Source: an uncultured bacterium
GTDB taxonomy: Bacteria > Spirochaetota > UBA4802 > UB4802
Length of the DNA stretch: 64,000 bases
Assembly: GCA_937920495.1 (NCBI GenBank)
Contig: CALEUQ010000011.1
Coordinates: 62,001 to 126,000, forward strand
Direction of reading: 5' to 3'
Shown in pieces: positions 1 to 64,000 of the stretch. How positions within the stretch are numbered: position 1 is the stretch's first letter; every line of letters starts with the position of its first letter. A model generated the notes under the pieces. It saw nothing but the letters and a program-made list of their open reading frames with translations, made no database searches and was not told where the DNA came from. A program made the position numbers and the translations under genes.

Positions 1-1856
1 CAGTGGGGCCGGTAGGTATAGATATTGTAGGGTCAGGCAGGATTGCCTTATCACTTGCATCCGATGATAAAATCCCGGATTTTGCAAAATTGGCACAGAT
101 AATAAAAAACGAAGGTGCTCGAACATTTGTGCAGCTTTTCCATGCCGGGGCATATTCATATTCGATGCTTACCGATGGTATACAGCCTATTGCACCTTCT
201 GCTGTATATTCAAGATATTCAAAACAGACACCAAGGGAGATGACACTGGAGGACATAGAAATCGTCCAGAAGGCGTATGTTGATGCTGCATTGCGTGCAA
301 AGGAAGCTGGCTTTGACGGTGTTGAGATTATTGCTTCGGCAGGATATCTCATTACACAGTTTCTATCGCCCATAACAAACAAACGAACGGACAAGTATGG
401 TGGGTCATTTGAAAACAGGGTGCGCTTTCCCAGGGAAGTGATCGAAAAAGTTCGTAACGCTGTGGGCAAGGATTTCCCTATTAGCATACGCATGGCAGGG
501 AATGATTTTGTTCCGGGTAGCAACACCAGCAGGGAAACACCACTGTTTGCCAGAGTATATGAAGAAGCGGGTGTAGATATTATTAATGTTACCGGTGGAT
601 GGCACGAAGCTAAGGTACCACAGCTACCCATGGAATTGCCACGTGCCGGATATGCGTATCTTGCTGCACACATCAAGAAAGCAGTGAATGTGCCGGTAAT
701 GGCGTCTAACAGGATAAGCATGCCGGATGAGGCTGAAAGGATACTGCGCGATAGTATGGCTGATATGGTCAACCTGGGAAGGGTGCTGATTGCTGATCCA
801 TACTGGCCAAAGAAAGCACAGCAGGGGAAAGCAAAGCTTATCAGGCCTTGCGTAGGTTGTAATCAGGGTTGCACCGATACGTTGTTTAGTGGTATGCCGG
901 TTGGATGTATTCTTAACGCTCGTGCGGGGTATGAGTTTGAACGCTCAATTGGAAACACTTCTCATCCGTTGAGGATTATGGTTGTGGGTGCAGGGCCTGG
1001 CGGGCTTGAAGCAGCAGTGAGAGCAAAAGAGGCAGGGCATGAAGTAGAGCTATACGAAAAAGAAAATGAAATTGGCGGTCAGTTGCATATAGCTGCTGCA
1101 CCACCGCACAAACAGGAATTACTTGAAATCATACGGTATTATAAAGCAATGATTGATGAATACGGAATCCCGGTATTTTATAATACCGCTGTGACAATTG
1201 ATCTCGTACAAGAAAAAAAGCCAGATCACGTGATACTGGCAACTGGTGCGCAAGCGCTTATCCCCCCAATTAAGGGGATTAACCTGCCACATGTATATTC
1301 AGCCTGGGATGTTTTGCGTAATAATCCTAAACTGGGTAAAAATGTTGCGGTGATAGGCGGGGGCGCTGTTGGCATTGAAACAGCACTATTTATTGCACAT
1401 AAAGGAACTTTATCCCCTGAAGCACTACATTTTTTGATGTTATTTGAAGCAGAACCTTTTGAGCGCCTGAAAGAACTAATTACCAGTGGCACAAGTAAAG
1501 TAACAATTATAGAGATGCTCCCTGAGATTGGTAAAGATGTAGGGAGGTCAACAAAGTGGATAATGAAATTAGAATTAGAAAAATTTGATGTAAATGTAAT
1601 TACATCCGCCAGAGTTACTGAGATTACTGATAGTACAGTAATCTTTCTAAAGGAAGATACAGCAGTAGCACGGGAATTTGATAATGTAGTGATAGCAGTG
1701 GGCTCTAAGCCTGTTAATCCACTGGGAGATGAATTACAGAAAGCTGGCATTGCACACACTGTCATAGGGGATTGCAAAAAGATAGGAAAGATAAATGATG
1801 CCATTCATGAAGCATTTTTAGCGATAGCTAACTTAGAGCACGTAGCAAAGGTGTAA
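1..1856 (+). CDS. 2,4-dienoyl-CoA / enoate reductase-type flavoenzyme (5' end cut off)
   Basis: This is an Old Yellow Enzyme-type TIM barrel fused to an FAD/NAD(P)-binding half, the layout of 2,4-dienoyl-CoA reductase (FadH) and clostridial enoate reductases. The reading frame is open to the window edge and about 50-65 N-terminal residues are missing by comparison with E. coli FadH, so the GTG at position 3 is not the true start. Numbering from that codon, a 4Fe-4S motif CX2CX3CX11C falls near residues 283-302. A dinucleotide motif GAGPGG lies near 330 and a second, GGGAVG, near 450. The second is followed by an insertion of about 30 residues before the next beta strand, as I recall from enoate-reductase-like members rather than E. 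coli FadH. The expected role is reduction of double bonds in unsaturated acyl-CoA or enoate substrates. That fits the acyl-CoA genes downstream, but the substrate is not shown by sequence. Confidence 0.85.
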   Translation, partial: VGPVGIDIVGSGRIALSLASDDKIPDFAKLAQIIKNEGARTFVQLFHAGAYSYSMLTDGIQPIAPSAVYSRYSKQTPREMTLEDIEIVQKAYVDAALRAKEAGFDGVEIIASAGYLITQFLSPITNKRTDKYGGSFENRVRFPREVIEKVRNAVGKDFPISIRMAGNDFVPGSNTSRETPLFARVYEEAGVDIINVTGGWHEAKVPQLPMELPRAGYAYLAAHIKKAVNVPVMASNRISMPDEAERILRDSMADMVNLGRVLIADPYWPKKAQQGKAKLIRPCVGCNQGCTDTLFSGMPVGCILNARAGYEFERSIGNTSHPLRIMVVGAGPGGLEAAVRAKEAGHEVELYEKENEIGGQLHIAAAPPHKQELLEIIRYYKAMIDEYGIPVFYNTAVTIDLVQEKKPDHVILATGAQALIPPIKGINLPHVYSAWDVLRNNPKLGKNVAVIGGGAVGIETALFIAHKGTLSPEALHFLMLFEAEPFERLKELITSGTSKVTIIEMLPEIGKDVGRSTKWIMKLELEKFDVNVITSARVTEITDSTVIFLKEDTAVAREFDNVVIAVGSKPVNPLGDELQKAGIAHTVIGDCKKIGKINDAIHEAFLAIANLEHVAKV

Positions 1857-1864
1857 CAAAAGAT

Positions 1865-1902
1865 ATAAAAAAACGGCGCTTGTAAAAGCGCCGTTTTTTT
1901 TT
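1865..1902. terminator. Bidirectional intrinsic terminator
   Basis: An 8-bp perfect stem CGGCGCTT/AAGCGCCG (1874-1881 with 1886-1893) has a GTAA loop and is flanked by an A-run on the left and a T-run on the right. It therefore works as a terminator on both strands and sits exactly between two convergent genes. Confidence 0.9.
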
Positions 1903-3709
1903 ATTCTCCCTTATCATCCCTGTACATTGCCTCAATGATATCTTTATACTTTTCGGCAATAACTTTGCGTTTGAGTTTTAAGGTTGGTGTTATCTCGCCT
2001 GATTCAACAGTGAATTCCTGCGGCAGAAGAGTAAACTTCTTAATCTTTTCAAAGCGGGCAAATTCCTTCTGTGCTTCCTCAATGCGTTGCCGGTAGAATT
2101 CAACAATCTCAGGTTTAGAGATCAGGTCTCCTTTGCTTGTATAGGATATGTTATGTGTTTTTGCATATTCTTCCAGTGCAAGGAATGAAGGTACCACCAG
2201 TGCAGTCACATACTTTCGCTGATCACCAATAACGGCTATCTGTTCTATAAAATGATCAGCGCCAATGGTACTTTCTATCATCTGCGGAGCAATATATTTA
2301 CCACCGGAAGTTTTCATGAGATCTTTGATACGTTCGGTTATACGAAGCTCACCATTTTCTTCAAAATATCCGGCATCACCTGTCCTGAACCAGCCATCTG
2401 GCGAGAGCACTTCGGCAGTTGCTTCAGGCTTTTTGTAATAGCCTTTCATGACATTGCCTCCGCGTACTAAGATCTCACCATTGTTTGGATCAATCTTAAC
2501 CTCAACATTTGGAAGCGGTTTGCCTACTGCACCAAATTTAAAATTGTACTGCTCATGGCAGGTAACGGTTGCAGTGGTCTCGGTTAATCCGTACCCATAG
2601 CAGATGAATATGCCACAGGCATAGAAGAATTCTTCAATTTCCTGTGAAAGAGGAGCTCCTGCACAGGGGAAGAATTTTATTCTGCCACCCACTACATCCC
2701 GTATCTTTTTTAATACCAGTGCATCAGCAATTTTGTATTTCAACCGCAAGATTGGTGATATAAAAAGCTGGTCTTTCTTTTTGTTATTATGTTGTGCTCC
2801 AACTTTAACTGCCCATTTAAAAAGTTTTTGCTTGGCAGGAGGAGCGCTTTCCAGCCTGTTGAATACCGTTGCATAAATCTTTTCATAGAACCTTGGAACA
2901 GCACACATAATAGTTGGTTTCACTTCCTGGATGAATTCAACAATCTTTGCTGGATCTTCCAGATAATTATTGGTCATACCTTTTGCAAAGACATAGTATG
3001 TCCATATACGCTCAAATACGTGGCTTAATGGTAAAAATGCTAGCGAGACATCATTTTCATTGGGGTCTATGAGTCGCAGATCATGCTGTTCTTTTTGAAA
3101 TAAAGCATTGGAATGTGTGAGCATAACACCTTTGGGCTCACCTGTTGTACCTGATGTATAGATGAGTGTTAAAAGATCGTCAAGTTTTCCTCTACTCATC
3201 CTCTCTTTGACTTCATCGTCCTTATTAGATTGCTCTCCAATCTTTAAAAAATCACTGAAATACATGATTTTGTCAGACTTTTGAATAGGTACTGATTCTT
3301 TAAATACAACAACTTTTTGCAGAAATTTGTTTTCAGGTAGAATCTGCATAACCTTGGAGTATTGTTCTGCATCACCAACAAATATTACTTTAATTTCAGC
3401 ATGGTTGATGATATACTCTGCCTGTTTTGCGGTATTGGTTGCATAAATAGGGACAGGAATTGCCCGTATACATAGTGAGCCAATATCTGCGATTGACCAT
3501 TGCGGCATATTCTGCGAAAATATTCCCACTGTTTCCTGTTCGCCTATACCACATTCAATCAATGCCTTACTGGTATTGTGTACCATGTCACCAAATTGTT
3601 TCCAGGTAAACTCTTCCCAGCTGTCCTTTGGCTTATACCGCATTGCAACTCTGTCGCCGTATTTTTTAACCTGATCCCAGAATACCTGAGAATAATGTGT
3701 GTATCCCAT
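1901..3709 (-). CDS. Long-chain acyl-CoA synthetase (AMP-forming)
   Basis: The 602-residue protein is a complete ANL-superfamily adenylate-forming enzyme of the FadD15/long-chain type, activating fatty acids to acyl-CoA with ATP. The AMP-binding P-loop reads YTSGTTGEPKGV. It is followed by the motif GYGLTETTA, the ribose-binding DGWFRTGDAGY and the hinge region KDLMKTSGGKYIAP. No membrane segment is seen. It converges on the upstream flavoenzyme and shares its terminator. An imperfect palindrome resembling the Bacillus FadR box lies about 40 bp upstream of the start. It is the first of two AMP-forming acyl-CoA synthetases in the window; the other (11659-13536) is only distantly similar, so chain-length specialisation is likely but unproven. 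Confidence 0.93.
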   Translation of the reverse strand: MGYTHYSQVFWDQVKKYGDRVAMRYKPKDSWEEFTWKQFGDMVHNTSKALIECGIGEQETVGIFSQNMPQWSIADIGSLCIRAIPVPIYATNTAKQAEYIINHAEIKVIFVGDAEQYSKVMQILPENKFLQKVVVFKESVPIQKSDKIMYFSDFLKIGEQSNKDDEVKERMSRGKLDDLLTLIYTSGTTGEPKGVMLTHSNALFQKEQHDLRLIDPNENDVSLAFLPLSHVFERIWTYYVFAKGMTNNYLEDPAKIVEFIQEVKPTIMCAVPRFYEKIYATVFNRLESAPPAKQKLFKWAVKVGAQHNNKKKDQLFISPILRLKYKIADALVLKKIRDVVGGRIKFFPCAGAPLSQEIEEFFYACGIFICYGYGLTETTATVTCHEQYNFKFGAVGKPLPNVEVKIDPNNGEILVRGGNVMKGYYKKPEATAEVLSPDGWFRTGDAGYFEENGELRITERIKDLMKTSGGKYIAPQMIESTIGADHFIEQIAVIGDQRKYVTALVVPSFLALEEYAKTHNISYTSKGDLISKPEIVEFYRQRIEEAQKEFARFEKIKKFTLLPQEFTVESGEITPTLKLKRKVIAEKYKDIIEAMYRDDKGE

Positions 3710-4271
3710 ATCCCTACCTCTTTTATATATAATGTTGTTTAAAATTATATGAGTGATTGTTCATTAAAAATTTTACGTATAAATATTAAGATAAGTCAAT
3801 AAAAATTCTTTAATTAATTGGAATTTTTTTATGATGTTACTGTCACAATGTAAAACTGATATATGCAACAATCATAACTTTTTGCTGTGGAGGTTCATAG
3901 AAATCCAGGTTTTTACAATTATGTCATTGACATTTATTATTTGCAATATACATCTAAGTATAAATTTATGATAGTAAAATCAGTCACCTTATTTTTGTAC
4001 GATTGCGTTGCGTATAATGCAGTATAATGTAGTGTACACTATTCCATATTTTGTTCTTGAATTTTCAATTAGGAATAAATAGTACCAGGTTTTTATATAC
4101 TGCATGCGTTCACTGTATTGTGCTATGAGAGTGTATATTACGGTATTGAGAGAGCACCTATAAGGAATAATTGTAGATGTAATGTTTGTTCATACTGAAA
4201 ATTGATTATCATGAATATTTTTAGGTACGATAATTAAATATATCTTATAACATAAAAATCTGGAGATACAT
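3710..4271. other. 562-bp AT-rich intergenic region between divergent genes
   Basis: No gene or RNA is recognised. It must carry the promoters of the acyl-CoA synthetase (minus) and the EIIA gene (plus). A TTGACA is present at 3927-3932 without a well spaced -10. At 4031-4083 the string GTGTACACTAT followed by GGAATAAAT at the right distance resembles the right half of the dispersed repeat found at 6580 and 53864, but is strongly decayed if related. Confidence 0.5.
3750..3767. promoter_or_regulatory. Candidate FadR-like operator upstream of acyl-CoA synthetase
   Basis: An imperfect inverted repeat, TGAGTGA/TCATTAA around a 4-bp centre, resembles the B. subtilis FadR box (TGAATGA...TCATTCA). 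It starts 40 bp upstream of the start codon of the acyl-CoA synthetase. Five of seven arm positions are symmetric, so this is a weak call. The second TetR protein (19578-20168) would be one candidate ligand. Confidence 0.3.
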
Positions 4272-4724
4272 GTGAGTTCACTACTTGAATTTACCGACAG
4301 CAAGTACATAAAATTTCTGAAAGCCAGGAATAAATATGCGGCCATTGAAGAGCTTGCTGGTGTATTTAAAGGCACCGATGTGTGCTCTGATATCAAAGCA
4401 TTCATCAATGCATTGAAAGAGCGTGAGGAAATAATGACAACAGGCATTGGTTTTGGGATTGCAGTTCCCCATGCCAAACTTGAATCAGTTCAAAGAATTG
4501 CGTTTGCTATCGGTATTTCAAAAAAAGGCATTGACTTTAATTCCATTGATGGCAAGCCGGTTCATCTTGTGGTACTGGTAGCTGCAGGTGAACGCCAACA
4601 TAAAGAATATTTAAAATTATTATCAAAAATCATGTCAGTTCTGAAAAACGATGTTATACGAAATGAAATGATACAGGCAAAAAACACAAAGGATATTATT
4701 GAAATTCTTCGTAATGCTAAGTAA
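4272..4724 (+). CDS. PTS EIIA type-2 (fructose/nitrogen-type) domain protein
   Basis: The 150-residue protein is a single EIIA domain of the mannitol/fructose/Ntr superfamily, which accepts phosphate from HPr-like proteins on a histidine. The active-site motif GIAVPHAK puts the phosphorylated histidine at about residue 67. The start is GTG with GGAG six bases before it; the overlapping ATG at 4270 runs straight into a stop. No HPr, EI or sugar permease is nearby. The next gene, 11 bp downstream, encodes a ClC chloride transporter, so the two are probably co-transcribed. A regulatory EIIA controlling an ion transporter by phosphorylation-dependent contact is more plausible here than sugar uptake, but this is inference. 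Confidence 0.85.
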   Translation: MSSLLEFTDSKYIKFLKARNKYAAIEELAGVFKGTDVCSDIKAFINALKEREEIMTTGIGFGIAVPHAKLESVQRIAFAIGISKKGIDFNSIDGKPVHLVVLVAAGERQHKEYLKLLSKIMSVLKNDVIRNEMIQAKNTKDIIEILRNAK

Positions 4725-4735
4725 TTTCTGGATAC

Positions 4736-6502
4736 ATGGATAAACCGCTACATTTCTTGCAGCAATATTATAATAGTATAAAAGTATTTTTTACAACTAG
4801 ATACGACTTAAAAGAATATATATTACAGATTGGAATCTCGCTTGTTATTGGTGCTACTGCCGGACTTGGATCTATGGTGTTCCATACGCTTATTGAGTGG
4901 ATGCGGTTTGCCATCAACCCTTCACGTTTTGCACGGTATCTTGAAATTCCATCATTCATTATGGCGATAGTTCCTGTTATTGGAGCCTTGCTCATTATTG
5001 GCCTGACCCGATTATTCCCGGAGCAGGCGTCTGAACGAGGAGTGAAAAGTGTTATTAAATCAGTTCTGCTGCAAAAGATGCCAATACCATTTTTCACCAC
5101 GCTGTTTCATCTTATTGCTTCTGCAGTAACATTAGGAACCGGTGCCCCGCTAGGTCCAGAAGGCCCATCTGCTAAAATAGGTGCCGGCATGGGGTCATAT
5201 CTATCGTCGCTGTTGGGATTGCATATACGAAAAATGACCACCTATACAGTTGCAGGTGCCGGTGCTGCAATTTCTGCGATATTCAATGCCCCCATAGCCG
5301 GTGTGTTTTTTGGTATAGAGGTCATATTGCTTAATGACTTAAAAAATGAATCATTGAGTGCGTTGGTGATAGCTTCTGTATCAGCGGATATTGTTTCAAA
5401 GGCATATCTGGGAAACGTTTCATTGTTACAGATTCCCGGATTTCAGGTCAATACATATGAAGTCACTTATTTTATTTTGCTGGCAATAGTGTGTGGTATA
5501 GTTGCACTTTTATTTATGGAACTATCGCACATAATTAAAATATTTTTTAAAAAAATCAGTAAAGGTGACACTATAGCCATATTGCTACCTGTATCTATGA
5601 TTTTTGCCGTTGCAGTAATGTTGTATACAGATATATATGGAATAGGGTATGAATTAATAAATAAAGTCCTGGCAAAAGAATTTCCTGTAAATATGCTCAT
5701 TATTTTGTTTGCACTAAAAATTATATTTATAGCATTATATTTTCAAACGGGAGCGTATGGAGGTTTATTTGCTCCATCATTATGTATAGGTATACTTGTT
5801 GGATTTTTGTTTACATCATTGCTTTCTTTTTTTGGGGTAACACTGGACCCTGTTACCTATGCACTTATCGGGATGGGTGGGATGCTTGCCGGATTAAATT
5901 CCATACCGATTACTGCTATATTGATGGTATTTGAATTAACCAATGATTATAGAATTATTCTTCCTGTCATGCTTGCTTCGGTTATCGCTCACCTGACTGT
6001 TACGTACTATAATAAAGGGACTATCTATGAATTAGAGTTGCTGGAAGAAGGCATAGATGTGCGCAAAAGCCGAATTAATATTCTTGAATCAGTTAGTGTT
6101 CAATCTATAGCCAGAAAAGATTTTCATACTATTACGGCAAGATCACCGCTCAAAGCTGCAATAAATAAATTGATAGATGCGGAAACGGGGCTTATTGTGG
6201 TTGATGATAAAGGAGATTATACGGGAATATTATCCTTAAATGAGGTGCGGCAAGCTTTGCTTTCCAGTGAGGTTGTTGAATTGCTGATATGTCGTGATAT
6301 AGTGTTGCATGCTGATCCCTGCAGCATCAATGATTCTGCAGCAGTGGCATTAAAACGAATGGACGAATATGGAATAGATTTTTTGCCTGTAATAGAAGAT
6401 AATAAGGTCAAAGCTATAGTATTGTACCGGGATATAATAAGCAGTTACAATAAAATTGTAGTGCAGATGGAAGAAAAGCAGTATGGACATTTTGGTTTAT
6501 AA
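4736..6502 (+). CDS. ClC-family chloride transporter with C-terminal CBS pair
   Basis: The 588-residue membrane protein has the ClC signatures GTGAPLGPEGPSAKIG and GGLFAPSL. The glutamate in GPEGP corresponds to the gating glutamate of E. coli ClcA and is kept, which favours a proton-coupled Cl-/H+ antiporter over a passive channel. The last 130 or so residues form two CBS repeats that usually bind adenine nucleotides and regulate transport. It follows the EIIA gene by 11 bp. Roles in acid resistance or ion balance are known for the family; the physiological role here is unknown. Confidence 0.92.
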   Translation: MDKPLHFLQQYYNSIKVFFTTRYDLKEYILQIGISLVIGATAGLGSMVFHTLIEWMRFAINPSRFARYLEIPSFIMAIVPVIGALLIIGLTRLFPEQASERGVKSVIKSVLLQKMPIPFFTTLFHLIASAVTLGTGAPLGPEGPSAKIGAGMGSYLSSLLGLHIRKMTTYTVAGAGAAISAIFNAPIAGVFFGIEVILLNDLKNESLSALVIASVSADIVSKAYLGNVSLLQIPGFQVNTYEVTYFILLAIVCGIVALLFMELSHIIKIFFKKISKGDTIAILLPVSMIFAVAVMLYTDIYGIGYELINKVLAKEFPVNMLIILFALKIIFIALYFQTGAYGGLFAPSLCIGILVGFLFTSLLSFFGVTLDPVTYALIGMGGMLAGLNSIPITAILMVFELTNDYRIILPVMLASVIAHLTVTYYNKGTIYELELLEEGIDVRKSRINILESVSVQSIARKDFHTITARSPLKAAINKLIDAETGLIVVDDKGDYTGILSLNEVRQALLSSEVVELLICRDIVLHADPCSINDSAAVALKRMDEYGIDFLPVIEDNKVKAIVLYRDIISSYNKIVVQMEEKQYGHFGL

Positions 6503-6579
6503 TGTGGCGATAGTAACATGGCAACAAAATACTTGACGCTAAAGCCATTATGAATAATGTGCATTTGTATAAGAAATGC

Positions 6580-6699
6580 ACTAATAATTCTTTAAAAATA
6601 TTTTGTTAATAAAAAGGTGTACACCCTCGCCCTCTTCGGCGGCGGGGGTGTACACTATGTTTATTATGTTCACAAATTTTATTTAAAGAATAAATCGTG
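6580..6699. repeat. Dispersed 120-bp repeat, copy A, with GC-rich hairpin
   Basis: Copy A aligns without gaps to 53864-53983 with 109 of 120 positions identical by hand count. Its centre (6616-6654) folds into a hairpin with outer arms GTGTACAC/GTGTACAC continued by GC-rich pairs. One arm position is C-G here and T-A in copy B, so pairing is kept. On the minus strand the hairpin is followed by CTTTTTATT, which looks like an intrinsic terminator, although no annotated minus-strand gene ends here. It lies between the ClC gene and leuS. It could be a miniature mobile element or a small RNA; no open reading frame is inside. Confidence 0.85.
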
Positions 6700-6768
6700 T
6701 ATGAAGTGCATAAAACCATGCACACATGTAATGTCACGAGTGTAAAATGTATTATTGGAGGATGATGT

Positions 6769-9234
6769 ATGCAGGATAAGGAATACAGACCAAAGCAGAT
6801 TGAGAAAAAGTGGCAGGAACGCTGGAATCAGGATAAGGTTTTTGTATCTAAACGTGATAATAACAAGAAGAAATATTATATATTGGAGATGTTTCCGTAT
6901 CCATCCGGCAGAATACACATGGGACATGTGCGCAATTATTCTATTGGGGATGTGGTTGCACGCTATAAACGGATGCAGGGCTTTAACGTATTTCATCCCA
7001 TGGGATGGGATGCATTTGGCTTACCGGCAGAAAATGCTGCCATCAAGCATAATATCCCCCCTAAAAAATGGACAGATGACAACATTGCATATATGAAAAA
7101 GCAATTTCAGATGTTAGGATACTCATACGATTGGGAAAGGGAGATAGCAACTCATACACCCGAATATTATAAATGGAATCAATATGTATTTATTAAGATG
7201 TATGAGAAAGGATTGGCGTACAAGCGGAAAGCCCCTGTCAATTGGTGTCCCACCTGTAACACCGTACTTGCTAATGAACAGGTTGAAAATGGTGTATGCT
7301 GGCGTTGTGAATCGCAGGTAACACAGCGTGAACTGGAGCAATGGTTTTTTAAGATAACCGATTATGCCGAGGATCTTTTAGGAGGGCACGATATACTGAA
7401 AGAAGGGTGGCCAGAGCGCGTTATTGTGATGCAAAGAAACTGGATAGGCCGCTCCACGGGATTGGTGGTAAATTTTAAGGTTGCCGATACCGGTGAAGAT
7501 TTTCCTATTTTTACCACACGTCCTGACACAATTTATGGGGTAACATTTATGGTCATAGCTCCAGAGCATCCATTTCTGGAAAGAATACAGGACTCAAAAG
7601 TAAAAGCATTTATTAAAAGGATCAAAGAACAGTCACTTGTTGACAGACTTTCAGAAGAAAAGGAAAAGGAAGGCATAGATACCGGAATAAAAATTATAAA
7701 TCCCTTTAATGGCGACATTGTGCCTCTGTATGTTGGCAATTTTGTTCTTATGGAATATGGTACCGGTGCTATTATGGCAGTTCCTGCACATGATACCCGT
7801 GACTTTGCGTTTGCAAAAAAATATGGTATTCCCATAAAACTGGTGATTGATAATCCATCACAACCTATCGATGTTGCAGCAATGAAGGATGCGTATGTAG
7901 AGGATGGTATATGTGTTAATTCCGGGCCATTTACTGGTATTAGTAACAAGCAGGCTATTGAAGCAATATCAGATTATGCGGAGAAGGAAGGTATTGGCTA
8001 CAGAAAAGTAAATTACCGTCTTAAAGACTGGTTGATATCACGCCAGAGATACTGGGGATGCCCTATACCCATTGTGTATTGTGAGAAGTGTGGAGCTCAG
8101 CCTGTACCGTATGAAAAGCTGCCGGTAGTGTTACCAGTTGATGTTGATTTTCATGGGGATTCACGTTCGCCGCTTACGATGATGCCCCAATTTTATGAAA
8201 CTACATGTCCGCACTGTGGTTCAAAAGCCAGACGAGAAACTGATACTATGGATACATTTGTTGATTCTTCATGGTATTTTGCAAAGTTTACATCTCCACA
8301 TTCACAGGGTATATTTGATTTTGATGAGGTTAATTACTGGACTCCGGTTGACCAATATATTGGTGGAATAGAACATGCTTGTATGCATTTGCTGTATGCA
8401 CGTTTTTTTACCATGGTTTTAAATGATCTTGGAATTTTACAATACCGTGAACCTTTTACCCGATTATTGACGCAGGGCATGGTAATAAAAGATGGGTCAA
8501 AGATGAGCAAATCCAAAGGCAACATCGTTGACCCTGATGACATCATAGACAAATATGGTGCTGATACGGTGAGGTTATTCATGCTTTTTGCTGCGCCACC
8601 AGAAAAGGATCTTGACTGGTCAGACAAGGGGGTTGAAGGGTGCTATCGCTTTATTAATCGTGTATGGCGTATAGTTGTAAAATACAGCGATTGTTATACT
8701 ACTTATAATTATAATGCTATTGAATTAGATACGGTGTTGAAGAACCTTAGAGGGGAGATACACAGAACTGTACAAGCCGTAACTCATGATATTGAAAACA
8801 GGATGCAGTTTAATACAGCAATAGCCCGAATGATGGAGCTGGTAAACGCTTTGTATCAGGTAGATGAAAAATTGATACGGACAGATGCCGGGAAAATGGT
8901 GGTGTCCGAACTATTCGATAAACTGTTGCCGATGTTAGGGCCATTTGTACCTCATGTTGCTGAAGAATTATGGGAAATGCTTGGGCATACTAATTTTATT
9001 GTAGATGAGCCATGGCCAGATTTCAAGGATGAACTGACTGCAAAGGATGAAATAGAAGTTGTGTTCCAGATCAACGGGAAGATTAGATCTAAACGGAATG
9101 TCCCTGCTGATATTACAAAAGAAGAAATGGAAAAGGCAGCGCTTGATGATGACAGGATTAAAGGGATGATAGCAGGGAAAACAGTAAAGAAAGTAATTGT
9201 GGTACCTGGAAAACTGGTTAATATTGTACTTTAG
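6769..9234 (+). CDS. leuS: Leucyl-tRNA synthetase
   Basis: The 821-residue class I aminoacyl-tRNA synthetase charges tRNA-Leu with leucine. The HIGH signature appears as PYPSGRIHMGHVRNY near residue 45 and the KMSKS loop as KMSKSKGN near 580. The CP1 editing domain between them holds TTRPDTIYG and the GTGAIMAVPAHDTRD motif. The C-terminal domain is complete and the length is normal for bacterial LeuS. GGAGGATG precedes the ATG at good spacing. A weak promoter candidate (TTGACG at 6533 with TAATGT 16 bp later) and repeat copy A lie in the 266-bp leader. Confidence 0.98.
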   Translation: MQDKEYRPKQIEKKWQERWNQDKVFVSKRDNNKKKYYILEMFPYPSGRIHMGHVRNYSIGDVVARYKRMQGFNVFHPMGWDAFGLPAENAAIKHNIPPKKWTDDNIAYMKKQFQMLGYSYDWEREIATHTPEYYKWNQYVFIKMYEKGLAYKRKAPVNWCPTCNTVLANEQVENGVCWRCESQVTQRELEQWFFKITDYAEDLLGGHDILKEGWPERVIVMQRNWIGRSTGLVVNFKVADTGEDFPIFTTRPDTIYGVTFMVIAPEHPFLERIQDSKVKAFIKRIKEQSLVDRLSEEKEKEGIDTGIKIINPFNGDIVPLYVGNFVLMEYGTGAIMAVPAHDTRDFAFAKKYGIPIKLVIDNPSQPIDVAAMKDAYVEDGICVNSGPFTGISNKQAIEAISDYAEKEGIGYRKVNYRLKDWLISRQRYWGCPIPIVYCEKCGAQPVPYEKLPVVLPVDVDFHGDSRSPLTMMPQFYETTCPHCGSKARRETDTMDTFVDSSWYFAKFTSPHSQGIFDFDEVNYWTPVDQYIGGIEHACMHLLYARFFTMVLNDLGILQYREPFTRLLTQGMVIKDGSKMSKSKGNIVDPDDIIDKYGADTVRLFMLFAAPPEKDLDWSDKGVEGCYRFINRVWRIVVKYSDCYTTYNYNAIELDTVLKNLRGEIHRTVQAVTHDIENRMQFNTAIARMMELVNALYQVDEKLIRTDAGKMVVSELFDKLLPMLGPFVPHVAEELWEMLGHTNFIVDEPWPDFKDELTAKDEIEVVFQINGKIRSKRNVPADITKEEMEKAALDDDRIKGMIAGKTVKKVIVVPGKLVNIVL

Positions 9235-9240
9235 GTTAAC

Positions 9241-9630
9241 TTAATGGAGTATATACGCCGCTATACATAATATGCCTGTTGCTATTCGGGCTATTGCATC
9301 AACAATAAGGGCAAAACGGCTTCCTGTTTGTCCCAGTTCTTCTAGTCCCTGTAAAAATACATTTCGTATCTTTTCTGGATAAATTAAAATAAAGGGCCCT
9401 GAAAATACAACTATCAATCCTATAATAAATAGTGGCGTTGATAAAGGATTGGATGATGGGACTTGTGTTAACGGAAAGCCAGCTATTATTAAAGCAATTC
9501 CATAAAGAAAATATAACCTGCTGGAAGAAAATTTTATCCATAGTTGTAGCATGTACCTGGGAATTATAAGTTCTAATAGCCCAATTGATATAAGGTATAT
9601 GCCAAAAAAACATAAATATAATGTTAACAT
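9241..9630 (-). CDS. Small integral membrane protein of unknown function
   Basis: The 129-residue protein has about four hydrophobic segments and few charged residues, with one short polar loop (roughly YPEKIRNVFLQGLEELGQTGSR) near residue 85-105. I do not recognise the family. It converges on leuS with only 6 bp between stop codons and no terminator between them. The upstream side faces the terminator of the START-domain gene, so it is probably transcribed alone. Confidence 0.6.
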   Translation of the reverse strand: MLTLYLCFFGIYLISIGLLELIIPRYMLQLWIKFSSSRLYFLYGIALIIAGFPLTQVPSSNPLSTPLFIIGLIVVFSGPFILIYPEKIRNVFLQGLEELGQTGSRFALIVDAIARIATGILCIAAYILH

Positions 9631-9722
9631 AAAATAGCCTAATTTGACTAAAAATCAGATAAAATAATTGTATATATTCTAAAAAATAGCACTGCATTGT
9701 GTGTCAAGTTAATTCAAAATAA

Positions 9723-9755
9723 AAAGGATGCATTAAGTATGCATCCTTTATAGGA
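9723..9755 (-). terminator. Intrinsic terminator of the thiolase/START operon
   Basis: An 11-bp perfect stem (9723-9733 with 9739-9749, arms AAAGGATGCAT/ATGCATCCTTT) with a 5-nt loop is followed on the minus strand by TTATTTTG. It lies 18 bp past the stop of the START-domain gene. Confidence 0.85.
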
Positions 9756-9773
9756 ATATATTTATTGAATTTG

Positions 9774-10415
9774 TTATTTTTTGTCTCTAATCCTTTTACT
9801 ATATTTATAAACGCCTTTTAAAGTCTTTAAAGGTTGATCTTTTGCAGCAATATTGACTACCCATGCGGGAAGTGATCCTCCAAGTTCAGCATGTACCTGA
9901 TAAATGACTTCTACGTGATTATCGTCCTTTTTGATTATATCCCATCTGCCTTTCAGAGAAGTCATTCGTACCAAACCACTATCTTTTTTATATGAACTAT
10001 CATTAATAGATGTCAAAGTGACCCATGCAGTGCCTTTAGTTTCATCCCAGCCGCTTTCAACTTTTACAACAACATCACGGTCTGTTACAACAGGCAGATC
10101 AAGTACAAAATACATGTCAATATCTTTTGGATTTCTTACGTTGATTGCCTCCAACTGATTGCACATTCCATACCATTTGTGATAATTATTATAATCCTGG
10201 ATTACTTTTAATGCTATATCAAATGGTATATCCGAGTAACTTACACCTTTAAATTCTTTATATGGTGAGCCAGGTATGTCGCGTGTGTAAATTTTTAAAG
10301 TAGCTTGATCTTCGGTACCTTCATAAACAAGTTTCCATACATTAGTTTGGGAAAAGCCTGTAATTGAGAATGCAATCAAAAAGACACACATTATAAACAA
10401 TAATAAACGCTTCAT
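9774..10415 (-). CDS. Exported START-domain (SRPBCC fold) lipid-binding-like protein
   Basis: The 213-residue protein begins with a clear signal peptide (MKRLLLFIMCVFLIAFSITGFS) ending near residue 22, followed by a START/StAR-type helix-grip domain. Typical segments are KEFKGVSYSDIPFDIALKVI and DLPVVTDRDVVV, and the carboxy-terminal helix includes SLPAWVVNIAAKDQP. START domains bind lipids or sterols in a hydrophobic cavity. GGAGG stands eight bases before the ATG. It is the last gene of a minus-strand run with thiolase and acyl-CoA synthetase, 39 bp after the thiolase, so a periplasmic role in delivering a lipid substrate for degradation is a reasonable inference. The bound ligand is unknown. 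Confidence 0.8.
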   Translation of the reverse strand: MKRLLLFIMCVFLIAFSITGFSQTNVWKLVYEGTEDQATLKIYTRDIPGSPYKEFKGVSYSDIPFDIALKVIQDYNNYHKWYGMCNQLEAINVRNPKDIDMYFVLDLPVVTDRDVVVKVESGWDETKGTAWVTLTSINDSSYKKDSGLVRMTSLKGRWDIIKKDDNHVEVIYQVHAELGGSLPAWVVNIAAKDQPLKTLKGVYKYSKRIRDKK

Positions 10416-10454
10416 AGCGAACCTCCAAATTTAATTTGACTTTAGTGATTAAAA

Positions 10455-11633
10455 TTATTGTACCTTTTCAACCAGTAATGCACCGGCATTCCCAAATGCA
10501 CCACATAATGAAGCAAGTCCATATTTTGCATCGGGGAACTCAGTACTTAAAATATTGAGCAATGTAATGATAATACGTGCACCGGATTCACCTAAAGGAT
10601 GTCCCAATGCTATAGCTCCACCCCACACATTTACACGCTTGAAAGGTGCATTTTCATTATCAAGCTTTAATTCACGTATACATGCTAATGACTGACTGGC
10701 AAAAGCTTCATTGAGTTCTATAGCTCCAACTTCGTCTAAATTAAGTCCAGTCCGAGCAATTAGCTTTTTGATGGCAGGAATTGGACCGATTCCCATGATT
10801 GTAGGGTCGCATCCAGCTAATACACCATAAGAATACTTGTACCTGTATGGCAATCCTAATTTATCAGCCTTTTCACGACTCATGAGAAGCAAAGCACAGG
10901 CTCCCTGAGTAAGAGGAGATGATGTAGCTGCAGTTACTACGCCATTAGGTTTAAATGGGGACATCATAGTTTTCATTTTATCTTCATCTACTTTTTCTCT
11001 AACCCACTGATCTCTATCAACAAGAAATTCATTCCCATTATCATCCAGTCCTTTTATAGGAACTATCTCCTTTTTAAACTTACCAGAAACTGTAGCTTCC
11101 CAAGCCTTTTTATTTGACCACACAGCCATGTTTTCCATATCTTCACGTGATATTTTCCACTGTTCGGCAACTTTTTCTGCCGTTGCACCCATTAAAAGAT
11201 CTGCACCATTGTAATACTTTAATAGTCTTGGTGGGAAGTCCATATTGGCCCCCATGGGGACTTTTTCCATATCTTCTACGCCAGCAGCAATTATTATATC
11301 AGCTTCACCAGTCATAATAGCACGAGCTGCATGCATAGTTGCTGACATACCCGATGGACATTGATTGGTCAATGTATTAGTTGGCACTGATTCTGGTAGT
11401 CCGGATGCAAGCCAGGCTAACCTTCCAATATCATTTTGCATGCCGGATGGATTGGCACATCCTACAAAAACAGCATCCACCATATCAGGCGCGACCTTGT
11501 TATTGCGCTCAAATAATGCATTATACACTGGTGTCAACAGCTCATCAGGTCGCAAATGTCTAAACCAACCTTTTTCACGATGAGCTCTCCCATTTGGTGT
11601 TCTTACACCATCAATGAACACACATTCTCTCAT
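10455..11633 (-). CDS. Acetyl-CoA acetyltransferase / 3-ketoacyl-CoA thiolase
   Basis: The 392-residue thiolase would catalyse the last step of beta-oxidation, cleaving 3-ketoacyl-CoA with CoA. The nucleophilic cysteine is C92 in NQCPSGMSA. The histidine of GHPLGESGAR (near 345) and the second cysteine of LCGAFGNAGA (near 377) complete the active site. The last motif is usually CGGGGQG or similar, so CGAFGNA is a divergent form. ELNEAFA is present. GAGAGG precedes the ATG. It lies 25 bp downstream of the acyl-CoA synthetase and 39 bp upstream of the START gene, forming one operon. Confidence 0.93.
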   Translation of the reverse strand: MRECVFIDGVRTPNGRAHREKGWFRHLRPDELLTPVYNALFERNNKVAPDMVDAVFVGCANPSGMQNDIGRLAWLASGLPESVPTNTLTNQCPSGMSATMHAARAIMTGEADIIIAAGVEDMEKVPMGANMDFPPRLLKYYNGADLLMGATAEKVAEQWKISREDMENMAVWSNKKAWEATVSGKFKKEIVPIKGLDDNGNEFLVDRDQWVREKVDEDKMKTMMSPFKPNGVVTAATSSPLTQGACALLLMSREKADKLGLPYRYKYSYGVLAGCDPTIMGIGPIPAIKKLIARTGLNLDEVGAIELNEAFASQSLACIRELKLDNENAPFKRVNVWGGAIALGHPLGESGARIIITLLNILSTEFPDAKYGLASLCGAFGNAGALLVEKVQ

Positions 11634-11658
11634 TTGTACCTCTCTTCTTTATTAAGTA

Positions 11659-13536
11659 TTATTTATTTTTGATTTTAAGTTTCTTTTTTGATCGTAAGAA
11701 TTGATCGATGGCCATTTGCCGTAATATTTTTTTATCGACTTTTTGTACTGCTGTTCGCGGAAGTTCATCAACTATCCTGATGAATTTTGGTACAGCATAT
11801 TTTGCAACTTTTGATTGCATATATTTTAATATGTCCTGTTCTTTTGTTTTATTTTTGAATTGAGGATATAACTGAACAAAAAGGACAACTAATTCGCTAC
11901 CGTCTTTTTCAGGATTTGGTATACCAATGGTGGCCGCTGCTTCAATATGTGGATGTTCACTTGCAATATCATCTATTTCTTTTGAATAAACCTTAAAACC
12001 TGAAACATTTATCATATCTTTTGTGCGGTCAACAATGTAAAAATAGCCACTGGAGTCTATCTGTACAACATCCCCGGTATGAATGAATCCATCAGCATCA
12101 CAACCACTATTGGGTTTAGGCCAGTATCCTAACATACGCTGGGGTCCTTTTAAAAGCATTTCAGCCTTCTTACCAGCTAACATATCATCGATTGTTAGAA
12201 TATTACCAGTTTCAAAATCAAGAAAACGGATTTCGGTGTCAGGGAAAGGAATTCCAATAGTTCTCCTTTTTTCAATGGATTTCTTATGTGCTTTTTGACC
12301 TGTCTTTTTCATGCGATACGCAATAATTTTAGTAAAAATCCAACCAAAGTTTCTTGGACCTAACATTCTGAATAATTTATTAGTCAAATAACTGTTTCCG
12401 GGAATTGAAGATAACAGAGAAACAAGTTGAACGCCAATACGCCCACCTAAAATGCGATAGATTACAGAAGGGTTAAGATGTGTAACTGGTGACATTTCAG
12501 ATAGACCATAACCTTCCATGATGCCGCTATTTGACCGTTTTTCAAATTCTTCCTGTGTTGATTCAGATAGAGGCGCTGATCCTGAAAGACCAATAATGCC
12601 AATGCCACTTAAATCTTCTTTTGCTAATTTCATGAACTGAGCAGGCACACCTATCTGCATAACCGGATAATACTTTTTTATATTTTCAACCATCGTTTTA
12701 GTATCCCGAGGATCGTTAATGACAATAATATTAAATCCAAAAAGCATCATAGTATGCATAAGGCAATGACCGTAAGTATGAAAAAATGGTAATCCTAAGA
12801 TAACAGAGATTGCTCCTTTAAAAGTAAGTCCACCAGCACCCAGTGCATGAAGGTTCTGGATACAATTAGCATATATATTTCTATGTGTGAGCATGCATCC
12901 TTTTGGAATACCTGTGGTGCCACCTGTAAATATTAACGTTTCAATATCCTTTTCAACATCAATTGATACTGGCGCAACATCTCCACTGGAACTCTGTATT
13001 AGTGAATATAGTTCATAAAGTTGACCACCTGAAACTTTTTTTGAATCTACTTCGATAGTTGGTATGGAAGTATCAGTACGAGTATTGGCTATGATTATTA
13101 TTCTGATATTAGACTTTTTTATTAAGCTGTGGAATATCCTTATATCACTATCGGTACAAATGATGGCCTTAGGTTTTCCTTCACTAAATTTGTGTTCCAT
13201 GGCTTCTGAGGGTTCAAGTGAACTACATGGTAGATGAATAAGACCTGCCTTTGAAATCGCGTAATCAGCAATAATAAACTCTGTAGAAGTTGGTAAGATT
13301 GTGGCAATAATATCATTTTTGACTAAACCAAACGATTGAAGTTGTGAAGCCAACCTGTTCACATAATCAAGAAGTTGCGGGTATGTAATAAAAAAATCTT
13401 TTTGTAGAAGTCCGTTATTTTTATATTTCTTTGCTGCTATTTCCAGAATATCGTACACGGGTTTGTCTGGATAAGGTTTAAAAGTTTTTGGTATACCTAA
13501 AACTCTATATTCTTTGTACCAGGGAAAAGATTGCAT
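11659..13536 (-). CDS. Acyl-CoA synthetase (AMP-forming)
   Basis: This 625-residue ANL enzyme activates a carboxylic acid to its CoA ester. The P-loop is FTGGTTGIPKG; further motifs are EGYGLSEMSPV, DGFIHTGDVVQID and KDMINVSGFKVYSKE. I start it at the ATG for MQSFPWYKEY because GGAGG lies seven bases upstream; an in-frame ATG 36 bp earlier has no such site. A region of about 80 residues between the LSEMSPV motif and the hinge is longer and more basic than in common FadD proteins. It sits between the SCP2 gene (with a terminator hairpin in between) and thiolase. The substrate could be a fatty acid or a lipid side-chain acid. Confidence 0.9.
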   Translation of the reverse strand: MQSFPWYKEYRVLGIPKTFKPYPDKPVYDILEIAAKKYKNNGLLQKDFFITYPQLLDYVNRLASQLQSFGLVKNDIIATILPTSTEFIIADYAISKAGLIHLPCSSLEPSEAMEHKFSEGKPKAIICTDSDIRIFHSLIKKSNIRIIIIANTRTDTSIPTIEVDSKKVSGGQLYELYSLIQSSSGDVAPVSIDVEKDIETLIFTGGTTGIPKGCMLTHRNIYANCIQNLHALGAGGLTFKGAISVILGLPFFHTYGHCLMHTMMLFGFNIIVINDPRDTKTMVENIKKYYPVMQIGVPAQFMKLAKEDLSGIGIIGLSGSAPLSESTQEEFEKRSNSGIMEGYGLSEMSPVTHLNPSVIYRILGGRIGVQLVSLLSSIPGNSYLTNKLFRMLGPRNFGWIFTKIIAYRMKKTGQKAHKKSIEKRRTIGIPFPDTEIRFLDFETGNILTIDDMLAGKKAEMLLKGPQRMLGYWPKPNSGCDADGFIHTGDVVQIDSSGYFYIVDRTKDMINVSGFKVYSKEIDDIASEHPHIEAAATIGIPNPEKDGSELVVLFVQLYPQFKNKTKEQDILKYMQSKVAKYAVPKFIRIVDELPRTAVQKVDKKILRQMAIDQFLRSKKKLKIKNK

Positions 13537-13563
13537 ATATAACCTCCAATCTAACAGAAAAAG

Positions 13564-13606
13564 ACATCTCAACCACAGTAGAAAATGTGGTTGAGATGTA
13601 ACACAT
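13564..13606 (-). terminator. Terminator hairpin between SCP2 and acyl-CoA synthetase genes
   Basis: A 14-bp perfect stem (13564-13577 with 13586-13599, arms ACATCTCAACCACA/TGTGGTTGAGATGT) with an 8-nt loop is followed on the minus strand by CTTTTTCTG. It stands after the SCP2 stop and ends about 28 bp before the start codon of the next gene. It would cut expression of the downstream synthetase/thiolase/START genes relative to SCP2 unless they have their own promoter. Confidence 0.8.
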
Positions 13607-13611
13607 ATCTA

Positions 13612-14169
13612 TCAAGTGAATAGGGGTTGGGTTGCCATTGCAAAACTCATATCGCCTTCAATTTTCATTGCACCTGACATAAAGAGATTAACTGGATTTG
13701 TTTCCTTTTTCATTAGGGCAGCTGAATCCTTTGTTGTCATACGGAAAATAGATTGTGGTGTTGTGGCTCCATTCAAAATTGCTTCGATTGTAAATTCAGA
13801 GCCATCATCATTTTTAAGTTTAGCGATAAAACTTCCCTTTAAGGATGACAATGCGTTATAACGAGCACGTGTCAGATCTTTTTGCATACCTAAAAGCATA
13901 TCAAGATTATTAGTTTCAATCATTTTCTTTAGATCTGCTTCTGATATTTTTAATCTAAGCATTGCGTTGGGAATGTCACCACAAGTGGAAATATCCTTCC
14001 CATCTTTGACTTTAAATCCGTAGGATTTGCCATTAACCTCAACAACCATAGTGATTTCGGTCCCACCTAATTCTTTTGGAGCATTAGAATTTTGAAGCAT
14101 TTCAGTAGCTACTTTTGGCATTAATTCGGTAAGAAATTGTTCAACAGAAGTATTTGGTGCAATTACCAT
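13612..14169 (-). CDS. SCP2 sterol-carrier-domain protein
   Basis: The 185-residue protein matches the SCP2/sterol carrier fold, a small soluble lipid- or acyl-CoA-binding domain. Typical features are the VVEVNGKSYGFKVKDG strand pair, an LRLKISEADLKKMIE helix, and a carboxy-terminal part with SGAMKIEGDMSFAMA. The last feature is the conserved G-x-hydrophobic-K-hydrophobic-x-G-D segment of the family. I begin at the ATG with GGAGGAG six bases upstream; the frame stays open for 32 more codons but has no ribosome site. A 20-bp perfect palindrome lies 62 bp before the start, overlapping the likely promoter, so it should be repressed by the adjacent TetR. Confidence 0.88.
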   Translation of the reverse strand: MVIAPNTSVEQFLTELMPKVATEMLQNSNAPKELGGTEITMVVEVNGKSYGFKVKDGKDISTCGDIPNAMLRLKISEADLKKMIETNNLDMLLGMQKDLTRARYNALSSLKGSFIAKLKNDDGSEFTIEAILNGATTPQSIFRMTTKDSAALMKKETNPVNLFMSGAMKIEGDMSFAMATQPLFT

Positions 14170-14230
14170 AAAGCTCCTCCTATAAAATGAATTGAGTGAA
14201 AATTTTATGCAAAAGTAATTTTTTGCTTGT

Positions 14231-14250
14231 AATACTGACATGTCAGTATT
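14231..14250. promoter_or_regulatory. TetR operator, 20-bp perfect palindrome
   Basis: The sequence is a perfect palindrome with core TACTGACATGTCAGTA flanked by AA/TT. It shares that 16-bp core with 15061-15084. A minus-strand TTGACA lies at 14260-14265, so the palindrome fills the spacer/-10 region of the SCP2 promoter. The TetR gene lies between the two sites. Confidence 0.85.
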
Positions 14251-14423
14251 TATTAAATTTGTCAAGTGGATTTTTAAAATTTTTTATTTTTTTTATTTTA
14301 GATGCGTTAGAGATATCAAGATAGTATGAAGCAAATATTATGAGAGATAAACTAACATTTTAAATCATTGACGATGCGATATATATTTATAAATATCGAT
14401 TAAAAAATGAAAGGATGGTGATA

Positions 14424-15038
14424 ATGGCTAGATCTGATGAAACACGTGAGAAGATCCTGCAGCATGCAAAAAAATTATTTTCTGACAAGGGATATTATAC
14501 TACTCAAATTTCAGATATAATTGAATCCGCTAAAATTGGACGAGGAACGGTATATCAATATTTTTCAAATAAAGAGCACCTTTTCATATCTCTTTTGGAA
14601 AGATTCTTAATGGAATGGGAAGATTATTTAAAAGAGTTATCTATTCATGAAGATTTGAGCACTATTTCACATCATGTATATCTTAAAAGCAGGATCATGC
14701 AGGCGTTCAGATTTTTTTTTAGTGATAGAGATAGAGCTAACATAATTTTAAGAGTGGGATTGGGATTGCCTGAACATTTTGAGCAAAAAATAGAACATTT
14801 TGAAAATAAACTTATTAGCTTAATAATCAAAGATCTAAAAATAGCGGTAGAATATGGCCATATATTAAAGGATACTGATCTAACTTTCACAGCAAATTTA
14901 GTTGCTGGCGGCGTGTTTAGAATTGCACATTATTATCTTACTATCCAGAAGAATGACGAAAAATTACTTAATGATATAAACATGCTTTCAGACATGGCTG
15001 CAAAAATTATAGGGAAAGGGATTTTTAATAAAAAATAG
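14424..15038 (+). CDS. TetR/AcrR-family repressor of the lipid-oxidation divergon
   Basis: The 204-residue protein has an N-terminal TetR helix-turn-helix (TTQISDIIESAKIGRGTVYQ followed by YFSNKEHLF) and a helical ligand domain. The ATG for MARSDETREK is preferred because AAAGG lies nine bases upstream; an ATG three codons earlier touches the same site too closely. Perfect palindromes with the same core flank the gene at 14231 and 15061, upstream of SCP2 and of the acyl-CoA dehydrogenase operon. By analogy with FadR-type TetR proteins it probably releases DNA on binding an acyl-CoA or related lipid; the ligand is inferred only. Confidence 0.92.
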   Translation: MARSDETREKILQHAKKLFSDKGYYTTQISDIIESAKIGRGTVYQYFSNKEHLFISLLERFLMEWEDYLKELSIHEDLSTISHHVYLKSRIMQAFRFFFSDRDRANIILRVGLGLPEHFEQKIEHFENKLISLIIKDLKIAVEYGHILKDTDLTFTANLVAGGVFRIAHYYLTIQKNDEKLLNDINMLSDMAAKIIGKGIFNKK

Positions 15039-15060
15039 TTGACTATTTTAAGTGTCCATA

Positions 15061-15084
15061 TAAGTACTGACATGTCAGTACTTA
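15061..15084. promoter_or_regulatory. TetR operator, 24-bp perfect palindrome
   Basis: This is a perfect 24-bp inverted repeat centred on core TACTGACATGTCAGTA, 23 bp upstream of the first acyl-CoA dehydrogenase start. A TTGACT at 15039-15044 and TATAAG at 15059-15064 suggest the palindrome overlaps the -10 and the transcription start, as expected for repression. Confidence 0.87.
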
Positions 15085-15106
15085 TATTTATTGAGGAGGT
15101 TATTAT

Positions 15107-16204
15107 ATGGTAGAAGAAATTAGTTTTGCATTGTCTGAAGAACAACAGATGATGCAGGATACCGTTAGACAACTTGTACAAGCACAGGTTATTGATAATA
15201 TCCATCAATGGGATGAAAATCGATTACTTGACAAACAAGCAGTGCAAAAATTTTGGGAGTTAGGTATAATACAGTCAATGATTCCAGAAGAGTTTGGTGG
15301 GTATGGTATGGGATCTTCACCAGTATTGCATACCCTGGTTTTAGAAGAATTGGCTTCTGGTGACATGAGTTTTGCAGTGCATGCAATGTTACCTGCACTT
15401 TTTGTATTACCGGTAGTTAGTTTGGGTAGTGTGGAACAAAAAGAAAAATATCTCCCTGAATTTTGTAATGAATCATTTGTTCCTGCAACATTAGCGGTTA
15501 ATGAACTTAGTGTTGGTTTTGACATCTGGAATTGCGAAACTAAAGTTGAAAAGAAAGGTAATTCGTATATTTTAAATGGGAAAAAATGTTTTGTTCCTCT
15601 GGCAAATGAAGCAAAGTATATGATTGTTGTGGCAAACTATGAAAGTAATCCGCATTTGTTTATAGTAGAGAATGGTATAGAAGGAGTAATTGTTGGAGAA
15701 AGAGAGAAAAACTGCGGCTGGTGGGCATTACCAACGTATGAAGTATCTTTTGAAAATTGTGCCATTCCTGAGAATAATATCTTAGGAGATAAAACCGCCA
15801 TTTATTGGCTTTTGCAAAGAACAAGAACAGCAATGGCTGCAATTGGTACAGGAATTTCACGTTCTTCATATGAATATGCAAAGAAATATGCAAAAGAACG
15901 GCAGCAATTTGGAGAACCTATAGCTAGCCGACAATCCATAGCCTTCATGATAGCTGAAATGGCATACGAAGTAGATGCAATGCGTTTGTTAACATGGAAA
16001 GCTGCATCAACCATAGAATTAGGTATCGATGCAAACCGTGAATCATTCCTTGCAAAAATATATGCAGGTGAAATGACAATGAAAATAACTGATTATGGTG
16101 TTCAGATTCTTGGTGGCCATGGATATATCAGAGATCATCCTGTAGAGCGATACTATCGAAATGGGCGTAGTATTGCGCTTTGTGAAGCTATGTCAATTAT
16201 TTAA
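15107..16204 (+). CDS. Acyl-CoA dehydrogenase (short C-terminus)
   Basis: The 365-residue protein has the three-part acyl-CoA dehydrogenase fold: an N-terminal helical domain, a middle beta domain and a C-terminal helical domain with RQQFGEPIASRQSIAFMIAEMAYEV split around the FAD site. Close to the end ILGGHGYIRDHPVERYYRN is well conserved. It ends ten residues after that in IALCEAMSII, so the usual YEGT with the catalytic glutamate is replaced by CEAM and the following helix is missing. The glutamate itself may be kept. GAGGAGG precedes the ATG. It is the first gene of the operator-controlled plus-strand operon, 12 bp before a second dehydrogenase, and could form a hetero-oligomer with it. 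Confidence 0.88.
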   Translation: MVEEISFALSEEQQMMQDTVRQLVQAQVIDNIHQWDENRLLDKQAVQKFWELGIIQSMIPEEFGGYGMGSSPVLHTLVLEELASGDMSFAVHAMLPALFVLPVVSLGSVEQKEKYLPEFCNESFVPATLAVNELSVGFDIWNCETKVEKKGNSYILNGKKCFVPLANEAKYMIVVANYESNPHLFIVENGIEGVIVGEREKNCGWWALPTYEVSFENCAIPENNILGDKTAIYWLLQRTRTAMAAIGTGISRSSYEYAKKYAKERQQFGEPIASRQSIAFMIAEMAYEVDAMRLLTWKAASTIELGIDANRESFLAKIYAGEMTMKITDYGVQILGGHGYIRDHPVERYYRNGRSIALCEAMSII

Positions 16205-16216
16205 GAGAGGAGGATA

Positions 16217-17413
16217 ATGATGATACAATTAGCAACACCGGATTATATAAAAACATTACAGGATAATATGCACAAGTTAGCTGAAGGTGTATTGCGTCCA
16301 ATTTCAAGGAAATACGATGAAGCCGAACATGAATATCCCAAAGAACTTGATATGTTCAGGGGGATAAAAGTAATGGCAAGGCCAAAAAAGAAAAAGGAAG
16401 GGGAGAGTGCTTCTAATGATGAAAAGAAACCCAAGCGTGGGGCAAATTTAGGAATGGTAGTAACTATCGAAGAGATGTGTTGGGGAGATGCTGCACTGTT
16501 ATTGTCATTTCCTAATGCAGGTCTGGGGAATGCTGCTATTTTAGCTGTTGCTAATGATGAACAACTGGAAAGGTTTGGCAATAAATGGGCAGCTATGGCA
16601 ATTACTGAACCAGGTGCGGGTTCTGATTCAGGTGCCATTACAACAACAGCAACTCGCGATGGTGATTATTGGGTGCTTAACGGTGAAAAAATATTTGTAA
16701 CATGTGCGGATAGAAGTGAAGTGGTAGTGGTGTGGGCGACAGTTGATAAAAAAGCAGGAAAAGCCGGTATAAAATCATTTGTTGTAGAAAAAGGTACTCC
16801 AGGTTTTACACTGGAACATCTGGAGCACAAATTAGGAATTAGAGCATCTGATACAGGAACCTTTGTTCTCAGCGATTGCAGGATACCCTACAATAATATT
16901 TTGGGTGATCCTGAAGTGAAGATGTCAACTGAAGGCTTTAAGGGCGTAATGAAAACATTTGATAATACCAGACCACTGGTTGCTTCCATGGCTACAGGTA
17001 TTGCGCGTGCTGCCGTAGAATTTACCAAAGAACAATATGAACAAAAAGGATATGTGTTTGATTATAAGAAGAATTTATCCAATGTTTCTGCTGCTGAACG
17101 AGAATTGTATCTTATGGAAGCAAATGTAGAAGCTATGCGACTTTTAACATGGCGCGCAGCATGGATGGCAGATAATGGTCAGTTTAATAATCTGGAAGCT
17201 TCGATGGCCAAAGCAAAAGCGGGGCGATATGGAACATTAATAACGCAACGATGCTGTGAATTACTTGGACCGGTAGGGTATTCTACTCATTATCTTGCAG
17301 AGAAGTGGATGAGAGACAGCAAGATTATGGACATTTTTGAAGGTACTGGACAGATACAGCATCTGATTATTGCGCGCAATGTACTGGAGATGTCAAGTAA
17401 AGAACTTAAATAG
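16217..17413 (+). CDS. Acyl-CoA dehydrogenase with lysine-rich insertion
   Basis: The 398-residue protein is a full-length acyl-CoA dehydrogenase introducing the alpha-beta double bond. The catalytic glutamate is in IFEGTGQIQ near residue 375. TEPGAGSDSGAI and the RCCELLGPVGYSTHYLAEKW segment are also typical. Residues 54-75 form a hydrophilic lysine/glutamate-rich insertion (RPKKKKEGESASNDEKKPKR) between two N-terminal helices, probably a surface loop. GAGGAGGAT lies just before the start; ATGATG leaves the exact start uncertain by one codon. It is in one operon with the preceding dehydrogenase and the hydroxyacyl-CoA dehydrogenase. Confidence 0.92.
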   Translation: MMIQLATPDYIKTLQDNMHKLAEGVLRPISRKYDEAEHEYPKELDMFRGIKVMARPKKKKEGESASNDEKKPKRGANLGMVVTIEEMCWGDAALLLSFPNAGLGNAAILAVANDEQLERFGNKWAAMAITEPGAGSDSGAITTTATRDGDYWVLNGEKIFVTCADRSEVVVVWATVDKKAGKAGIKSFVVEKGTPGFTLEHLEHKLGIRASDTGTFVLSDCRIPYNNILGDPEVKMSTEGFKGVMKTFDNTRPLVASMATGIARAAVEFTKEQYEQKGYVFDYKKNLSNVSAAERELYLMEANVEAMRLLTWRAAWMADNGQFNNLEASMAKAKAGRYGTLITQRCCELLGPVGYSTHYLAEKWMRDSKIMDIFEGTGQIQHLIIARNVLEMSSKELK

Positions 17414-17442
17414 AATAAATATACATTTTTTAGGAGGTTATC

Positions 17443-18606
17443 ATGCAAAATGTAAGTGATGTTAAGAAGATTGCAGTTATAGGTTCAGGAGCAATGGGTC
17501 ACGGGATTGCGCAGGTGTGTGCACAAAGTGGGTTAATGGTTACCATGATAGATATTAAGCAGGAATTTCTGGATAATGCGTTGAAAAAAGTGAGAGACGG
17601 TCTGGATTTTCTTGCATCAAAAGGGAAATTGCAGGGCACAGTTGACGAAGTTTTAGGCAAAATAAGTGTTACAACTGATTTACAAAAAGGTGTATCTGAT
17701 GCTCAGATAATAATAGAAGCAGTGCCGGAAAATATGCAACTTAAAAAAGATGTATTTTCAAAAGCTTCTTCATCGTGTTCTAAAGATGCTATATTGGCCA
17801 CAAACACTTCTACGATGAGTATAACTGAGATAGCAACTGCTGTAACAAACCCTGAACGATTTGCAGGAATGCATTTTTTCAATCCTGTCACCAGAATGAA
17901 ATTAGTTGAATTAATATATGGTGCAAAAACATCTGAGAGCACGATTAATATTTTATATGAATTAACAAAGAAGATAGATAAATACCCGGTTAAAGTTTTA
18001 AAAGATCGTCCGGGATTTATTGTTAACAGAATAAGTGCGCCAAACCAGGCATTGCTAAGCGCTATTTTGGATGAAGGTACGATCAATCCGGCACAAATTG
18101 ATGGTAAAATGAAGAAAATGGGTGTGAAGATGGCTCCTTTTGAAACAGCTGATTTTGTTGGATTGGATGTTTTTTGTCACACACTGGAATATTATGCTCA
18201 GACACTATCGCCACAGTATAAACCCGGAAAATTTTTATTAGGATGTCTGGAAAAAGGTCAGTTAGGGATGAAAAGTGGAAAAGGGATCTATGAGTGGAAA
18301 GATGGTAAGGCTATCATACCGGATATGCCAGATACTGATGAAATCACACCATTGCATTTTATGGCAGTACAGGTTAATGAAGCAGTAAAAGTATTCAAAG
18401 AAGGTATTGCAGCAAGTGTCCAGGACATTGATGATGGTGTAAAATATGGAATGAATGCATTTGCGGGTCCATTTGCACTTGCATCAGGGGTTCAACCGCA
18501 ACAATTGGCTGATTGTTTACATTATTTAGCAGAGCGATATAAATTGGACATTGTAAAACCCGAACCGGAAATCATAGATGGTTCTTTTAAAACAATAGGA
18601 AGATAG
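17443..18606 (+). CDS. 3-hydroxyacyl-CoA dehydrogenase
   Basis: The 387-residue enzyme oxidises 3-hydroxyacyl-CoA to 3-ketoacyl-CoA with NAD+. An N-terminal Rossmann motif GSGAMGHGIAQ lies near residue 12. The catalytic histidine is in GMHFFNPVTRMKLVE (near 143), followed by KDRPGFIVNR. Two C-terminal helical domains end in a second 3HCDH-type repeat, so it is the longer two-repeat form rather than the 280-residue butyryl type. AGGAGG precedes the ATG, and the enoyl-CoA hydratase follows after 10 bp, so these two steps are carried by separate proteins instead of a FadB fusion. Confidence 0.93.
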   Translation: MQNVSDVKKIAVIGSGAMGHGIAQVCAQSGLMVTMIDIKQEFLDNALKKVRDGLDFLASKGKLQGTVDEVLGKISVTTDLQKGVSDAQIIIEAVPENMQLKKDVFSKASSSCSKDAILATNTSTMSITEIATAVTNPERFAGMHFFNPVTRMKLVELIYGAKTSESTINILYELTKKIDKYPVKVLKDRPGFIVNRISAPNQALLSAILDEGTINPAQIDGKMKKMGVKMAPFETADFVGLDVFCHTLEYYAQTLSPQYKPGKFLLGCLEKGQLGMKSGKGIYEWKDGKAIIPDMPDTDEITPLHFMAVQVNEAVKVFKEGIAASVQDIDDGVKYGMNAFAGPFALASGVQPQQLADCLHYLAERYKLDIVKPEPEIIDGSFKTIGR

Positions 18607-18616
18607 GAGGTCTGGT

Positions 18617-19387
18617 ATGTCAGATGCGGTATTGTTTGAACAAAAAGGAATGATTGGTATATTAACCATAAACAAGCCTAAAGCAAATCAGCTAAGCCAT
18701 GACGTGTTTGAAACGATGAGGAAATTGCTGGATACACTGGAAATAGATAAAAATATACGGGTATTAGTAATAACAGGATCTGGGGATAAGATTTTCTGTG
18801 CTGGTGCTGATCTTTCACAGGGTTTTGGAGATTTTAGTGCTGTTGATTTTTTAAAGCGTGGACAGGATGTATGGAACAAGATAGAAGATTATCCCAAACC
18901 TGTTATTGCTGCACTGAACGGTCATGCACTGGGTGGTGGATGTGAATTAGCAATGGCATGCCATATACGGCTTATGAAAAAAGGTGCTCGTATTGGTTTA
19001 ACCGAAACAAATTTAGGTATAATGCCAGGATATGGTGGCACGTTGCGACTGCCGCGATTAGTGGGAAGAGCAAAAGCATTAGAATTGATGCTATTTGGTA
19101 GACAATTGGAAGCAGATGAGGCATTAGAATTAGGTCTTGTTAATAGAGTATTTGAAGAACAGGATTTTATGGGCCAGGTACTGAAATTTGCTGAAGAATT
19201 AGCAAGCAGACCACCTTTATCAGTTAAGGCAATCTTAAAAGTTATGTCGGCAGGGCCTTCAATGTCGCCTGAGATGCATTTAAAGATGGAGCGAGAAGAA
19301 CTGGCTAAATTATTTACTACTAAGGATTGTATGGAAGGAATGATGGCATTTGCACAAAAGCGAAAACCTGAATTTAAAGGTGAATAA
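18617..19387 (+). CDS. Enoyl-CoA hydratase/isomerase
   Basis: The 256-residue crotonase-family enzyme would hydrate trans-2-enoyl-CoA. The oxyanion-hole motif is ALNGHALGGGCELAM. Both catalytic glutamates of true hydratases appear to be present, in GGCELA and in GLTETNLG, just before IMPGYGGT. AGGAGG precedes the ATG. It is the last gene of the plus-strand beta-oxidation operon and is followed by a strong terminator. With the two dehydrogenases, the 3-hydroxyacyl-CoA dehydrogenase and the thiolase across the divergon, a complete beta-oxidation cycle is encoded. Confidence 0.93.
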   Translation: MSDAVLFEQKGMIGILTINKPKANQLSHDVFETMRKLLDTLEIDKNIRVLVITGSGDKIFCAGADLSQGFGDFSAVDFLKRGQDVWNKIEDYPKPVIAALNGHALGGGCELAMACHIRLMKKGARIGLTETNLGIMPGYGGTLRLPRLVGRAKALELMLFGRQLEADEALELGLVNRVFEEQDFMGQVLKFAEELASRPPLSVKAILKVMSAGPSMSPEMHLKMEREELAKLFTTKDCMEGMMAFAQKRKPEFKGE

Positions 19388-19422
19388 ATATATAGCTGTA
19401 AAGAACCTCCTGCTTTGTATAT

Positions 19423-19456
19423 AAACCTCGTATTGTCTATACGAGGTTTTTTTCTT
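19423..19456 (+). terminator. Intrinsic terminator of the beta-oxidation operon
   Basis: An 11-bp stem (19423-19433 with 19439-19449, arms AAACCTCGTAT/ATACGAGGTTT) with a 5-nt loop is followed by a run of T. It begins 36 bp after the hydratase stop. Confidence 0.88.
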
Positions 19457-19577
19457 GTATTTAGAATTATATTGTTTTACTGTGGCAAAAGTAAATACTG
19501 GATTGTTCGGGATGATGTAAAGTAAAATAAAACTGAATTAAAATGATGGCAATATAATTATTGTTTTGGAGTTGGGA

Positions 19578-20168
19578 ATGCCTCACGTATTAAGTAAAGA
19601 AAACAGCAAACAGAAAACACTGATAATGCAAAAATCACAGGTGCTGTTTTGGGAAAAAGGATATGCTGAAACCAGTATGAAGGATATAGCCAACGAATGT
19701 GGTTTCAGACCTGCCAATATCTATAATTTTTTTGAAAGTAAAGAAGAGATATTGTTCTCAATCTTAAAAGAAGAAATGGAAGAGATTGTTAATCCAATCA
19801 GATATATGGAAAAGGAAGATGGAGATCCATTACAGCAATTGAGATTTTTAATAGAAACTCATGTTAAAATTACTTTAGGGGAAAAACGAGCGTCAAAATT
19901 ACTGTTTGATACAGAACTCAGGAATCTTTCTCCTGAGAGAAGAAAAGTTATTCTGGATCTAAGGGATGAATATAATAGGATAGGATATTCCATACTCAGG
20001 CGTGGGATTGAAAAGGGATTATTCAGAAAAATTGATGAGAAAGTTGCATTACATCTTATCGCTTCAATGATTGTCAGAACCAGGTTATGGTTTTCCCCCC
20101 AGGAGTGGATGACCATTGATGATTTAATTGAATTTATCTTCCAGTTTGCATTAAAAGGATTATCATAA
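19578..20168 (+). CDS. TetR/AcrR-family transcriptional regulator (second)
   Basis: The 196-residue protein has a TetR DNA-binding domain (TSMKDIANECGFRPANIYNF then FESKEEILF) and a helical effector domain. The ATG for MPHVLSK is chosen because GGAG lies six bases before it; a TTG four codons earlier overlaps that site. It follows the terminator of the beta-oxidation operon and is the first gene of a short run with a cysteine-cluster protein and a rhomboid protease. No clear palindrome is seen in its own leader, so its targets are open; the FadR-like site at 3750 is one speculative possibility. Confidence 0.88.
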   Translation: MPHVLSKENSKQKTLIMQKSQVLFWEKGYAETSMKDIANECGFRPANIYNFFESKEEILFSILKEEMEEIVNPIRYMEKEDGDPLQQLRFLIETHVKITLGEKRASKLLFDTELRNLSPERRKVILDLRDEYNRIGYSILRRGIEKGLFRKIDEKVALHLIASMIVRTRLWFSPQEWMTIDDLIEFIFQFALKGLS

Positions 20169-20193
20169 GAAAATTGCTAGTAGTTTTAACAAT

Positions 20194-20511
20194 ATGCAGA
20201 AAAAAGAATGCAAGCGATGCGGTGCCTGTTGCTTTGTGAATATGATTGCATACGCAACTGAGGAGGATCTCATACGCTGGCGTGCAGAAGATCGTCATGA
20301 TATTTTGCATATAATTGAAAATGAAGGCAGCATCTGGGCGGGTGATCATTTAGTTTCTTCTCGTAATGGGCATTCGATAGAGCGATGTCCATTTTTAATT
20401 ATGGATGATAATGGCCTTTATAGTTGTACCATTTATGACACACGACCGTCAGTGTGCAGAAATTTTGAGCCAGGCGTTTCAAGGATGTGTCCTCAATATG
20501 AGGATCAATAA
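20194..20511 (+). CDS. YkgJ-family cysteine-cluster protein
   Basis: The 105-residue protein has the CX2CX2CC start (CKRCGACC) and the later C(P)...C...RPSVCRNF and C-terminal cysteine spacing of the YkgJ/UPF0153 family, a putative zinc- or iron-sulfur-binding domain of unknown function. I find no good ribosome-binding site in front of the ATG. It lies 25 bp after the TetR gene and 19 bp before the rhomboid gene, so translation as part of one transcript is likely. Confidence 0.82.
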   Translation: MQKKECKRCGACCFVNMIAYATEEDLIRWRAEDRHDILHIIENEGSIWAGDHLVSSRNGHSIERCPFLIMDDNGLYSCTIYDTRPSVCRNFEPGVSRMCPQYEDQ

Positions 20512-20530
20512 TAAATAATAGGATGGTATA

Positions 20531-21460
20531 ATGTATAAGAACCGGGCTGTTACTCTTATAATAATAAATGGTATAATTTTTCTGATCCAACTTTTGTTGA
20601 GTAATACAGTTGTCCCTTATACGTTTGCCAACAATGTTGTATCTATAGATATTGTTACGTATTACTTTGGTTTAATTCCGAATCTTGTGATTGATAAAGT
20701 TTATGTATGGCAGATATTTTCGTATATGTTCCTTCACAGCACTTCAGGTTTTGCACATATTATATTTAATATGTATGCACTTTTTATCTTTGGCATGCCA
20801 GTAGAACGATTATGGGGGAGCAAAAAATTTCTTTTATATTATTTTACATGTGGTATTGGCGCAGGGGTGGCAATTTTTGTGATATCGCTATTATCAGGTG
20901 GGATGGGATATTATATACCTACTATTGGTGCATCAGGGGCAGTTTTTGGGCTACTTCTGGCATTTGGCATATTATTCCCGGATGTTGAGATTTTACTTTT
21001 TTTTGTCATACCGATAAAAGCACGAACACTGGTGATATTATATGGTGCGCTGGAACTATTTCTGGAGTTCTCCGGTGGATTTGATAATATTTCACATATT
21101 GGGCATTTGGGTGGATTGGCCACCGGAATATTATATTTTATCATTACTCGCAAACATGCTATAAGATATAAAACGAGAGGATTTGTTGCGTTAAAAAAGA
21201 AAAAAGAAGCTATTCCAGCCAACCATCAAGTCGATACAAAGGAGATTGAATTGCAGAAAACTATCGTACAAAAATTACGCACTCAGGGTGAGGACGCGTT
21301 AACCGATGATGAAATACAGTATATACGGTATAAGGAAATTATGCTTGAAACAAAAGCTATCAATTGCGACATTACTATATTTGAGTCAGATAGTTGTGAA
21401 AATTGTATTGATAGAGATGCGTGTTTTGTAAAAATTGTGAAGAATTTGCTTGAATGGTAG
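20531..21460 (+). CDS. Rhomboid-family intramembrane serine protease with cysteine-bearing tail
   Basis: The 309-residue protein has a six-helix rhomboid core with the catalytic serine in IGASGAVFGLL and the catalytic histidine in HIGHLGGLATG. Family members cleave transmembrane helices. After the core, about 100 polar residues follow. They end in a small cysteine group (CENCIDRDACF) that could bind a metal or form disulfides; this tail is not part of the minimal rhomboid. Its gene follows the cysteine-cluster protein by 19 bp. Substrates cannot be told. Confidence 0.88.
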   Translation: MYKNRAVTLIIINGIIFLIQLLLSNTVVPYTFANNVVSIDIVTYYFGLIPNLVIDKVYVWQIFSYMFLHSTSGFAHIIFNMYALFIFGMPVERLWGSKKFLLYYFTCGIGAGVAIFVISLLSGGMGYYIPTIGASGAVFGLLLAFGILFPDVEILLFFVIPIKARTLVILYGALELFLEFSGGFDNISHIGHLGGLATGILYFIITRKHAIRYKTRGFVALKKKKEAIPANHQVDTKEIELQKTIVQKLRTQGEDALTDDEIQYIRYKEIMLETKAINCDITIFESDSCENCIDRDACFVKIVKNLLEW

Positions 21461-21661
21461 CATGAATCATTAACTTTATAAAATAAATAGCGATAGTAAT
21501 GTGAAATTAATCTTTACAATAGAATTGTGGTAATGTAAGGATGTTATACTGTTAGGAAATGATATTACAATTGTTTATTGAGCTATTTTTAATTAGAAAA
21601 GAGAATGATTATAGTTGTTATAGCTACAATATAATAAATTTAAAAAGAAGGGAGAACAACA

Positions 21662-24376
21662 ATGGCAAAGCGTGTGTATCTGTTTGGTGGTAACGTTACA
21701 GAGGGAACTGCTGATATGAAGAACCTTTTAGGCGGTAAAGGTGCTAATCTGGCAGAAATGGCACGTATTGGCATTCCAGTTCCTGCTGGCTTTACTATTA
21801 CAACAGACGTATGTAATGAATATTATAAAAATAATCAGAAAATGCCCGATGGGCTAAAAGAAGAAGTTGTCGCTGCATTACACAAGGTGGAAGAAATTAT
21901 GGGTACTAAGTTTGGTGACCCATCCAATCCCTTACTTGTGTCTGTTAGATCAGGTGCACGGGCATCAATGCCGGGAATGATGGATACAATCCTTAATTTA
22001 GGAATAAATGAAGATGTGGTCAAAGGGCTCATAACAAAAACAGGGAATGAGCGGTTTGCATGGGATTCATACCGCCGTTTCATCCAGATGTATGGTGATG
22101 TGGTACTGGGATTAAAGCCTGAAAGCAAGGATGAGCACGATCCATTTGAAGTAATCATGGATGAACTGAAGGAAAAACGAAAGGTTAAAAATGACCTTGA
22201 GCTTACTGTAGATGATTTAAAAGAACTGGTAGCGCGGTTCAAAAAAATTATTAAAGAGAAACTCAATGTATTGTTCCCAGATGATCCTTATGAGCAGTTA
22301 TGGGGAGCTATTGGTGCTGTTTTCAGGTCATGGAATAATGAACGAGCAATACTTTACAGAAAGATGAATAATATTGATGATAGCTGGGGAACAGCAGTAA
22401 ATGTTCAGGCTATGGTATTTGGTAATATGGGCAATGACTGTGCAACTGGTGTTGCCTTTACCAGAGATCCTGCTACAGGCGCAAAGGAGTTCTTTGGTGA
22501 ATACCTGATTAACGCACAGGGCGAGGATGTGGTTGCAGGAATCAGAACACCCCAACAGATTACCCTTGAAGGTTCTCGACGATGGGCAAGAGAAAATGGC
22601 GTATCGGAAGAAGAACGTAAACAGAAATACCCATCGCTGGAAGAATATATGCCAGAAGCATATAAGCAATTAGTAGATGTGTATAAGACTCTTGAAAAAC
22701 ATTACCGCGACATGCAGGATATAGAGTTTACCATACAAAATAAGAAGTTATGGATGCTACAGACACGAAATGGTAAACGAACTGCCCGTGCAGCAATAAA
22801 TATCGCTGTGGATATGGTTGAAGAAGGTCTTATAACAAAAGAAGATGCTGTTTTGAGAGTAGATCCACAATCGCTTGATCAGCTGCTTCATCCAACATTT
22901 GATCCAAAAGCACAACGCAAGGTTATTGCAAAGGGTCTTCCTGCTTCACCGGGTGCAGCTACGGGGAAAATTGTATTTAATGCTGATGATGCCCATGAAT
23001 GGAAAGAACGTGGTGAGAAGGTAATTCTTGTTAGAATCGAAACATCTCCCGAGGATTTAAAAGGAATGAATGCTGCTGAAGGTATTCTTACTGCACGTGG
23101 TGGTATGACATCGCATGCAGCTGTTGTTGCCAGAGGAATGGGGAAATGCTGTGTATCAGGATGTGGAGCTTTAGAGATAGACTATGCCAAGCGAACACTC
23201 AAAGTTGATACTATTGTATTAAAAGAAGGGGATTATATATCAATAGATGGTTCAACGGGAGAGGTAATGCTTGGTAAAGTTGCGACGGTTGAACCTGAAG
23301 TTACTGGTAAATTTGGCACAATTATGCAGTGGGCTGATGAAATAAGAAAGCTTAAAGTAAGGACCAATGCTGATACCCCACATGATGCAAAGGTAGCACG
23401 AAATTTTGGAGCCGAAGGGATAGGGCTCTGCAGAACCGAGCACATGTTCTTTGAAGGTGACAGGATAAAAGCTGTACGTGAAATGATTCTGGCAGATACG
23501 TATGAGGGAAGGAAGAAGGCGCTTGATAAATTGCTGCCTATGCAAAGGGAGGATTTTTACGGCATATTTAAGGCTATGGAAGGCTTAGGAGTAACCATCA
23601 GGCTACTTGATCCACCATTACATGAATTTTTGCCACATGATCTGGAATCACAAAAGGAGATGGCAAAAGAATTAAACATAACGGTTGAAGATGTAAAGGC
23701 AAAGGTTGAAGAACTTCATGAGTTCAACCCTATGTTAGGGCACAGGGGTTGCCGTCTGGGTATTACGTATCCTGAAATTACAGAGATGCAAGCCCGTGCA
23801 ATATTTGAAGCAGCGTGCCAGCTTATAAAAGAAGGTGTTGATGTTAAACCTGAGGTTATGGTTCCATTAGTTGGCCATGTCAAGGAACTTATCATGCAGA
23901 AGGAAATCATTGTGAAAACTGCTGAAGCTGTCATGAAAGAGATGGGAGTGAAAGTTGAGTACATGGTTGGTACAATGATTGAAGTACCAAGGGCTGCAGT
24001 CACAGCTGATGAGATTGCAAAAGTTGCTGAGTTTTTCTCTTTTGGAACAAATGACCTTACTCAGATGACATTTGGTTTTAGCCGTGATGATGCAGGCAAA
24101 TTCCTGAAAGAGTATGTCGATAAGAAAATTTTGCCAAATGACCCGTTCAGGATACTGGACAGGGATGGTGTAGGACAGCTCATTAAAATGGCGTATGAGA
24201 AAGGGCGTTCGGTTAATCCAAAATTAAAATTGGGTATTTGTGGTGAGCACGGTGGAGAGCCAAGTTCGGTTGAGTTTTGTCATATAGTGGGGCTTGATTA
24301 TGTAAGCTGCTCACCATTTAGAGTTCCTATTGCACGATTGGCTGCAGCGCAGGCAGCAATACGGTTTCCCCGGTAA
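21662..24376 (+). CDS. ppdK: Pyruvate, phosphate dikinase
   Basis: The 904-residue enzyme interconverts pyruvate, ATP and phosphate with phosphoenolpyruvate, AMP and pyrophosphate. The phosphohistidine motif is [16 protein letters not shown]. The C-terminal PEP-binding barrel contains [17 protein letters not shown] and the catalytic cysteine in [10 protein letters not shown]. The N-terminal nucleotide-binding domain starts with [12 protein letters not shown]. Length and domain order are normal. GGGAG precedes the ATG. It is expressed on its own: 201 bp separate it from the rhomboid gene. Confidence 0.97.
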
Positions 24377-24420
24377 GAAGGACAAATCATTCAAAGACTT
24401 TTGAATATACTTGGCATCGG

Positions 24421-24440
24421 GTGGCCATAACAGTGGCCAC
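24421..24440. repeat. Short inverted repeat after ppdK
   Basis: GTGGCCA and TGGCCAC form a 7-bp stem around a 6-nt loop. There is no direct T-run, so it is only a weak terminator candidate for ppdK. Confidence 0.4.
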
Positions 24441-24477
24441 CTATAAAGATTATATTAAATTTTTGGGGGATATAACA

Positions 24478-25206
24478 GTGAAGATTAAATTATTGTTTAT
24501 TTCTTTTTTTATTCTACTCCCCATGGTGCTGTTTGCAGACTATGATAAAGCGTTGAAACTGTTTGAACAGGGAAAATATGATGATGCATTAACGGAAATA
24601 GCCTCAGTCCTGGATGTTTCAAAAGATTTTGAACCAAATTCGCCAAATTATAATCTTCGATATCTAGCCGGCCATATCCATGTTAAGAAAGGCAATTATG
24701 AATCAGCCCTTACCCATTTAAAGCGGTGTGCGGAAATTCAGAAAGACAGTATTAATCCACTCATAGATATCGCGTTTGTGTATATAGATCAAAAGCGCTA
24801 TACCGATGCAATGGCATGGGCTCGAAAGGCATTGCAGCTAAAGCAGGCACCGGTTGCATATTATATTTTGGGGGTGTCCTATGCCGGTATTGGATCATAT
24901 TGGCAGGCAAAAGAATATCTTGAAAAAGCTATCTCACTTGATCCGGAGATGTACTATGCATATAATGAATTGGGTAACGTGCTGATGTTTTTAGGCAGAA
25001 TCACACAGGCACAGACTGCATATTCAGCTGCATATGCATTGGCACCTTCACACGCATTTATATGCAATAATTTAGCCATGAGTTATGTTCAGGCGGGTGA
25101 TGTCAAAAAAGCCGCTGAAATCATAGAAAAGGCAAGAAAGCGTGCACCTGATAACACTGTCATTGTGGAAAATTATAATCGAATTGTCAGCTTAAAAGAT
25201 AAGTAA
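24478..25206 (+). CDS. Exported TPR-repeat protein
   Basis: The 242-residue protein begins with a signal peptide (VKIKLLFISFFILLPMVLFA), then about five tetratricopeptide-like repeats with the pattern of A8, G/Y11, A20 and P32 (for example YDKALKLFEQGKYDDAL and AYYILGVSYAGIGSYWQAKE). Such repeats mediate protein contacts. I start it at the GTG following GGGGGAT; the frame is open 19 codons farther but the signal peptide argues for the later start. It precedes the terpenoid-cyclase-like gene by 10 bp. Confidence 0.8.
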   Translation: MKIKLLFISFFILLPMVLFADYDKALKLFEQGKYDDALTEIASVLDVSKDFEPNSPNYNLRYLAGHIHVKKGNYESALTHLKRCAEIQKDSINPLIDIAFVYIDQKRYTDAMAWARKALQLKQAPVAYYILGVSYAGIGSYWQAKEYLEKAISLDPEMYYAYNELGNVLMFLGRITQAQTAYSAAYALAPSHAFICNNLAMSYVQAGDVKKAAEIIEKARKRAPDNTVIVENYNRIVSLKDK

Positions 25207-25216
25207 CATACTCCCG

Positions 25217-26203
25217 GTGAAAATTAAATCCAAATATTTACGTGGTGACATTATCCAGTGGTTGCTGGATGATGAAGTATCATTATATTTTTTATTGAAA
25301 ATCATTCCTGGTTTTAAAGGGCATGATATACACAAAGAAATCAATCCAACGTTACATTCAGCTTTATATTCAGCACATAAAAAAGCCTATAAGTATTTTG
25401 ATACGCCCGGTATTGGGATTATGTGGTTTTTTTCATCCCTAGTGGAAATTGGATTTAAGGCAAGTGATAATGCGGTGTACAGAGTTCTTAAAGAAATCCT
25501 TACATATCAGCAGGATGATGGTGGATTTACATTAAACTGGAAACCTTTCTGTTCAACAGCCTGCATTACCGGTCAGATAGTGTATAGCTTGATTGAAAGT
25601 GGATATCAGGGAAAAGAACTGGAGAATGGTATTACATGGATTTTAGATCATCAAAGACATGATGGTGGCTGGCTTCACTGTCCTGTTGCTTCATTTGGTG
25701 ATGCACTGAAATATTTGTTGTTTAAACGTGCCGGGGAAGGAATTAGATTAGAACATACTGATGTTCCAAGTTGTGCTGTTGCAACTGTCATGTGTGCCAG
25801 GGCTTTAATGAAAATAAATAAACAAAACAGCAATGACAGTGTACAAAGAGCTATCGCCTATATATTACGTAATGATGCCATGTTTAAAGAAACAGGATGC
25901 CGATGCAGAGTTGCCTATAATCATGAATTGTTAGGATACCCGTTTTATTTAGATTATGATAGTATTGATGCTATTCATTTTTCACTTCTTTTGGGTGAAA
26001 AAGCTTTGTCGTTGCGGATACGGTTATTCAATCAGTGTATAAAAAAACAATTTGATGATGGAAGTTTCCCGTTAGAGCACAGACGAAGAGGTTGCATGCA
26101 TGATTTTTTGCAATTACCTGTAAAAAGAGGGGAACGGGATAAACTGACAACAATCCGTCTATTATCCATGTTGCTTGGTACAGGTAATGCAATTATGGAA
26201 TAA
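25217..26203 (+). CDS. Terpenoid-cyclase / prenyltransferase alpha-alpha barrel-like protein
   Basis: The 328-residue protein contains repeats of the squalene cyclase/prenyltransferase alpha6-alpha6 barrel type, with QDDGGF near residue 99, HDGGW near 150 and a later DDGSFP near 280. It lacks a signal peptide and is only about half the length of squalene-hopene cyclase, with no DXDD motif seen, so cyclase activity is doubtful. Proteins of this shape act on isoprenoids or serve as binding scaffolds. The GTG start has a poor ribosome site, which together with the 10-bp gap suggests coupling to the TPR gene. Confidence 0.6.
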   Translation: MKIKSKYLRGDIIQWLLDDEVSLYFLLKIIPGFKGHDIHKEINPTLHSALYSAHKKAYKYFDTPGIGIMWFFSSLVEIGFKASDNAVYRVLKEILTYQQDDGGFTLNWKPFCSTACITGQIVYSLIESGYQGKELENGITWILDHQRHDGGWLHCPVASFGDALKYLLFKRAGEGIRLEHTDVPSCAVATVMCARALMKINKQNSNDSVQRAIAYILRNDAMFKETGCRCRVAYNHELLGYPFYLDYDSIDAIHFSLLLGEKALSLRIRLFNQCIKKQFDDGSFPLEHRRRGCMHDFLQLPVKRGERDKLTTIRLLSMLLGTGNAIME

Positions 26204-26205
26204 TA

Positions 26206-26985
26206 TTAATTATAAAACGCGTATCCTGCTGAAACACAGAATAAAATAGAATCAATAGTAGCGCTTTGTTTTGTATAAAATATTTGACTTGTTTGTGGAT
26301 TCACAGCTTCTGGTGTGGATGAAAATACAACATTATTGCGAATCCATTCTGCGCCAATTTGTACAACAAGACCGCCACTAAAAAATATGCTAAGCATTGC
26401 GTCTATGCCATACGTAATAGTTGAAAACTCCTGTGTTGGTGGTGGGGTATACCCATTAATAAGTATGCCCGCAATAGGGGTTGGATTATAGGTAGCAAAT
26501 GCGTAGCCAACCATAGGTGATACAGCAATGTCCAAGGGTTTTCTATTTGAGACGTGAAATGATGGGCCAAAATATACGGAATAATCGCTGTACAATGTTT
26601 TTTTCCAGGATTGATAATCTGCGCCAAAATTTGTATTCTGTATTATTACACTTCGTCGTATTTTTGATCGTATACCAATATAATCAATGGGCATGTATTC
26701 TCCGCTTATCGTTATTCCAAACGCTAAATGTGACAGATAAATGAGTTTGGTTATTTCATTTTCAAATGTATACGTAGAGGTTTTAGTAAATTTTTCTTCT
26801 GCTGCAATGAGGTCACCATACGGAAGACCAATAGAAACTGAGGCTGTAAGCATAATCTGATCTTTGTGAATACCTTCAGGAGGCTTATCCAGTTCGTCAA
26901 ATTCCGAAGCATAGGAAACAAAAGAAATTCCAACAACATATATTGTGATCAAAAGTTTGATACATGTGTTCCATTTCCATTTCAT
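26206..26985 (-). CDS. Putative outer-membrane beta-barrel protein
   Basis: The 259-residue protein has a signal peptide ending near residue 26 (VSYAS) and alternating amphipathic strands through the rest. It ends in an aromatic strand (SAGYAFYN), as is common for small outer-membrane barrels. No family is recognised. Its ATG overlaps the stop of the upstream CsgG-like lipoprotein gene by 4 bp, so the two are translationally coupled and probably work together in the outer membrane. It converges on the terpenoid-cyclase-like gene with two bases between stops. Confidence 0.6.
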   Translation of the reverse strand: MKWKWNTCIKLLITIYVVGISFVSYASEFDELDKPPEGIHKDQIMLTASVSIGLPYGDLIAAEEKFTKTSTYTFENEITKLIYLSHLAFGITISGEYMPIDYIGIRSKIRRSVIIQNTNFGADYQSWKKTLYSDYSVYFGPSFHVSNRKPLDIAVSPMVGYAFATYNPTPIAGILINGYTPPPTQEFSTITYGIDAMLSIFFSGGLVVQIGAEWIRNNVVFSSTPEAVNPQTSQIFYTKQSATIDSILFCVSAGYAFYN

Positions 26986-27602
26986 TTTTTATTATCTTCT
27001 TGTACGATAGCTAAGATTTGTTTTACCACCTGTTTTGCAATGTCATCATACTGGGAGCTATCTATTAAAATATCATTAAGATCCCATATTAATGATAAAC
27101 CACAGCAATATTTTGCTCTATAACGCCAGTCCCATGCCCTTCCAGGTTCTTTACGGACAGTTAAGAGTATCTCGCCATTTTCAGTATTTATAGCTTTTAA
27201 TGTAAATGTATCAATACAGTTTGGTTCGTGTTTGTTATTCCTGTATGCCTGTAACGCAGAGCCACGGCCAATAATGATAACATCAGCACCTAACAATTTC
27301 CCAATTTTAACAGCCTGTTTATCGTCAATCAAACCAGATGCAGAAAGCTGTTGTTCTTGCAAAATTTTTTGTATGGCTTCACGTTCAATGGTGGTAACTT
27401 TACCGCTTTTGAAAAACTGATGTGAGATAGCATCAGCAAATTCATCACCCCAGCCAGCACCTTTTATGTCAAAGGGGAAAACAGCAACCCGCTTCATTCT
27501 TTTTTGTATTGCCTGTTTGTTGGTATATGCTACATCGATGGTTGAACAGGTACATAGTGAAGATACAGTAATAAGAACCCCTAACATTTTAAAGAATTTC
27601 AT
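26982..27602 (-). CDS. CsgG/FlgO-like lipoprotein candidate
   Basis: The 206-residue protein has a short hydrophobic leader ending in cysteines (VSSLCTCS), a plausible though non-classical lipobox. A domain follows that resembles the CsgG/TolB-N family, including RVAVFPFDIKGAGWGDEFAD, TTIEREAIQKILQEQQLSASG and AVKIGKLLGADVIIIG. CsgG-type lipoproteins form or regulate outer-membrane secretion assemblies. The ATG of MKFFKML is chosen because AGGAG stands nine bases upstream; the frame is open 18 codons more. It overlaps the following barrel candidate by ATGA. Confidence 0.68.
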   Translation of the reverse strand: MKFFKMLGVLITVSSLCTCSTIDVAYTNKQAIQKRMKRVAVFPFDIKGAGWGDEFADAISHQFFKSGKVTTIEREAIQKILQEQQLSASGLIDDKQAVKIGKLLGADVIIIGRGSALQAYRNNKHEPNCIDTFTLKAINTENGEILLTVRKEPGRAWDWRYRAKYCCGLSLIWDLNDILIDSSQYDDIAKQVVKQILAIVQEDNKK

Positions 27603-27951
27603 AATGTATTGCTCCTGCCATAAAATATAAATTTTGCTCTCTGTAATATTCAGCATTATAGTAATTTTCTTACTACTGGTTTACGGTATATATAATCAAA
27701 TGTGTACTGAATATATTAGTGCTTTTATAGTATAATACCATTATATAACGTATTTTGACAAATATTATTTTTACCATGACTATATTTTTTATTGTACATG
27801 AAATATCTTATAAGTATATTCATTATTCCTTGGAATTTTTTTAAAAATTAATGTTTTGGCTTAAGACAGGATAAATTATATTTGAAATATAAAAGGCATA
27901 TTGTAGTGTGAGAACAATTTTAACCATTTCTGTTTTGATGGAGCATTGTGC
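27603..27951. other. 349-bp AT-rich intergenic region between divergent genes
   Basis: No gene or RNA is recognised. It should hold promoters for the CsgG-like pair (minus) and the glycosyltransferase (plus). A plus-strand TTGACA occurs at 27755-27760 with a TATATT 20 bp downstream, which is too wide to be convincing. Confidence 0.4.
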
Positions 27952-29118
27952 ATGAATGAAAAAAAAATTAATATATTAATTATAAATTATGAATTTCCGC
28001 CGTTAGGAGGTGGTGGAGGAGTTGCCACGTATGATCTTGCATTGGAGTGGGTAAAAACAGCAGATGTGCACGTCATCACTTCATCGTTCAAGGGGTTACC
28101 ATCATATGAAAATGTTAATGGGATTCATGTACACCGGGTAAAGATCTTATTCAGAAAATCCAGGGATGCGGCAACATTTATTTCAATGTTTAGCTACTTA
28201 CCTGCCGGTTTTATAAAGGCACTATCGCTTGCACTGAAATATAAGTTTGACGTCATCAATACTCATTTTGTGGTACCATCAGGCCCCTTGGGGTATGTCA
28301 TTTCAAAATTGTTTGGCATTCCCAATGTGTTATCATTGCATGGTGGCGATATCTATGATCCAAGTAAAACGCTTTCGCCACACCGTAATCGTTTTTTTAA
28401 GGCTGTTGTGCGTTTCCTGCTTAACAGGGCTGACATAGTTGTGGCCCAATCGTCAAATACTAAAACTAATGCAATAGAATACTATGCTCCAAAAAAAGAG
28501 ATAGAGATTATTCCATTAGCGTTTCACCCACCAGTACTGCCAAAAACATCACCAAAAAGGCTGGGACTTAAGGAAAAGGATTTTATCTGCATAACAATAG
28601 GAAGATTAATAAAACGCAAATCTATTGATGTGCTAATAAGGGCAATAGCCCTTATTAATAAACCTAACGTGAAACTTCTCATCATGGGAGATGGTCCCGA
28701 GCGAGAATATCTGGAATCACTGGTAGAAGAATTGTCATTACAGGACAGAGTAAAATTTCTGGGTTTTGTTGCCGATGAAGAGAAATTTGCCTATCTTTCG
28801 CAATCTGATTTATTTGTGCTTACATCAATGCATGAAGGATTTGGCATTGTATTTATGGAAGCTATGTATTGCGGATTGCCGATTGTTGCAACCAACCATG
28901 GCGGTCAGGTTGATTTCCTTACCCATGGCGACAATGCATTGTTAATTAATGTTGGTGATACAAAAGGATGTGCTGAAAGTATTATGAAGTTTTACAGTGA
29001 TAAAAGGCTTTATTCACGCTGTTCAGTAAATAATAAAAAAAAGATTACAAACTTTTTTGCCGAGAATGTAGCAGGGCGGTATATGAATATTTTTTTACAA
29101 TTAGTCAATAAAAAATGA
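27952..29118 (+). CDS. Glycosyltransferase family 4 (GT-B)
   Basis: The 388-residue protein is a retaining GT-B glycosyltransferase. The N-terminal acceptor-side domain starts with NYEFPPLGGGGGVATYDLA; the C-terminal nucleotide-sugar domain holds GRLIKRKSIDVLI and the EX7E motif in HEGFGIVFMEA. Such enzymes add sugars to lipids, polysaccharides or small molecules. GGAG lies eight bases before the ATG at 27952. Its stop overlaps the next ATG (ATGA), linking it to an atypical response regulator rather than to a polysaccharide cluster. Confidence 0.9.
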   Translation: MNEKKINILIINYEFPPLGGGGGVATYDLALEWVKTADVHVITSSFKGLPSYENVNGIHVHRVKILFRKSRDAATFISMFSYLPAGFIKALSLALKYKFDVINTHFVVPSGPLGYVISKLFGIPNVLSLHGGDIYDPSKTLSPHRNRFFKAVVRFLLNRADIVVAQSSNTKTNAIEYYAPKKEIEIIPLAFHPPVLPKTSPKRLGLKEKDFICITIGRLIKRKSIDVLIRAIALINKPNVKLLIMGDGPEREYLESLVEELSLQDRVKFLGFVADEEKFAYLSQSDLFVLTSMHEGFGIVFMEAMYCGLPIVATNHGGQVDFLTHGDNALLINVGDTKGCAESIMKFYSDKRLYSRCSVNNKKKITNFFAENVAGRYMNIFLQLVNKK

Positions 29119-29762
29119 AAATTAAAACAGCACTCATCACTCAAAACAAGGAATTAGTTCTGGAAGTAAGAATGCTTGAGCTTTTGGATGTAAGTGTGCA
29201 TGGTACCATTAATACCCTTAAAGACGAAGGATTTGATATCGCACTATTTGATACGGAACAGATAGACATAAGTGATGCACAATTTTACCTTTCAAAATTG
29301 CGGAAACGGTTTCAGCGGTTACCGGTAATTCTTATTGTACGTGCGGGGTTTCTAGAGTCGATTCACAGGGACTGGTTCTTTGATGATTTTATTGTGTTCC
29401 CATTCAGAAAAGGTGAATTGAAAACACGTATTAACCGTTTGATAGGTGCTGAAATTGAATTAAAGGAATCGGTAATTAAGGTTGGGAATGTAATAATTGA
29501 GCCCGAAAAATACACAGTAATAGTGAACGATGAGAAAATATTTTTAACATTCAAAGAGTTTGAATTGCTAAAATTATTAGTAGAAAATAAAGGTATTGTG
29601 TTTACACGCCAGGAATTACTATCCCAGATCTGGGGAGTGGAATATATTGGGGGTACACGGACGGTAGATGTACATATTAGAAGATTAAGGATGAAATTAG
29701 GGGATGAATTCAATAATATTATAGAAACAATACGAAATGTTGGGTATAAGTGTAAAGAATAA
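29115..29762 (+). CDS. OmpR-type response regulator with degenerate receiver domain
   Basis: The 215-residue protein has an N-terminal receiver-like domain and a C-terminal winged helix (LTFKEFELLKLLVENKG then VDVHIRRLRMKLGD). The receiver lacks the paired acidic residues normally found after the first beta strand (here TALITQNKE) and the conserved lysine, since KPF is replaced by FPF near residue 97. An aspartate remains at about the phosphoacceptor position (IALFDTEQ). It may therefore act without phosphorylation, like atypical response regulators. No histidine kinase is nearby. Its ATG overlaps the glycosyltransferase stop. Confidence 0.85.
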   Translation: MKIKTALITQNKELVLEVRMLELLDVSVHGTINTLKDEGFDIALFDTEQIDISDAQFYLSKLRKRFQRLPVILIVRAGFLESIHRDWFFDDFIVFPFRKGELKTRINRLIGAEIELKESVIKVGNVIIEPEKYTVIVNDEKIFLTFKEFELLKLLVENKGIVFTRQELLSQIWGVEYIGGTRTVDVHIRRLRMKLGDEFNNIIETIRNVGYKCKE

Positions 29763-29959
29763 TCTTAGAAATATGCTTGCCAATATGTAAATTGCGTAAT
29801 TAATGTTAAAAAATGTCGCTATTTATTCTTTAAAATTATTATATGAATAATGCAGTTCACAATGAACAATTTTTCTTCAAAAATTATCCTTGAGGGATAA
29901 ATGGTGAAAAAAGAAAAAAAGTAATAATTTACATTTAATAAAGATTGAATGGAGTTGTC

Positions 29960-30454
29960 ATGAATCAGGTAAAAAAGATTGAAAAAGTGCTGGAATCAGC
30001 CTTACATGAAGATCTCACACCATACTTTGCTCTGGTAAAAGCAATGCGGAAGCATTTGCCGTTGTTTGGTTCTACAAAACGCATTACTGCTGCATTACTT
30101 AAAGAATATATTGGGGATATCTCCAAATTGGATATAGCGGACGTTGCTGCATTAAACTTTACAAAATCTTCTGACGGGACTATTGTATTTGAAGATATCA
30201 AGGACGGCAAAGCAAGAATTTTTATCAACATAGGCAAAAATCACAAGATAACGCCGGGCGACCTTATTCGAGAAATATCAAAGCGTTCAGGTATAGACGG
30301 AAAGCTTGTTGGAAAGATTGATATCCATTCTACGTATTCATTTATTGAAATACCAGAACAATATGCCGAGCTGGTGTTAGTGTCGCTGGATAAAGCACGG
30401 ATAAAAGGTGTCCCTATTGTAGTTGAGCCGGCAAAAAAGAAAAAGAAACTATGA
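29960..30454 (+). CDS. Stand-alone DbpA-type RNA-binding domain protein
   Basis: The 164-residue protein carries at its C-terminal half (about residues 85-158) a domain matching the RNA-binding module of DEAD-box helicases DbpA/CsdA, with PGDLIREISKRSGIDGKLVG and IDIHSTYSFIEIPEQYAE. No helicase core is attached. The N-terminal 80 residues are helical and unfamiliar. The lysine-rich end (AKKKKKL) could add RNA affinity. The ATG is chosen for GGAG five bases upstream. It may be an RNA chaperone or ribosome-assembly helper; the function is inferred from the domain only. Confidence 0.75.
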   Translation: MNQVKKIEKVLESALHEDLTPYFALVKAMRKHLPLFGSTKRITAALLKEYIGDISKLDIADVAALNFTKSSDGTIVFEDIKDGKARIFINIGKNHKITPGDLIREISKRSGIDGKLVGKIDIHSTYSFIEIPEQYAELVLVSLDKARIKGVPIVVEPAKKKKKL

Positions 30455-30458
30455 GATA

Positions 30459-31268
30459 ATGATAGATACACAGTGCCCTATCTGTACATCATCATCATTT
30501 AAAAAAATATCGGATACGCTCTTATTATGCAAAGTATGCAGTACCGTGTATAATGCCGGATATGCTCCTGCTGTATACTGCGATGATTATTTTGGCAAGG
30601 AATATCATGCACAGTATGGGAAGACGTATGAGGAAGATTTTGAGTCAATATATGCTGCTTCGCTTTTTCGATTAAAAATAATACAAAATCTTTCAGGCAA
30701 CAACCTTTCAGGCAAAAGCCTTCTTGATATTGGCTGTGCTCTGGGATTTTTTTGCAAAGCTGCCAGAGACGCTGGCTTTGGTGTTGTTGAAGGTCTGGAG
30801 ATATCACACTATGCTGCCGATTACTGTAAACAACAATTCAACATCCCTGTCCATGTTGCCGGATTTGAACAATTTGCTGCCAACAGGAAATATGATGTGA
30901 TAACAGCATGGTTTGTGATAGAACATTTTGCCAAACCATATGCTATGCTATCAAAAATATATGACATGCTACAAGACAGGGGCATTTTTGCCTGTACTTT
31001 GCCATCGTATTTTGGTCCATTGTTTTATTGCCACAGAAAACAATGGATAAATACGCATCCACAAGATCACCGTATAGATGTAGCACCGTGGAGTATTAAA
31101 AAGCTTTTAAAGCGCATAGGTTTTTCTTATGTCAGGTGTTTTCCCTCTGGTTATCATCCTGAACGTTTCGGAGCTATCGCACAAAAACATAAAAATTTGT
31201 ATGTTAAACTCAGCAATATATTGTGTTTTTCAGATACTATACTGGTGATAGCGGTAAAATCCTTCTAA
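30459..31268 (+). CDS. SAM-dependent methyltransferase with N-terminal zinc-ribbon-like segment
   Basis: The 269-residue protein begins with a two-CXXC segment (CPICTSSS...CKVCSTVY), then a class I methyltransferase domain. Motif I is LLDIGCALGFFCKAA and a later motif is WFVIEHFAKP. This arrangement is seen in sugar or lipid methyltransferases of surface polysaccharide clusters. It follows the DbpA-domain gene by four bases. The start at the ATG for MIDTQCPIC is chosen since the zinc-binding segment begins immediately; the frame continues open upstream through the previous gene. Confidence 0.82.
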   Translation: MIDTQCPICTSSSFKKISDTLLLCKVCSTVYNAGYAPAVYCDDYFGKEYHAQYGKTYEEDFESIYAASLFRLKIIQNLSGNNLSGKSLLDIGCALGFFCKAARDAGFGVVEGLEISHYAADYCKQQFNIPVHVAGFEQFAANRKYDVITAWFVIEHFAKPYAMLSKIYDMLQDRGIFACTLPSYFGPLFYCHRKQWINTHPQDHRIDVAPWSIKKLLKRIGFSYVRCFPSGYHPERFGAIAQKHKNLYVKLSNILCFSDTILVIAVKSF

Positions 31269-31275
31269 TAAATTC

Positions 31276-31303
31276 TTGACACATAACGCAATGCGTTTAA
31301 AAT
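31276..31303 (+). promoter_or_regulatory. Promoter candidate for rpmH-rnpA
   Basis: TTGACA (31276-31281) and TAAAAT (31298-31303) are separated by 16 bp, a near-consensus sigma-70 promoter 147 bp upstream of rpmH, in a leader free of other features. Confidence 0.6.
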
Positions 31304-31449
31304 AGCATTTTTGTTGTGTATTATGTAAAAGTTGTGCTATGGTGAAAATTACATGTGATGTATATAAAGCGTACAAGATAAATTATAATATAATCATAAA
31401 GTTTTTTATTGCTTCATTGAACTAATATTCTTAAAAATGAGGTGGGATG

Positions 31450-31608
31450 ATGAAAAGGACATTTCAGCCAAGTGTTATCAAGCGATTGCGGACACATGGA
31501 TTCAGAGCACGAATGAGCACCAAAGCTGGGCAGGAAGTATTACGCAGAAGAAGACAAAAGGGCAGATACAAATTAACCGTTTCTGACGAAAAGCGAAATT
31601 CAAAGTAA
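31450..31608 (+). CDS. rpmH: 50S ribosomal protein L34 (bL34)
   Basis: The 52-residue basic protein starts [19 protein letters not shown] and contains [18 protein letters not shown], the standard L34 sequence. It is slightly longer than the usual 44-46 residues through a tail [14 protein letters not shown] gives two possible starts; the second matches the family start. It leads the conserved rpmH-rnpA-yidD-yidC-jag-mnmE block. Confidence 0.97.
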
Positions 31609-31630
31609 TTATGTGTAATGTCAATATTGC

Positions 31631-31996
31631 GTGAAAAGGAGATATTCATTAAAGGGGCTCAACCGATTTAAAGAAGTCATTGCTAACGGAAAGAGAGTAT
31701 ATGGCAAAGGGATCAGGATGATAGTGTATATGAAACCAGTACAGGTAGAAGAGCACATGAAAAATAGATTACAATCCTGTTTTGCCATAGTAGTTAACAG
31801 GAGCTTTGGAAATGCAGTTGAGAGGAATAAAATTAAGAGGCAAATCCGTTACATACTGGTAGGTCTTATGCCCCGTATGCGACAGGGTTTTGATGTTATT
31901 ATATTTCCTGACGCCTCCAGTAAGGCTTTGGGATATAATAATCTGGTTGAATCAATTACACATGTTTTGCGTAAATCAGGAGTACTGAAACAGTGA
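31631..31996 (+). CDS. rnpA: Ribonuclease P protein component
   Basis: The 121-residue basic protein pairs with the RNase P RNA to mature tRNA 5' ends. The family signature is seen in [18 protein letters not shown], and the N-terminal [12 protein letters not shown] is typical. The start is GTG with no evident Shine-Dalgarno site, 22 bp after rpmH. Its stop overlaps the GTG of yidD by 4 bp (GTGA). Confidence 0.93.
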
Positions 31997-32214
31997 AGAT
32001 ACATTTGGTTACCATACCGGTAGTGTTGATAAAATTATATAAACTTGTGATTTCGCCGGTGTTGCCCAATGCATGCAGGTTTTATCCAACATGTTCACAG
32101 TATGCTATTGAGGCATTGACAAAACACGGGCTTTTTAAAGGTGGTTTTCTATCAGTCAAACGGATACTTCGCTGTCATCCATTGTGTGATGGTGGGTATG
32201 ACCCTGTCCCCTGA
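31993..32214 (+). CDS. yidD: Membrane protein insertion efficiency factor
   Basis: The 73-residue protein has the YidD signature [20 protein letters not shown] followed by [12 protein letters not shown] and the end [13 protein letters not shown]. It assists YidC-dependent membrane insertion at the inner face. The GTG start overlaps the rnpA stop, and yidC follows after 118 bp. Confidence 0.95.
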
Positions 32215-32332
32215 TTGTATGTTTTAGATGCTTTAAAGATTTTTCCTTCCTTCTATCTCCTTTCCACGTAGTATAATATTACGCATGGGTAATGTTGCGT
32301 AACCATAGTAAAAATTACATCAAGAGGTTGTC

Positions 32333-33952
32333 ATGGAAAAAAGGGCTTTGATTGCAGTAATATTATCACTGGGGATCTGGATCCTATGGTTTTACTTGTT
32401 CCCGCCGCAGGAAACAACACCTCCAGTGCCGGATAAGAGTACTGAAACTGAAACAGTACACACTGAAAAAATACAAGATCTTGAGATTTCAGTTGTTACA
32501 CAACTTCAGCAAGCGTATTCAAAAAAAGAAGAAGTTACTATCGATACAAAATATTATACAGCAGTACTTTCCAATGAAGATGGGCAATGTACATCATTTA
32601 TTGATAAAGTGCGAAACATAGAATTGATTGTAACTAAATCAAAATTTGATGCCAAAGGTTTCTTTGATTTCCCTCTTCATTTTTCAACGGGTGAGTTTTT
32701 ACACACAAAGGATATGCAACCTGCGTTATGGAAAATGCAGAAGGATGCATCGGCAGTGCGCTTTTCCACAGTTGCTATCGTACAAAAAAATCCATTGGAG
32801 ATTGCAAAAAAATTTACATATAATGAGAGAGGGCAATATTTTACAGTATCGTATACTATCACCAATAAAGGGCGCAATGAATTTGCATTCCCTGAAGGAG
32901 TAGTGATATATTCCCCATCTGATTTTTTGGGACCTTCAATGGACTTTGATAACTCATATAATGAGTTACACAGCATCTATTATATCAATGATAGCTTTGA
33001 AAAAGCTCGCAAGGGAGGAGGATTCTTTTCTGCACCAGAAGAACTCAAACGGGAAAATGGCGTAGTAAAATGGGCTGGCATAATGAGCAGATACTATCTT
33101 TTGATTATGATTCCGCAAGGATTTGCAGGCTCCGGGGTAATATACGATAATAGGAATAACACTGGTTTCAGAACAGGTATTGTAGTACCCGCAAAACCAT
33201 TGCAACCCGGTGAAACAGTAACACACGAATTTAAGATATATGTTGGACCAAAAAATAAAGATAAGCTGCTGGCTGTTGATAAATCCATTGGTGATGCTGC
33301 AGATGTAAGTAAATGGATTGAACCCATCAGGGACTTTATGATGTGGTGCCTGCTGGAAATAAATAAACTGGTTGGGAATCTGGGATGGTCACTGGTGATA
33401 TTTTCAGTTATTACAAAGATAATGTTTTTGCCATTAACTCAGCGCTCTACTGAATCTATGAAGAAGATGCAGGAATTGAATCCTGTGATTCAGGAATTGC
33501 GTGAAAAGTATAAGGATAAGCCCGATGTTTTGAATAAAAAGATAATGGAGGTGTATAAGAAAAATAAAGTAAATCCGATGGGGGGCTGTTTGCCGCTTCT
33601 TTTGCAGATGCCGTTTTTCTTTGCTCTGTACAGCGCTTTAGTAAATTCTGTAGATTTATGGCAGGCGCCATTTATCCTGTGGATAAAGGACTTATCATTG
33701 CCTGATACAATTTTCCAGATATCAGGATTTAATATTAATATACTTCCTCTAATTATGACAGGTACAACATATTTGCAACAAAAGATGTCATCAGGAGAGG
33801 TCACGCAACAACAGAAGATGTTAATGTTTATGCCTTTAATATTCATTGTTATCTTCTGGAATATGCCATCAGGATTGGTACTGTACTGGATTATGCAAAA
33901 TGTGCTTCAGATAGGTCATCAGATGATTATTAACAAAAGAGCCAAAAAGTAA
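32333..33952 (+). CDS. yidC: Membrane protein insertase YidC
   Basis: The 539-residue insertase has an N-terminal membrane segment (ALIAVILSLGIWILWFYLF), a periplasmic domain of about 300 residues, and the conserved C-terminal five-helix-type core with MKKMQELNPVIQELREKYKD and VNPMGGCLPLLLQMPFFFAL. The large periplasmic domain marks the Gram-negative form. GAGG precedes the ATG. It inserts membrane proteins alone or with SecYEG and is followed by the usual jag gene. Confidence 0.97.
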   Translation: MEKRALIAVILSLGIWILWFYLFPPQETTPPVPDKSTETETVHTEKIQDLEISVVTQLQQAYSKKEEVTIDTKYYTAVLSNEDGQCTSFIDKVRNIELIVTKSKFDAKGFFDFPLHFSTGEFLHTKDMQPALWKMQKDASAVRFSTVAIVQKNPLEIAKKFTYNERGQYFTVSYTITNKGRNEFAFPEGVVIYSPSDFLGPSMDFDNSYNELHSIYYINDSFEKARKGGGFFSAPEELKRENGVVKWAGIMSRYYLLIMIPQGFAGSGVIYDNRNNTGFRTGIVVPAKPLQPGETVTHEFKIYVGPKNKDKLLAVDKSIGDAADVSKWIEPIRDFMMWCLLEINKLVGNLGWSLVIFSVITKIMFLPLTQRSTESMKKMQELNPVIQELREKYKDKPDVLNKKIMEVYKKNKVNPMGGCLPLLLQMPFFFALYSALVNSVDLWQAPFILWIKDLSLPDTIFQISGFNINILPLIMTGTTYLQQKMSSGEVTQQQKMLMFMPLIFIVIFWNMPSGLVLYWIMQNVLQIGHQMIINKRAKK

Positions 33953-34238
33953 AATGAGGGAAATATTTTAAGTGAAATATGAATTTAATCTTAGTACATT
34001 ATTATGGGGGATAAATATTCAGATACTGGCATTAATAGGAAAAGGACAAGATGTATGGATTTCATTATAAGCGTAAATGGCTAAAGTCAATAATTGTTAT
34101 AAAAGTGTGGAAATCACTTATTCAATTGTCAGGATTGCAATAGCGTTACGTAATAATCTATTTTTTGATGGAAGGAGGGTAATACAATTAAAAAAAATAT
34201 TGAACTATTATTATCTAAGTTTCGTAGGAGGCGTGAAC

Positions 34239-34877
34239 ATGAAGGTGTTAGATATTGAAGGAAAAACTGTTGAAGATGCAACGAAAAAAGCCTTATCGTT
34301 ATTAAAAATTAATGATATGAACAAAATCAATATTGAAGTGCTTGATGAAGGGAAAAGCGGGATCTTTGGTTTTGGCATATCACGCCCTGCTAAAATACGA
34401 GTGTATTACCAACAGGAAGATGATATTGGTCAACAGGCAAAAGAAATCATTGAAAAAATTTTAATGCTGATGGAAGTTGAAGCCAGGGTTAAGGATTATA
34501 AGGAAAGCGAAAATAAGGTATATGTTGAATTAGAAAGCTCCAGTTCGGGGCTTATTATAGGTAAAAAAGGAAAAACCCTGGAAGCGTTGCAGTTTATGGT
34601 TAATCTTCTGGTCAATAAAATGACCAATTCAGAAAAAAAGATAATACTTGATATTGAATCATACAGGGCAAAAAGAGAGAAAGCATTACGCAAGTTATCA
34701 AAAGAAATTGCATTGAAAGTTGCCCGAACTGGTAAGCCATGGACGTTAGAGCCCATGAATCCATTTGAACGACGACTTATCCATTTGACATTGCAAAATG
34801 ACTCAAAGGTTACTACCAGGAGTGAAGGACAGGGCATTTACAGAAAGGTAAAGATAATGCCTGTGGAAAAAAGGTAA
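34239..34877 (+). CDS. jag: Jag/KhpB-type RNA-binding protein
   Basis: The 212-residue protein has three parts. A Jag-N domain (MKVLDIEGKTVEDATKKAL) is followed by a KH-like domain containing SGLIIGKKGKTLEALQ and a C-terminal R3H domain (EPMNPFERRLIHLTLQND). It binds RNA and is commonly beside yidC. AGGAGG stands seven bases before the ATG, so the reading frame open for 54 codons upstream is not used. mnmE follows after 5 bp. Confidence 0.94.
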   Translation: MKVLDIEGKTVEDATKKALSLLKINDMNKINIEVLDEGKSGIFGFGISRPAKIRVYYQQEDDIGQQAKEIIEKILMLMEVEARVKDYKESENKVYVELESSSSGLIIGKKGKTLEALQFMVNLLVNKMTNSEKKIILDIESYRAKREKALRKLSKEIALKVARTGKPWTLEPMNPFERRLIHLTLQNDSKVTTRSEGQGIYRKVKIMPVEKR

Positions 34878-34882
34878 TACAG

Positions 34883-36244
34883 ATGGATGATACAATATGT
34901 GCTCCGGCAACTGCGCCAGTACATTCACCAATAGCGATAATACGAGTAAGCGGCCCTGATTCATTGCGGGTCGCTTCTTCTATATTTACGGGAAAAAATC
35001 AAGCTTCACAATTTACTCCACGGTACGCGTATTATGGAATCATTCATGATAGTAATGAAGAAATAGATGATTGTATTCTCATATACTATAAACGCCCATA
35101 TAGCTATACAGGCGAAGATATGGTGGAGATATTCTGTCATGGCAATCCAATTATAGTGAATAAAATAATAAATTCCATTACTGCACACAACGTGCGTATA
35201 GCCCAGCCTGGTGAATTTACCCGACGTGCGTTTTTAAATGGTAAGATGGATCTCACTGAAGCTGAAGCTATAAACCATATTATTGCTGCACGCAGTGAAT
35301 GGGAGATAGCAACTGCAATGCAGCAAAAGCATGGGTCACTTAAAAACGCCATCAGTGATATTAAACAAAATATAATAGAATTGAAAGCAGATGTTGAATG
35401 CGCAATTGACTTTGTGGAAGAGGATATTGAGATTGTATCGCATGAGGATGCATTGAAAAGGATACACGCTATTATAAATAAGATAGAAGACATACTTAAT
35501 AGATGTAAAATTGGGCAGCGCCTGTGTGGTGGTATTGATATTGCAATTGTGGGGAAGCCTAATGCAGGTAAATCCAGCTTTTTAAACTGCATACTAAATC
35601 ATGAACGGGCAATTGTCTCGGATACGCCTGGTACAACACGTGATGTGATAAAGGAATCTGTTTCAATTAAAGGTATTCAATGTAATCTGCTTGATACTGC
35701 TGGAATACATGCACATGCGGATGGAATTGAACGTTTAGGGATACAGCGCAGTTATAAACTTATTGAAGAAGCATCATTAATTATTTTTATCATTGATGCG
35801 GTTGCGGGATTTACATCCGATGATGAACACATTGTAACAATGATTGATACTAAACCGTATATACCGGTCATCAACAAGGTTGATATTGCAACACAAGAAT
35901 CAGTTGCATTAATTCAAGGTACTATCAAGAAACAAGGGGTGCTGTTTTCTGCAAAAACCGGGTATGGTCTACCTGCGCTTGAGGATGCAATATATCAATT
36001 CATTACATCACAATATGTTGAGTATAAAAATTCCTTCATTGCCGATATTAGAATGATACAGTTACTTGAGCAGTCCTTAGAATATGCCCGTGAAGCGCGT
36101 AATCAGATTTATGTTGAAAGTCCCCATGAAATTATTGCATCGGCTCTTCAAAATGTTATCGATACAATTGGTGCAGTTACCGGCGAAATAACTGTAGATG
36201 ATGTATTGAATTCAATTTTTTCACGATTCTGCATTGGCAAGTGA
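34883..36244 (+). CDS. mnmE: tRNA modification GTPase MnmE
   Basis: The 453-residue GTPase works with MnmG to install cmnm5 groups on wobble uridines. An N-terminal tetrahydrofolate-binding domain (TICAPATAPVHSPIAIIRVS) and a helical domain enclose a G domain. G-domain motifs are GKPNAGKSS, DTPGTTRD, DTAG and NKVD. The chain ends in the essential CIGK. It follows jag directly. No mnmG is in the window. Confidence 0.97.
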   Translation: MDDTICAPATAPVHSPIAIIRVSGPDSLRVASSIFTGKNQASQFTPRYAYYGIIHDSNEEIDDCILIYYKRPYSYTGEDMVEIFCHGNPIIVNKIINSITAHNVRIAQPGEFTRRAFLNGKMDLTEAEAINHIIAARSEWEIATAMQQKHGSLKNAISDIKQNIIELKADVECAIDFVEEDIEIVSHEDALKRIHAIINKIEDILNRCKIGQRLCGGIDIAIVGKPNAGKSSFLNCILNHERAIVSDTPGTTRDVIKESVSIKGIQCNLLDTAGIHAHADGIERLGIQRSYKLIEEASLIIFIIDAVAGFTSDDEHIVTMIDTKPYIPVINKVDIATQESVALIQGTIKKQGVLFSAKTGYGLPALEDAIYQFITSQYVEYKNSFIADIRMIQLLEQSLEYAREARNQIYVESPHEIIASALQNVIDTIGAVTGEITVDDVLNSIFSRFCIGK

Positions 36245-36256
36245 AGTGTATAATGT

Positions 36257-38917
36257 ATGAATACATTATTCAGAATAATACTGGTTATTTTATTTTTAGC
36301 GATAGCTCCGGTAAATGTACTCCCCTTCATCAGTGATGAGACAATGCATATATATTGCAATGGGAATTCTCAGAAAATAATAGAGCAGTACGAAAAAGAA
36401 ATAGTGGCACAAGAAGCACATCCAACTTTAATTCTTGCTGATATACACCATATACTGCAAGTTGCAGGAGAAAGCAAAACATTATCGCTAATAAAGGAAT
36501 TAATAAGAAGTGCCAGTACAGACGCAGAAAAGCTTTATGTTCACGACATCGTACAGATATTTCAAGAATTAAAACTTCAAGACAACACCAAGGGTAATAA
36601 CAGGTGGGATATATATGACAATATAAAAGAAAGAATGCCAAAAAGCATTGAAGTGCTGCAATCTACACACAGCACTTTATTTTTATCAGGTAAAAATAAG
36701 ATCAGTGCAACTCAATATCAAAATGGTTTTATACCTGTTCAAAGAAACACTCAGGATTATAATAGAATTGGTCTTTGCAGTGCTTCATTCCAGGCCAATA
36801 TGCCCGTTACGATTAAGATTTATTCTAATATGGATTATGTGTGTTACATTAATGGGAAAAAAATTTGTGTAAACTCTTTAACAGATAAAAAAAAGCTGGT
36901 GCGAATGTTCCGTATAGAACCGGAAGGCGGATTTACTGTTGCTATTTATTACAAACCAATTGATAACATGTTTTTAAAAGTACAATATTATGATGATACC
37001 AATAAAATTGTACATTTACCTGATGCTGCACGTTCATATTTTCATGATGTACAATGGTATGAATCATTCTATGACTATGAAATGTTATTGCTCACGCAGT
37101 ATACTGCACAGCGTTCAGCACAGGCGGCTTTCCAGTTAGCGCTTTTTTATGAATCATTACAATGCACAGAGGCTTTACGATATTACAAAGAAGCTTTAGC
37201 AACACACAACGAGTTTATTACCTGCAGATTTTTATCCTTATTGCTACAAAATAAAAATATACCGGGATCTGAATTTATAATGCGCGGTATCCTTAAAGAG
37301 AATGAAAATTACAGTTCGGTGTTATGGCAATACTTCTCAGATTATGTATACAACCACAAATTCTATGATGCTACAAAGTTACTTTATTTCCCAATAATAA
37401 TACATCTATTGTATAAAGAAAAAGAAGAGCTTGTAAATAAAAAAGAAAACCTTGACCTGTTGCTTAAGCGTTATCCTTTCAGCGATGAACTGTACTATAT
37501 AGCTGCGGATATTACTGCACACTTTGATATTAAAAAAGCTATTGGATTATTAGAATCAATACCAACACCAAATGATAAAGAAATGGCTTTCTTGCTACAA
37601 TGCTATGAGCAGGATGGACAGTTTGAACAGATGGTATCAATCCTTGAAAAACATACTACCAATAGATATTTTGATACATATATACAAGCACTCATTGCGT
37701 TAAAAAGATACAATGAAGCAAAGAGTGCATTGTTCAAAAAGATAGCACAGGGTTCTGATTCACATGCATATACATTATTGGCAACAATAGCTGATCTTGA
37801 AGACTCTGATGGTAGTATGTACCGCCAAAAACATGAGGCGATAGTTTCTGGCATACCGTGGCATAGTGATTATATGAAGGTTGCGTTTGATAATTACGTG
37901 CAAAAAAAAGTTTTTTCACGATTGGCCTTTGAAACTATACAACCCCATGGTGACGGTCTTTTGTACTCATGTTATGCATTGAGGATTATCGATAACAATG
38001 CATACTCTACTTTGTATGATTTATATTATGTACATAGTGAATCACTGGTAAACGAGTATGCTTTTGGTAAAGATGTGACAATAACAGGATGTACCATCCA
38101 CCTGGTTAATAAGGATGGCAAGCTTACAAAAAAGAAAATAAAATATACACATAGCTCAATTCAAAAAGAAATCAAAGAATGCATAAAAGAAAACCTGAAT
38201 ACGTATGCTCTGGTGGAAATATCATTTATTGTACAAAAGGATATCCCGGTAGTGCACATACAGCAGAATTATAATCTGTCGCAATTTGATATGGATATCA
38301 TTGTTATGCATCCGCATGCCGAGCCGTATATAATCTCATCACTGCGGGGGGATGCATCAAAAGAGGAGCATAAGATACAACACTTTAGATTTAATGCCCA
38401 TGAACTATCGGCACATAAAACCAGAGATTTTGTGTTGATAGCAATTACGCCTGAAAACCTTACTCAATGGATTAATGAACAGGGTATACGGTTTAGAATA
38501 GCAGATTATTGTGTGAATGATTCAAAAATAGATACTACAACCATAGAGGAAACTGCATCCGAGATAGTACGTATATTGAGACATCATACCATACTACAGA
38601 ATCCCTATACAGCCACGTCGCTTGTACAGTTTACCAGCTCAAGGAAAGGTACATTGCTTGATGCAATGCTGTATGCACGATACACTCTGGCAAAAAAGGG
38701 TATAATGTCATTTATTTCTGTTGGCTGTTCACACAACGATATCGATATGCCATGTAAGAATAATACGATATGTTTTGATACAGTGTTTCTGTATATACCG
38801 CTTACAGCTGAAAAAGGGATATGGTTGACCAATGATGGTACATATCCCTCCTTGGATGATCTCAAGATTGATAATATTCTGGTTGTTGTTGGAGATGAGA
38901 TTATTGAAAAAAACTAA
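36257..38917 (+). CDS. Large exported protein with DUF3857-like and degenerate transglutaminase domains
   Basis: The 886-residue protein has a signal peptide or N-terminal anchor (LFRIILVILFLAIAPVNVLP). A helical region follows with TPR-like repeats (for example FQLALFYESLQCTEALRYYK, near 295), and then a DUF3857-like beta domain (about 595-740). It ends in a transglutaminase-like segment (about 755-886). Within that segment the usual GDC is RKGT, and the usual His and Asp positions read FDT and LTND, so the catalytic Cys-His-Asp triad is lost. The assignment rests on pattern comparison with DUF3857/transglutaminase proteins. It follows mnmE by 12 bp and may be a binding scaffold; the role is unknown. 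Confidence 0.6.
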   Translation: MNTLFRIILVILFLAIAPVNVLPFISDETMHIYCNGNSQKIIEQYEKEIVAQEAHPTLILADIHHILQVAGESKTLSLIKELIRSASTDAEKLYVHDIVQIFQELKLQDNTKGNNRWDIYDNIKERMPKSIEVLQSTHSTLFLSGKNKISATQYQNGFIPVQRNTQDYNRIGLCSASFQANMPVTIKIYSNMDYVCYINGKKICVNSLTDKKKLVRMFRIEPEGGFTVAIYYKPIDNMFLKVQYYDDTNKIVHLPDAARSYFHDVQWYESFYDYEMLLLTQYTAQRSAQAAFQLALFYESLQCTEALRYYKEALATHNEFITCRFLSLLLQNKNIPGSEFIMRGILKENENYSSVLWQYFSDYVYNHKFYDATKLLYFPIIIHLLYKEKEELVNKKENLDLLLKRYPFSDELYYIAADITAHFDIKKAIGLLESIPTPNDKEMAFLLQCYEQDGQFEQMVSILEKHTTNRYFDTYIQALIALKRYNEAKSALFKKIAQGSDSHAYTLLATIADLEDSDGSMYRQKHEAIVSGIPWHSDYMKVAFDNYVQKKVFSRLAFETIQPHGDGLLYSCYALRIIDNNAYSTLYDLYYVHSESLVNEYAFGKDVTITGCTIHLVNKDGKLTKKKIKYTHSSIQKEIKECIKENLNTYALVEISFIVQKDIPVVHIQQNYNLSQFDMDIIVMHPHAEPYIISSLRGDASKEEHKIQHFRFNAHELSAHKTRDFVLIAITPENLTQWINEQGIRFRIADYCVNDSKIDTTTIEETASEIVRILRHHTILQNPYTATSLVQFTSSRKGTLLDAMLYARYTLAKKGIMSFISVGCSHNDIDMPCKNNTICFDTVFLYIPLTAEKGIWLTNDGTYPSLDDLKIDNILVVVGDEIIEKN

Positions 38918-38929
38918 CAAAAAGTGATA

Positions 38930-39025
38930 CTACTTGGATAACTTTTTTGCCAGTAATTTTTTCTTTCTTTTAAGCCGACGCTTTGCACGTTTGCGCTTAA
39001 TACGCGGATTATACTGCTTGCTCAT
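38930..39025 (-). CDS. 31-residue highly basic protein
   Basis: This short gene has a strong Shine-Dalgarno site (GGGAGG nine bases before the ATG). It encodes a peptide starting MSKQYNPRIKRKRAKRRLKR and ending in KKLSK, with 17 of 31 residues lysine or arginine. The composition resembles tiny ribosome-associated proteins (bTHX or COX24/AURKAIP1-like) but I cannot assign it to one. It is convergent with the large exported protein and lies just upstream of nrdG on the opposite end of the gap. Coding is supported by the ribosome site and clean start-stop fit. Confidence 0.7.
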   Translation of the reverse strand: MSKQYNPRIKRKRAKRRLKRKKKLLAKKLSK

Positions 39026-39096
39026 AGACTATTTGTCCTCCCTGAAGTTATTACATAACACAGAAAAAATGATATAAAGGAATGTCAATAGATTTT

Positions 39097-39792
39097 TTAT
39101 ATTCCTCTGATTTCGCAACAGGTAGCAAATGTTTTTACAAACTGCTGGAATGAAAATAATACTTCTTTAGGATACGGTTTAAGTGTATGTAGTGTTTCAT
39201 CCAGTGTGTGATGGTTGTGAAATTGCTGCAGATAATAATACACGACGTTGCCAACACGATCTCTTATGCTATGGAAATCTTCAATAGTAACAAACCCCGG
39301 CACACAGGTTGTCCTGAGCTCAAACGGAATACGGTATTCTTTGAGCAATGTAATAGATTGGATGATTAAATCAAATGGCAGTTTGGTTTTTGTTAATGCA
39401 TGATATTTTTCAGGAGAGGTTTTAATATCTATTGCCACATAATCCAGAAGCCTATCTGATACTAATTTTTTTAAAACATCAGGCTGGAATCCGTTAGTGT
39501 CCAGCTTGACTTTTAATCCAATATCCTTTACCTTTTTTAAAAAGCCAACTATGCCGTGAGCAAGTGTTGGTTCACCACCGGTAATAACTACTCCACCTAT
39601 AAGGTGCTTCCGTTTTTGTAATAGATCCAGCACTTCATCATTTGAATATTTTTGTAAATTACAATCGTTGCATGCCAGGGATGCATTATGGCAGTAAAGA
39701 CATCGCAAATTGCACCCCCCGGTAAAAAGAACAGTGCTGATAGTCTGTGGATAGTCAATGAGTGAGGTTTTCTGAATACCCCGAATATTCAT
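39097..39792 (-). CDS. nrdG: Anaerobic ribonucleotide reductase activating protein (radical SAM)
   Basis: The 231-residue radical SAM enzyme installs the glycyl radical on NrdD. The 4Fe-4S motif CX3CX2C appears as CNLRCLYC near residues 28-35, and the GGEPTL motif follows near 72. The start MNIRGIQKTSLIDYP is typical of the family. The gene overlaps the 3' end of the upstream small gene by 38 bp in another frame. It is the last gene of an anaerobic reductase operon. Confidence 0.92.
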   Translation of the reverse strand: MNIRGIQKTSLIDYPQTISTVLFTGGCNLRCLYCHNASLACNDCNLQKYSNDEVLDLLQKRKHLIGGVVITGGEPTLAHGIVGFLKKVKDIGLKVKLDTNGFQPDVLKKLVSDRLLDYVAIDIKTSPEKYHALTKTKLPFDLIIQSITLLKEYRIPFELRTTCVPGFVTIEDFHSIRDRVGNVVYYYLQQFHNHHTLDETLHTLKPYPKEVLFSFQQFVKTFATCCEIRGI

Positions 39793-39946
39793 GTGAAGCT
39801 ACCTTAAATAATTCTTCTTTCATAAACTCTTTTCTTTCATGGAACTCTTCCTGTTTGCCTTTATTCCACTGATTTACCGGTCTGAAATACCCAACAACCC
39901 TTGAATATACTTCAACAGGTATCTTTTTTTCATGATGCTTTTGCAT
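39755..39946 (-). CDS. nrdD: Separate glycyl-radical segment of anaerobic ribonucleotide reductase
   Basis: The 63-residue protein consists almost only of the NrdD C-terminal signature VYSRVVGYFRPVNQWNKGKQ, in which the glycine of RVVGY is the expected radical site. The large upstream subunit lacks this segment. The start has its own strong ribosome site (GGGGG seven bases before ATG), 39 bp after the nrdD stop, so this is a genuine split gene rather than a sequencing frameshift. The two chains should assemble into one active reductase. Confidence 0.85.
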   Translation of the reverse strand: MQKHHEKKIPVEVYSRVVGYFRPVNQWNKGKQEEFHERKEFMKEELFKVASHEYSGYSENLTH

Positions 39947-39985
39947 TACGTAACCCCCATTTAATAGTATAAAATTATAAATTTA

Positions 39986-42061
39986 TTACTGCTGAACATG
40001 TGCTTCCATATGCAATGGTGTACTATCTTCAATTTCGACATCTATACCAAACATCTCAAGTTCTTCTTTTGTATGCTCGTAAGGACAGAATTTATGATTG
40101 CCCGGTATATAGCCATGAACGGGACAAATGCTGAATGTTGGAGTAATGGTGAAATATGGTATATGATAGTTATAAGCAATTGTCTTAACCAGAAGTTTGA
40201 CCATCTGTGGATCATCAATCTTTTCACCGATAAAACAATGTACTACCGTGCCACCAGTAAATTTTGACTGTAATTGGTCCTGATGGTCTAAAAGATCAAA
40301 TATATCATGAGCAAATCCTACAGGAGGATGAATAGAGTTGGTATAATATGGTTCATTTTTACCTGAAGTTATGATATCCGGAAATCTGTTCCTGTCATGA
40401 CGCGCAAACCGGTAGCTCACACCTTCGGCGGGGGTGGCTTCCAGATTATATAAATTGCCTGTTTCATGCTGATATGTGGCAATTTTATCGCGCATAAAAT
40501 CAAGTACCTGCGCAGTGAATTCTTTCCCTTCATCAGTTGTGATATCCTGCCCTAAAAGATTAAGACAGGCTTCATTCATCCCAACAAGGCCTATAGTTGA
40601 AAAATGATTTATCCAGTATTTTTTAAATCTTTTATATACATCACGCAAATAGAACTTAGTATAAGGATAAAGATTATTAGCAGTAAAATTTTCCAGAACT
40701 TTGCGTTTTATCTCTAATGAATTGCGTGCAAGATCCATTAGGTGAGATAATCTATCAAAAAACTCATCTTTTGTTTTACAAAGGTATCCAAGTCTGGGCA
40801 TATTAATAGTCACAACGCCAATACTACCGGTGAGAGGATTTGCACCAAAAAGACCACCACCACGTTTGCGCAACTCGCGATTGTCAAGCCGTAAACGACA
40901 GCACATGGAACGCGCATCATCAGGATCCATGTCAGAATTGACAAAGTTTGCAAAGTAGGGTATACCGTATTTTGCAGTAATCTCCCATAGCAGGTTTAAA
41001 GAGGGATTATCCCAGTCAAAATCCTTGGAAATATTATAGGTGGGTATAGGAAATGTGAAGATTCTGTGACGAGCATCACCTTCAAGCATGCATTCAGCGA
41101 ATGCAGTATTGAAGATATCCATCTCTTTCTGGAATTGACTATACGTCTGGTCCATAAATTGTCCGCCAATAATTACATGCTCATTGGCTATAGAGCATGG
41201 AACAGTGAGGTCAAGAGTAACATTGGTAAAGGGGGTCTGAAATCCAACACGGGTTGGTATGTTCATATTGAAAATAAATTCCTGCAGGCACTGTTTTACA
41301 CCAGCATAATCCAGGTTATCGTAGCGTATAAATGGAGCTAAGTATGTATCAAAGTTGGCAAATGCCTGTGCGCCGGCTGATTCACCCTGCAGGGTGTAGA
41401 AAAAATTAACTATCTGCCCCAATGCGCTTCTGAAATGTTTTGCGGGCCTGCTTTCAACCTTGCCCGGTACCCCGCCAAAACCAGTAAGCAAAAGGTCGCG
41501 TAAATCCCAGCCCACACAATATGCGGAAAGAAGACCTAAATCGTGAAGATGGAAATCACAGTTGATATGTGCATCCCTGATCTCAGGTGGGTAGATGCGT
41601 TCAAGCCAGTATTTAGCGGTGATTGCAGATGCAATATGGTTATTTAACCCCTGCAAGGAATAACTCATATTGCTGTTTTCATTCACACGCCAGTCAGATC
41701 TGTCAAGATAATCCTCTATAAGCTGAATGCCTTCGTTTAAAAGGCTTTTCCCTTCGCGAATTTTACGGTGCTGCTCACGATAAAGAATATATGCTTTTGC
41801 AACCTTAGCATGCCCTTTTTCTATGAGCATCTTCTCGACTAAATCCTGAACATTTTCAACAGTAGGAATATGCTCGCCTTTATATAATAAGGACAATATA
41901 TCAACAACCGCGTTGGCAACTGAAGCTGCGGTATTTCTGTCCGTACCGCCAACAGCGCGGGCAGCCTTAAAAATGGCTTCAGTAATCTTTTCTATATTGA
42001 ATGGAACTATCCTGCCATCACGCTTTCTGATAAACTGAGGGCTTGCTTTTGTAACTGACAT
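39986..42061 (-). CDS. nrdD: Anaerobic ribonucleoside-triphosphate reductase, large part (lacks glycyl-radical motif)
   Basis: The 691-residue class III reductase begins with an ATP-cone (FIRKRDGRIVPFNIEKITEA) and continues through the NrdD barrel, with FQTPFTNVTLDLTVP, FTGGTVVHCF and ETGNLYNLEATPAEGVSYR. Near the end two cysteines remain of the zinc-binding part (FSICPVHGYIPGNHKFCPY). The chain stops soon after, before the RVxGY radical site, which is encoded by the next gene. It reduces ribonucleoside triphosphates under anoxia, so the organism can live without oxygen. Confidence 0.92.
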   Translation of the reverse strand: MSVTKASPQFIRKRDGRIVPFNIEKITEAIFKAARAVGGTDRNTAASVANAVVDILSLLYKGEHIPTVENVQDLVEKMLIEKGHAKVAKAYILYREQHRKIREGKSLLNEGIQLIEDYLDRSDWRVNENSNMSYSLQGLNNHIASAITAKYWLERIYPPEIRDAHINCDFHLHDLGLLSAYCVGWDLRDLLLTGFGGVPGKVESRPAKHFRSALGQIVNFFYTLQGESAGAQAFANFDTYLAPFIRYDNLDYAGVKQCLQEFIFNMNIPTRVGFQTPFTNVTLDLTVPCSIANEHVIIGGQFMDQTYSQFQKEMDIFNTAFAECMLEGDARHRIFTFPIPTYNISKDFDWDNPSLNLLWEITAKYGIPYFANFVNSDMDPDDARSMCCRLRLDNRELRKRGGGLFGANPLTGSIGVVTINMPRLGYLCKTKDEFFDRLSHLMDLARNSLEIKRKVLENFTANNLYPYTKFYLRDVYKRFKKYWINHFSTIGLVGMNEACLNLLGQDITTDEGKEFTAQVLDFMRDKIATYQHETGNLYNLEATPAEGVSYRFARHDRNRFPDIITSGKNEPYYTNSIHPPVGFAHDIFDLLDHQDQLQSKFTGGTVVHCFIGEKIDDPQMVKLLVKTIAYNYHIPYFTITPTFSICPVHGYIPGNHKFCPYEHTKEELEMFGIDVEIEDSTPLHMEAHVQQ

Positions 42062-42335
42062 ATTAAAACTCCGTAAACGGTGAAATGGTATGAATGGTAT
42101 TGAATTAATGTGCTATGCAATGGAATTGATTGCTATAGGTATTTTTACAAAACAATGATAAACTGAAACAAAAAAGTCAAATACATTTTATGTGACATAA
42201 CAAAAATAATTGTACATTACATATGTTAGTATAACTATGTTAGGTATTTCGTGTCAAGAAAAAATGGATTTTGATTTTTTATTATTTTTCCGATAGTATA
42301 GTAAGATAATATTAAGAAGAATATAAGGTACCGCT

Positions 42336-42857
42336 ATGAAAATGAAGAATGGATCGATAGTTATATATGTAAGTGTCATACTGACATTGGGTATTGCTAT
42401 GGGGATGGTATATTCAGATGACACTTCACTTTTTAAAATTCTAGCGATAGCCCCTGAAGATGTGCCCCAGGGCTTTGTATTTGGTACGATACCAAATTTT
42501 GCAAAAAAGGTATTCACTGCCAATCCATGTGTGGTGAGCCCGGACGGAATACGGTTTTTAGCTTCCAGACTATATCCTGAAGGCAATGCTAATAATATTA
42601 AGAGCATATATGTTGCAATCATGGCTACTGAAGCCAGGCCATACGGGGACGATCTGGTGTACTATCTTTTAGTATTTAAAGACAGTAAATCAGCTTCAGT
42701 TGAAATAAAAAAGCTTCAGGACTATTATCAGTATAATAAAGACAGAATAGTCCTTATTACAAAAGATACCATCGCCTTACTGCTGTTTGCTGATGATGTT
42801 GATAATTATAAATATATTGCAGAGTTGGGCCGGAAACTGCAGGAAAGACTCAACTAA
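42336..42857 (+). CDS. Exported or membrane-anchored protein of unknown function
   Basis: The 173-residue protein has an N-terminal hydrophobic segment (IVIYVSVILTLGIAMGMVY) that may be a signal peptide, followed by a compact mixed domain. Features include a proline/glycine patch (APEDVPQGFVFGTIPNF) and a final helix (YKYIAELGRKLQERL). I do not recognise the family. It converges on the next gene and overlaps its stop by 4 bp. The start ATG has no strong ribosome site; an in-frame ATG two codons on is equally possible. Confidence 0.6.
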   Translation: MKMKNGSIVIYVSVILTLGIAMGMVYSDDTSLFKILAIAPEDVPQGFVFGTIPNFAKKVFTANPCVVSPDGIRFLASRLYPEGNANNIKSIYVAIMATEARPYGDDLVYYLLVFKDSKSASVEIKKLQDYYQYNKDRIVLITKDTIALLLFADDVDNYKYIAELGRKLQERLN

Positions 42858-43258
42858 TAAATGTTTTTTGAGATCAGCATTTCTTCAAGTTCATCTGCTT
42901 TTGCAGCAATGTAAAATAATGATTTCATGAAACGCTGTGGATCGCAATCTTTCAGTAAAAGGGAATTCCTGAGAATTAAAGTGTCATTAAGCAGTGCCAG
43001 TGCGCCATAATCCAGTGTACTGTTAAGCTTTAGGGCAAATTTATAGAGTTCAAATGATTCATTCTTTATAGTCCCTATGACTGAATAATAATTTACAATC
43101 CTGTCACCGGACTCATCTTTATTAAGAGTTATTAAAATCTCCTGGGATCTGTCATCCTCAAACTCAATGGTTGTGGTATATGCGCCTTCTTTTGTTTTGT
43201 GAAATTTCAATTTGAATTCGGATGCAATTGCTGCAATAAATCCATCAAATAATTCCAT
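42854..43258 (-). CDS. YbjN / type III chaperone-like small protein
   Basis: The 134-residue acidic protein shows the alternating strand-helix pattern of the CesT/YbjN fold. It has a beta sheet with TIEFEDDRSQEILITLN, then ELYKFALKLNSTLDYGALAL, and a last helix (RFMKSLFYIAAKADELEEML). This recall is tentative. No type III secretion gene is in the window. It sits 26 bp downstream of the next gene on the same strand and may be co-transcribed with it. Confidence 0.5.
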   Translation of the reverse strand: MELFDGFIAAIASEFKLKFHKTKEGAYTTTIEFEDDRSQEILITLNKDESGDRIVNYYSVIGTIKNESFELYKFALKLNSTLDYGALALLNDTLILRNSLLLKDCDPQRFMKSLFYIAAKADELEEMLISKNIY

Positions 43259-43284
43259 ATATCACCTTATGCTATCATAAATTT

Positions 43285-43875
43285 TCAGGATAAGAGTTTT
43301 AGAATGTGTTCATACTGAAAAGGTGTATGAGCATAAAATGCTTTATCCTGATGTTCTTTTATAGCAGTTGTTATATTCGTAATGTCAGGAGTATTACTCC
43401 CGGCCTGATTCAAAGCCATGTATAATTGTTTATGTGTATTGTCAAGAATGTGTGCCTCTTTGAGTAGCCTGTCATGTATTTCTTTAACTGTTTCGGTATC
43501 ATTATTTTGTATGGCATTTCCCAATTGTTCAATAAGTTTTGTTGATTCCTGGAATGTTTCAGGATGAGGGATGTTTGGGATAGAGCCAGTACCCGGCGAA
43601 AGACGGGTAAAATAATTATTAATGGTGGAAATCTTTGCCATGATATCAGTGTGGTCTTGATATGAAAATGCTTTCTGAAGAAGTTCATAGGATATATTTA
43701 TAGCCATGGTTACAAGCTGATGTGCCTGGCTTACTATAGTGTATGCTGCAATAGCTTTTTTTAGCGACGGATACACTTGTGTAGATTCCATCTGGTGTTG
43801 TATTGTAACACCGGCTTTTATGTGAGTATTAAATGGAATATGTGTTACTACTGGTATTGTATTTGTTATTTTCAT
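43285..43875 (-). CDS. Helical protein of unknown function
   Basis: The 196-residue protein is predicted to be mainly helical and has no signal peptide or membrane helix. Threonine, histidine and isoleucine are frequent. The ATG for MKITNTIPV is preferred for its GGGGGG site shortly upstream; the frame is open 17 codons farther. Its neighbour downstream is the YbjN-like protein, suggesting a chaperone-cargo or partner pair, which is inference from position only. Confidence 0.55.
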   Translation of the reverse strand: MKITNTIPVVTHIPFNTHIKAGVTIQHQMESTQVYPSLKKAIAAYTIVSQAHQLVTMAINISYELLQKAFSYQDHTDIMAKISTINNYFTRLSPGTGSIPNIPHPETFQESTKLIEQLGNAIQNNDTETVKEIHDRLLKEAHILDNTHKQLYMALNQAGSNTPDITNITTAIKEHQDKAFYAHTPFQYEHILKLLS

Positions 43876-44207
43876 GATCCCCCCGATCAGATAAAAAATA
43901 TAGTATGTGTACAATAATGTCAACAAGTATTTATTCTGTATGCTCTATCCAATAGAAAGGAACTTTTCAGTGTTATTGGATATGTCTTGCAGGCAAACAT
44001 GCTATTGTACAAACATATTTTTACGGAAGGTCATCGTGAAGAAACAACTGACAATTTATTATGTTCACAAATTTTATTTAAGGAATAAATGGTGAAATAG
44101 ATTTATAAAAACAGTATTGAAAATTATGTGATTGTTGTATAGTATTGTTAATAGTAAGTATCTGGTTAAAAAAATATTTCATGAATTATGAATATGGTAA
44201 AAATTGT
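43876..44207. other. 332-bp intergenic region containing the solo repeat end
   Basis: Besides the 42-bp repeat fragment at 44055-44096, I see nothing recognisable. A plus-strand frame of 62 codons crosses this area and the repeat but has no ribosome site and is not taken as a gene. Confidence 0.5.
44055..44096. repeat. Solo right end of the dispersed repeat (copy C)
   Basis: Positions 44055-44096 match the last 42 or so bases of copies A and B (TTTATTATGTTCACAAATTT then AAGGAATAAAT and GTG). The hairpin part is absent. The left boundary falls right after the hairpin-side sequence. Confidence 0.75.
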
Positions 44208-44405
44208 ATGAAAAAGATAGTATGGATTATCTGTTGCGTGTGTATGATGGGCACTATTTCATGTAAAAAAAAGGAAGAAAACAGAGTTCCCCGTGAGCAA
44301 ATTCAGATTGATGGGGCGCACGATTATTCAGTGATATTTAAAGATATCATAGAGAAAGAGAAAAAAGATGCACAACGATATAAAAAAGGACCATTTGATG
44401 AATAA
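44208..44405 (+). CDS. Small lipoprotein
   Basis: The 65-residue precursor has a type II signal peptide (MKKIVWIICCVCMMGTISC) with cysteine 19 as the probable lipidation site, then a short charged domain rich in lysine and glutamate. The frame is open 21 codons upstream, but the lipobox position supports this start. Its last 8 bp overlap the next gene, which begins in another frame, so the two are probably translated together. No family is recognised. Confidence 0.65.
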   Translation: MKKIVWIICCVCMMGTISCKKKEENRVPREQIQIDGAHDYSVIFKDIIEKEKKDAQRYKKGPFDE

Positions 44406-45063
44406 GCTTATTGAAATTCCCAGGATTGATTTACTTGCCTATTGTGTGCATGTACCCAGACCTGTGATGGAATCAGTTATTATCAGGGAAGTTGTGAATC
44501 CTTTATGCAATGGGAATACCGTTACATTGTTTCAAAAGCATTTTTCACTTTTTCATGCGTTATACAGTATAAAGAATGACCCTGCGTATTATGCGTATAT
44601 GGTACATATCCATCCCATGAATATTGTTATAAGGCACTATCCTGCATATAATAAATGTATTGACTATAATCCCTGGACAGATAGTTTTTGTGAAAATCAG
44701 ACTATAGACGGGACATATTGTGAGTTCCACTATAATTTATATGCTCCGTTCAGAGGGAATATATTATATGATCCGCTCAATGAGTTTTATAGTGATCCAT
44801 ACAATATCAATTATGAATATTCGGAAGAATTGAAAAAAGTGTATAATGGTTTTACAAAATATATTATTAACCGCAGGAAGGTTGAAAAGGCGCTTGCTTT
44901 TTTTTCGTTTAGTACCATTGAACATTGTAATAAGGCGCAATTGCAAAAACGATATCGTGAGCTTGTTAAGAAATATCATCCTGATCATTATCATGGTGAT
45001 ACAGCAATGATTAAGGAAATTAATGCTCACTATACTCTGTTAAAGGAGATTTTTGTAGTATGA
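44398..45063 (+). CDS. Protein with C-terminal J domain
   Basis: The 221-residue protein ends in a J domain (about 165-221) containing LQKRYRELVKKYHPDHYHGD, where HPD is the Hsp70-stimulating motif. The first 160 residues are unfamiliar, with several histidines, cysteines and tyrosines. J domains are usually at the N-terminus; a C-terminal position suggests the N-terminal part selects a client. AAGGA lies seven bases before the ATG, which overlaps the lipoprotein gene. No DnaK gene is present in the window. Confidence 0.78.
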   Translation: MNKLIEIPRIDLLAYCVHVPRPVMESVIIREVVNPLCNGNTVTLFQKHFSLFHALYSIKNDPAYYAYMVHIHPMNIVIRHYPAYNKCIDYNPWTDSFCENQTIDGTYCEFHYNLYAPFRGNILYDPLNEFYSDPYNINYEYSEELKKVYNGFTKYIINRRKVEKALAFFSFSTIEHCNKAQLQKRYRELVKKYHPDHYHGDTAMIKEINAHYTLLKEIFVV

Positions 45064-45212
45064 TAATGATAGATAAAAAAACATGCACTTTTTTGTAGCA
45101 ATTTTACTATTATGAATACTAATGGATTGATAATGAGTTTTTTACCATAACCATACTTCATTTATTTTTATATATATTGTAAGCGATAGTTACTAATAAA
45201 AAGGAGAATGCT

Positions 45213-46358
45213 ATGAAAAGAAGAACCTTACAGATTATCCCGGTGTTAATCCTAACAGGTGTAGTAGTCTTTGTGTTTAATAATTTTTCCTGCTCCAATA
45301 GCGGTCCATCAGTATTTGGCAATAACATCAGTTCACCGCTGAAAGGTGATCAGGAAACTGCACGGGCTATTGAGATTCAGGATACTTTTAGAAAGATCTA
45401 TGATCTGTACAAGGACAGAGTGGTATTTATCACCACTGAGCAGGTTGTTGAGTTGCCCCCCAATCCTTTTTTTGATGACCCGTTTTTTAGACAATTTTTT
45501 GGTATGCCTGAGCAGAAGTCTCGAAAGAAAAGGCGAAGTGGCCTTGGCAGTGGGTTTGTCCTTTCCAGTGATGGGTATATATGTACCAACTATCATGTGA
45601 TAGCCAATGTTGATTCGGTAAAAGTCAAAGTAAAAAATAAGGATTATAAAGCAACAGTCGTTGGATATGACCAGCGAACAGATTTAGCATTACTGAAGAT
45701 TAATCCTGATGAAAAATTGGATCCTGTATTTCTGGGTGATTCTGATCAGGTGAAGGTTGGTGACTGGGCTATTGCGATAGGTAACCCCTTTGGTCTTGAC
45801 AGAACATTTACTGTTGGTGTTATCAGTGCAACAAGCCGTAAAGATGTTGATATGATGGGTGGGTCACAGTCGCATATACAGACGGATGCAGCCATTAATC
45901 CGGGTAATTCCGGAGGTCCACTGGTAAACATTAATGGTGAGGTTATAGGAATCAACAGGATGATCTATTCGCAAAGTGGCGGGTATATGGGGATTGGATT
46001 TGCCATTCCAATTAATACTGCTAAGGCAGTGCTTGAACAGCTTAAAAAATATAAGAAGGTCAAAACCGGCTACATAGGTGTACAGATTGTGCCATTGACA
46101 GAAGAGTATGCAAAGGAATTGGGACTCAAAAATACTGAAGGAGCACTGGTTGGTGGTATTATGGAAGACAGCCCTGCAGAAAAAGCAGGTATCCAGCCGG
46201 GAGATGTCATACTCAGTGTTGATGAAAAAACAATAAAATCGTATGAAGATCTGGCAGATATTGTAAGCAAAACGCCAATTGGCAAAACCTTAAAAATTGG
46301 TGTATGGCGTAACAAAGCAAAAATATATCTTTTTGTAACCGTTAAAGAAAGGCCATAA
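45213..46358 (+). CDS. HtrA/DegP-family serine protease
   Basis: The 381-residue protein has an N-terminal hydrophobic leader, possibly lipid-modified at the cysteine of NNFSCSN. A trypsin-like domain follows with histidine in CTNYHVIANVD, aspartate in YDQRTDLALLKI and serine in NPGNSGGPL, and then one PDZ domain (KTGYIGVQIVPL onward, about 287-375). With one PDZ it is closer to DegS/HtrA-type than DegP. It degrades or senses misfolded envelope proteins. AAGGAG precedes the ATG. Confidence 0.93.
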   Translation: MKRRTLQIIPVLILTGVVVFVFNNFSCSNSGPSVFGNNISSPLKGDQETARAIEIQDTFRKIYDLYKDRVVFITTEQVVELPPNPFFDDPFFRQFFGMPEQKSRKKRRSGLGSGFVLSSDGYICTNYHVIANVDSVKVKVKNKDYKATVVGYDQRTDLALLKINPDEKLDPVFLGDSDQVKVGDWAIAIGNPFGLDRTFTVGVISATSRKDVDMMGGSQSHIQTDAAINPGNSGGPLVNINGEVIGINRMIYSQSGGYMGIGFAIPINTAKAVLEQLKKYKKVKTGYIGVQIVPLTEEYAKELGLKNTEGALVGGIMEDSPAEKAGIQPGDVILSVDEKTIKSYEDLADIVSKTPIGKTLKIGVWRNKAKIYLFVTVKERP

Positions 46359-46404
46359 CAGGTACACAATATTACACTAAAAGATATGAGATAGTGCTTA
46401 AATC

Positions 46405-46614
46405 ATGGAAGAAAGATATCGTTTCATACTAATAATAGCAGGGATAATGGCGGTAGTGTATATTCTATTTCGCTATATTATCCCGCTATTATTGAAATTA
46501 TTTGGCATTATTGTTAGCTTTGTTGCCTACACTATTGCAGTGGCGATAGCTATCGCAATAGTGATCCTTATAATTGGCTATATAGCACGTATCTATAGAA
46601 GTCATAATCTGTAA
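46405..46614 (+). CDS. Small two-helix membrane protein
   Basis: The 69-residue protein consists of two or three hydrophobic helices (FILIIAGIMAVVYILF and the isoleucine-rich stretch IAVAIAIAIVILIIGYI) with charged ends. The family is unknown. It lies 46 bp after the HtrA gene on the same strand and may be co-transcribed. Confidence 0.5.
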   Translation: MEERYRFILIIAGIMAVVYILFRYIIPLLLKLFGIIVSFVAYTIAVAIAIAIVILIIGYIARIYRSHNL

Positions 46615-46689
46615 AAATGATTGACGTAAAAAGCTACATATAACATCTATTCGTATTTTTACATAGTTGTAGTAGTGCCTATATAATGG

Positions 46690-46724
46690 AAACTGGATCC
46701 AAGCGATGAAGTAGTATCCAGTTT
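46690..46724. repeat. Inverted repeat between small membrane gene and PBP1A gene
   Basis: AAACTGGAT (46690-46698) and ATCCAGTTT (46716-46724) form a 9-bp stem with a 17-nt loop. No T-run follows, so it is only a weak terminator or a structural element. Confidence 0.4.
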
Positions 46725-46866
46725 GTTGATATGAGATTGTTTTAGTATTGTGTTCATGTAATGATACTACCAATAGAGTGGATTCTTTTTAAAGAATCGT
46801 GATAATGCAGGCAGTGGTGTTGTAATGACTCCAATTGCATAATATATATTTTTTATAGAGGAAGCA

Positions 46867-49275
46867 TTGGCTGTGAAAGAGCAAATAAAAATCTGGATGC
46901 AAAAAGCCAGGGAACTTTTCATTATGTATATCAATGATGTGCGTACATGGTTCTATGGTATTATTGCGGTATCAATCATCGGTGGCCTTTTGTTTGGATA
47001 TATTGTTGCTCAGGTGCAGAATTGCGTGGGGATAGATAACCTGAAACGTTTCCAGCCAAGTGTTCCAACTAAATTGTATGATGTCAACGGCGAACTCATT
47101 GCCGAACTTTTTCAGGAGAAAAGAGATTTAGTGTCGTTTGATGAGCTTCCTAAAACGCTTATAAAGGCATTTGTTGCAACTGAAGATCAGGACTTTTATG
47201 CGCATATTGGTATTAGCCCCATGGCTATGGCACGGGCAATGGTAAAAAATATTATTTCCTTAAAAATTGTACAGGGTGGTTCAACCATTACTCAGCAACT
47301 TGCAAAGCGGATCTTTACTTCCGGGGAAAGAACATTTACACGAAAAGCGCTGGAATTGGTGTTAACACTGCAAATAGAAAAGCGCTTCACCAAAGATGAA
47401 ATTTTAGAGATGTATTTTAATCAGATATATTTAGGACATGGGTGTTATGGCATTGCATCCGCTGCAGAATTATTTTTTAATAAAGAAGTGAGGTTCTTGA
47501 GCTTAGCTGAAGGAAGTGTTCTGGCAGCGTTGCCTTCTGCTCCTGGAAGGTATTCCCCTTTTATGAATACAAGGAATGCATATTATAAAAACTGGGATAT
47601 CCTGAACAGGATGGTTGATTGTGGCTTTTTAACAAAGCAGAAAGCAGAAGCAGTCTATACATCATTCTGGCCACAATATGTCGATGCAATCAAAACAGAG
47701 TTTCCTACAAAAACAGCGTATTCCAGAATAATAGATAACGCTCCTTTTTTTACCGATTATGTGCGTCAGATTCTGATTTCCCGCTATGGCAAGGACGTAG
47801 TGTATAATGAAGGGCTTCAGGTATATACCACGCTGAATCTTAAGCGCCAGCGCGCAGGTGAAAAATATTTAACAGAAGGATTAATGAAACAGAATGAGAT
47901 TTCAGCAAAAGCAAACCAGTATATGTCAGGAGCTGTTGACAGGGGATTGTTCTCAGTATATCAGCAGCTTGGATTACTTTTCAACCTGCCAAGAGTGATA
48001 GTGAAGAGTGATACCGAAACTATATTTAAAAAATTTATGGTAGACAACCTTCTGGATGAAATGGAGCTTGTATCATTGTTATGCAATGCAGATGCAATCC
48101 ATAATGATATAGAAAAATTTCATGTAGTAACCAGCGGCATATCTACTTCATTAAAAGTGGAAGGTGCCTTAATTGCAGTGGAACCAAAGACTGGCTATAT
48201 AACTACGATGATTGGTGGTTCTGAATTTGCAGTCAGCAATCAGTATAACCGAGCAATTCAGGCACGGCGTCAGCCAGGTTCAGCATTTAAGCCTTTTGTG
48301 TATGGAGCTGGCATTGAGTCAAAACTTATAAATGCAGCCATGGCATTGCCGGATGCTCCTATAGTAGATATTGATGCACAGGGAAGTACCTGGAGACCGG
48401 ACAATTATGAAGGCGAATTTTCCGGAATGGTCCATTTGAGAAGGGCTCTGGCAGCATCTATTAATGTTATATCGGTACGTATTTATGATATCATTGGTGC
48501 AGATACCATCATAGATTTTGCTTCAAAGGTATTAAAGGTTTCGCCAACGCGGTTCTATCCAGGGCCTTCACTGGCATTGGGCAGTTCAGAACTTACTCCA
48601 TTTGAGATGGTTACGGGTTATGCAATATACGCTAATCGTGGCCGAGATGTTATACCGTTTGCAATACGGTATATCACTGACAGGGATGGTAATGAGATAG
48701 AAAATATTGAAGAGGAAATCGGCAATATTATTGCAGCAAAAGAAGCAGACGGGTCCATACAAATAATACCTGAAAATGTTAATTATGTCATGACATCGCT
48801 TTTGCAGAGTGTTGCTGAAAGCGGTACACCTACAGAGGCCTTGCGGGTGATAGCAAAATTTGATAAAAAATGTGCCGGGAAAACCGGTACCACTCAAAAC
48901 TGGACGGATGCATGGTTCTGTGGATTTACACCTGATATTGCCGCAGTGGTATGGGTTGGGTATGATAAGCCTTTTATGTCACTGGGCAGGCATCAGGCTG
49001 GTGCAGCCGTGGCAGCGCCAATATGGGGACATTATATGCGAGAGGTATATAATGGTATGCCTGATCCCACATGGCCTTCCATGCCTAAGGATGTCTTTCA
49101 TGGAGCAACCTGTAAGTATTCGGGATGTGCGCCGGGCCCAAATTGTCATGAGCTGATAGGTGATTTGATGATCCCTGGCGGTACTCCGCATTGCGTGTGC
49201 AATGGGGTGCATTACAAGATGAAATCAGTGTTTGAGCGATACATGGAAAAAGAGGGCTTGAAATACGAAGAATAA
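46867..49275 (+). CDS. Penicillin-binding protein 1A family (bifunctional)
   Basis: The 802-residue protein polymerises and cross-links peptidoglycan. A single N-terminal membrane helix (WFYGIIAVSIIGGLLFGYIV) precedes the GT51 domain with EDQDFYAHIGI and GGSTITQQLAKR. The transpeptidase has SAFK in RRQPGSAFKPF, SIN in AASINVISVR and KTGTT in AGKTGTTQNWTDAW. A short C-terminal tail carries five cysteines (CKYSGCAPGPNCHE and CVCN), which is unusual. The start is TTG with GAGG five bases before it; a GTG two codons later is possible. Confidence 0.94.
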   Translation: MAVKEQIKIWMQKARELFIMYINDVRTWFYGIIAVSIIGGLLFGYIVAQVQNCVGIDNLKRFQPSVPTKLYDVNGELIAELFQEKRDLVSFDELPKTLIKAFVATEDQDFYAHIGISPMAMARAMVKNIISLKIVQGGSTITQQLAKRIFTSGERTFTRKALELVLTLQIEKRFTKDEILEMYFNQIYLGHGCYGIASAAELFFNKEVRFLSLAEGSVLAALPSAPGRYSPFMNTRNAYYKNWDILNRMVDCGFLTKQKAEAVYTSFWPQYVDAIKTEFPTKTAYSRIIDNAPFFTDYVRQILISRYGKDVVYNEGLQVYTTLNLKRQRAGEKYLTEGLMKQNEISAKANQYMSGAVDRGLFSVYQQLGLLFNLPRVIVKSDTETIFKKFMVDNLLDEMELVSLLCNADAIHNDIEKFHVVTSGISTSLKVEGALIAVEPKTGYITTMIGGSEFAVSNQYNRAIQARRQPGSAFKPFVYGAGIESKLINAAMALPDAPIVDIDAQGSTWRPDNYEGEFSGMVHLRRALAASINVISVRIYDIIGADTIIDFASKVLKVSPTRFYPGPSLALGSSELTPFEMVTGYAIYANRGRDVIPFAIRYITDRDGNEIENIEEEIGNIIAAKEADGSIQIIPENVNYVMTSLLQSVAESGTPTEALRVIAKFDKKCAGKTGTTQNWTDAWFCGFTPDIAAVVWVGYDKPFMSLGRHQAGAAVAAPIWGHYMREVYNGMPDPTWPSMPKDVFHGATCKYSGCAPGPNCHELIGDLMIPGGTPHCVCNGVHYKMKSVFERYMEKEGLKYEE

Positions 49276-49416
49276 ATTTTCTATAAAGGCAACAATGCTC
49301 CTGCCTATCGCCAAAAAATATAAATATTTTATTCTTGATTTTATTATTTTTATGTGCTAATATTAATAGCTTGTAGGTTATATTATTGCGGGTTAATTCA
49401 CATAAGAGGGTATCCT

Positions 49417-49896
49417 ATGTTTAAAGTAGGTGATAAAATTGTATATCCTTTGCATGGGGTTGGCATTATAGAGGCTATCGAAAAAAAAGTAGTATTAAGT
49501 AAAAGGAATGAATTTTATATCATAACCATTATTAACAGTGGAATGAAGGTAATGATTCCCACTGAGAAAGCTGAATCAATAGGATTGCGTAAGGTTATTG
49601 CCAAAAAGGATGTGACCAGGGTATTGAACCTGCTTAAGAAATCAGATGTTGAAACTGAAGATGACTGGAAGATCAGGTATCAGAATAATGTTGATAAGAT
49701 CAAAAGCGGGTCCATATTTGCAGTAGCTGAAGTTGCCCGGGACCTGTATAAACGGGGAAAGGACAAGGAGCTTTCTATAATGGAACGAAAACTATATGAA
49801 AATGCCTACCAGCTTATGATACACGAGATAGCCCTGGCAAAGGATATTGATGTGGATGAAGCTGGCAATCTGGTATCAGAAGCATTATCCTCATAA
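49417..49896 (+). CDS. CarD/CdnL-family RNA polymerase-binding regulator
   Basis: The 159-residue protein has the CarD N-terminal RNA-polymerase-interacting domain (MFKVGDKIVYPLHGVGIIE) and the helical C-terminal DNA-binding domain (RYQNNVDKIKSGSIFAVAEV, then LSIMERKLYENAYQLMIHEI). It stabilises open promoter complexes, often for rRNA and growth genes. AGAGGG precedes the ATG; the frame is open 21 codons more but the family start is clear. It is followed by the PIN/TRAM membrane gene, a recurring neighbourhood. Confidence 0.93.
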   Translation: MFKVGDKIVYPLHGVGIIEAIEKKVVLSKRNEFYIITIINSGMKVMIPTEKAESIGLRKVIAKKDVTRVLNLLKKSDVETEDDWKIRYQNNVDKIKSGSIFAVAEVARDLYKRGKDKELSIMERKLYENAYQLMIHEIALAKDIDVDEAGNLVSEALSS

Positions 49897-50027
49897 TCTG
49901 CCTGCTGTGATATAACCTTTAAGTATTCTCAAAAATATTTAGTTTTATTGTATTCTATACCTATTATATTATTAATGAAAGTGGTGTAGTATTCTTTTTT
50001 AGAAAAAAATAAAGGAGTTAAGGTACT

Positions 50028-51029
50028 ATGATAGCTATTATACGAATGTTATTCATCATTACGTCGGCACTATTTTCAGGCTTGTTTTTTTTCCAATATT
50101 CACTGCAGGCAGCAATCATTGCTGCAATTATTGCTTCAGTGGCAGCTTTGGTATTTATTATAGCAGTTGAGTATATTTCACATACCATATCTACACGCAT
50201 GGTGATTGCTGCACTGGTTGGTGTGTTCATTGGGCTTATCTTTGCTCACCTTCTGGTAATAGCTTTTGTTTCCATTCCGCTTAATCTAGAGGTTTCAACA
50301 GTTAAACTTATCAGTGCCTTAATATACCATATAGTGGGATATGCTACTGTTTTATTTTTTGTCATTAATTGTGATGATATTGCAATTTTTGATGCGATAG
50401 TTCCTGTGAAACGTGAGGAAAGCCATGATGGGGCTGCGTACAAAATACTTGATACCAGCGTCATTATAGATGGCAGGATCTCGGATATATGCGATACAGG
50501 CTTTATTGAAGGCATTCTGGTCATTCCTAACTTTGTGTTGAATGAATTGCAGATGATAGCGGATTCGGCTGATTCTATCAAGCGTAACCGCGGAAGGAGG
50601 GGTCTTGATATTTTAAATAAAATGCAAAAAGATCAGCGTATCCTTGTGAAGATATCTGATGTGGATTTCCCTGAAGTTAATGAGGTTGATGCAAAATTGG
50701 TAAAATTAGCTAAGTTGATGAATGCTAAAATTATAACCAATGATTTTAATCTTAATAAGGTAGCTGAATTTCACGGAGTGAAAGTGTTGAATATAAATCA
50801 GCTTTCAAATGCACTCAAACCTGTGGTGCTGCCTGGTGAAGAAATGGCGGTTTCCCTTATTAAAGAAGGCAAAGACCCCAATCAGGCTATTGGCTACCTG
50901 GATGATGGAACAATGGTTGTTGTTGAAAATGGAAGGTCGCGGCTTAATTCCAATGTTGATGTCATAGTAACATCAGTTTTACAGACGACAGCAGGGAGAA
51001 TGATATTTGCCAGGATCAAAGAAGACTAA
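50028..51029 (+). CDS. Membrane PIN-TRAM protein (YacL family)
   Basis: The 333-residue protein has four N-terminal membrane helices, then a PIN nuclease-like domain ([21 protein letters not shown] near residue 143, with DRGLRR-type replaced by [11 protein letters not shown]). The acidic residues of the PIN active site are present, and [20 protein letters not shown] is typical. A C-terminal TRAM domain for RNA binding follows. This is the YacL architecture; in Firmicutes and spirochaetes it often lies beside CarD as here. AAGGAG precedes the ATG. Confidence 0.9.
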
Positions 51030-51591
51030 TGCAGCAATAGTTGCGCTGTGTGGAAGTCCGCATACAAATGGCAATACTGCTACTGCGCTACGGTTGCTTT
51101 TTAATGAACTTACGGGCATATCAAAAAAAATATATTTTGCCTATGAACTGGCAGTGCATCCGTGCACAGGATGTGGATTCTGCAGCAGAGAATTTGGGTG
51201 TATTTTTGACGATGGAATGAATGAATTGTATGATGTGCTACAGAATTCCCGTATGCTTATTATTGCGTCGCCATTATATTTTTCACACCTACCTTCACCA
51301 TTAAAATCTATTATTGATCGATGCCAGGTTTTCTGGGAATATTACAACCGTGGAAATACACCGCGGCAGCAGCAGTATGGCTTTGCTTTGCTTGTTGGCG
51401 GAGGTAACTATAGCACAATGTTTATGCCATCTGTGATGACATTACGGCATTTATTTAATTCACTTAACTATCGTTTTGATGAAGAAAAATATGTGCTATT
51501 ACCTGATATAAATAACAAAAAAGATATAAAAAATGACGATATTACTAAAAAGATTGCAACTGCTGCACGCTATATAAAAAAATTGTTATAA
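51007..51591 (+). CDS. NADPH-dependent FMN reductase / flavodoxin-like protein
   Basis: The 194-residue protein has a flavodoxin-fold phosphate loop ([13 protein letters not shown]) and the second motif [19 protein letters not shown]. Between them lies a four-cysteine group ([15 protein letters not shown]) often seen in this iron-sulfur flavoprotein-like family. The start is a TTG with AGGGAG eight bases upstream, overlapping the PIN/TRAM gene by 23 bp. It may reduce quinones, metals or flavins. Confidence 0.85.
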
Positions 51592-51604
51592 ACAAGAGGG
51601 AAGT

Positions 51605-52846
51605 ATGAAATTATATGTAACGCTGACTTTTTCTTCCACCAGTGATGATTTGTCTTTGTTTGTGAAGAAGGTTGTTGAGGCGGGATGTTCAATTCGCAGT
51701 ATTAATTATATATCTCAGGAAGGAAGTCATACTACCTATAAAGCTGATCTTATGTATACTGATAGAAAGATATTTAAAGAAAAAGTGTTAAGCTGGGTAT
51801 CCAGAGAAACCACGTTAATTGACTGCAGTGATATCATGTCCAGAGGTATTGAAGGAGGATTGCTGAAAGTACATAGTAAAATACCGTTTGATTCAGCTGG
51901 TGAATTTGAGGGCAAGATTCTTGGCTATATTGAAATTCTAAAAGACGACCTTATAACAGAAGAAACACTCAACTATACAGGTATGTCCAGCAATTGTGGT
52001 ATGATAATTCTGACAGAAGATAATAATGAGATAAAGCCTGAGGAGATATACAATTATATTCTTATAGAAAGGGACTCTCTTCTATTGAGCCATTGCACCA
52101 CAATGAATCCTCAACCTCTTTTAATGCGATACAGAACAAAAGATGATATATTGAAAATACTGGATTCCGTTTCAGGTAATTATGCTTTGATGCGTATTGC
52201 TTTGACTGATACATTGCAGGAAGTGACACTCTTTCAACGTATGGATGAGATAAAAACTGGTGTGATAAGCAGGGAATATGATGAGATGGCGCTCTATTGC
52301 CTTATTAAAGTTATGAATATTTTAAAACGGCATCATGTTTCACTGCCTGATTCAGTGGTAGGTATTGTTGGAATAACTACAACTTCTCTGCGCTTTACTC
52401 GATTATTGTACGGCAGTGGATGCAGCAAGGTGTTAGGGTATGATATAAACGAAGTAAATCTTTATCATTTTGAAAAGGAAAAGGGTATTGCCACAAATAT
52501 TGATAATGTGTTTGAAAATGCGGATGTGGTTGTGTTTATATCTGATTGTTGTTCAAGTAAGGATTTTTATAAGTTAGGTAAGGGACAGATTGTATTGATT
52601 AATCCTAAAATTAATTTTGATGCTCTGGTATTTCAGGAAAGAGGTATAAAAGATTATGAGTTACTCAATACTGAAAACTCTTACCTGTTACTACCTGGCT
52701 TGGCACAAAAAATGTTAAAAGAACAGATGCATTTATTAAACGAAGATGTGTTGATCTCAATAGCTAAAGCATTAAATGGCGCACAAATTGATATTGACAG
52801 TGCTGAAAACATGTACAGCATCACAGAAGAAATACAAAAAGTGTAA
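51605..52846 (+). CDS. ACT-like plus Rossmann-fold protein of unknown activity
   Basis: The 413-residue protein starts with an ACT-like regulatory domain (MKLYVTLTFSSTSDDLSLFVKK pattern, glycine near 27) and ends with an NAD-binding Rossmann domain (about 250-390; SVVGIVGITTTSLRFTRLLY then VLGYDINEVNLY and ADVVVFISDCC). A middle section of about 150 residues is unfamiliar. The Rossmann part resembles the NAD domain of malic enzymes, but their catalytic N-domain is absent. The usual GXGXXG is GITTTS, which is poor for NAD. It is likely a sensor protein more than an enzyme. It follows the FMN reductase by 13 bp. Confidence 0.55.
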   Translation: MKLYVTLTFSSTSDDLSLFVKKVVEAGCSIRSINYISQEGSHTTYKADLMYTDRKIFKEKVLSWVSRETTLIDCSDIMSRGIEGGLLKVHSKIPFDSAGEFEGKILGYIEILKDDLITEETLNYTGMSSNCGMIILTEDNNEIKPEEIYNYILIERDSLLLSHCTTMNPQPLLMRYRTKDDILKILDSVSGNYALMRIALTDTLQEVTLFQRMDEIKTGVISREYDEMALYCLIKVMNILKRHHVSLPDSVVGIVGITTTSLRFTRLLYGSGCSKVLGYDINEVNLYHFEKEKGIATNIDNVFENADVVVFISDCCSSKDFYKLGKGQIVLINPKINFDALVFQERGIKDYELLNTENSYLLLPGLAQKMLKEQMHLLNEDVLISIAKALNGAQIDIDSAENMYSITEEIQKV

Positions 52847-52853
52847 TGTACCA

Positions 52854-53588
52854 TTACGGATACAGTATATACCAGTTTATGTTTTTAAATTTGAAATGCC
52901 TGATAGTGTAATGTCTTTCTGATATATGTATTGATCCTTTTTTTAACTTTTCTTCATCCAGCTTTAATGCTCCTGATTGTTTTATATTAAAAATAACCTC
53001 CCCGTTTGTTTCTGCAATTATTGCATCAGGGGGCAATACCTCATAAAACGTATTCTGATTTATAAGACCAATACAGAATCCTTTATTTCTATCGTTCAAT
53101 TGGATAGGATAACATATACAGAAGCTATAATTGCCCGACATGGGAGGATATTCAAACGGTTTATAAATAGCTATATCATCAAATGAAAGATTTGATATAA
53201 AATAGTGTAATACTGGAGATAGGTGGGATAATCTTTTACCATAAAGGTCTATATGTTTCATGGAATATAGTATTGTATATGAGCTATTGACCACAACGAG
53301 GTCATCATAGAATCGCTCCGTCACATTACCTATCATTTCACTTATGTGTTCATATTCAAGCAGATAATACTTTTGCCCACCATTATCCATATTTATAAGA
53401 TGTGTAAGATTGGCAATAAGTTCATGTTTTTGTATTATTGCAACTGCATTATTCATATCATTAATATATGGAGAAAACAAAGATGATATTAACCGTTCTT
53501 CGGACTTTGTTGTTGTATATGTGCTGCAGGAAAGTAAGCAAAAAATATTTAATATAATTGTAGGTATAGACAGGTTTCTTATCTTCAT
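52854..53588 (-). CDS. Lipoprotein with Cache-like sensor domain
   Basis: The 244-residue precursor has a good lipobox (FCLLSCS) at residues 17-23. An extracytoplasmic domain follows with an N-terminal long helix and strands resembling a single Cache/PDC sensor (DDLVVVNSSYTILYSMKH and GNYSFCICYPIQLNDRNKG). Cache domains are normally part of chemoreceptors or kinases; here it is alone and lipid-anchored. Neither ATG choice has a Shine-Dalgarno site. It is convergent with the ACT/Rossmann gene and faces the repeat-bearing region upstream. Confidence 0.6.
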   Translation of the reverse strand: MKIRNLSIPTIILNIFCLLSCSTYTTTKSEERLISSLFSPYINDMNNAVAIIQKHELIANLTHLINMDNGGQKYYLLEYEHISEMIGNVTERFYDDLVVVNSSYTILYSMKHIDLYGKRLSHLSPVLHYFISNLSFDDIAIYKPFEYPPMSGNYSFCICYPIQLNDRNKGFCIGLINQNTFYEVLPPDAIIAETNGEVIFNIKQSGALKLDEEKLKKGSIHISERHYTIRHFKFKNINWYILYP

Positions 53589-54055
53589 AAATTTGCAATA
53601 CATGTACATTATGGTTTATTTTAATAGAGATCTTATATAATAATCGGTTGATATCTTTCTAATTACAATAACAAAAAAAGCTTACTATTTGTTATCTCTA
53701 TACTACTAATCATTAATTTAAAAAACATGGTAAGCAGACGTTTTATGCCACATTGTTAATTCTTGTAACATTCAAAATTATCAAAATTAATTTGACATTT
53801 TTCATAAAGTTTATTTTGTATTACGCAAATAAATACATAAATGTGATTTTTTTAAAATAAATTACTAATAATTCCTTGAAAATATTTTGTTAATAAAAAG
53901 GTGTACATCCCCGCCGCTTTCGGCGGCGGGGATGTACAATATGTTTGTTATGTTCACAAATTTTATTTAAGGAATAAATCGTGAAAATAAAATAAATATA
54001 ACAATACATAAATAATTTTAAAACAAATATAAAAAAGAGGGAGGGAATTGTTGTC
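53589..54055. other. 467-bp intergenic region with repeat copy B
   Basis: The region separates the divergent lipoprotein and AraC genes. It is very AT-rich outside the GC-rich hairpin of repeat copy B (53864-53983). No other gene or RNA is seen. Confidence 0.5.
53864..53983. repeat. Dispersed 120-bp repeat, copy B, with GC-rich hairpin
   Basis: The copy is about 91% identical to 6580-6699 over its full length, with no indels. Its hairpin has a 14-bp perfect stem (arms GTACATCCCCGCCG/CGGCGGGGATGTAC) and a 7-nt loop. Compared with copy A, one pair has changed from C-G to T-A on both sides, and a G-T pair became G-C. It ends 72 bp before the AraC gene. Confidence 0.87.
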
Positions 54056-55057
54056 ATGGTTAAAGATATTATTATTTTTTACTATCTCCCAATTGGTATT
54101 TTCATCGCTTATTGCTGCTGTGATATAATCGCGATTATTGTATATAGGATAAAGAAAACCAGAATTATTGTACCGGTTTTACTGTATTGTATAGCCCTAA
54201 CGGGTATTTCTGTAATTTATATTTATCCCATCAATATGTATATTTATGGACCACAGTATGTGTGTATATTTTTAATAATTTTTATTGGCATTTACTGTGC
54301 ATTACTGGCAATGGTTCATTTTGAAAGCGGTAGTTCTTTGCGTGATTTCATACACCATGTTTTTGCCAAAAGCCTGGTAGTCTTATTTTTTATGATTCTT
54401 TCAAAAGATATCGATGTGTATCAAAAGATTATAATCCCGGGTTTTGACATGATTCTTTCTTCAAGTATGCTTTTTGTAAAACCAAAAATTTTAGCATGTT
54501 ATTCCATACATTTTCCTCATCGTGGGTCATTAATGTTCATGATATTAACAACCATTTGCTATTGTATGGTCATTATGGATAATTCTGTGGCATTGCATTC
54601 ACTCATTGCTTTTAGCGTGCTTACTGTATGTACTATACGTTTGATTGCAAAAATATTTATTTGTATATGTAATGATTCACTGTATGATTACATAAAAATA
54701 AATGACGAGCAATTATATACAGGAGAGAAATATAATGCATTAATCAAAATAATTAAGGAGCATGTGAAAGAATATTACAATTCACCAATTGATAAATATA
54801 CTATTGCACTTCAATGTGAAATGCATCCTGATTATATTTCTAAGGTCTTCAAAAATGAAGAAGGAATGACTATTAATAAATATATACAGATTGTACGTCT
54901 TGAAAAAGCCAGGCATTTATTATTATATTCTGATAAGAAGATAATTGAGGTTGCTTTTGATGTGGGCTATGAAAATTTAGCCACATTCTACAGGCATTTT
55001 GTAAAACAATATAAAAAATCACCACAACAAATTAGAAAAGAAAAACTTACAAAGTAA
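54056..55057 (+). CDS. Membrane-anchored AraC-family regulator
   Basis: The 333-residue protein has about six or seven N-terminal hydrophobic helices (roughly residues 1-215) and a C-terminal AraC double helix-turn-helix (HPDYISKVFKNEEGMTINKY and IEVAFDVGYENLATFYRHFV then KKSPQQIRK). Such an arrangement couples a membrane signal to transcription. GGAGGG lies ten bases before the ATG. Repeat copy B is in its leader. It converges with the ADP-forming synthetase gene, with 5 bp between stops. Confidence 0.85.
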   Translation: MVKDIIIFYYLPIGIFIAYCCCDIIAIIVYRIKKTRIIVPVLLYCIALTGISVIYIYPINMYIYGPQYVCIFLIIFIGIYCALLAMVHFESGSSLRDFIHHVFAKSLVVLFFMILSKDIDVYQKIIIPGFDMILSSSMLFVKPKILACYSIHFPHRGSLMFMILTTICYCMVIMDNSVALHSLIAFSVLTVCTIRLIAKIFICICNDSLYDYIKINDEQLYTGEKYNALIKIIKEHVKEYYNSPIDKYTIALQCEMHPDYISKVFKNEEGMTINKYIQIVRLEKARHLLLYSDKKIIEVAFDVGYENLATFYRHFVKQYKKSPQQIRKEKLTK

Positions 55058-55062
55058 CCCTG

Positions 55063-56454
55063 TTACACACCTGCAATTGTTTTTGCCTGTGTTAATGATT
55101 TTTTCTTACTGGCGCAAAAGTATTGGTATGAAATCTGTAATGCACGCACCGCTTCCTCAGGTGATTCAAAACTGGGTATAGAATATGCAGTTCTTATTTT
55201 CAATATACGGTCAATTGCATTGGGGATGTATATACTTGCAGGTTTATCATATTGTGTGCATAACTTGATTAATTCCTGGATACCGTCGATGACAACCTGT
55301 TGCCATACATTGGGTACTGCACAGATACCATCAATTTCATCTGAAGATAACAGATGCGTGAAAATGTCAATGAATGTCTGCAGCGATAATGTTGGTCCCA
55401 AATCAATAGGATTTGAAACATTATAGAGTTTTCCGCACCGTGCAATTTTTTGCTGCAGTTCATCTGATAAGGTGGGAATTTCAAAACCAGCTTCCACCAA
55501 AAGATCAGAGGTTATACCACCAAACGCACCAGAATTGGTAAAGATTGCAATACGTGTGCCTTTGAGCAAAGGCATGGTAGTGAAAATCTTTGGCATGGAA
55601 TACAATTCACTGATGGCTTTGCAGCGGATTATACCCACCTGCCTGCATGCTGCATCAAAGATAATATCGTTATTTGCCATACCAGCAGTATGTGACATGG
55701 CAGCCTTTGCACCTTCATTAGTCCTGCCAACTTTATATACAAGGATGGGTATTGATGAGCGTTTTGCAGCATCCAGAAAGCGCGCGCCGTTCTTGATGCT
55801 TTCAATATACATACCAATGACCTTTGTACCATCAGTGTTGAAGTAATCGATACAGTCTGCTTCATCAATATCTTCTTTGTTACCTATACTCATCATCTTG
55901 TTTACGTTGACAACATCGCTGCGCAATGAATCCATTATTAATACACCAACTCCACCACTCTGGATAACATAGGAGATGTCACCGGGGCGATCAAACACAC
56001 CATCGTATTCACCTGGGCGAGCCCCAAAAAAACAACAGAATCTGTTATGTGCATTTAATGTGCCCAAACAGTTTGGGCCTATGAAACGAATATTGTACTG
56101 CCTGGCGATCTCATTTACTTCTCTTTGCAGTTGTTTTCCATATTCGCCTTCTTCGGTAAAGCCTGCAGTTTCAATGATAACGGCTTTAATGCCTTTTTTT
56201 CCGCATTCCTCCATGACTTCAGGTACGGTGGCAGCAGGAGTAAGTATTATAGCTAAATCAATATCATGAGGTATTTCATGTAGATTCTGAAAACCCTTGC
56301 ACCCTTTTACATCTTCGCCTTTACGGTTTATTGCATAAATTTTTGCATCATACTTCAAAAAAGTAAGATATTCACAGATAGTTGCGCCTAAATTGAATGG
56401 TTTGTTAGAAGCACCTATTATGGCAATTGACCGAGGGTTAAAAAAAGCATCCAT
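55063..56454 (-). CDS. ADP-forming acyl-CoA/acetate-CoA ligase, alpha-type subunit
   Basis: The 463-residue protein has a CoA-binding domain (FFNPRSIAIIGASNKPFNLG) and succinyl-CoA-ligase-like domains with the expected phosphohistidine in MSHTAGMANND. The ATP-grasp beta subunit, usually fused or adjacent in NDP-forming acetyl-CoA synthetases, is absent here. The ATG for MDAFFNP is chosen because GGAG lies six bases before it. It might make ATP from acyl-CoA together with a subunit encoded elsewhere, or be a protein-acylation-related relative. Confidence 0.82.
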   Translation of the reverse strand: MDAFFNPRSIAIIGASNKPFNLGATICEYLTFLKYDAKIYAINRKGEDVKGCKGFQNLHEIPHDIDLAIILTPAATVPEVMEECGKKGIKAVIIETAGFTEEGEYGKQLQREVNEIARQYNIRFIGPNCLGTLNAHNRFCCFFGARPGEYDGVFDRPGDISYVIQSGGVGVLIMDSLRSDVVNVNKMMSIGNKEDIDEADCIDYFNTDGTKVIGMYIESIKNGARFLDAAKRSSIPILVYKVGRTNEGAKAAMSHTAGMANNDIIFDAACRQVGIIRCKAISELYSMPKIFTTMPLLKGTRIAIFTNSGAFGGITSDLLVEAGFEIPTLSDELQQKIARCGKLYNVSNPIDLGPTLSLQTFIDIFTHLLSSDEIDGICAVPNVWQQVVIDGIQELIKLCTQYDKPASIYIPNAIDRILKIRTAYSIPSFESPEEAVRALQISYQYFCASKKKSLTQAKTIAGV

Positions 56455-56612
56455 AGATGGCTCCATAATAATCATAGTGATAAAGCATTTGTATGACAAC
56501 TTACAAAATATACTTTTTTTATCAATAAAAAAAATATAGTTATTTTGATATTATTTTTATAATTATAAGACAAAGTATTGATCAAAATTATTTCATAATT
56601 AATGAAGTGAGA

Positions 56613-56635
56613 CTCCGTTGCATTCGGCAACAGAG
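56613..56635 (-). terminator. Stem-loop downstream of putP
   Basis: CTCCGTTGC (56613-56621) and GCAACAGAG (56627-56635) pair with one wobble in the minus-strand RNA around a 5-nt loop. No T-run follows, so termination is uncertain. Confidence 0.5.
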
Positions 56636-56650
56636 CCCTGAAGTTGTGCA

Positions 56651-58105
56651 TTATTGCGATTTCGCTTCGTCTTTCATTTTTGAAAATTCACTATGTATTG
56701 TTGCGTCTTGTGCAGGATAGATCCTGTTAAGTACGGTAATGGTGAATGCATTGGCAATAAATCCGGGAACTATCTCATAACAATAATGACTTAGTCCTAA
56801 GAATTTCCAGGAAACCAGTGCAATTGTCCCTGCAAGCATTCCGCCCAGTACGGATTGCCATGATGTAGTCTTTGAAAAAAGCGCAAACAGCACAACAGGT
56901 CCAAATGCAGCACCAAAACCACCCCATGCATAGGCCACAAGCCCAAGCACAGTATTTTCAGGATTCATGGCAAACAGTGCCGCAATAATTGTTACAAGCA
57001 TTGTGGTTACCCGGCCAATATGAATTAATTCTTTTTGGGATGCATCGCGTTTTATGATACGCTGGTAAAAGTCCTCGGTTAATGCTGCTGAACATACCAG
57101 CAATTGTGAATCAGCTGTGGACATGATTGCAGAAAGTATTGCAGCAAGAAGTATTCCTCCAATCCATGGCGAAAAAAATTTCTGTATCATAAAGATGAAG
57201 ACCTTTTCGGCATTGTGTGGCGATAGTTCCGGGAATAGATACACTGCTGCAATCCCAATGAAAGAAGCACCACATAAAGAGATGCTAACCCACGTCATTG
57301 CAATGCGGCGAGCACCGTTAATATCGTTATGTGAATGTATTCCCATAAAGCGTGCTAAGATATGTGGCTGACCAAAATAGCCCAGTCCCCATGAGGCAGT
57401 GGATACCACTGAGAGTAGCGTAACCGATGTAAAAGGATTAACCGGTAAAGACGCGTTGTGCATAGCATGCGTGATGGCATGTAAAGAACCAATATGCTGC
57501 AAGGCAACAATAGGGACTATGATAATTGCAAAAAACATGAGTGAACCCTGTATAACATCGGTCATACTTACAGCAAAAAAGCCACCTAACGATGTGTAAA
57601 AAAGAATGATACATGCACCAATCAGTACTGCGATATGATATTCTATGCCTACCATGGACTCAAAAAGTTTGCCTGAAGCAACAAATCCAGAAGAAAGATA
57701 TATGGTGAAAAAAATAAGAATGATTAAAGCCGAAATGATACGAAGAAGTCCGGTAGGGTCTTTGAATCGGTCCTCAAAGAATGTTGGCAAGGTTATGGAA
57801 TCGGTAATTTCGGTGTACACACGTAAACGCTTTGCAATGAGTTTCCAGTTACAGTAGGTTCCAATCAAAAGCCCAGCGGCAATCCATATGGCAGGCATTC
57901 CGCTTACGTACAGGGCACCGGGTAAACCCATGAGCAGCCATCCGCTCATGTCACTTGCCTGGGCTGACAGTGCCATGACAAATTTGCCTAACTTTCTGCC
58001 ACCTAAGATAAAATCGGAGATATCATGTGATTTATTATAATAATATACTCCAATTGCCAGTAATAGGACAAGATATAATCCAAAGGTTATGAACGTAGCT
58101 ATCAT
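56651..58105 (-). CDS. putP: Sodium/proline symporter-type transporter (SSS family)
   Basis: The 484-residue protein has about 13 membrane helices of the sodium:solute symporter fold. Family segments are DFILGGRKLGKFVMALSAQA then SDMSGWLLMGLPGALYVSG, and SWGLGYFGQPHILARFM. These are close to PutP, which imports proline with Na+. SDMSGW and GLGYFGQPHI are especially characteristic. Substrate assignment to proline is likely, not certain. It is transcribed alone. Confidence 0.9.
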   Translation of the reverse strand: MIATFITFGLYLVLLLAIGVYYYNKSHDISDFILGGRKLGKFVMALSAQASDMSGWLLMGLPGALYVSGMPAIWIAAGLLIGTYCNWKLIAKRLRVYTEITDSITLPTFFEDRFKDPTGLLRIISALIILIFFTIYLSSGFVASGKLFESMVGIEYHIAVLIGACIILFYTSLGGFFAVSMTDVIQGSLMFFAIIIVPIVALQHIGSLHAITHAMHNASLPVNPFTSVTLLSVVSTASWGLGYFGQPHILARFMGIHSHNDINGARRIAMTWVSISLCGASFIGIAAVYLFPELSPHNAEKVFIFMIQKFFSPWIGGILLAAILSAIMSTADSQLLVCSAALTEDFYQRIIKRDASQKELIHIGRVTTMLVTIIAALFAMNPENTVLGLVAYAWGGFGAAFGPVVLFALFSKTTSWQSVLGGMLAGTIALVSWKFLGLSHYCYEIVPGFIANAFTITVLNRIYPAQDATIHSEFSKMKDEAKSQ

Positions 58106-58339
58106 TCCCTGCTGTCCTCTATGAAAATGTGTCAGGATTAATCAATAGTTGCAATGACCGGTTATGATTGTCAATGTAATTATAGATGGACCAAACCCCA
58201 TTCTTACGATGGCAGTTTGCACGTTATGCATGAAAGGGCAAAATTAACAGTGAAAGAAATCAATTTTTTTATTGACTAAATAAATCACTATGCGTATTAT
58301 TTCAACCGTTCTTATATACTAGTTAATAAGGTGAGCAGT

Positions 58340-58669
58340 ATGATTGAATTAACAGATAAAGGGAATGGTACATTCGTTGTCAAGATAATCATGCAAGAAG
58401 TGCATACCTTAGATGTTCCGGACCTTAAAGAGAAGCTTCAACAGGCAATTGTCAATAAGGGTATAAAGAAGATGGTTGTTGATCTATCAGATGTTAAAAT
58501 GATCACAAGCTCTGGTATAGGAATTTTTTTAAACATTAATCAGAATCTCAAATCGCAGTTTAGATTGGCATGTCCAACGCAGGAAGTACAGAAAGTGCTA
58601 GAGTTAACCAAAGTTACTTCAATGATAAAAGTATTTACTACAGTTGAAGCGGCTCTGCAAAGTTTTTGA
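58340..58669 (+). CDS. STAS-domain anti-sigma factor antagonist
   Basis: The 109-residue protein is a single STAS domain (MVVDLSDVKMITSSGIGIFL), with a serine at the position phosphorylated in SpoIIAA-type proteins. It is expected to bind an anti-sigma factor kinase or similar partner; none is adjacent. The ATG is used with AAGGTGA upstream; a GTG three codons earlier lies within that site. Confidence 0.87.
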   Translation: MIELTDKGNGTFVVKIIMQEVHTLDVPDLKEKLQQAIVNKGIKKMVVDLSDVKMITSSGIGIFLNINQNLKSQFRLACPTQEVQKVLELTKVTSMIKVFTTVEAALQSF

Positions 58670-58962
58670 AGAATATACAGCAGGTTCCATGGTAGGTTTG
58701 AATTAATATAATGAGCAAAATTATGTGAGTAGACATTTTATATATAGCATAATAAATTTCTGAGTAATAATGTATGTAAAAATGTGCATTATCTTTGCCT
58801 TCCTACCTTTGTTGAGGGCATATTGTTGATTATATTGTTCTGTATTAAAATTTATTTTATCATAGCATATAATGTGCTATACTTTTGTTGAATTATTATA
58901 ATGATATATTTAATATTGTATTTTGAGTTCATATTATAGCACGATTATATTTTTTAATCGTA
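58670..58962. other. Very AT-rich leader upstream of the SAM riboswitch
   Basis: No gene is seen. It should hold the metX promoter; several TATAAT-like strings exist but no clearly paired -35. Confidence 0.4.
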
Positions 58963-59070
58963 CTATCTTATCAAGAGTGGTGGAGGGACTGGCCCTGTGA
59001 AGCCACGGCAACCGGCGGTAGTATGAGTCGGTGCCAATTCCAGCGGAAGAAATTCCGGGAGATGAGATAG
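58963..59070 (+). ncRNA. SAM-I riboswitch (S box)
   Basis: The sequence has the SAM-I conserved elements in order: CTTATCAAGAGTGGTGGAGG, GACTGGCCC, TGAAGCC, CGGCAACC, GGTGCCAATTCC and GAGATGAG. Helix P1 is formed by 58963-58972 with 59061-59070 (CTATCTTATC/GATGAGATAG). It is followed by a terminator and then metX, so SAM binding should reduce metX-metW transcription. Confidence 0.97.
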
Positions 59071-59082
59071 GCAACAGGTAAT

Positions 59083-59111
59083 CGCTTACTGTCTTCCGGT
59101 AAGCGTTTTTT
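59083..59111 (+). terminator. Riboswitch expression-platform terminator
   Basis: CGCTTAC (59083-59089) and GTAAGCG (59099-59105) form a stem followed by TTTTTT. It lies 12 bp after the riboswitch P1 and 26 bp before metX, as for a SAM-controlled attenuator. Confidence 0.92.
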
Positions 59112-59136
59112 ATTTGTATAAGGAGTTGAATATATA

Positions 59137-60300
59137 ATGCACAATGAAATGACTATAGATAAATCCGTGGGTAATGTTCACACGCAATATTATACTTTTG
59201 CTGAGCCTCCTGATGAGATGCTGCTTGTATCAGGTAAAAAGCTAGGGCCCATTACACTGGCATATGAAACCTACGGCACACTAAATGAAAACAAGAGTAA
59301 TGCAGTACTAATTTTACACGCCCTTTCAGGTTCAGCCCACGCAGCAGGATACCATTCAGACAATGATCCTTATCCTGGATGGTGGGATCATTATATTGGA
59401 CCGGGAAAAGCGTTTGATACCAATAAATATTTTGTCATCTGTTCCAATGTTATTGGTGGCTGCAGTGGTTCCACCGGCCCCTCATCCATAAATCCTGTTA
59501 CGGGTAAAGAATATGCACTGGATTTTCCCATCGTAACTATTCAGGACATGGTAAATGCACAGCGACATTTGATAGATTATTTAGGGATTGAAAAGCTTTT
59601 AGCTGTTGCTGGTGGCTCAATGGGCGGCATGCAGGCATTACAGTGGTCAATATCATATCCAGAGAGGGTACAATCAGTTATAGCGATAGCAACTGCAGCC
59701 TCACTTTCTGCGCAGGGCATTGCATTTCATGAAGTTGGCAGGCAAGCCATAATGCGCGATCCACACTGGAATAATGGGAACTATTACCACGTAAGCAATC
59801 CCTCCAACGGACTATCGCTTGCTCGAATGATTGGGCATATTACATACCTAAGTGAAAAGCTCATGCATGAAAAATTTGGCAGAAGACTTCAGCAAACAGA
59901 TTTTTTTAAGTTTCAATTTGACCTGGAGTTTGAGGTAGAATCATACCTGCACCATAAAGGAAATGATTTTGTCCAGAGGTTTGATGCAAATTCGTATTTA
60001 TATATTACCAAAGCCATTGACTATTTTGATTTAAAAAATGATTTTGGTGGTGATCTGGCTAATGCATTTGTACATGTAAATTCGGATTATCTAATTATAA
60101 GCTTTTCCTCTGACTGGCTGTATCCAACATCACAGTCACGGGAGATTGTACGAGCATTGCGTATGAACAGCAAAAACGTTGTGTTTACCGAAATCCAGAG
60201 TGATAAGGGACACGATACATTTTTACTTCCAAATGAACAGCTTGAACATAACATTGCTAACTTTTTGAAGAGAGAGTTTGAAAAGGCACATAAAAAATGA
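59137..60300 (+). CDS. metX: Homoserine O-acetyltransferase
   Basis: The 387-residue alpha/beta hydrolase acetylates homoserine for methionine synthesis. The nucleophile serine is in GGSMGGMQALQW, the histidine in KGHDTFLL and the aspartate in FSSDWLYPTSQS. AAGGAG precedes the ATG. It is controlled by the upstream SAM-I riboswitch and overlaps metW by 4 bp (ATGA). Confidence 0.95.
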   Translation: MHNEMTIDKSVGNVHTQYYTFAEPPDEMLLVSGKKLGPITLAYETYGTLNENKSNAVLILHALSGSAHAAGYHSDNDPYPGWWDHYIGPGKAFDTNKYFVICSNVIGGCSGSTGPSSINPVTGKEYALDFPIVTIQDMVNAQRHLIDYLGIEKLLAVAGGSMGGMQALQWSISYPERVQSVIAIATAASLSAQGIAFHEVGRQAIMRDPHWNNGNYYHVSNPSNGLSLARMIGHITYLSEKLMHEKFGRRLQQTDFFKFQFDLEFEVESYLHHKGNDFVQRFDANSYLYITKAIDYFDLKNDFGGDLANAFVHVNSDYLIISFSSDWLYPTSQSREIVRALRMNSKNVVFTEIQSDKGHDTFLLPNEQLEHNIANFLKREFEKAHKK

Positions 60301-60920
60301 AAGAATACCGGGTAGCGTATGATCTCATACTTGATTTAATTCCGGATGGTTCTCGTGTCCTTGACCTGGGATGTGGTGATGGCCTTTTGTTAAAATTGCT
60401 GCAGGAACAAAAGCATGTGAAAGGTTTTGGTGTAGAGATATCTCCGGAAGGAGTAAGCCAGTGTGTGGAAAAAGGCTTATATTGCTATCAGGGAGACATT
60501 GACGAAGGACTATCGGACTATAAAGATAATTCTTTTGATTATGTTATAGTTAACCAGACATTGCAGAGTACAAAGAAGCCGGACGTTGTTATCCGCGAGT
60601 CGCTGAGGATTTCACTCAATGCAATATTCAGTTTCCCTAACTTTGCCCATTATTCATTGCGCCTATACCTTTCTATATATGGGCGAATGCCAAAAAACAA
60701 ACTTTTGCCTTATGAATGGTATGAAACACCCAATATACATCTTCTGACAATACAGGACTTCAGAGATTACTGCAGGGATTGTGGATACCCTGTAAAAAAA
60801 GAAATGCATTTTTCAACAATAAGATCACGCTCGGTGATTGTCCCGATGATGCCCAACCTTTTTGCAGAATACGGCTTTTTTATACTTGATGGACAGCCTT
60901 TTACATCTACAACAATTTAA
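60297..60920 (+). CDS. metW: MetW methionine biosynthesis protein
   Basis: The 207-residue protein is a MetW-family SAM-methyltransferase fold (VLDLGCGDGLLLKLLQEQ, then NQTLQSTKKPD and YEWYETPNIHLLT). MetW is a known partner of MetX in many proteobacteria and other phyla. The start codon overlaps the metX stop. Confidence 0.93.
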   Translation: MKEYRVAYDLILDLIPDGSRVLDLGCGDGLLLKLLQEQKHVKGFGVEISPEGVSQCVEKGLYCYQGDIDEGLSDYKDNSFDYVIVNQTLQSTKKPDVVIRESLRISLNAIFSFPNFAHYSLRLYLSIYGRMPKNKLLPYEWYETPNIHLLTIQDFRDYCRDCGYPVKKEMHFSTIRSRSVIVPMMPNLFAEYGFFILDGQPFTSTTI

Positions 60921-61009
60921 CTTGATTATTCCCTGATGCAGTATTTTCTTGTATTTTCAATGTGTTATGGCTACATTGTATATACTAGTATAATTATAAA
61001 AGGTGACTC

Positions 61010-63016
61010 ATGCCCCCATTTAAGGTAGTATCTGCGTATAAACCTTCAGGTGATCAGGCACAGGCCATAGAAAAATTAGCTGCAGGGATTGATCGTGGGT
61101 ATAAATACCAGACATTGCTTGGCGTTACAGGCTCGGGTAAAACGTATACCATGGCAAAGGTCATAGAAAAAGTACAGAAACCTACTCTGGTGCTCACCCA
61201 TAATAAAACACTGGCAGCACAGCTTTATCGTGAGTTTAAGGAATTCTTCCCCAATAATGCTGTTGAGTATTTTGTTTCGTATTATGATTATTACCAGCCT
61301 GAAGCTTACGTCGTTTCACAGGATTTGTATATAGAGAAGGATGCAAGCATAAATGATGAGATAGACCGCCTGCGCCTCAAAGCTACATCATCTCTTGTTG
61401 AGCGGGAAGATGTCATCATTGTTTCCTCAGTGTCATGTATTTATGGTATTGGAAATCCTGAAAGCTTTGAAAAAAATCATATACGGCTTTCTGTGGGGGA
61501 TATGGTTGACCGCCAGGACCTTTTAATGAAGCTTGTGTCAATACATTATGACCGCAATGATATTGCATTTACACGTGGTACATTCAGGGTACGCGGTGAT
61601 ACTGTCGAGGTGTTCCCTGCAAACCTGCAGGATGCACTTCGTATTGTTTTTTTTGGTGATGAGATAGAAGCTATATATAAAATAAATCCCTTAACCGGTG
61701 CTCGAACTGAAAAAATTGAAAAGGCATATATATACCCGGCCAAACACTATGTTTCCAGTAAAGAAGAAATGGAAGAAACAATACGGATGATTGAAATTGA
61801 GCTGGAACACAGAATAAAGGAATTTATGGATGCTGGCAAGCTTGTTGAGGCTCAAAGGCTGGAGATGCGCACCCGTTATGATATTGAGATGCTGAAGACT
61901 GTTGGTTATTGCAATGGTATTGAAAATTATTCGCGCATCATTGACCGTAGAGAGCCAGGACAGCCACCACATTGCCTGCTTCATTATTTTAAAGGGAGCT
62001 ATCTGATGTTCATTGATGAATCACACGTAACCATACCCCAGGTCAGGGGGATGTATGAGGGCGATAGATCCCGAAAAGTGAACCTGGTTGAGTACGGATT
62101 TAGACTCCCATCAGCACTTGATAACAGGCCACTGAAGTTCCACGAATTTGAGCAGATGATAGATCAGGTAGTATTTGTTTCAGCAACACCGGCAGACTAT
62201 GAGATGGAAAAATCACAGCAGGTTGTTGAACAGGTTATCCGGCCAACAGGCTTACTTGATCCTGAAATTGAAGTAAGGCCTGCAACAAACCAGGTTGATG
62301 ATTTGATTGGCGAGATTAAAAAGCGTGTTGCTGCCGGCGAACGAGTGCTTGTTACAACATTAACTAAAAAGATGGCTGAAGACCTTACCGAATACCTTGG
62401 TGAAGTTGGATTGCGGGTGCGGTATCTACATTCTGAGATTGAAACAATAGAGCGTGTTGAAATCATCCGTGATTTACGAAAAGGCGTATTTGACTGCCTC
62501 ATTGGCATTAACCTGTTGCGCGAAGGACTTGATATACCTGAAGTGTCACTTGTTGCCATACTTGATGCGGATAAGGAAGGGTTTCTTCGTTCAACGCGTT
62601 CTCTCATTCAGACTGCTGGAAGGGCTGCGCGCAATATTAATGGCAAAGTTATCATGTATGCAGATACTGTCACGCGTTCAATGCAGGAAGCAATAGATGA
62701 AACAAATAGGCGACGAAAGCTTCAGCTGGAATTCAACACAACACATAATATTACGCCCAAAAGCATTTCCAAAGAGATAGTTGACATTATTGAACGAGAA
62801 TATCACTCTGACGATGTTTTTGCTGACATTGTATCAGAATATATCCAGAGCTATCGCACCAATGATGTTGAAGAATTAAAAAAGGTTCGCGACAGAATAA
62901 AGGAAGATATGCTTGCGGCAGCTGACAATCTGGAATTTGAAAAAGCCGCACTACTGCGAGACCAGCTTTATGATATTGAGAAGAAGATTGGACTTTACAG
63001 CAAAGTAGCACGATGA
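61010..63016 (+). CDS. uvrB: Excinuclease ABC subunit B
   Basis: The 668-residue helicase-like repair protein has the Walker A in [14 protein letters not shown], the beta-hairpin segment [15 protein letters not shown], the DESH box ([12 protein letters not shown]) and helicase motif [13 protein letters not shown]-terminal UVR domain binds UvrC. It damages-scans DNA with UvrA. GGTGA precedes the ATG. It begins 89 bp after metW, and nadC follows after 27 bp. Confidence 0.98.
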
Positions 63017-63043
63017 TAGTTATATTATATAGAGGAACTTTTT

Positions 63044-63883
63044 ATGCAAATACCTTCTTATGATGAACTATCGCCGCTTATCACAATGGCATTGAAAGAA
63101 GATATCGGCAGCGGTGATATTACCAGCAATGCAATTTTTGATGAGTACCATTTTACACGCGCGCGAATTCATTCCAAAAGTGCAGGCGTGTTTTGCGGCG
63201 GCTTTCTCATTGAGTATATATATCATACTATGGACTCTTCGGTATCTGTGACGCTGTATCGCAGTGAGGGTGCAATGGTAAAAGAAGATGACGTTGTTGC
63301 AGATATTGAAGGCAATGTTCGCACGCTGCTTTCAGGTGAGCGGACAGTACTTAATTTTTTGCAGCGAACCTGCGGAATAGCAACCCGCACAGCAAGGATG
63401 GTTTCGATTGTACGTGATACAAATATAAAAATCCTTGATACACGGAAAACGCTCCCGGGTTTCAGGCTACTTGATAAATATGCAGTGTGGTGTGGCGGTG
63501 GCACCAATCATCGGATGGGGCTGTATGATATGGTATTAATCAAGGACAATCATATCAAAGCAGCAGGTGGAATTATGCAGGCGGTTGCTATGGTTAAAAA
63601 GGCGTATGGCAATCGTTATGTCATTGAAGTTGAGGTGGAAACGCTCAATCAGGTGCAGGAGGCGGTTGAAGCAGGTGCAGATATTATCATGCTGGACAAT
63701 ATGTCAAAAGATAGGATTGTGCGTGCGCTATCCATTATTAACGGAAAAGCCAGAGTTGAAGTATCCGGTAATATGGATGAGGACAGATTAAAAGAGATCA
63801 GCGATTTACCAGTTGATTATGTGTCAATAGGTGCACTCACGCATTCAGTTAAGGCATTTGACCTTTCAATGCGGTTGTTGTAG
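63044..63883 (+). CDS. nadC: Nicotinate-nucleotide pyrophosphorylase (quinolinate phosphoribosyltransferase)
   Basis: The 279-residue enzyme converts quinolinate and PRPP to nicotinate mononucleotide in NAD synthesis. Signature parts are KEDIGSGDITSNAIF, RTCGIATRT, LDTRKTLPGFRLLDKYAVWC and GGGTNHRMGLYDMVLIKDNH. Length is normal. GAGGAA precedes the ATG. nadA and nadB are not in the window. Confidence 0.96.
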   Translation: MQIPSYDELSPLITMALKEDIGSGDITSNAIFDEYHFTRARIHSKSAGVFCGGFLIEYIYHTMDSSVSVTLYRSEGAMVKEDDVVADIEGNVRTLLSGERTVLNFLQRTCGIATRTARMVSIVRDTNIKILDTRKTLPGFRLLDKYAVWCGGGTNHRMGLYDMVLIKDNHIKAAGGIMQAVAMVKKAYGNRYVIEVEVETLNQVQEAVEAGADIIMLDNMSKDRIVRALSIINGKARVEVSGNMDEDRLKEISDLPVDYVSIGALTHSVKAFDLSMRLL

Positions 63884-63884
63884 T

Positions 63885-64000
63885 TTAATACGAATAGAAG
63901 CCCCGCCCTGTCTTTTTTCCTAAATAGCCAGCCTCTACATATTTTTTAAGAAGGGGGCACGGCCTGTATTTTGGATCTCCAAAGCCATTGTATAATTCTT
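63885..64000 (-). CDS. 3-hydroxybutyryl-CoA dehydrogenase, C-terminal end only
   Basis: On the minus strand the last 38 codons before a TAA encode [20 protein letters not shown] followed by [17 protein letters not shown]. This is the typical C-terminus of the 280-residue hydroxybutyryl-CoA dehydrogenase family (butyrate/butanol or beta-oxidation type). The rest lies beyond the window edge. It converges with nadC with one base between stops. It differs from the longer hydroxyacyl-CoA dehydrogenase at 17443. Confidence 0.88.

Follow-up and report, generated by a model that had tools for sequence, protein, structure and literature searches.

Bacterial MITEs derived from insertion sequences have been reviewed, QMITE2 of Coxiella being one example: they are small, carry no gene, have terminal inverted repeats (TIRs) and a strong stem-loop, lie between target duplications at AT-rich intergenic sites and occur in size variants (PMC10969869). 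Among insertion sequences, the IS4 family is characterized by the YREK motif, and its IS4Sa subgroup comprises YREK-bearing elements of 1150-1750 bp with CA at the ends and duplications of 8-10 bp (PMC2266710). Inverted repeats can also evolve by template switching between their arms, a process that yields matched arm changes together with loop inversion, a ttc/gaa flip being among the listed cases (PMC8604942). REP/REPIN sequences, which go with RAYT transposases, are GC-rich intergenic palindromes present in many copies.

Here, we analyzed a repeat found in a stretch of 64,000 nucleotides (hereafter, the window) from an uncultured bacterium, together with the genome to which the window belongs (G000; 3.02 Mb, 86 contigs, ~94% complete) and the draft genomes of other bacteria. 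The repeat is a new MITE family, ordinary in kind and with an IS4-type partner. It has all the traits of the reviewed MITEs mentioned above; what sets it apart is the central palindrome, which recurs almost unchanged in three MITE families whose ends and target lengths are unrelated. It shares with REP/REPIN the intergenic GC-rich palindrome and the high copy number; here, however, the palindrome is embedded in a longer element that has inverted ends and duplicates its target, and the GTAG/CGTC tag, looked for by eye beside the palindrome, is absent from alignments A1 and A2. We consider it highly probable that the repeat is a 121-bp non-autonomous DNA transposon (MITE) served in trans by an IS4-family transposase, its GC palindrome being a shared module whose arms are matched mainly by template switching.

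Copies, ends and insertion sites

The original prediction described two 120-bp copies (6580-6699 and 53864-53983), 91% identical without indels, and this was borne out, with 11 of the 120 positions differing. The 120-bp span itself stood, except that the element extends one base further to the left, so that both copies measure 121 bp between imperfect 9-bp duplications (Table 1).

Table 1 Coordinates of the MITE copies and of other features within the window
Feature	Position	Strand	Remark
MITE copy A, 121 bp	6579..6699	-	minus strand reads CACGATTTATTC...(hairpin)...ATTAGTG
Copy A, left TIR	6579..6595	+	CACTAATAATTCTTTAA
Copy A, right TIR	6683..6699	-	CACGATTTATTCTTTAA (minus strand)
Copy A, central GC palindrome	6617..6655	none	GTGTACACCC..GGGTGTACAC
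Copy A, left target duplication	6570..6578	none	TAAGAAATG, 7/9 against the right one
Copy A, right target duplication	6700..6708	none	TATGAAGTG
MITE copy B, 121 bp	53863..53983	-	target duplication 8/9
Copy B, central GC palindrome	53901..53939	none	
Copy B, left target duplication	53854..53862	none	AAAATAAAT
Copy B, right target duplication	53984..53992	none	AAAATAAAA
Solo right arm	44055..44094	-	truncated third copy of the MITE
Left-arm match, 72%	29804-29850		possibly an old left-end fragment
SAM riboswitch RF00162	58965-59068		91.9 bits; upstream of the ORF below
ORF	59137-60300		reads like homoserine O-acetyltransferase

A search of the whole genome returned dozens of copies instead of only two. 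A 32-bp right-end pattern, allowing up to three mismatches, matched at least 75 right ends, whereas the reversed control pattern matched none, and BLAST retrieved at least 41 copies (the best 40 of 175 candidates were scored). Most of the places matched by the pattern were fetched, and the element was then modelled. CACTAATAATTCCTTAA and CACGATTTATTCCTTAA form its ends and are inverted repeats of each other, though not perfect ones, with CACTAATAATTCC / CACGATTTATTCC as the TIRs. Once duplicates had been removed, 36 of the 56 two-ended copies showed a 9-bp target duplication matching at 8 or more of the 9 positions, 19 of them perfectly, while shifted and cross-copy controls gave 0.3-0.8%; 9 bp is the only duplication length that fits. 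A sister species (G003), whose contigs often break inside the hairpin, harbors a diverged sibling MITE family with equally well matched duplications in 29 of 35 copies (controls up to 1.1%). Besides, the site upstream of leuS (one locus) is empty in the sister genomes G001 and G003, where the alignment runs across the insertion point, and is more diverged in G004 and G002. The element is multi-copy, shorter than 500 bp and devoid of coding capacity, as expected for a MITE. The two similar copies within the window could reflect the simple duplication of a 120-bp intergenic segment. This reading is refuted by the copy number, which runs into the dozens, and by the target duplications and empty sites, and we assign it practically no probability.

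In at least 11 of the sibling MITEs of the sister species (L108, L112, L123, L128, L168, L170, L171, L177, L191, L196 and L199), a second element of ~150-200 bp, with ends GGGGNTGTCCCAAAA..TTTTGAGACAACCCC and a GTCATTGCGAGGAACGAAGTGACGAAGCAATCT repeat, is held in or beside the central palindrome, that is, a MITE inside a MITE.

With respect to gene context, the flanking genes are divergent for 35 of 73 classified copies, tandem for 33 and convergent for 5, according to ORF calls from a simple heuristic caller; 7 of 86 copies overlap an ORF. Orientation relative to tandem genes is unbiased (19 v 14, p=0.49). On the minus strand the stem is followed by CTTTTTATT, as originally noticed, and this GC stem with its tract in one orientation might suggest a mobile element whose cargo is host-adapted, namely bidirectional transcription terminators or insulators. 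However, convergent-gene copies are few, orientation bias is lacking, and the forms in G003, G044 and G033 have no consistent U-tract, which makes this explanation unlikely. Insertions tolerated in the AT-rich DNA upstream of genes would give this pattern, which lends no support to a terminator under selection.

An IS4-type insertion sequence with the same ends

Searching the relatives with PF01609 revealed an intact insertion sequence of 1,232 bp in G023 (L325:912-2143). Its TIRs, CACTGTTAATTCCTAAAC / CACTATTAATTCCTTAAC, match the MITE ends (CACTRTTAATTCCTWAAC), and it is flanked by a perfect 9-bp duplication, AAATTAATT, which fits the length near 10 bp of IS4-family duplications. The MITE thus shares both its ends and its target length with an IS4-type element. 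The encoded 371-aa transposase matches NCBIfam NF033592 'IS4 family transposase' (E=8.5e-48, 163 bits, cut-off 115) and PF01609 (87 bits, cut-off 23); a PDB search with it gave no match. The YREK motif, YRERWNIEVVFYWIK, is present in L325:1015-2130, its spacing, read by eye, being the 2/3/6 of the IS4 family. By published description, IS4Sa appears to be the nearest subgroup, given the length, the CA ends, the 9-bp duplication and the combination of DDE and YREK, with the difference that IS4Sa ends (CA------T) mostly conserve a T at position 9, where the G023 insertion sequence has an A (PMC2266710).

MITE and insertion sequence match only over approximately the outermost 17 bp and differ along the remainder of their arms, and the GC core is not found in the G023 insertion sequence (best match, 7 mismatches in 17). 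The PF01609 search of G000 and G003 detected nothing. With the G023 transposase as query, a 64-aa decayed fragment of the same protein was found in G000; an intact IS4-type transposase is absent from this ~94% complete genome, and the MITE may consequently not be mobile at present. Remnants of the transposase in G004, G001 and G003, plus one in G023, adjoin the same kind of ends. IS256-type transposases (PF00872) were also considered as mobilizers; G000 has only decayed pieces of them, none near matching ends.

Y1 elements of the IS200/IS605 type possess neither TIRs nor target duplications. One option of the original prediction was a MITE, non-autonomous and dependent on a transposase encoded beyond the window; this reading agrees with the TIRs, the 9-bp duplications and the IS4-family DDE partner, and is in all probability correct. 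The same three features make the other proposal, an IS200/IS605 origin, wrong. A central hairpin and a small size are what an IS200/IS605- or REP/RAYT-derived element with a Y1 transposase would also display; such an origin is nonetheless extremely improbable in view of those features and of the missing GTAG tag at the hairpin.

From the sequence comparisons, we propose that the MITE spread through the genome by transposition, landing in AT-rich intergenic DNA with 9 bp of target duplicated, and that it was probably mobilized in trans by an IS4-family transposase, a type that survives in an intact insertion sequence in G023 and as a decayed fragment in G000. The copies themselves are now decaying.

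Hairpin variation and probable template switching

Between copies A and B, 6 of the 11 differences fall in the hairpin (positions 45, 48, 53, 54, 55 and 69), in agreement with the claim that variation is concentrated there, and the C-G versus T-A stem pair and the G-T versus G-C pair on which preserved pairing had been argued are both present. Preserved pairing is accurate for these two pairs but holds only in part as a general rule, since among 45 copies in G000 the stem differences are mostly pair-breaking or one-sided. In that alignment, 11 of the 17 hairpin pairs vary one-sidedly, and a single pair provides 8 of the 12 double-change cells (C-G to T-A in 7 copies, G-C in one). Covariation in G000 is therefore real but thin, and comes mostly from one C-G to T-A pair. 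In the 33 copies from G003, double-change cells numbered 10, compared with 2.0 after shuffling. Both genomes have the 3-nt loop in two forms, TTC and GAA, in 15 and 9 copies in G000 and in 18 and 13 in G003, with a few duplicates still counted in these figures.

Two explanations have to be weighed. The repeats could be small structured RNAs of one family, or RNA elements acting in cis, with a hairpin kept by RNA selection and a secondary spread. The fold is very stable on both strands, the window copies being far more stable than shuffles (z -7.0 to -9.1), and the two-sided changes in G003 exceed the shuffled expectation fivefold. Nevertheless, one-sided changes dominate in G000 and most of its double changes come from one pair, loops in both orientations are predicted by template switching and not by RNA function, and no orientation bias exists. 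In addition, the repeats have no gathering-level match in Rfam. Finally, the hairpin or core is absent from 9 two-ended copies in G000 (~1/6), of which 7 have target duplications. The RNA option accordingly found little support and we regard it as very improbable, the weak covariation being explained by switching at the DNA level.

It would mainly be template switching during replication that keeps the palindrome arms matched and flips the 3-nt loop. Loops in both orientations are its signature, and RNA-level selection need not be invoked. The likeness to template-switch homogenized inverted repeats extends to the matched arm changes, the 3-nt loop inversion and the very same ttc to gaa flip, whereas the present case concerns dispersed copies of a bacterial MITE and is read from patterns rather than from pedigrees (PMC8604942). 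Markers flanking the hairpin, which could define MITE subfamilies, showed no significant linkage with the C-G/T-A change in these small samples, a result more in keeping with repeated, separate events than with inheritance within a single subfamily. As for core loss, the clearest copy lacking the core has what a deletion between two GTGTACAC repeats would leave.

A GC core common to three MITE families

Searching 46 genomes of the order brought up related type-A elements in other genera, plus elements with other ends and the same core. The 21-mer CCCGCCGCCTTCGGCGGCGGG, with at most one mismatch, occurs in 12 of the 46, up to 92 times (control, 0), and exact matches were found in 7 of 393 genomes of the phylum, all from the same order. 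Beyond G000 and G003 this census is a sample, and the background of a one-sided end match in the context classification is 4%. Three types were distinguished. Type A, which is tied to IS4, has ends CAGTAATTATTCC and a 9-bp duplication (8/9 or better in 11 of 21 copies from other genomes). Type B has ends AGACTTGTTGCA and a 3-bp duplication, exact in 13 of 24; type C has ends GTAACTAYTCAGC and an 8-bp duplication, 7/8 or better in 4 of 5. The ends of types B and C may resemble IS5- and IS66-type ends. Since the three families differ in ends and target lengths, they presumably depend on different transposases. All three are present in G033.

The palindrome does not belong to the insertion sequence and is a module common to the MITE and to two further families of the same order. 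L285 (G023:C22) is a chimera whose left arm is of type A and whose right arm is of type B, joined through the GC core; the arms score 24 and 27, where shuffled sequences reach at most 19 and 18. At least one recombination event through the core is therefore probable, although L285 may have arisen by chromosomal rearrangement instead of being a transposing hybrid. We tentatively suggest, as a possibility somewhat short of even, that the palindrome is an exchangeable module moving among unrelated MITE families (the IS4-type with 9 bp, the AGACTTGTTGCA-ended with 3 bp and the GTAACTAYTCAGC-ended with 8 bp) via hairpin-mediated template switching or recombination.

GC cores without recognizable MITE ends on both sides were also observed (L243, L253, L260, L290, L297 and L302), some of them keeping one arm. 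Some of these isolated cores follow immediately upon a stop codon in an intergenic gap. Each core is extended by a complementary AT-rich stem of its own, and cores outside recognized MITEs, for example L243, L290 and L302, keep complementary flanks. When GTDB contigs were scanned for the pattern of the hairpin flanked by GTGTACAC, matches came only from Lentisphaerota, in what belongs to a different element, and the same scan of viral contigs gave no match. In Oligosphaera and another Lentisphaerae genome (L101-L106), a different palindrome, TAATCGGTCAGTGTACACCCCGGCG..., is present in several copies and is probably another mobile element.

A core common to unrelated MITEs is not reported in the open-licence papers to which our literature search was limited. 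One palindrome in three mini-transposon families, within a single order among 393 genomes of the phylum, is unusual, and its sharing and confinement make core exchange between mobile elements testable. For RNA discovery, the repeat illustrates a trap, as repeated DNA can come to covary even when no selection on RNA is at work. If the exchange of the core is true, the MITEs of this bacterial order would consist of swappable ends around a common core.

Follow-up and report, generated by a model that had tools for sequence, protein, structure and literature searches.

Within the 64,000-nucleotide stretch of DNA analysed here (the window), a gene for a TetR-family regulator, designated TetR1, stands between two perfect palindromes and two groups of lipid genes, which raises the question of which protein reads these palindromes and how far its control extends. 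It is, in our judgement, highly probable that TetR1 acts as a repressor of both beta-oxidation units of the locus, of a chemoreceptor and of a hydrolase, and that it is probably released by acyl-CoA.

The palindromes and their neighbouring genes

TetR1 is encoded on the plus strand (14424..15038, in a frame also open from 14415) and belongs to the TetR family, its PF00440 TetR_N domain scoring 55.2 bits for a cut-off of 24. To its left, four genes are read from the minus strand, which encode an SCP2 sterol-carrier-like lipid-transfer protein (13612..14169, PF02036), a FadD-like long-chain acyl-CoA ligase (11659..13536, PF00501/PF13193, start read from the sequence), a thiolase (acetyl-CoA C-acyltransferase; 10455..11633, TIGR01930 with 378 bits for a cut-off of 240.55) and a START-domain lipid-binding protein (9774..10415, PF01852). 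To its right, the plus strand encodes acyl-CoA dehydrogenase 1 (ACAD1; 15107..16204, PF00441/PF02771), acyl-CoA dehydrogenase 2 (ACAD2; 16217..17413, PF00441/PF02770), 3-hydroxyacyl-CoA dehydrogenase (HCDH; 17443..18606, PF02737/PF00725) and enoyl-CoA hydratase (ECH; 18617..19387, PF00378). Together, the SCP2-side and ACAD1-side genes make up a nearly complete beta-oxidation set. Additionally, a second FadR-like TetR protein, TetR2, is encoded at 19566..20168 on the plus strand (PF17932, TetR_C_24, 77.3 bits). Elsewhere in the window, a SAM riboswitch (RF00162, 91.9 bits) was found at 58965-59068 on the plus strand.

The original prediction placed a TetR gene between two perfect palindromes sharing a core, with the SCP2 gene read from the minus strand and the acyl-CoA dehydrogenase operon from the plus strand, and this arrangement, both palindromes and a common 16-bp core, TACTGACATGTCAGTA, were recovered in the sequence. 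The first palindrome (predicted operator 1; 14231..14250) is AATACTGACATGTCAGTATT, which has the 20 bp originally described and contains the 14-bp core ACTGACATGTCAGT at 14234-14247. It is located 61 bp 5' of the SCP2 start, a likely ATG at 14169, and the mechanically called SCP2 ORF extends to 14265, across this operator. The second palindrome (predicted operator 2; 15058..15087) is found in the gap that separates the stop of TetR1 from the start of ACAD1, with its core at 15066-15079; described earlier as 24 bp ending at 15084, it is really a perfect palindrome of 30 bp, ATATAAGTACTGACATGTCAGTACTTATAT, that reaches 15087. The half-site architecture of the operators is ACTGAC-NN-GTCAGT.

Apart from these two, the window contains a single perfect palindrome of at least 16 bp, a 16-mer at 27966 made up of A and T only. 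When the window was simulated 60 times with a first-order Markov model, palindromes with a length of 20 bp or greater arose 0.13 times per simulated window, the longest having 22 bp. The exact 16-mer core has only three copies in the whole genome (3,020,675 bases, or 3.02 Mb, in 86 contigs), two of which are the sites described above. When up to three mismatches were allowed, 14 sites were found in this genome versus 15 for the reversed-pattern control, indicating that looser matches in this genome alone are noise, and relatives were therefore compared instead. Literature searches retrieved no paper for the core string and nothing relevant for an ScbR-like core.

Distribution of the operator and its promoter context

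Among the 46 genomes of the order, 22 contain the exact 14-mer ACTGACATGTCAGT, at 53 sites in total, versus 0 of 46 for the reversed-pattern control. Outside the order, it was detected in one of 346 genomes of the phylum, at a site inside a coding ORF, and the reversed control was likewise detected in one genome over the 392 of the phylum. TetR1-type genes were defined by a best match of at least 190 bits, a cut-off chosen after a score gap from 194 to 104 bits had been seen, and 26 of the order's 46 genomes have such a gene. The exact core occurs in 22 of these 26 genomes versus none of the 20 without a TetR1-type gene (Fisher p 1.9e-9, for genomes that are related and not independent), and all 22 genomes carrying the exact core have a TetR1-type gene. 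The TetR1-type genomes without the exact core are G013, G022, G039 and G041, and in G022 two one-base variants of the core are located upstream of HCDH. HCDH orthologues were found in 22 genomes, 21 of them with TetR1-type genes, so that the motif is not cleanly separable from the pathway. Additionally, a scan of a contig collection with TetR1 gave a single match, a distant TetR protein from Spirulina, and FlaA, a flagellar protein family of spirochaetes, gave three matches in the genome of the window and none in 14 control genomes, which makes Spirochaetota the probable phylum.

The position of the operators is conserved together with the gene order. SCP2, TetR1 and ACAD1 were found together in 16 genomes read, and in 15 of them TetR1 has an operator with no more than two core mismatches to its left and another to its right, these 15 comprising the five genomes of the genus (G000-G004, of which G000 is the genome of the window) as well as G006, G008, G015, G017, G027, G031, G033, G034, G035 and G038; the exception, G023, has the left operator only. 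In G028, where the locus is broken up, an exact site is still found with TetR1, and two more are located between the gene of the ligase and that of HCDH. A palindromic operator beside the gene of the regulator is a trait of the TetR family, and the predicted operators show it at 15 of the 16 loci. This positional conservation and the co-occurrence of core and TetR1-type gene (22/26 versus 0/20) support the proposal that the palindromes are TetR operators of a lipid-oxidation regulon. The backbone of the tree of TetR1-type proteins is unresolved, and orthology and paralogy were therefore judged by gene neighbourhood. It was also observed that G035 carries two tandem operators, 23 bp apart, before SCP2 (L048 6584-6622), as if two dimers bound one helix face.

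In all five genus genomes both operators keep their position while the flanking intergenic DNA is variable, and each operator is accompanied by an invariant -35-like box: TTGACA (14260..14265, minus strand), which faces SCP2 and lies upstream of operator 1 on that strand, and TTGACT (15039..15044, plus strand), which faces ACAD1 and lies upstream of operator 2. Considering 54 distinct exact sites in the loci compared, an exact TTGACA was found no more than 35 nt away, on one side or both, in 32 cases, versus 0.96 expected from shuffled flanks, and with one mismatch in 46 cases versus 17.35 expected, the gap between box and core ranging from 3 to 27 nt. This enrichment suggests that the operator lies across the core promoter or immediately downstream of it, as in simple repression. 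A clean -10 was not seen at the expected 16-18 nt past TTGACA, the best TATAAT-like signal being located 14 nt past the box, and a consensus promoter scan returned none over either operator that uses the conserved boxes. The claim that the sites overlap promoters agrees with the conserved TTGACA and TTGACT boxes, whereas its consensus -10 was not found by the simple scan.

Sites beyond the locus and the chemoreceptor

The genome-wide motif search that had been suggested as a check was carried out across the genus with the relaxed pattern ACYGACNNGTCRGT, which yielded 21 sites in the five genomes versus 3 for the control (4, 5, 3, 5 and 4 sites in G000, G001, G002, G003 and G004). All 21 are located in promoter regions, upstream of genes for beta-oxidation (10), a hydrolase (4), a chemoreceptor (3), a lipoprotein with an outer-membrane-like protein (3) and another outer-membrane-like gene (1). 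The hydrolase sites precede an alpha/beta-hydrolase lipoprotein in G000, G001, G003 and G004, each with TTGACA five bases upstream. Close orthologues of this hydrolase (at least 57% identity) have the operator in seven of eight genomes, G002 being the exception, and more distant homologues have it in 0 of 13. In G001, G002 and G003, the gene behind the site encodes an orthologous lipoprotein, about 1400-1500 aa long, and the outer-membrane-like protein comes next, and in G004 one site lies ahead of a different outer-membrane-like gene, a label that we assume from the look of these sequences. The contig of 3,568 bases that carries the orthologous outer-membrane-like gene of G000 stops short of where the site would be. 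A FadL/OmpP1 identity was considered for these genes and found no support, since the proteins of 515-538 aa have no Pfam family and no PDB match up to an E of 1, and the G004 gene scored only 15.8 bits for FadL/OmpP1 (Toluene_X), under the cut-off.

Several further observations were made. In two genomes of the genus g12 (L113 5997-6208 and L114 6041-6243), an operator of its own accompanies a START-type gene and is located upstream of TTGACA rather than downstream, a geometry unlike that of the other sites. Another signalling output near this operator is seen in G035 (L050 6625-8529), where a gene for a HAMP-SpoIIE phosphatase has an exact site ahead of it. Acetyl-CoA hydrolase/CoA-transferase genes bear an operator in G036 (L115 263-2554) and G029 (L117 4926-6970), by which the regulon may be extended to acyl-CoA transfer. 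In the genome of the window, a TetR1 paralogue on contig C36 (L106 6517-10276) precedes two FAD-dependent oxidoreductase genes which, by their domains, we take to resemble anaerobic glycerol-3-phosphate dehydrogenase subunits, and no match to ACTGACATGTCAGT within two mismatches was found in that stretch.

Regarding the chemoreceptor, sites in the genus are found in G000, G001 and G003, before 7TMR-DISM receptors with MCPsignal, the domains having been checked for G000 (L015 7799-9991; 7TMR-DISM_7TM 143, 7TMR-DISMED2 109.5 and MCPsignal 100.8 bits, all above the cut-off). In these three genomes TTGACA points to the receptor and not to the divergent lipoprotein gene, and the site is far from the receptor start, at a distance of about 180 to 400 bp. 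With a profile built from five receptors and an E limit of 1e-150, 38 homologues were identified in 19 of the 46 genomes, and the upstream DNA of 32 of them was read. Among these 32 homologues, the core with at most one mismatch is located upstream of nine, being exact in G000, G001, G003, G008 and G021 and changed at one base in G017, G031, G035 and G038, and these operator-bearing receptors are distributed over six genera of the families f1, f4 and f7. No such site was found upstream of the other 23, the G004 receptor included. In g12, a genus of another family, a 7TMR-DISM homologue directly follows the beta-oxidation operon in all six genomes. Its domains were checked in two of them, giving 7TMR-DISMED2, 7TM and SpoIIE in G027 and 7TMR-DISMED2 and 7TM in the available part in G033; in this genus, the same sensor module, with a SpoIIE phosphatase as its output, forms part of the operon itself.

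These observations suggest, tentatively and at less than even confidence, that a 7TMR-DISM chemoreceptor for lipids or fatty acids is under the direct control of a repressor of fatty acid degradation, so that these spirochaetes would swim to the fat they burn. What 7TMR-DISM receptors bind is difficult to predict, and their putative co-regulation with beta-oxidation across three families reduces the candidate ligands to lipids, fatty acids or their breakdown products. If this proposal is true, the 7TMR-DISMED2 sensor would gain a predicted lipid ligand. In the titles and openings of abstracts covered by our literature search, no fatty acid degradation regulon of the TetR type was reported to include a chemoreceptor.

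The candidate regulator, its rivals and known systems

The palindromes might instead function at the RNA level, as terminator or attenuator hairpins, or represent a repeat element, considering that they are perfect inverted repeats and that site 2 is located between two co-directional genes. However, they have neither a T tract nor a loop, the terminator scan found none, three copies in 3.02 Mb are very few, the sites occupy promoter regions in which the flanks vary around an invariant core, and their distribution follows TetR1; this reading is therefore disfavoured and deserves almost no credence. If the palindromes are protein operators, TetR2 (19566-20168) could be their binder and TetR1 could have another role, given that TetR2 resembles FadR more closely than TetR1 does (69.1 versus 49.6 bits on the NCBIfam FadR model, cut-off 200, and the better match to TetR_C_24) and is present in 15 of the 22 motif genomes. 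We regard this as improbable, since TetR2 has no match in the remaining seven, four TetR2 genomes lack the exact motif, which makes TetR2 (core in 15 of 19 genomes) a poorer predictor than TetR1, its gene is located away from the locus outside the genus, and it is the TetR1 gene itself that lies between both operators. One of these seven, G004, has a contig that stops at ECH, and its lack of a TetR2 match need not mean a loss.

Some plausibility, albeit well short of likelihood, attaches to the proposal that several TetR1 paralogues use one operator sequence, in which case the chemoreceptor and the hydrolase would belong to the regulon of a paralogue and not to that of TetR1. Paralogues are found within the motif neighbourhood in five genomes, adjoining the operator-bearing chemoreceptor in G008 and G021, where the paralogue may be the regulator of the receptor, and adjoining an exact site in G036, G040 and G042; thus, more than one repressor may read the motif. 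On the other hand, the nearest paralogue in the genome of the window, that of C36, stands by redox genes with no such site nearby, and no TetR gene was found among the neighbours read of the chemoreceptor operator in G000, G001 and G003.

In the explanation that we prefer, a TetR1 dimer would bind ACTGAC-NN-GTCAGT at positions overlapping promoters and would repress both the left unit, SCP2-acyl-CoA ligase-thiolase-START, and the right unit, ACAD1-ACAD2-HCDH-ECH. Elsewhere in the genome, its predicted targets are the 7TMR-DISM chemoreceptor and the lipoprotein alpha/beta hydrolase, to which the lipoprotein and outer-membrane-like genes would be added in sister species. Fatty acyl-CoA, the product of the ligase under putative TetR1 control, probably releases TetR1, and lipid seeking, cutting, importing and oxidising would then be switched on together.

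Regarding its family, TetR1 is under the cut-offs of both the Bacillus-type FadR equivalog NF053878 (49.6 bits, cut-off 200) and the autoregulator-binding factor ScbR NF041196 (60.8 bits, cut-off 150) of NCBIfam, and its single-sequence AlphaFold model is poor (mean pLDDT 51.9). The FadR-like functional trait of operators at beta-oxidation genes is present in the form of the predicted operators. Therefore, TetR1 appears to be FadR-like in kind while scoring far under the FadR cut-off, so it would work like FadR and is not filed as FadR. Among its nearest solved full-length relatives are 1vi0 and 3whb (positions 9-202 of 203, 71 bits), and the entries 1vi0 and 3whb/3whc represent FadR (YsiA) of Bacillus subtilis. 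This regulator of fatty acid metabolism is matched by the TetR1 profile over nearly its full length, the sequence relation being distant. Operators of the ScbR/ArpA type are ACCGACCGGTCGGT-like and have the half-site architecture ACYGAC-NN-GTCRGT, the same as in the TetR1 sites, although these systems control different genes and TetR1 falls under the ScbR cut-off.

The FadR of Thermus thermophilus, also a TetR-family fatty acid regulator, recognizes a 15-bp pseudopalindrome, and the consensus given in that account, TTRNACYNRGTNYAA, is unlike the ACTGACATGTCAGT of the TetR1 sites (PMC5597230). The nearest system in kind is FadRSa of Sulfolobus acidocaldarius, described as an acyl-CoA-released TetR repressor of a lipase and beta-oxidation cluster, with four genomic sites and a 16-bp semi-palindromic motif with dyad symmetry (PMC6449355). 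TetR1 would share with it the repression of lipid genes by a TetR protein from few sites with a dyad motif, whereas FadRSa is archaeal, its motif is semi-palindromic and its response to acyl-CoA has been shown, that of TetR1 being predicted; in the account of FadRSa drawn on here a chemoreceptor is unmentioned, whereas the TetR1 regulon is predicted to include one (PMC6449355). In Proteobacteria, the TetR-family fatty acid degradation regulons of PsrA and FadP were reconstructed by the same comparative-genomics route in other lineages than that of TetR1, and, in the part of that source considered here, chemotaxis genes belong only to the N-acetylglucosamine regulon of NagC and not to the fatty acid regulon, NagC thus providing a sugar precedent for a link between a regulon and chemotaxis (PMC5343134). 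With the regulon proposed here, the spirochaete order gains a compact and testable system of lipid catabolism with a defined predicted operator and a chemoreceptor as a predicted member. TetR regulons that govern beta-oxidation are already known, and the presence of a chemoreceptor and a hydrolase in the one proposed here would be new to the specialist, the new element being the predicted link of fat oxidation to chemotaxis.
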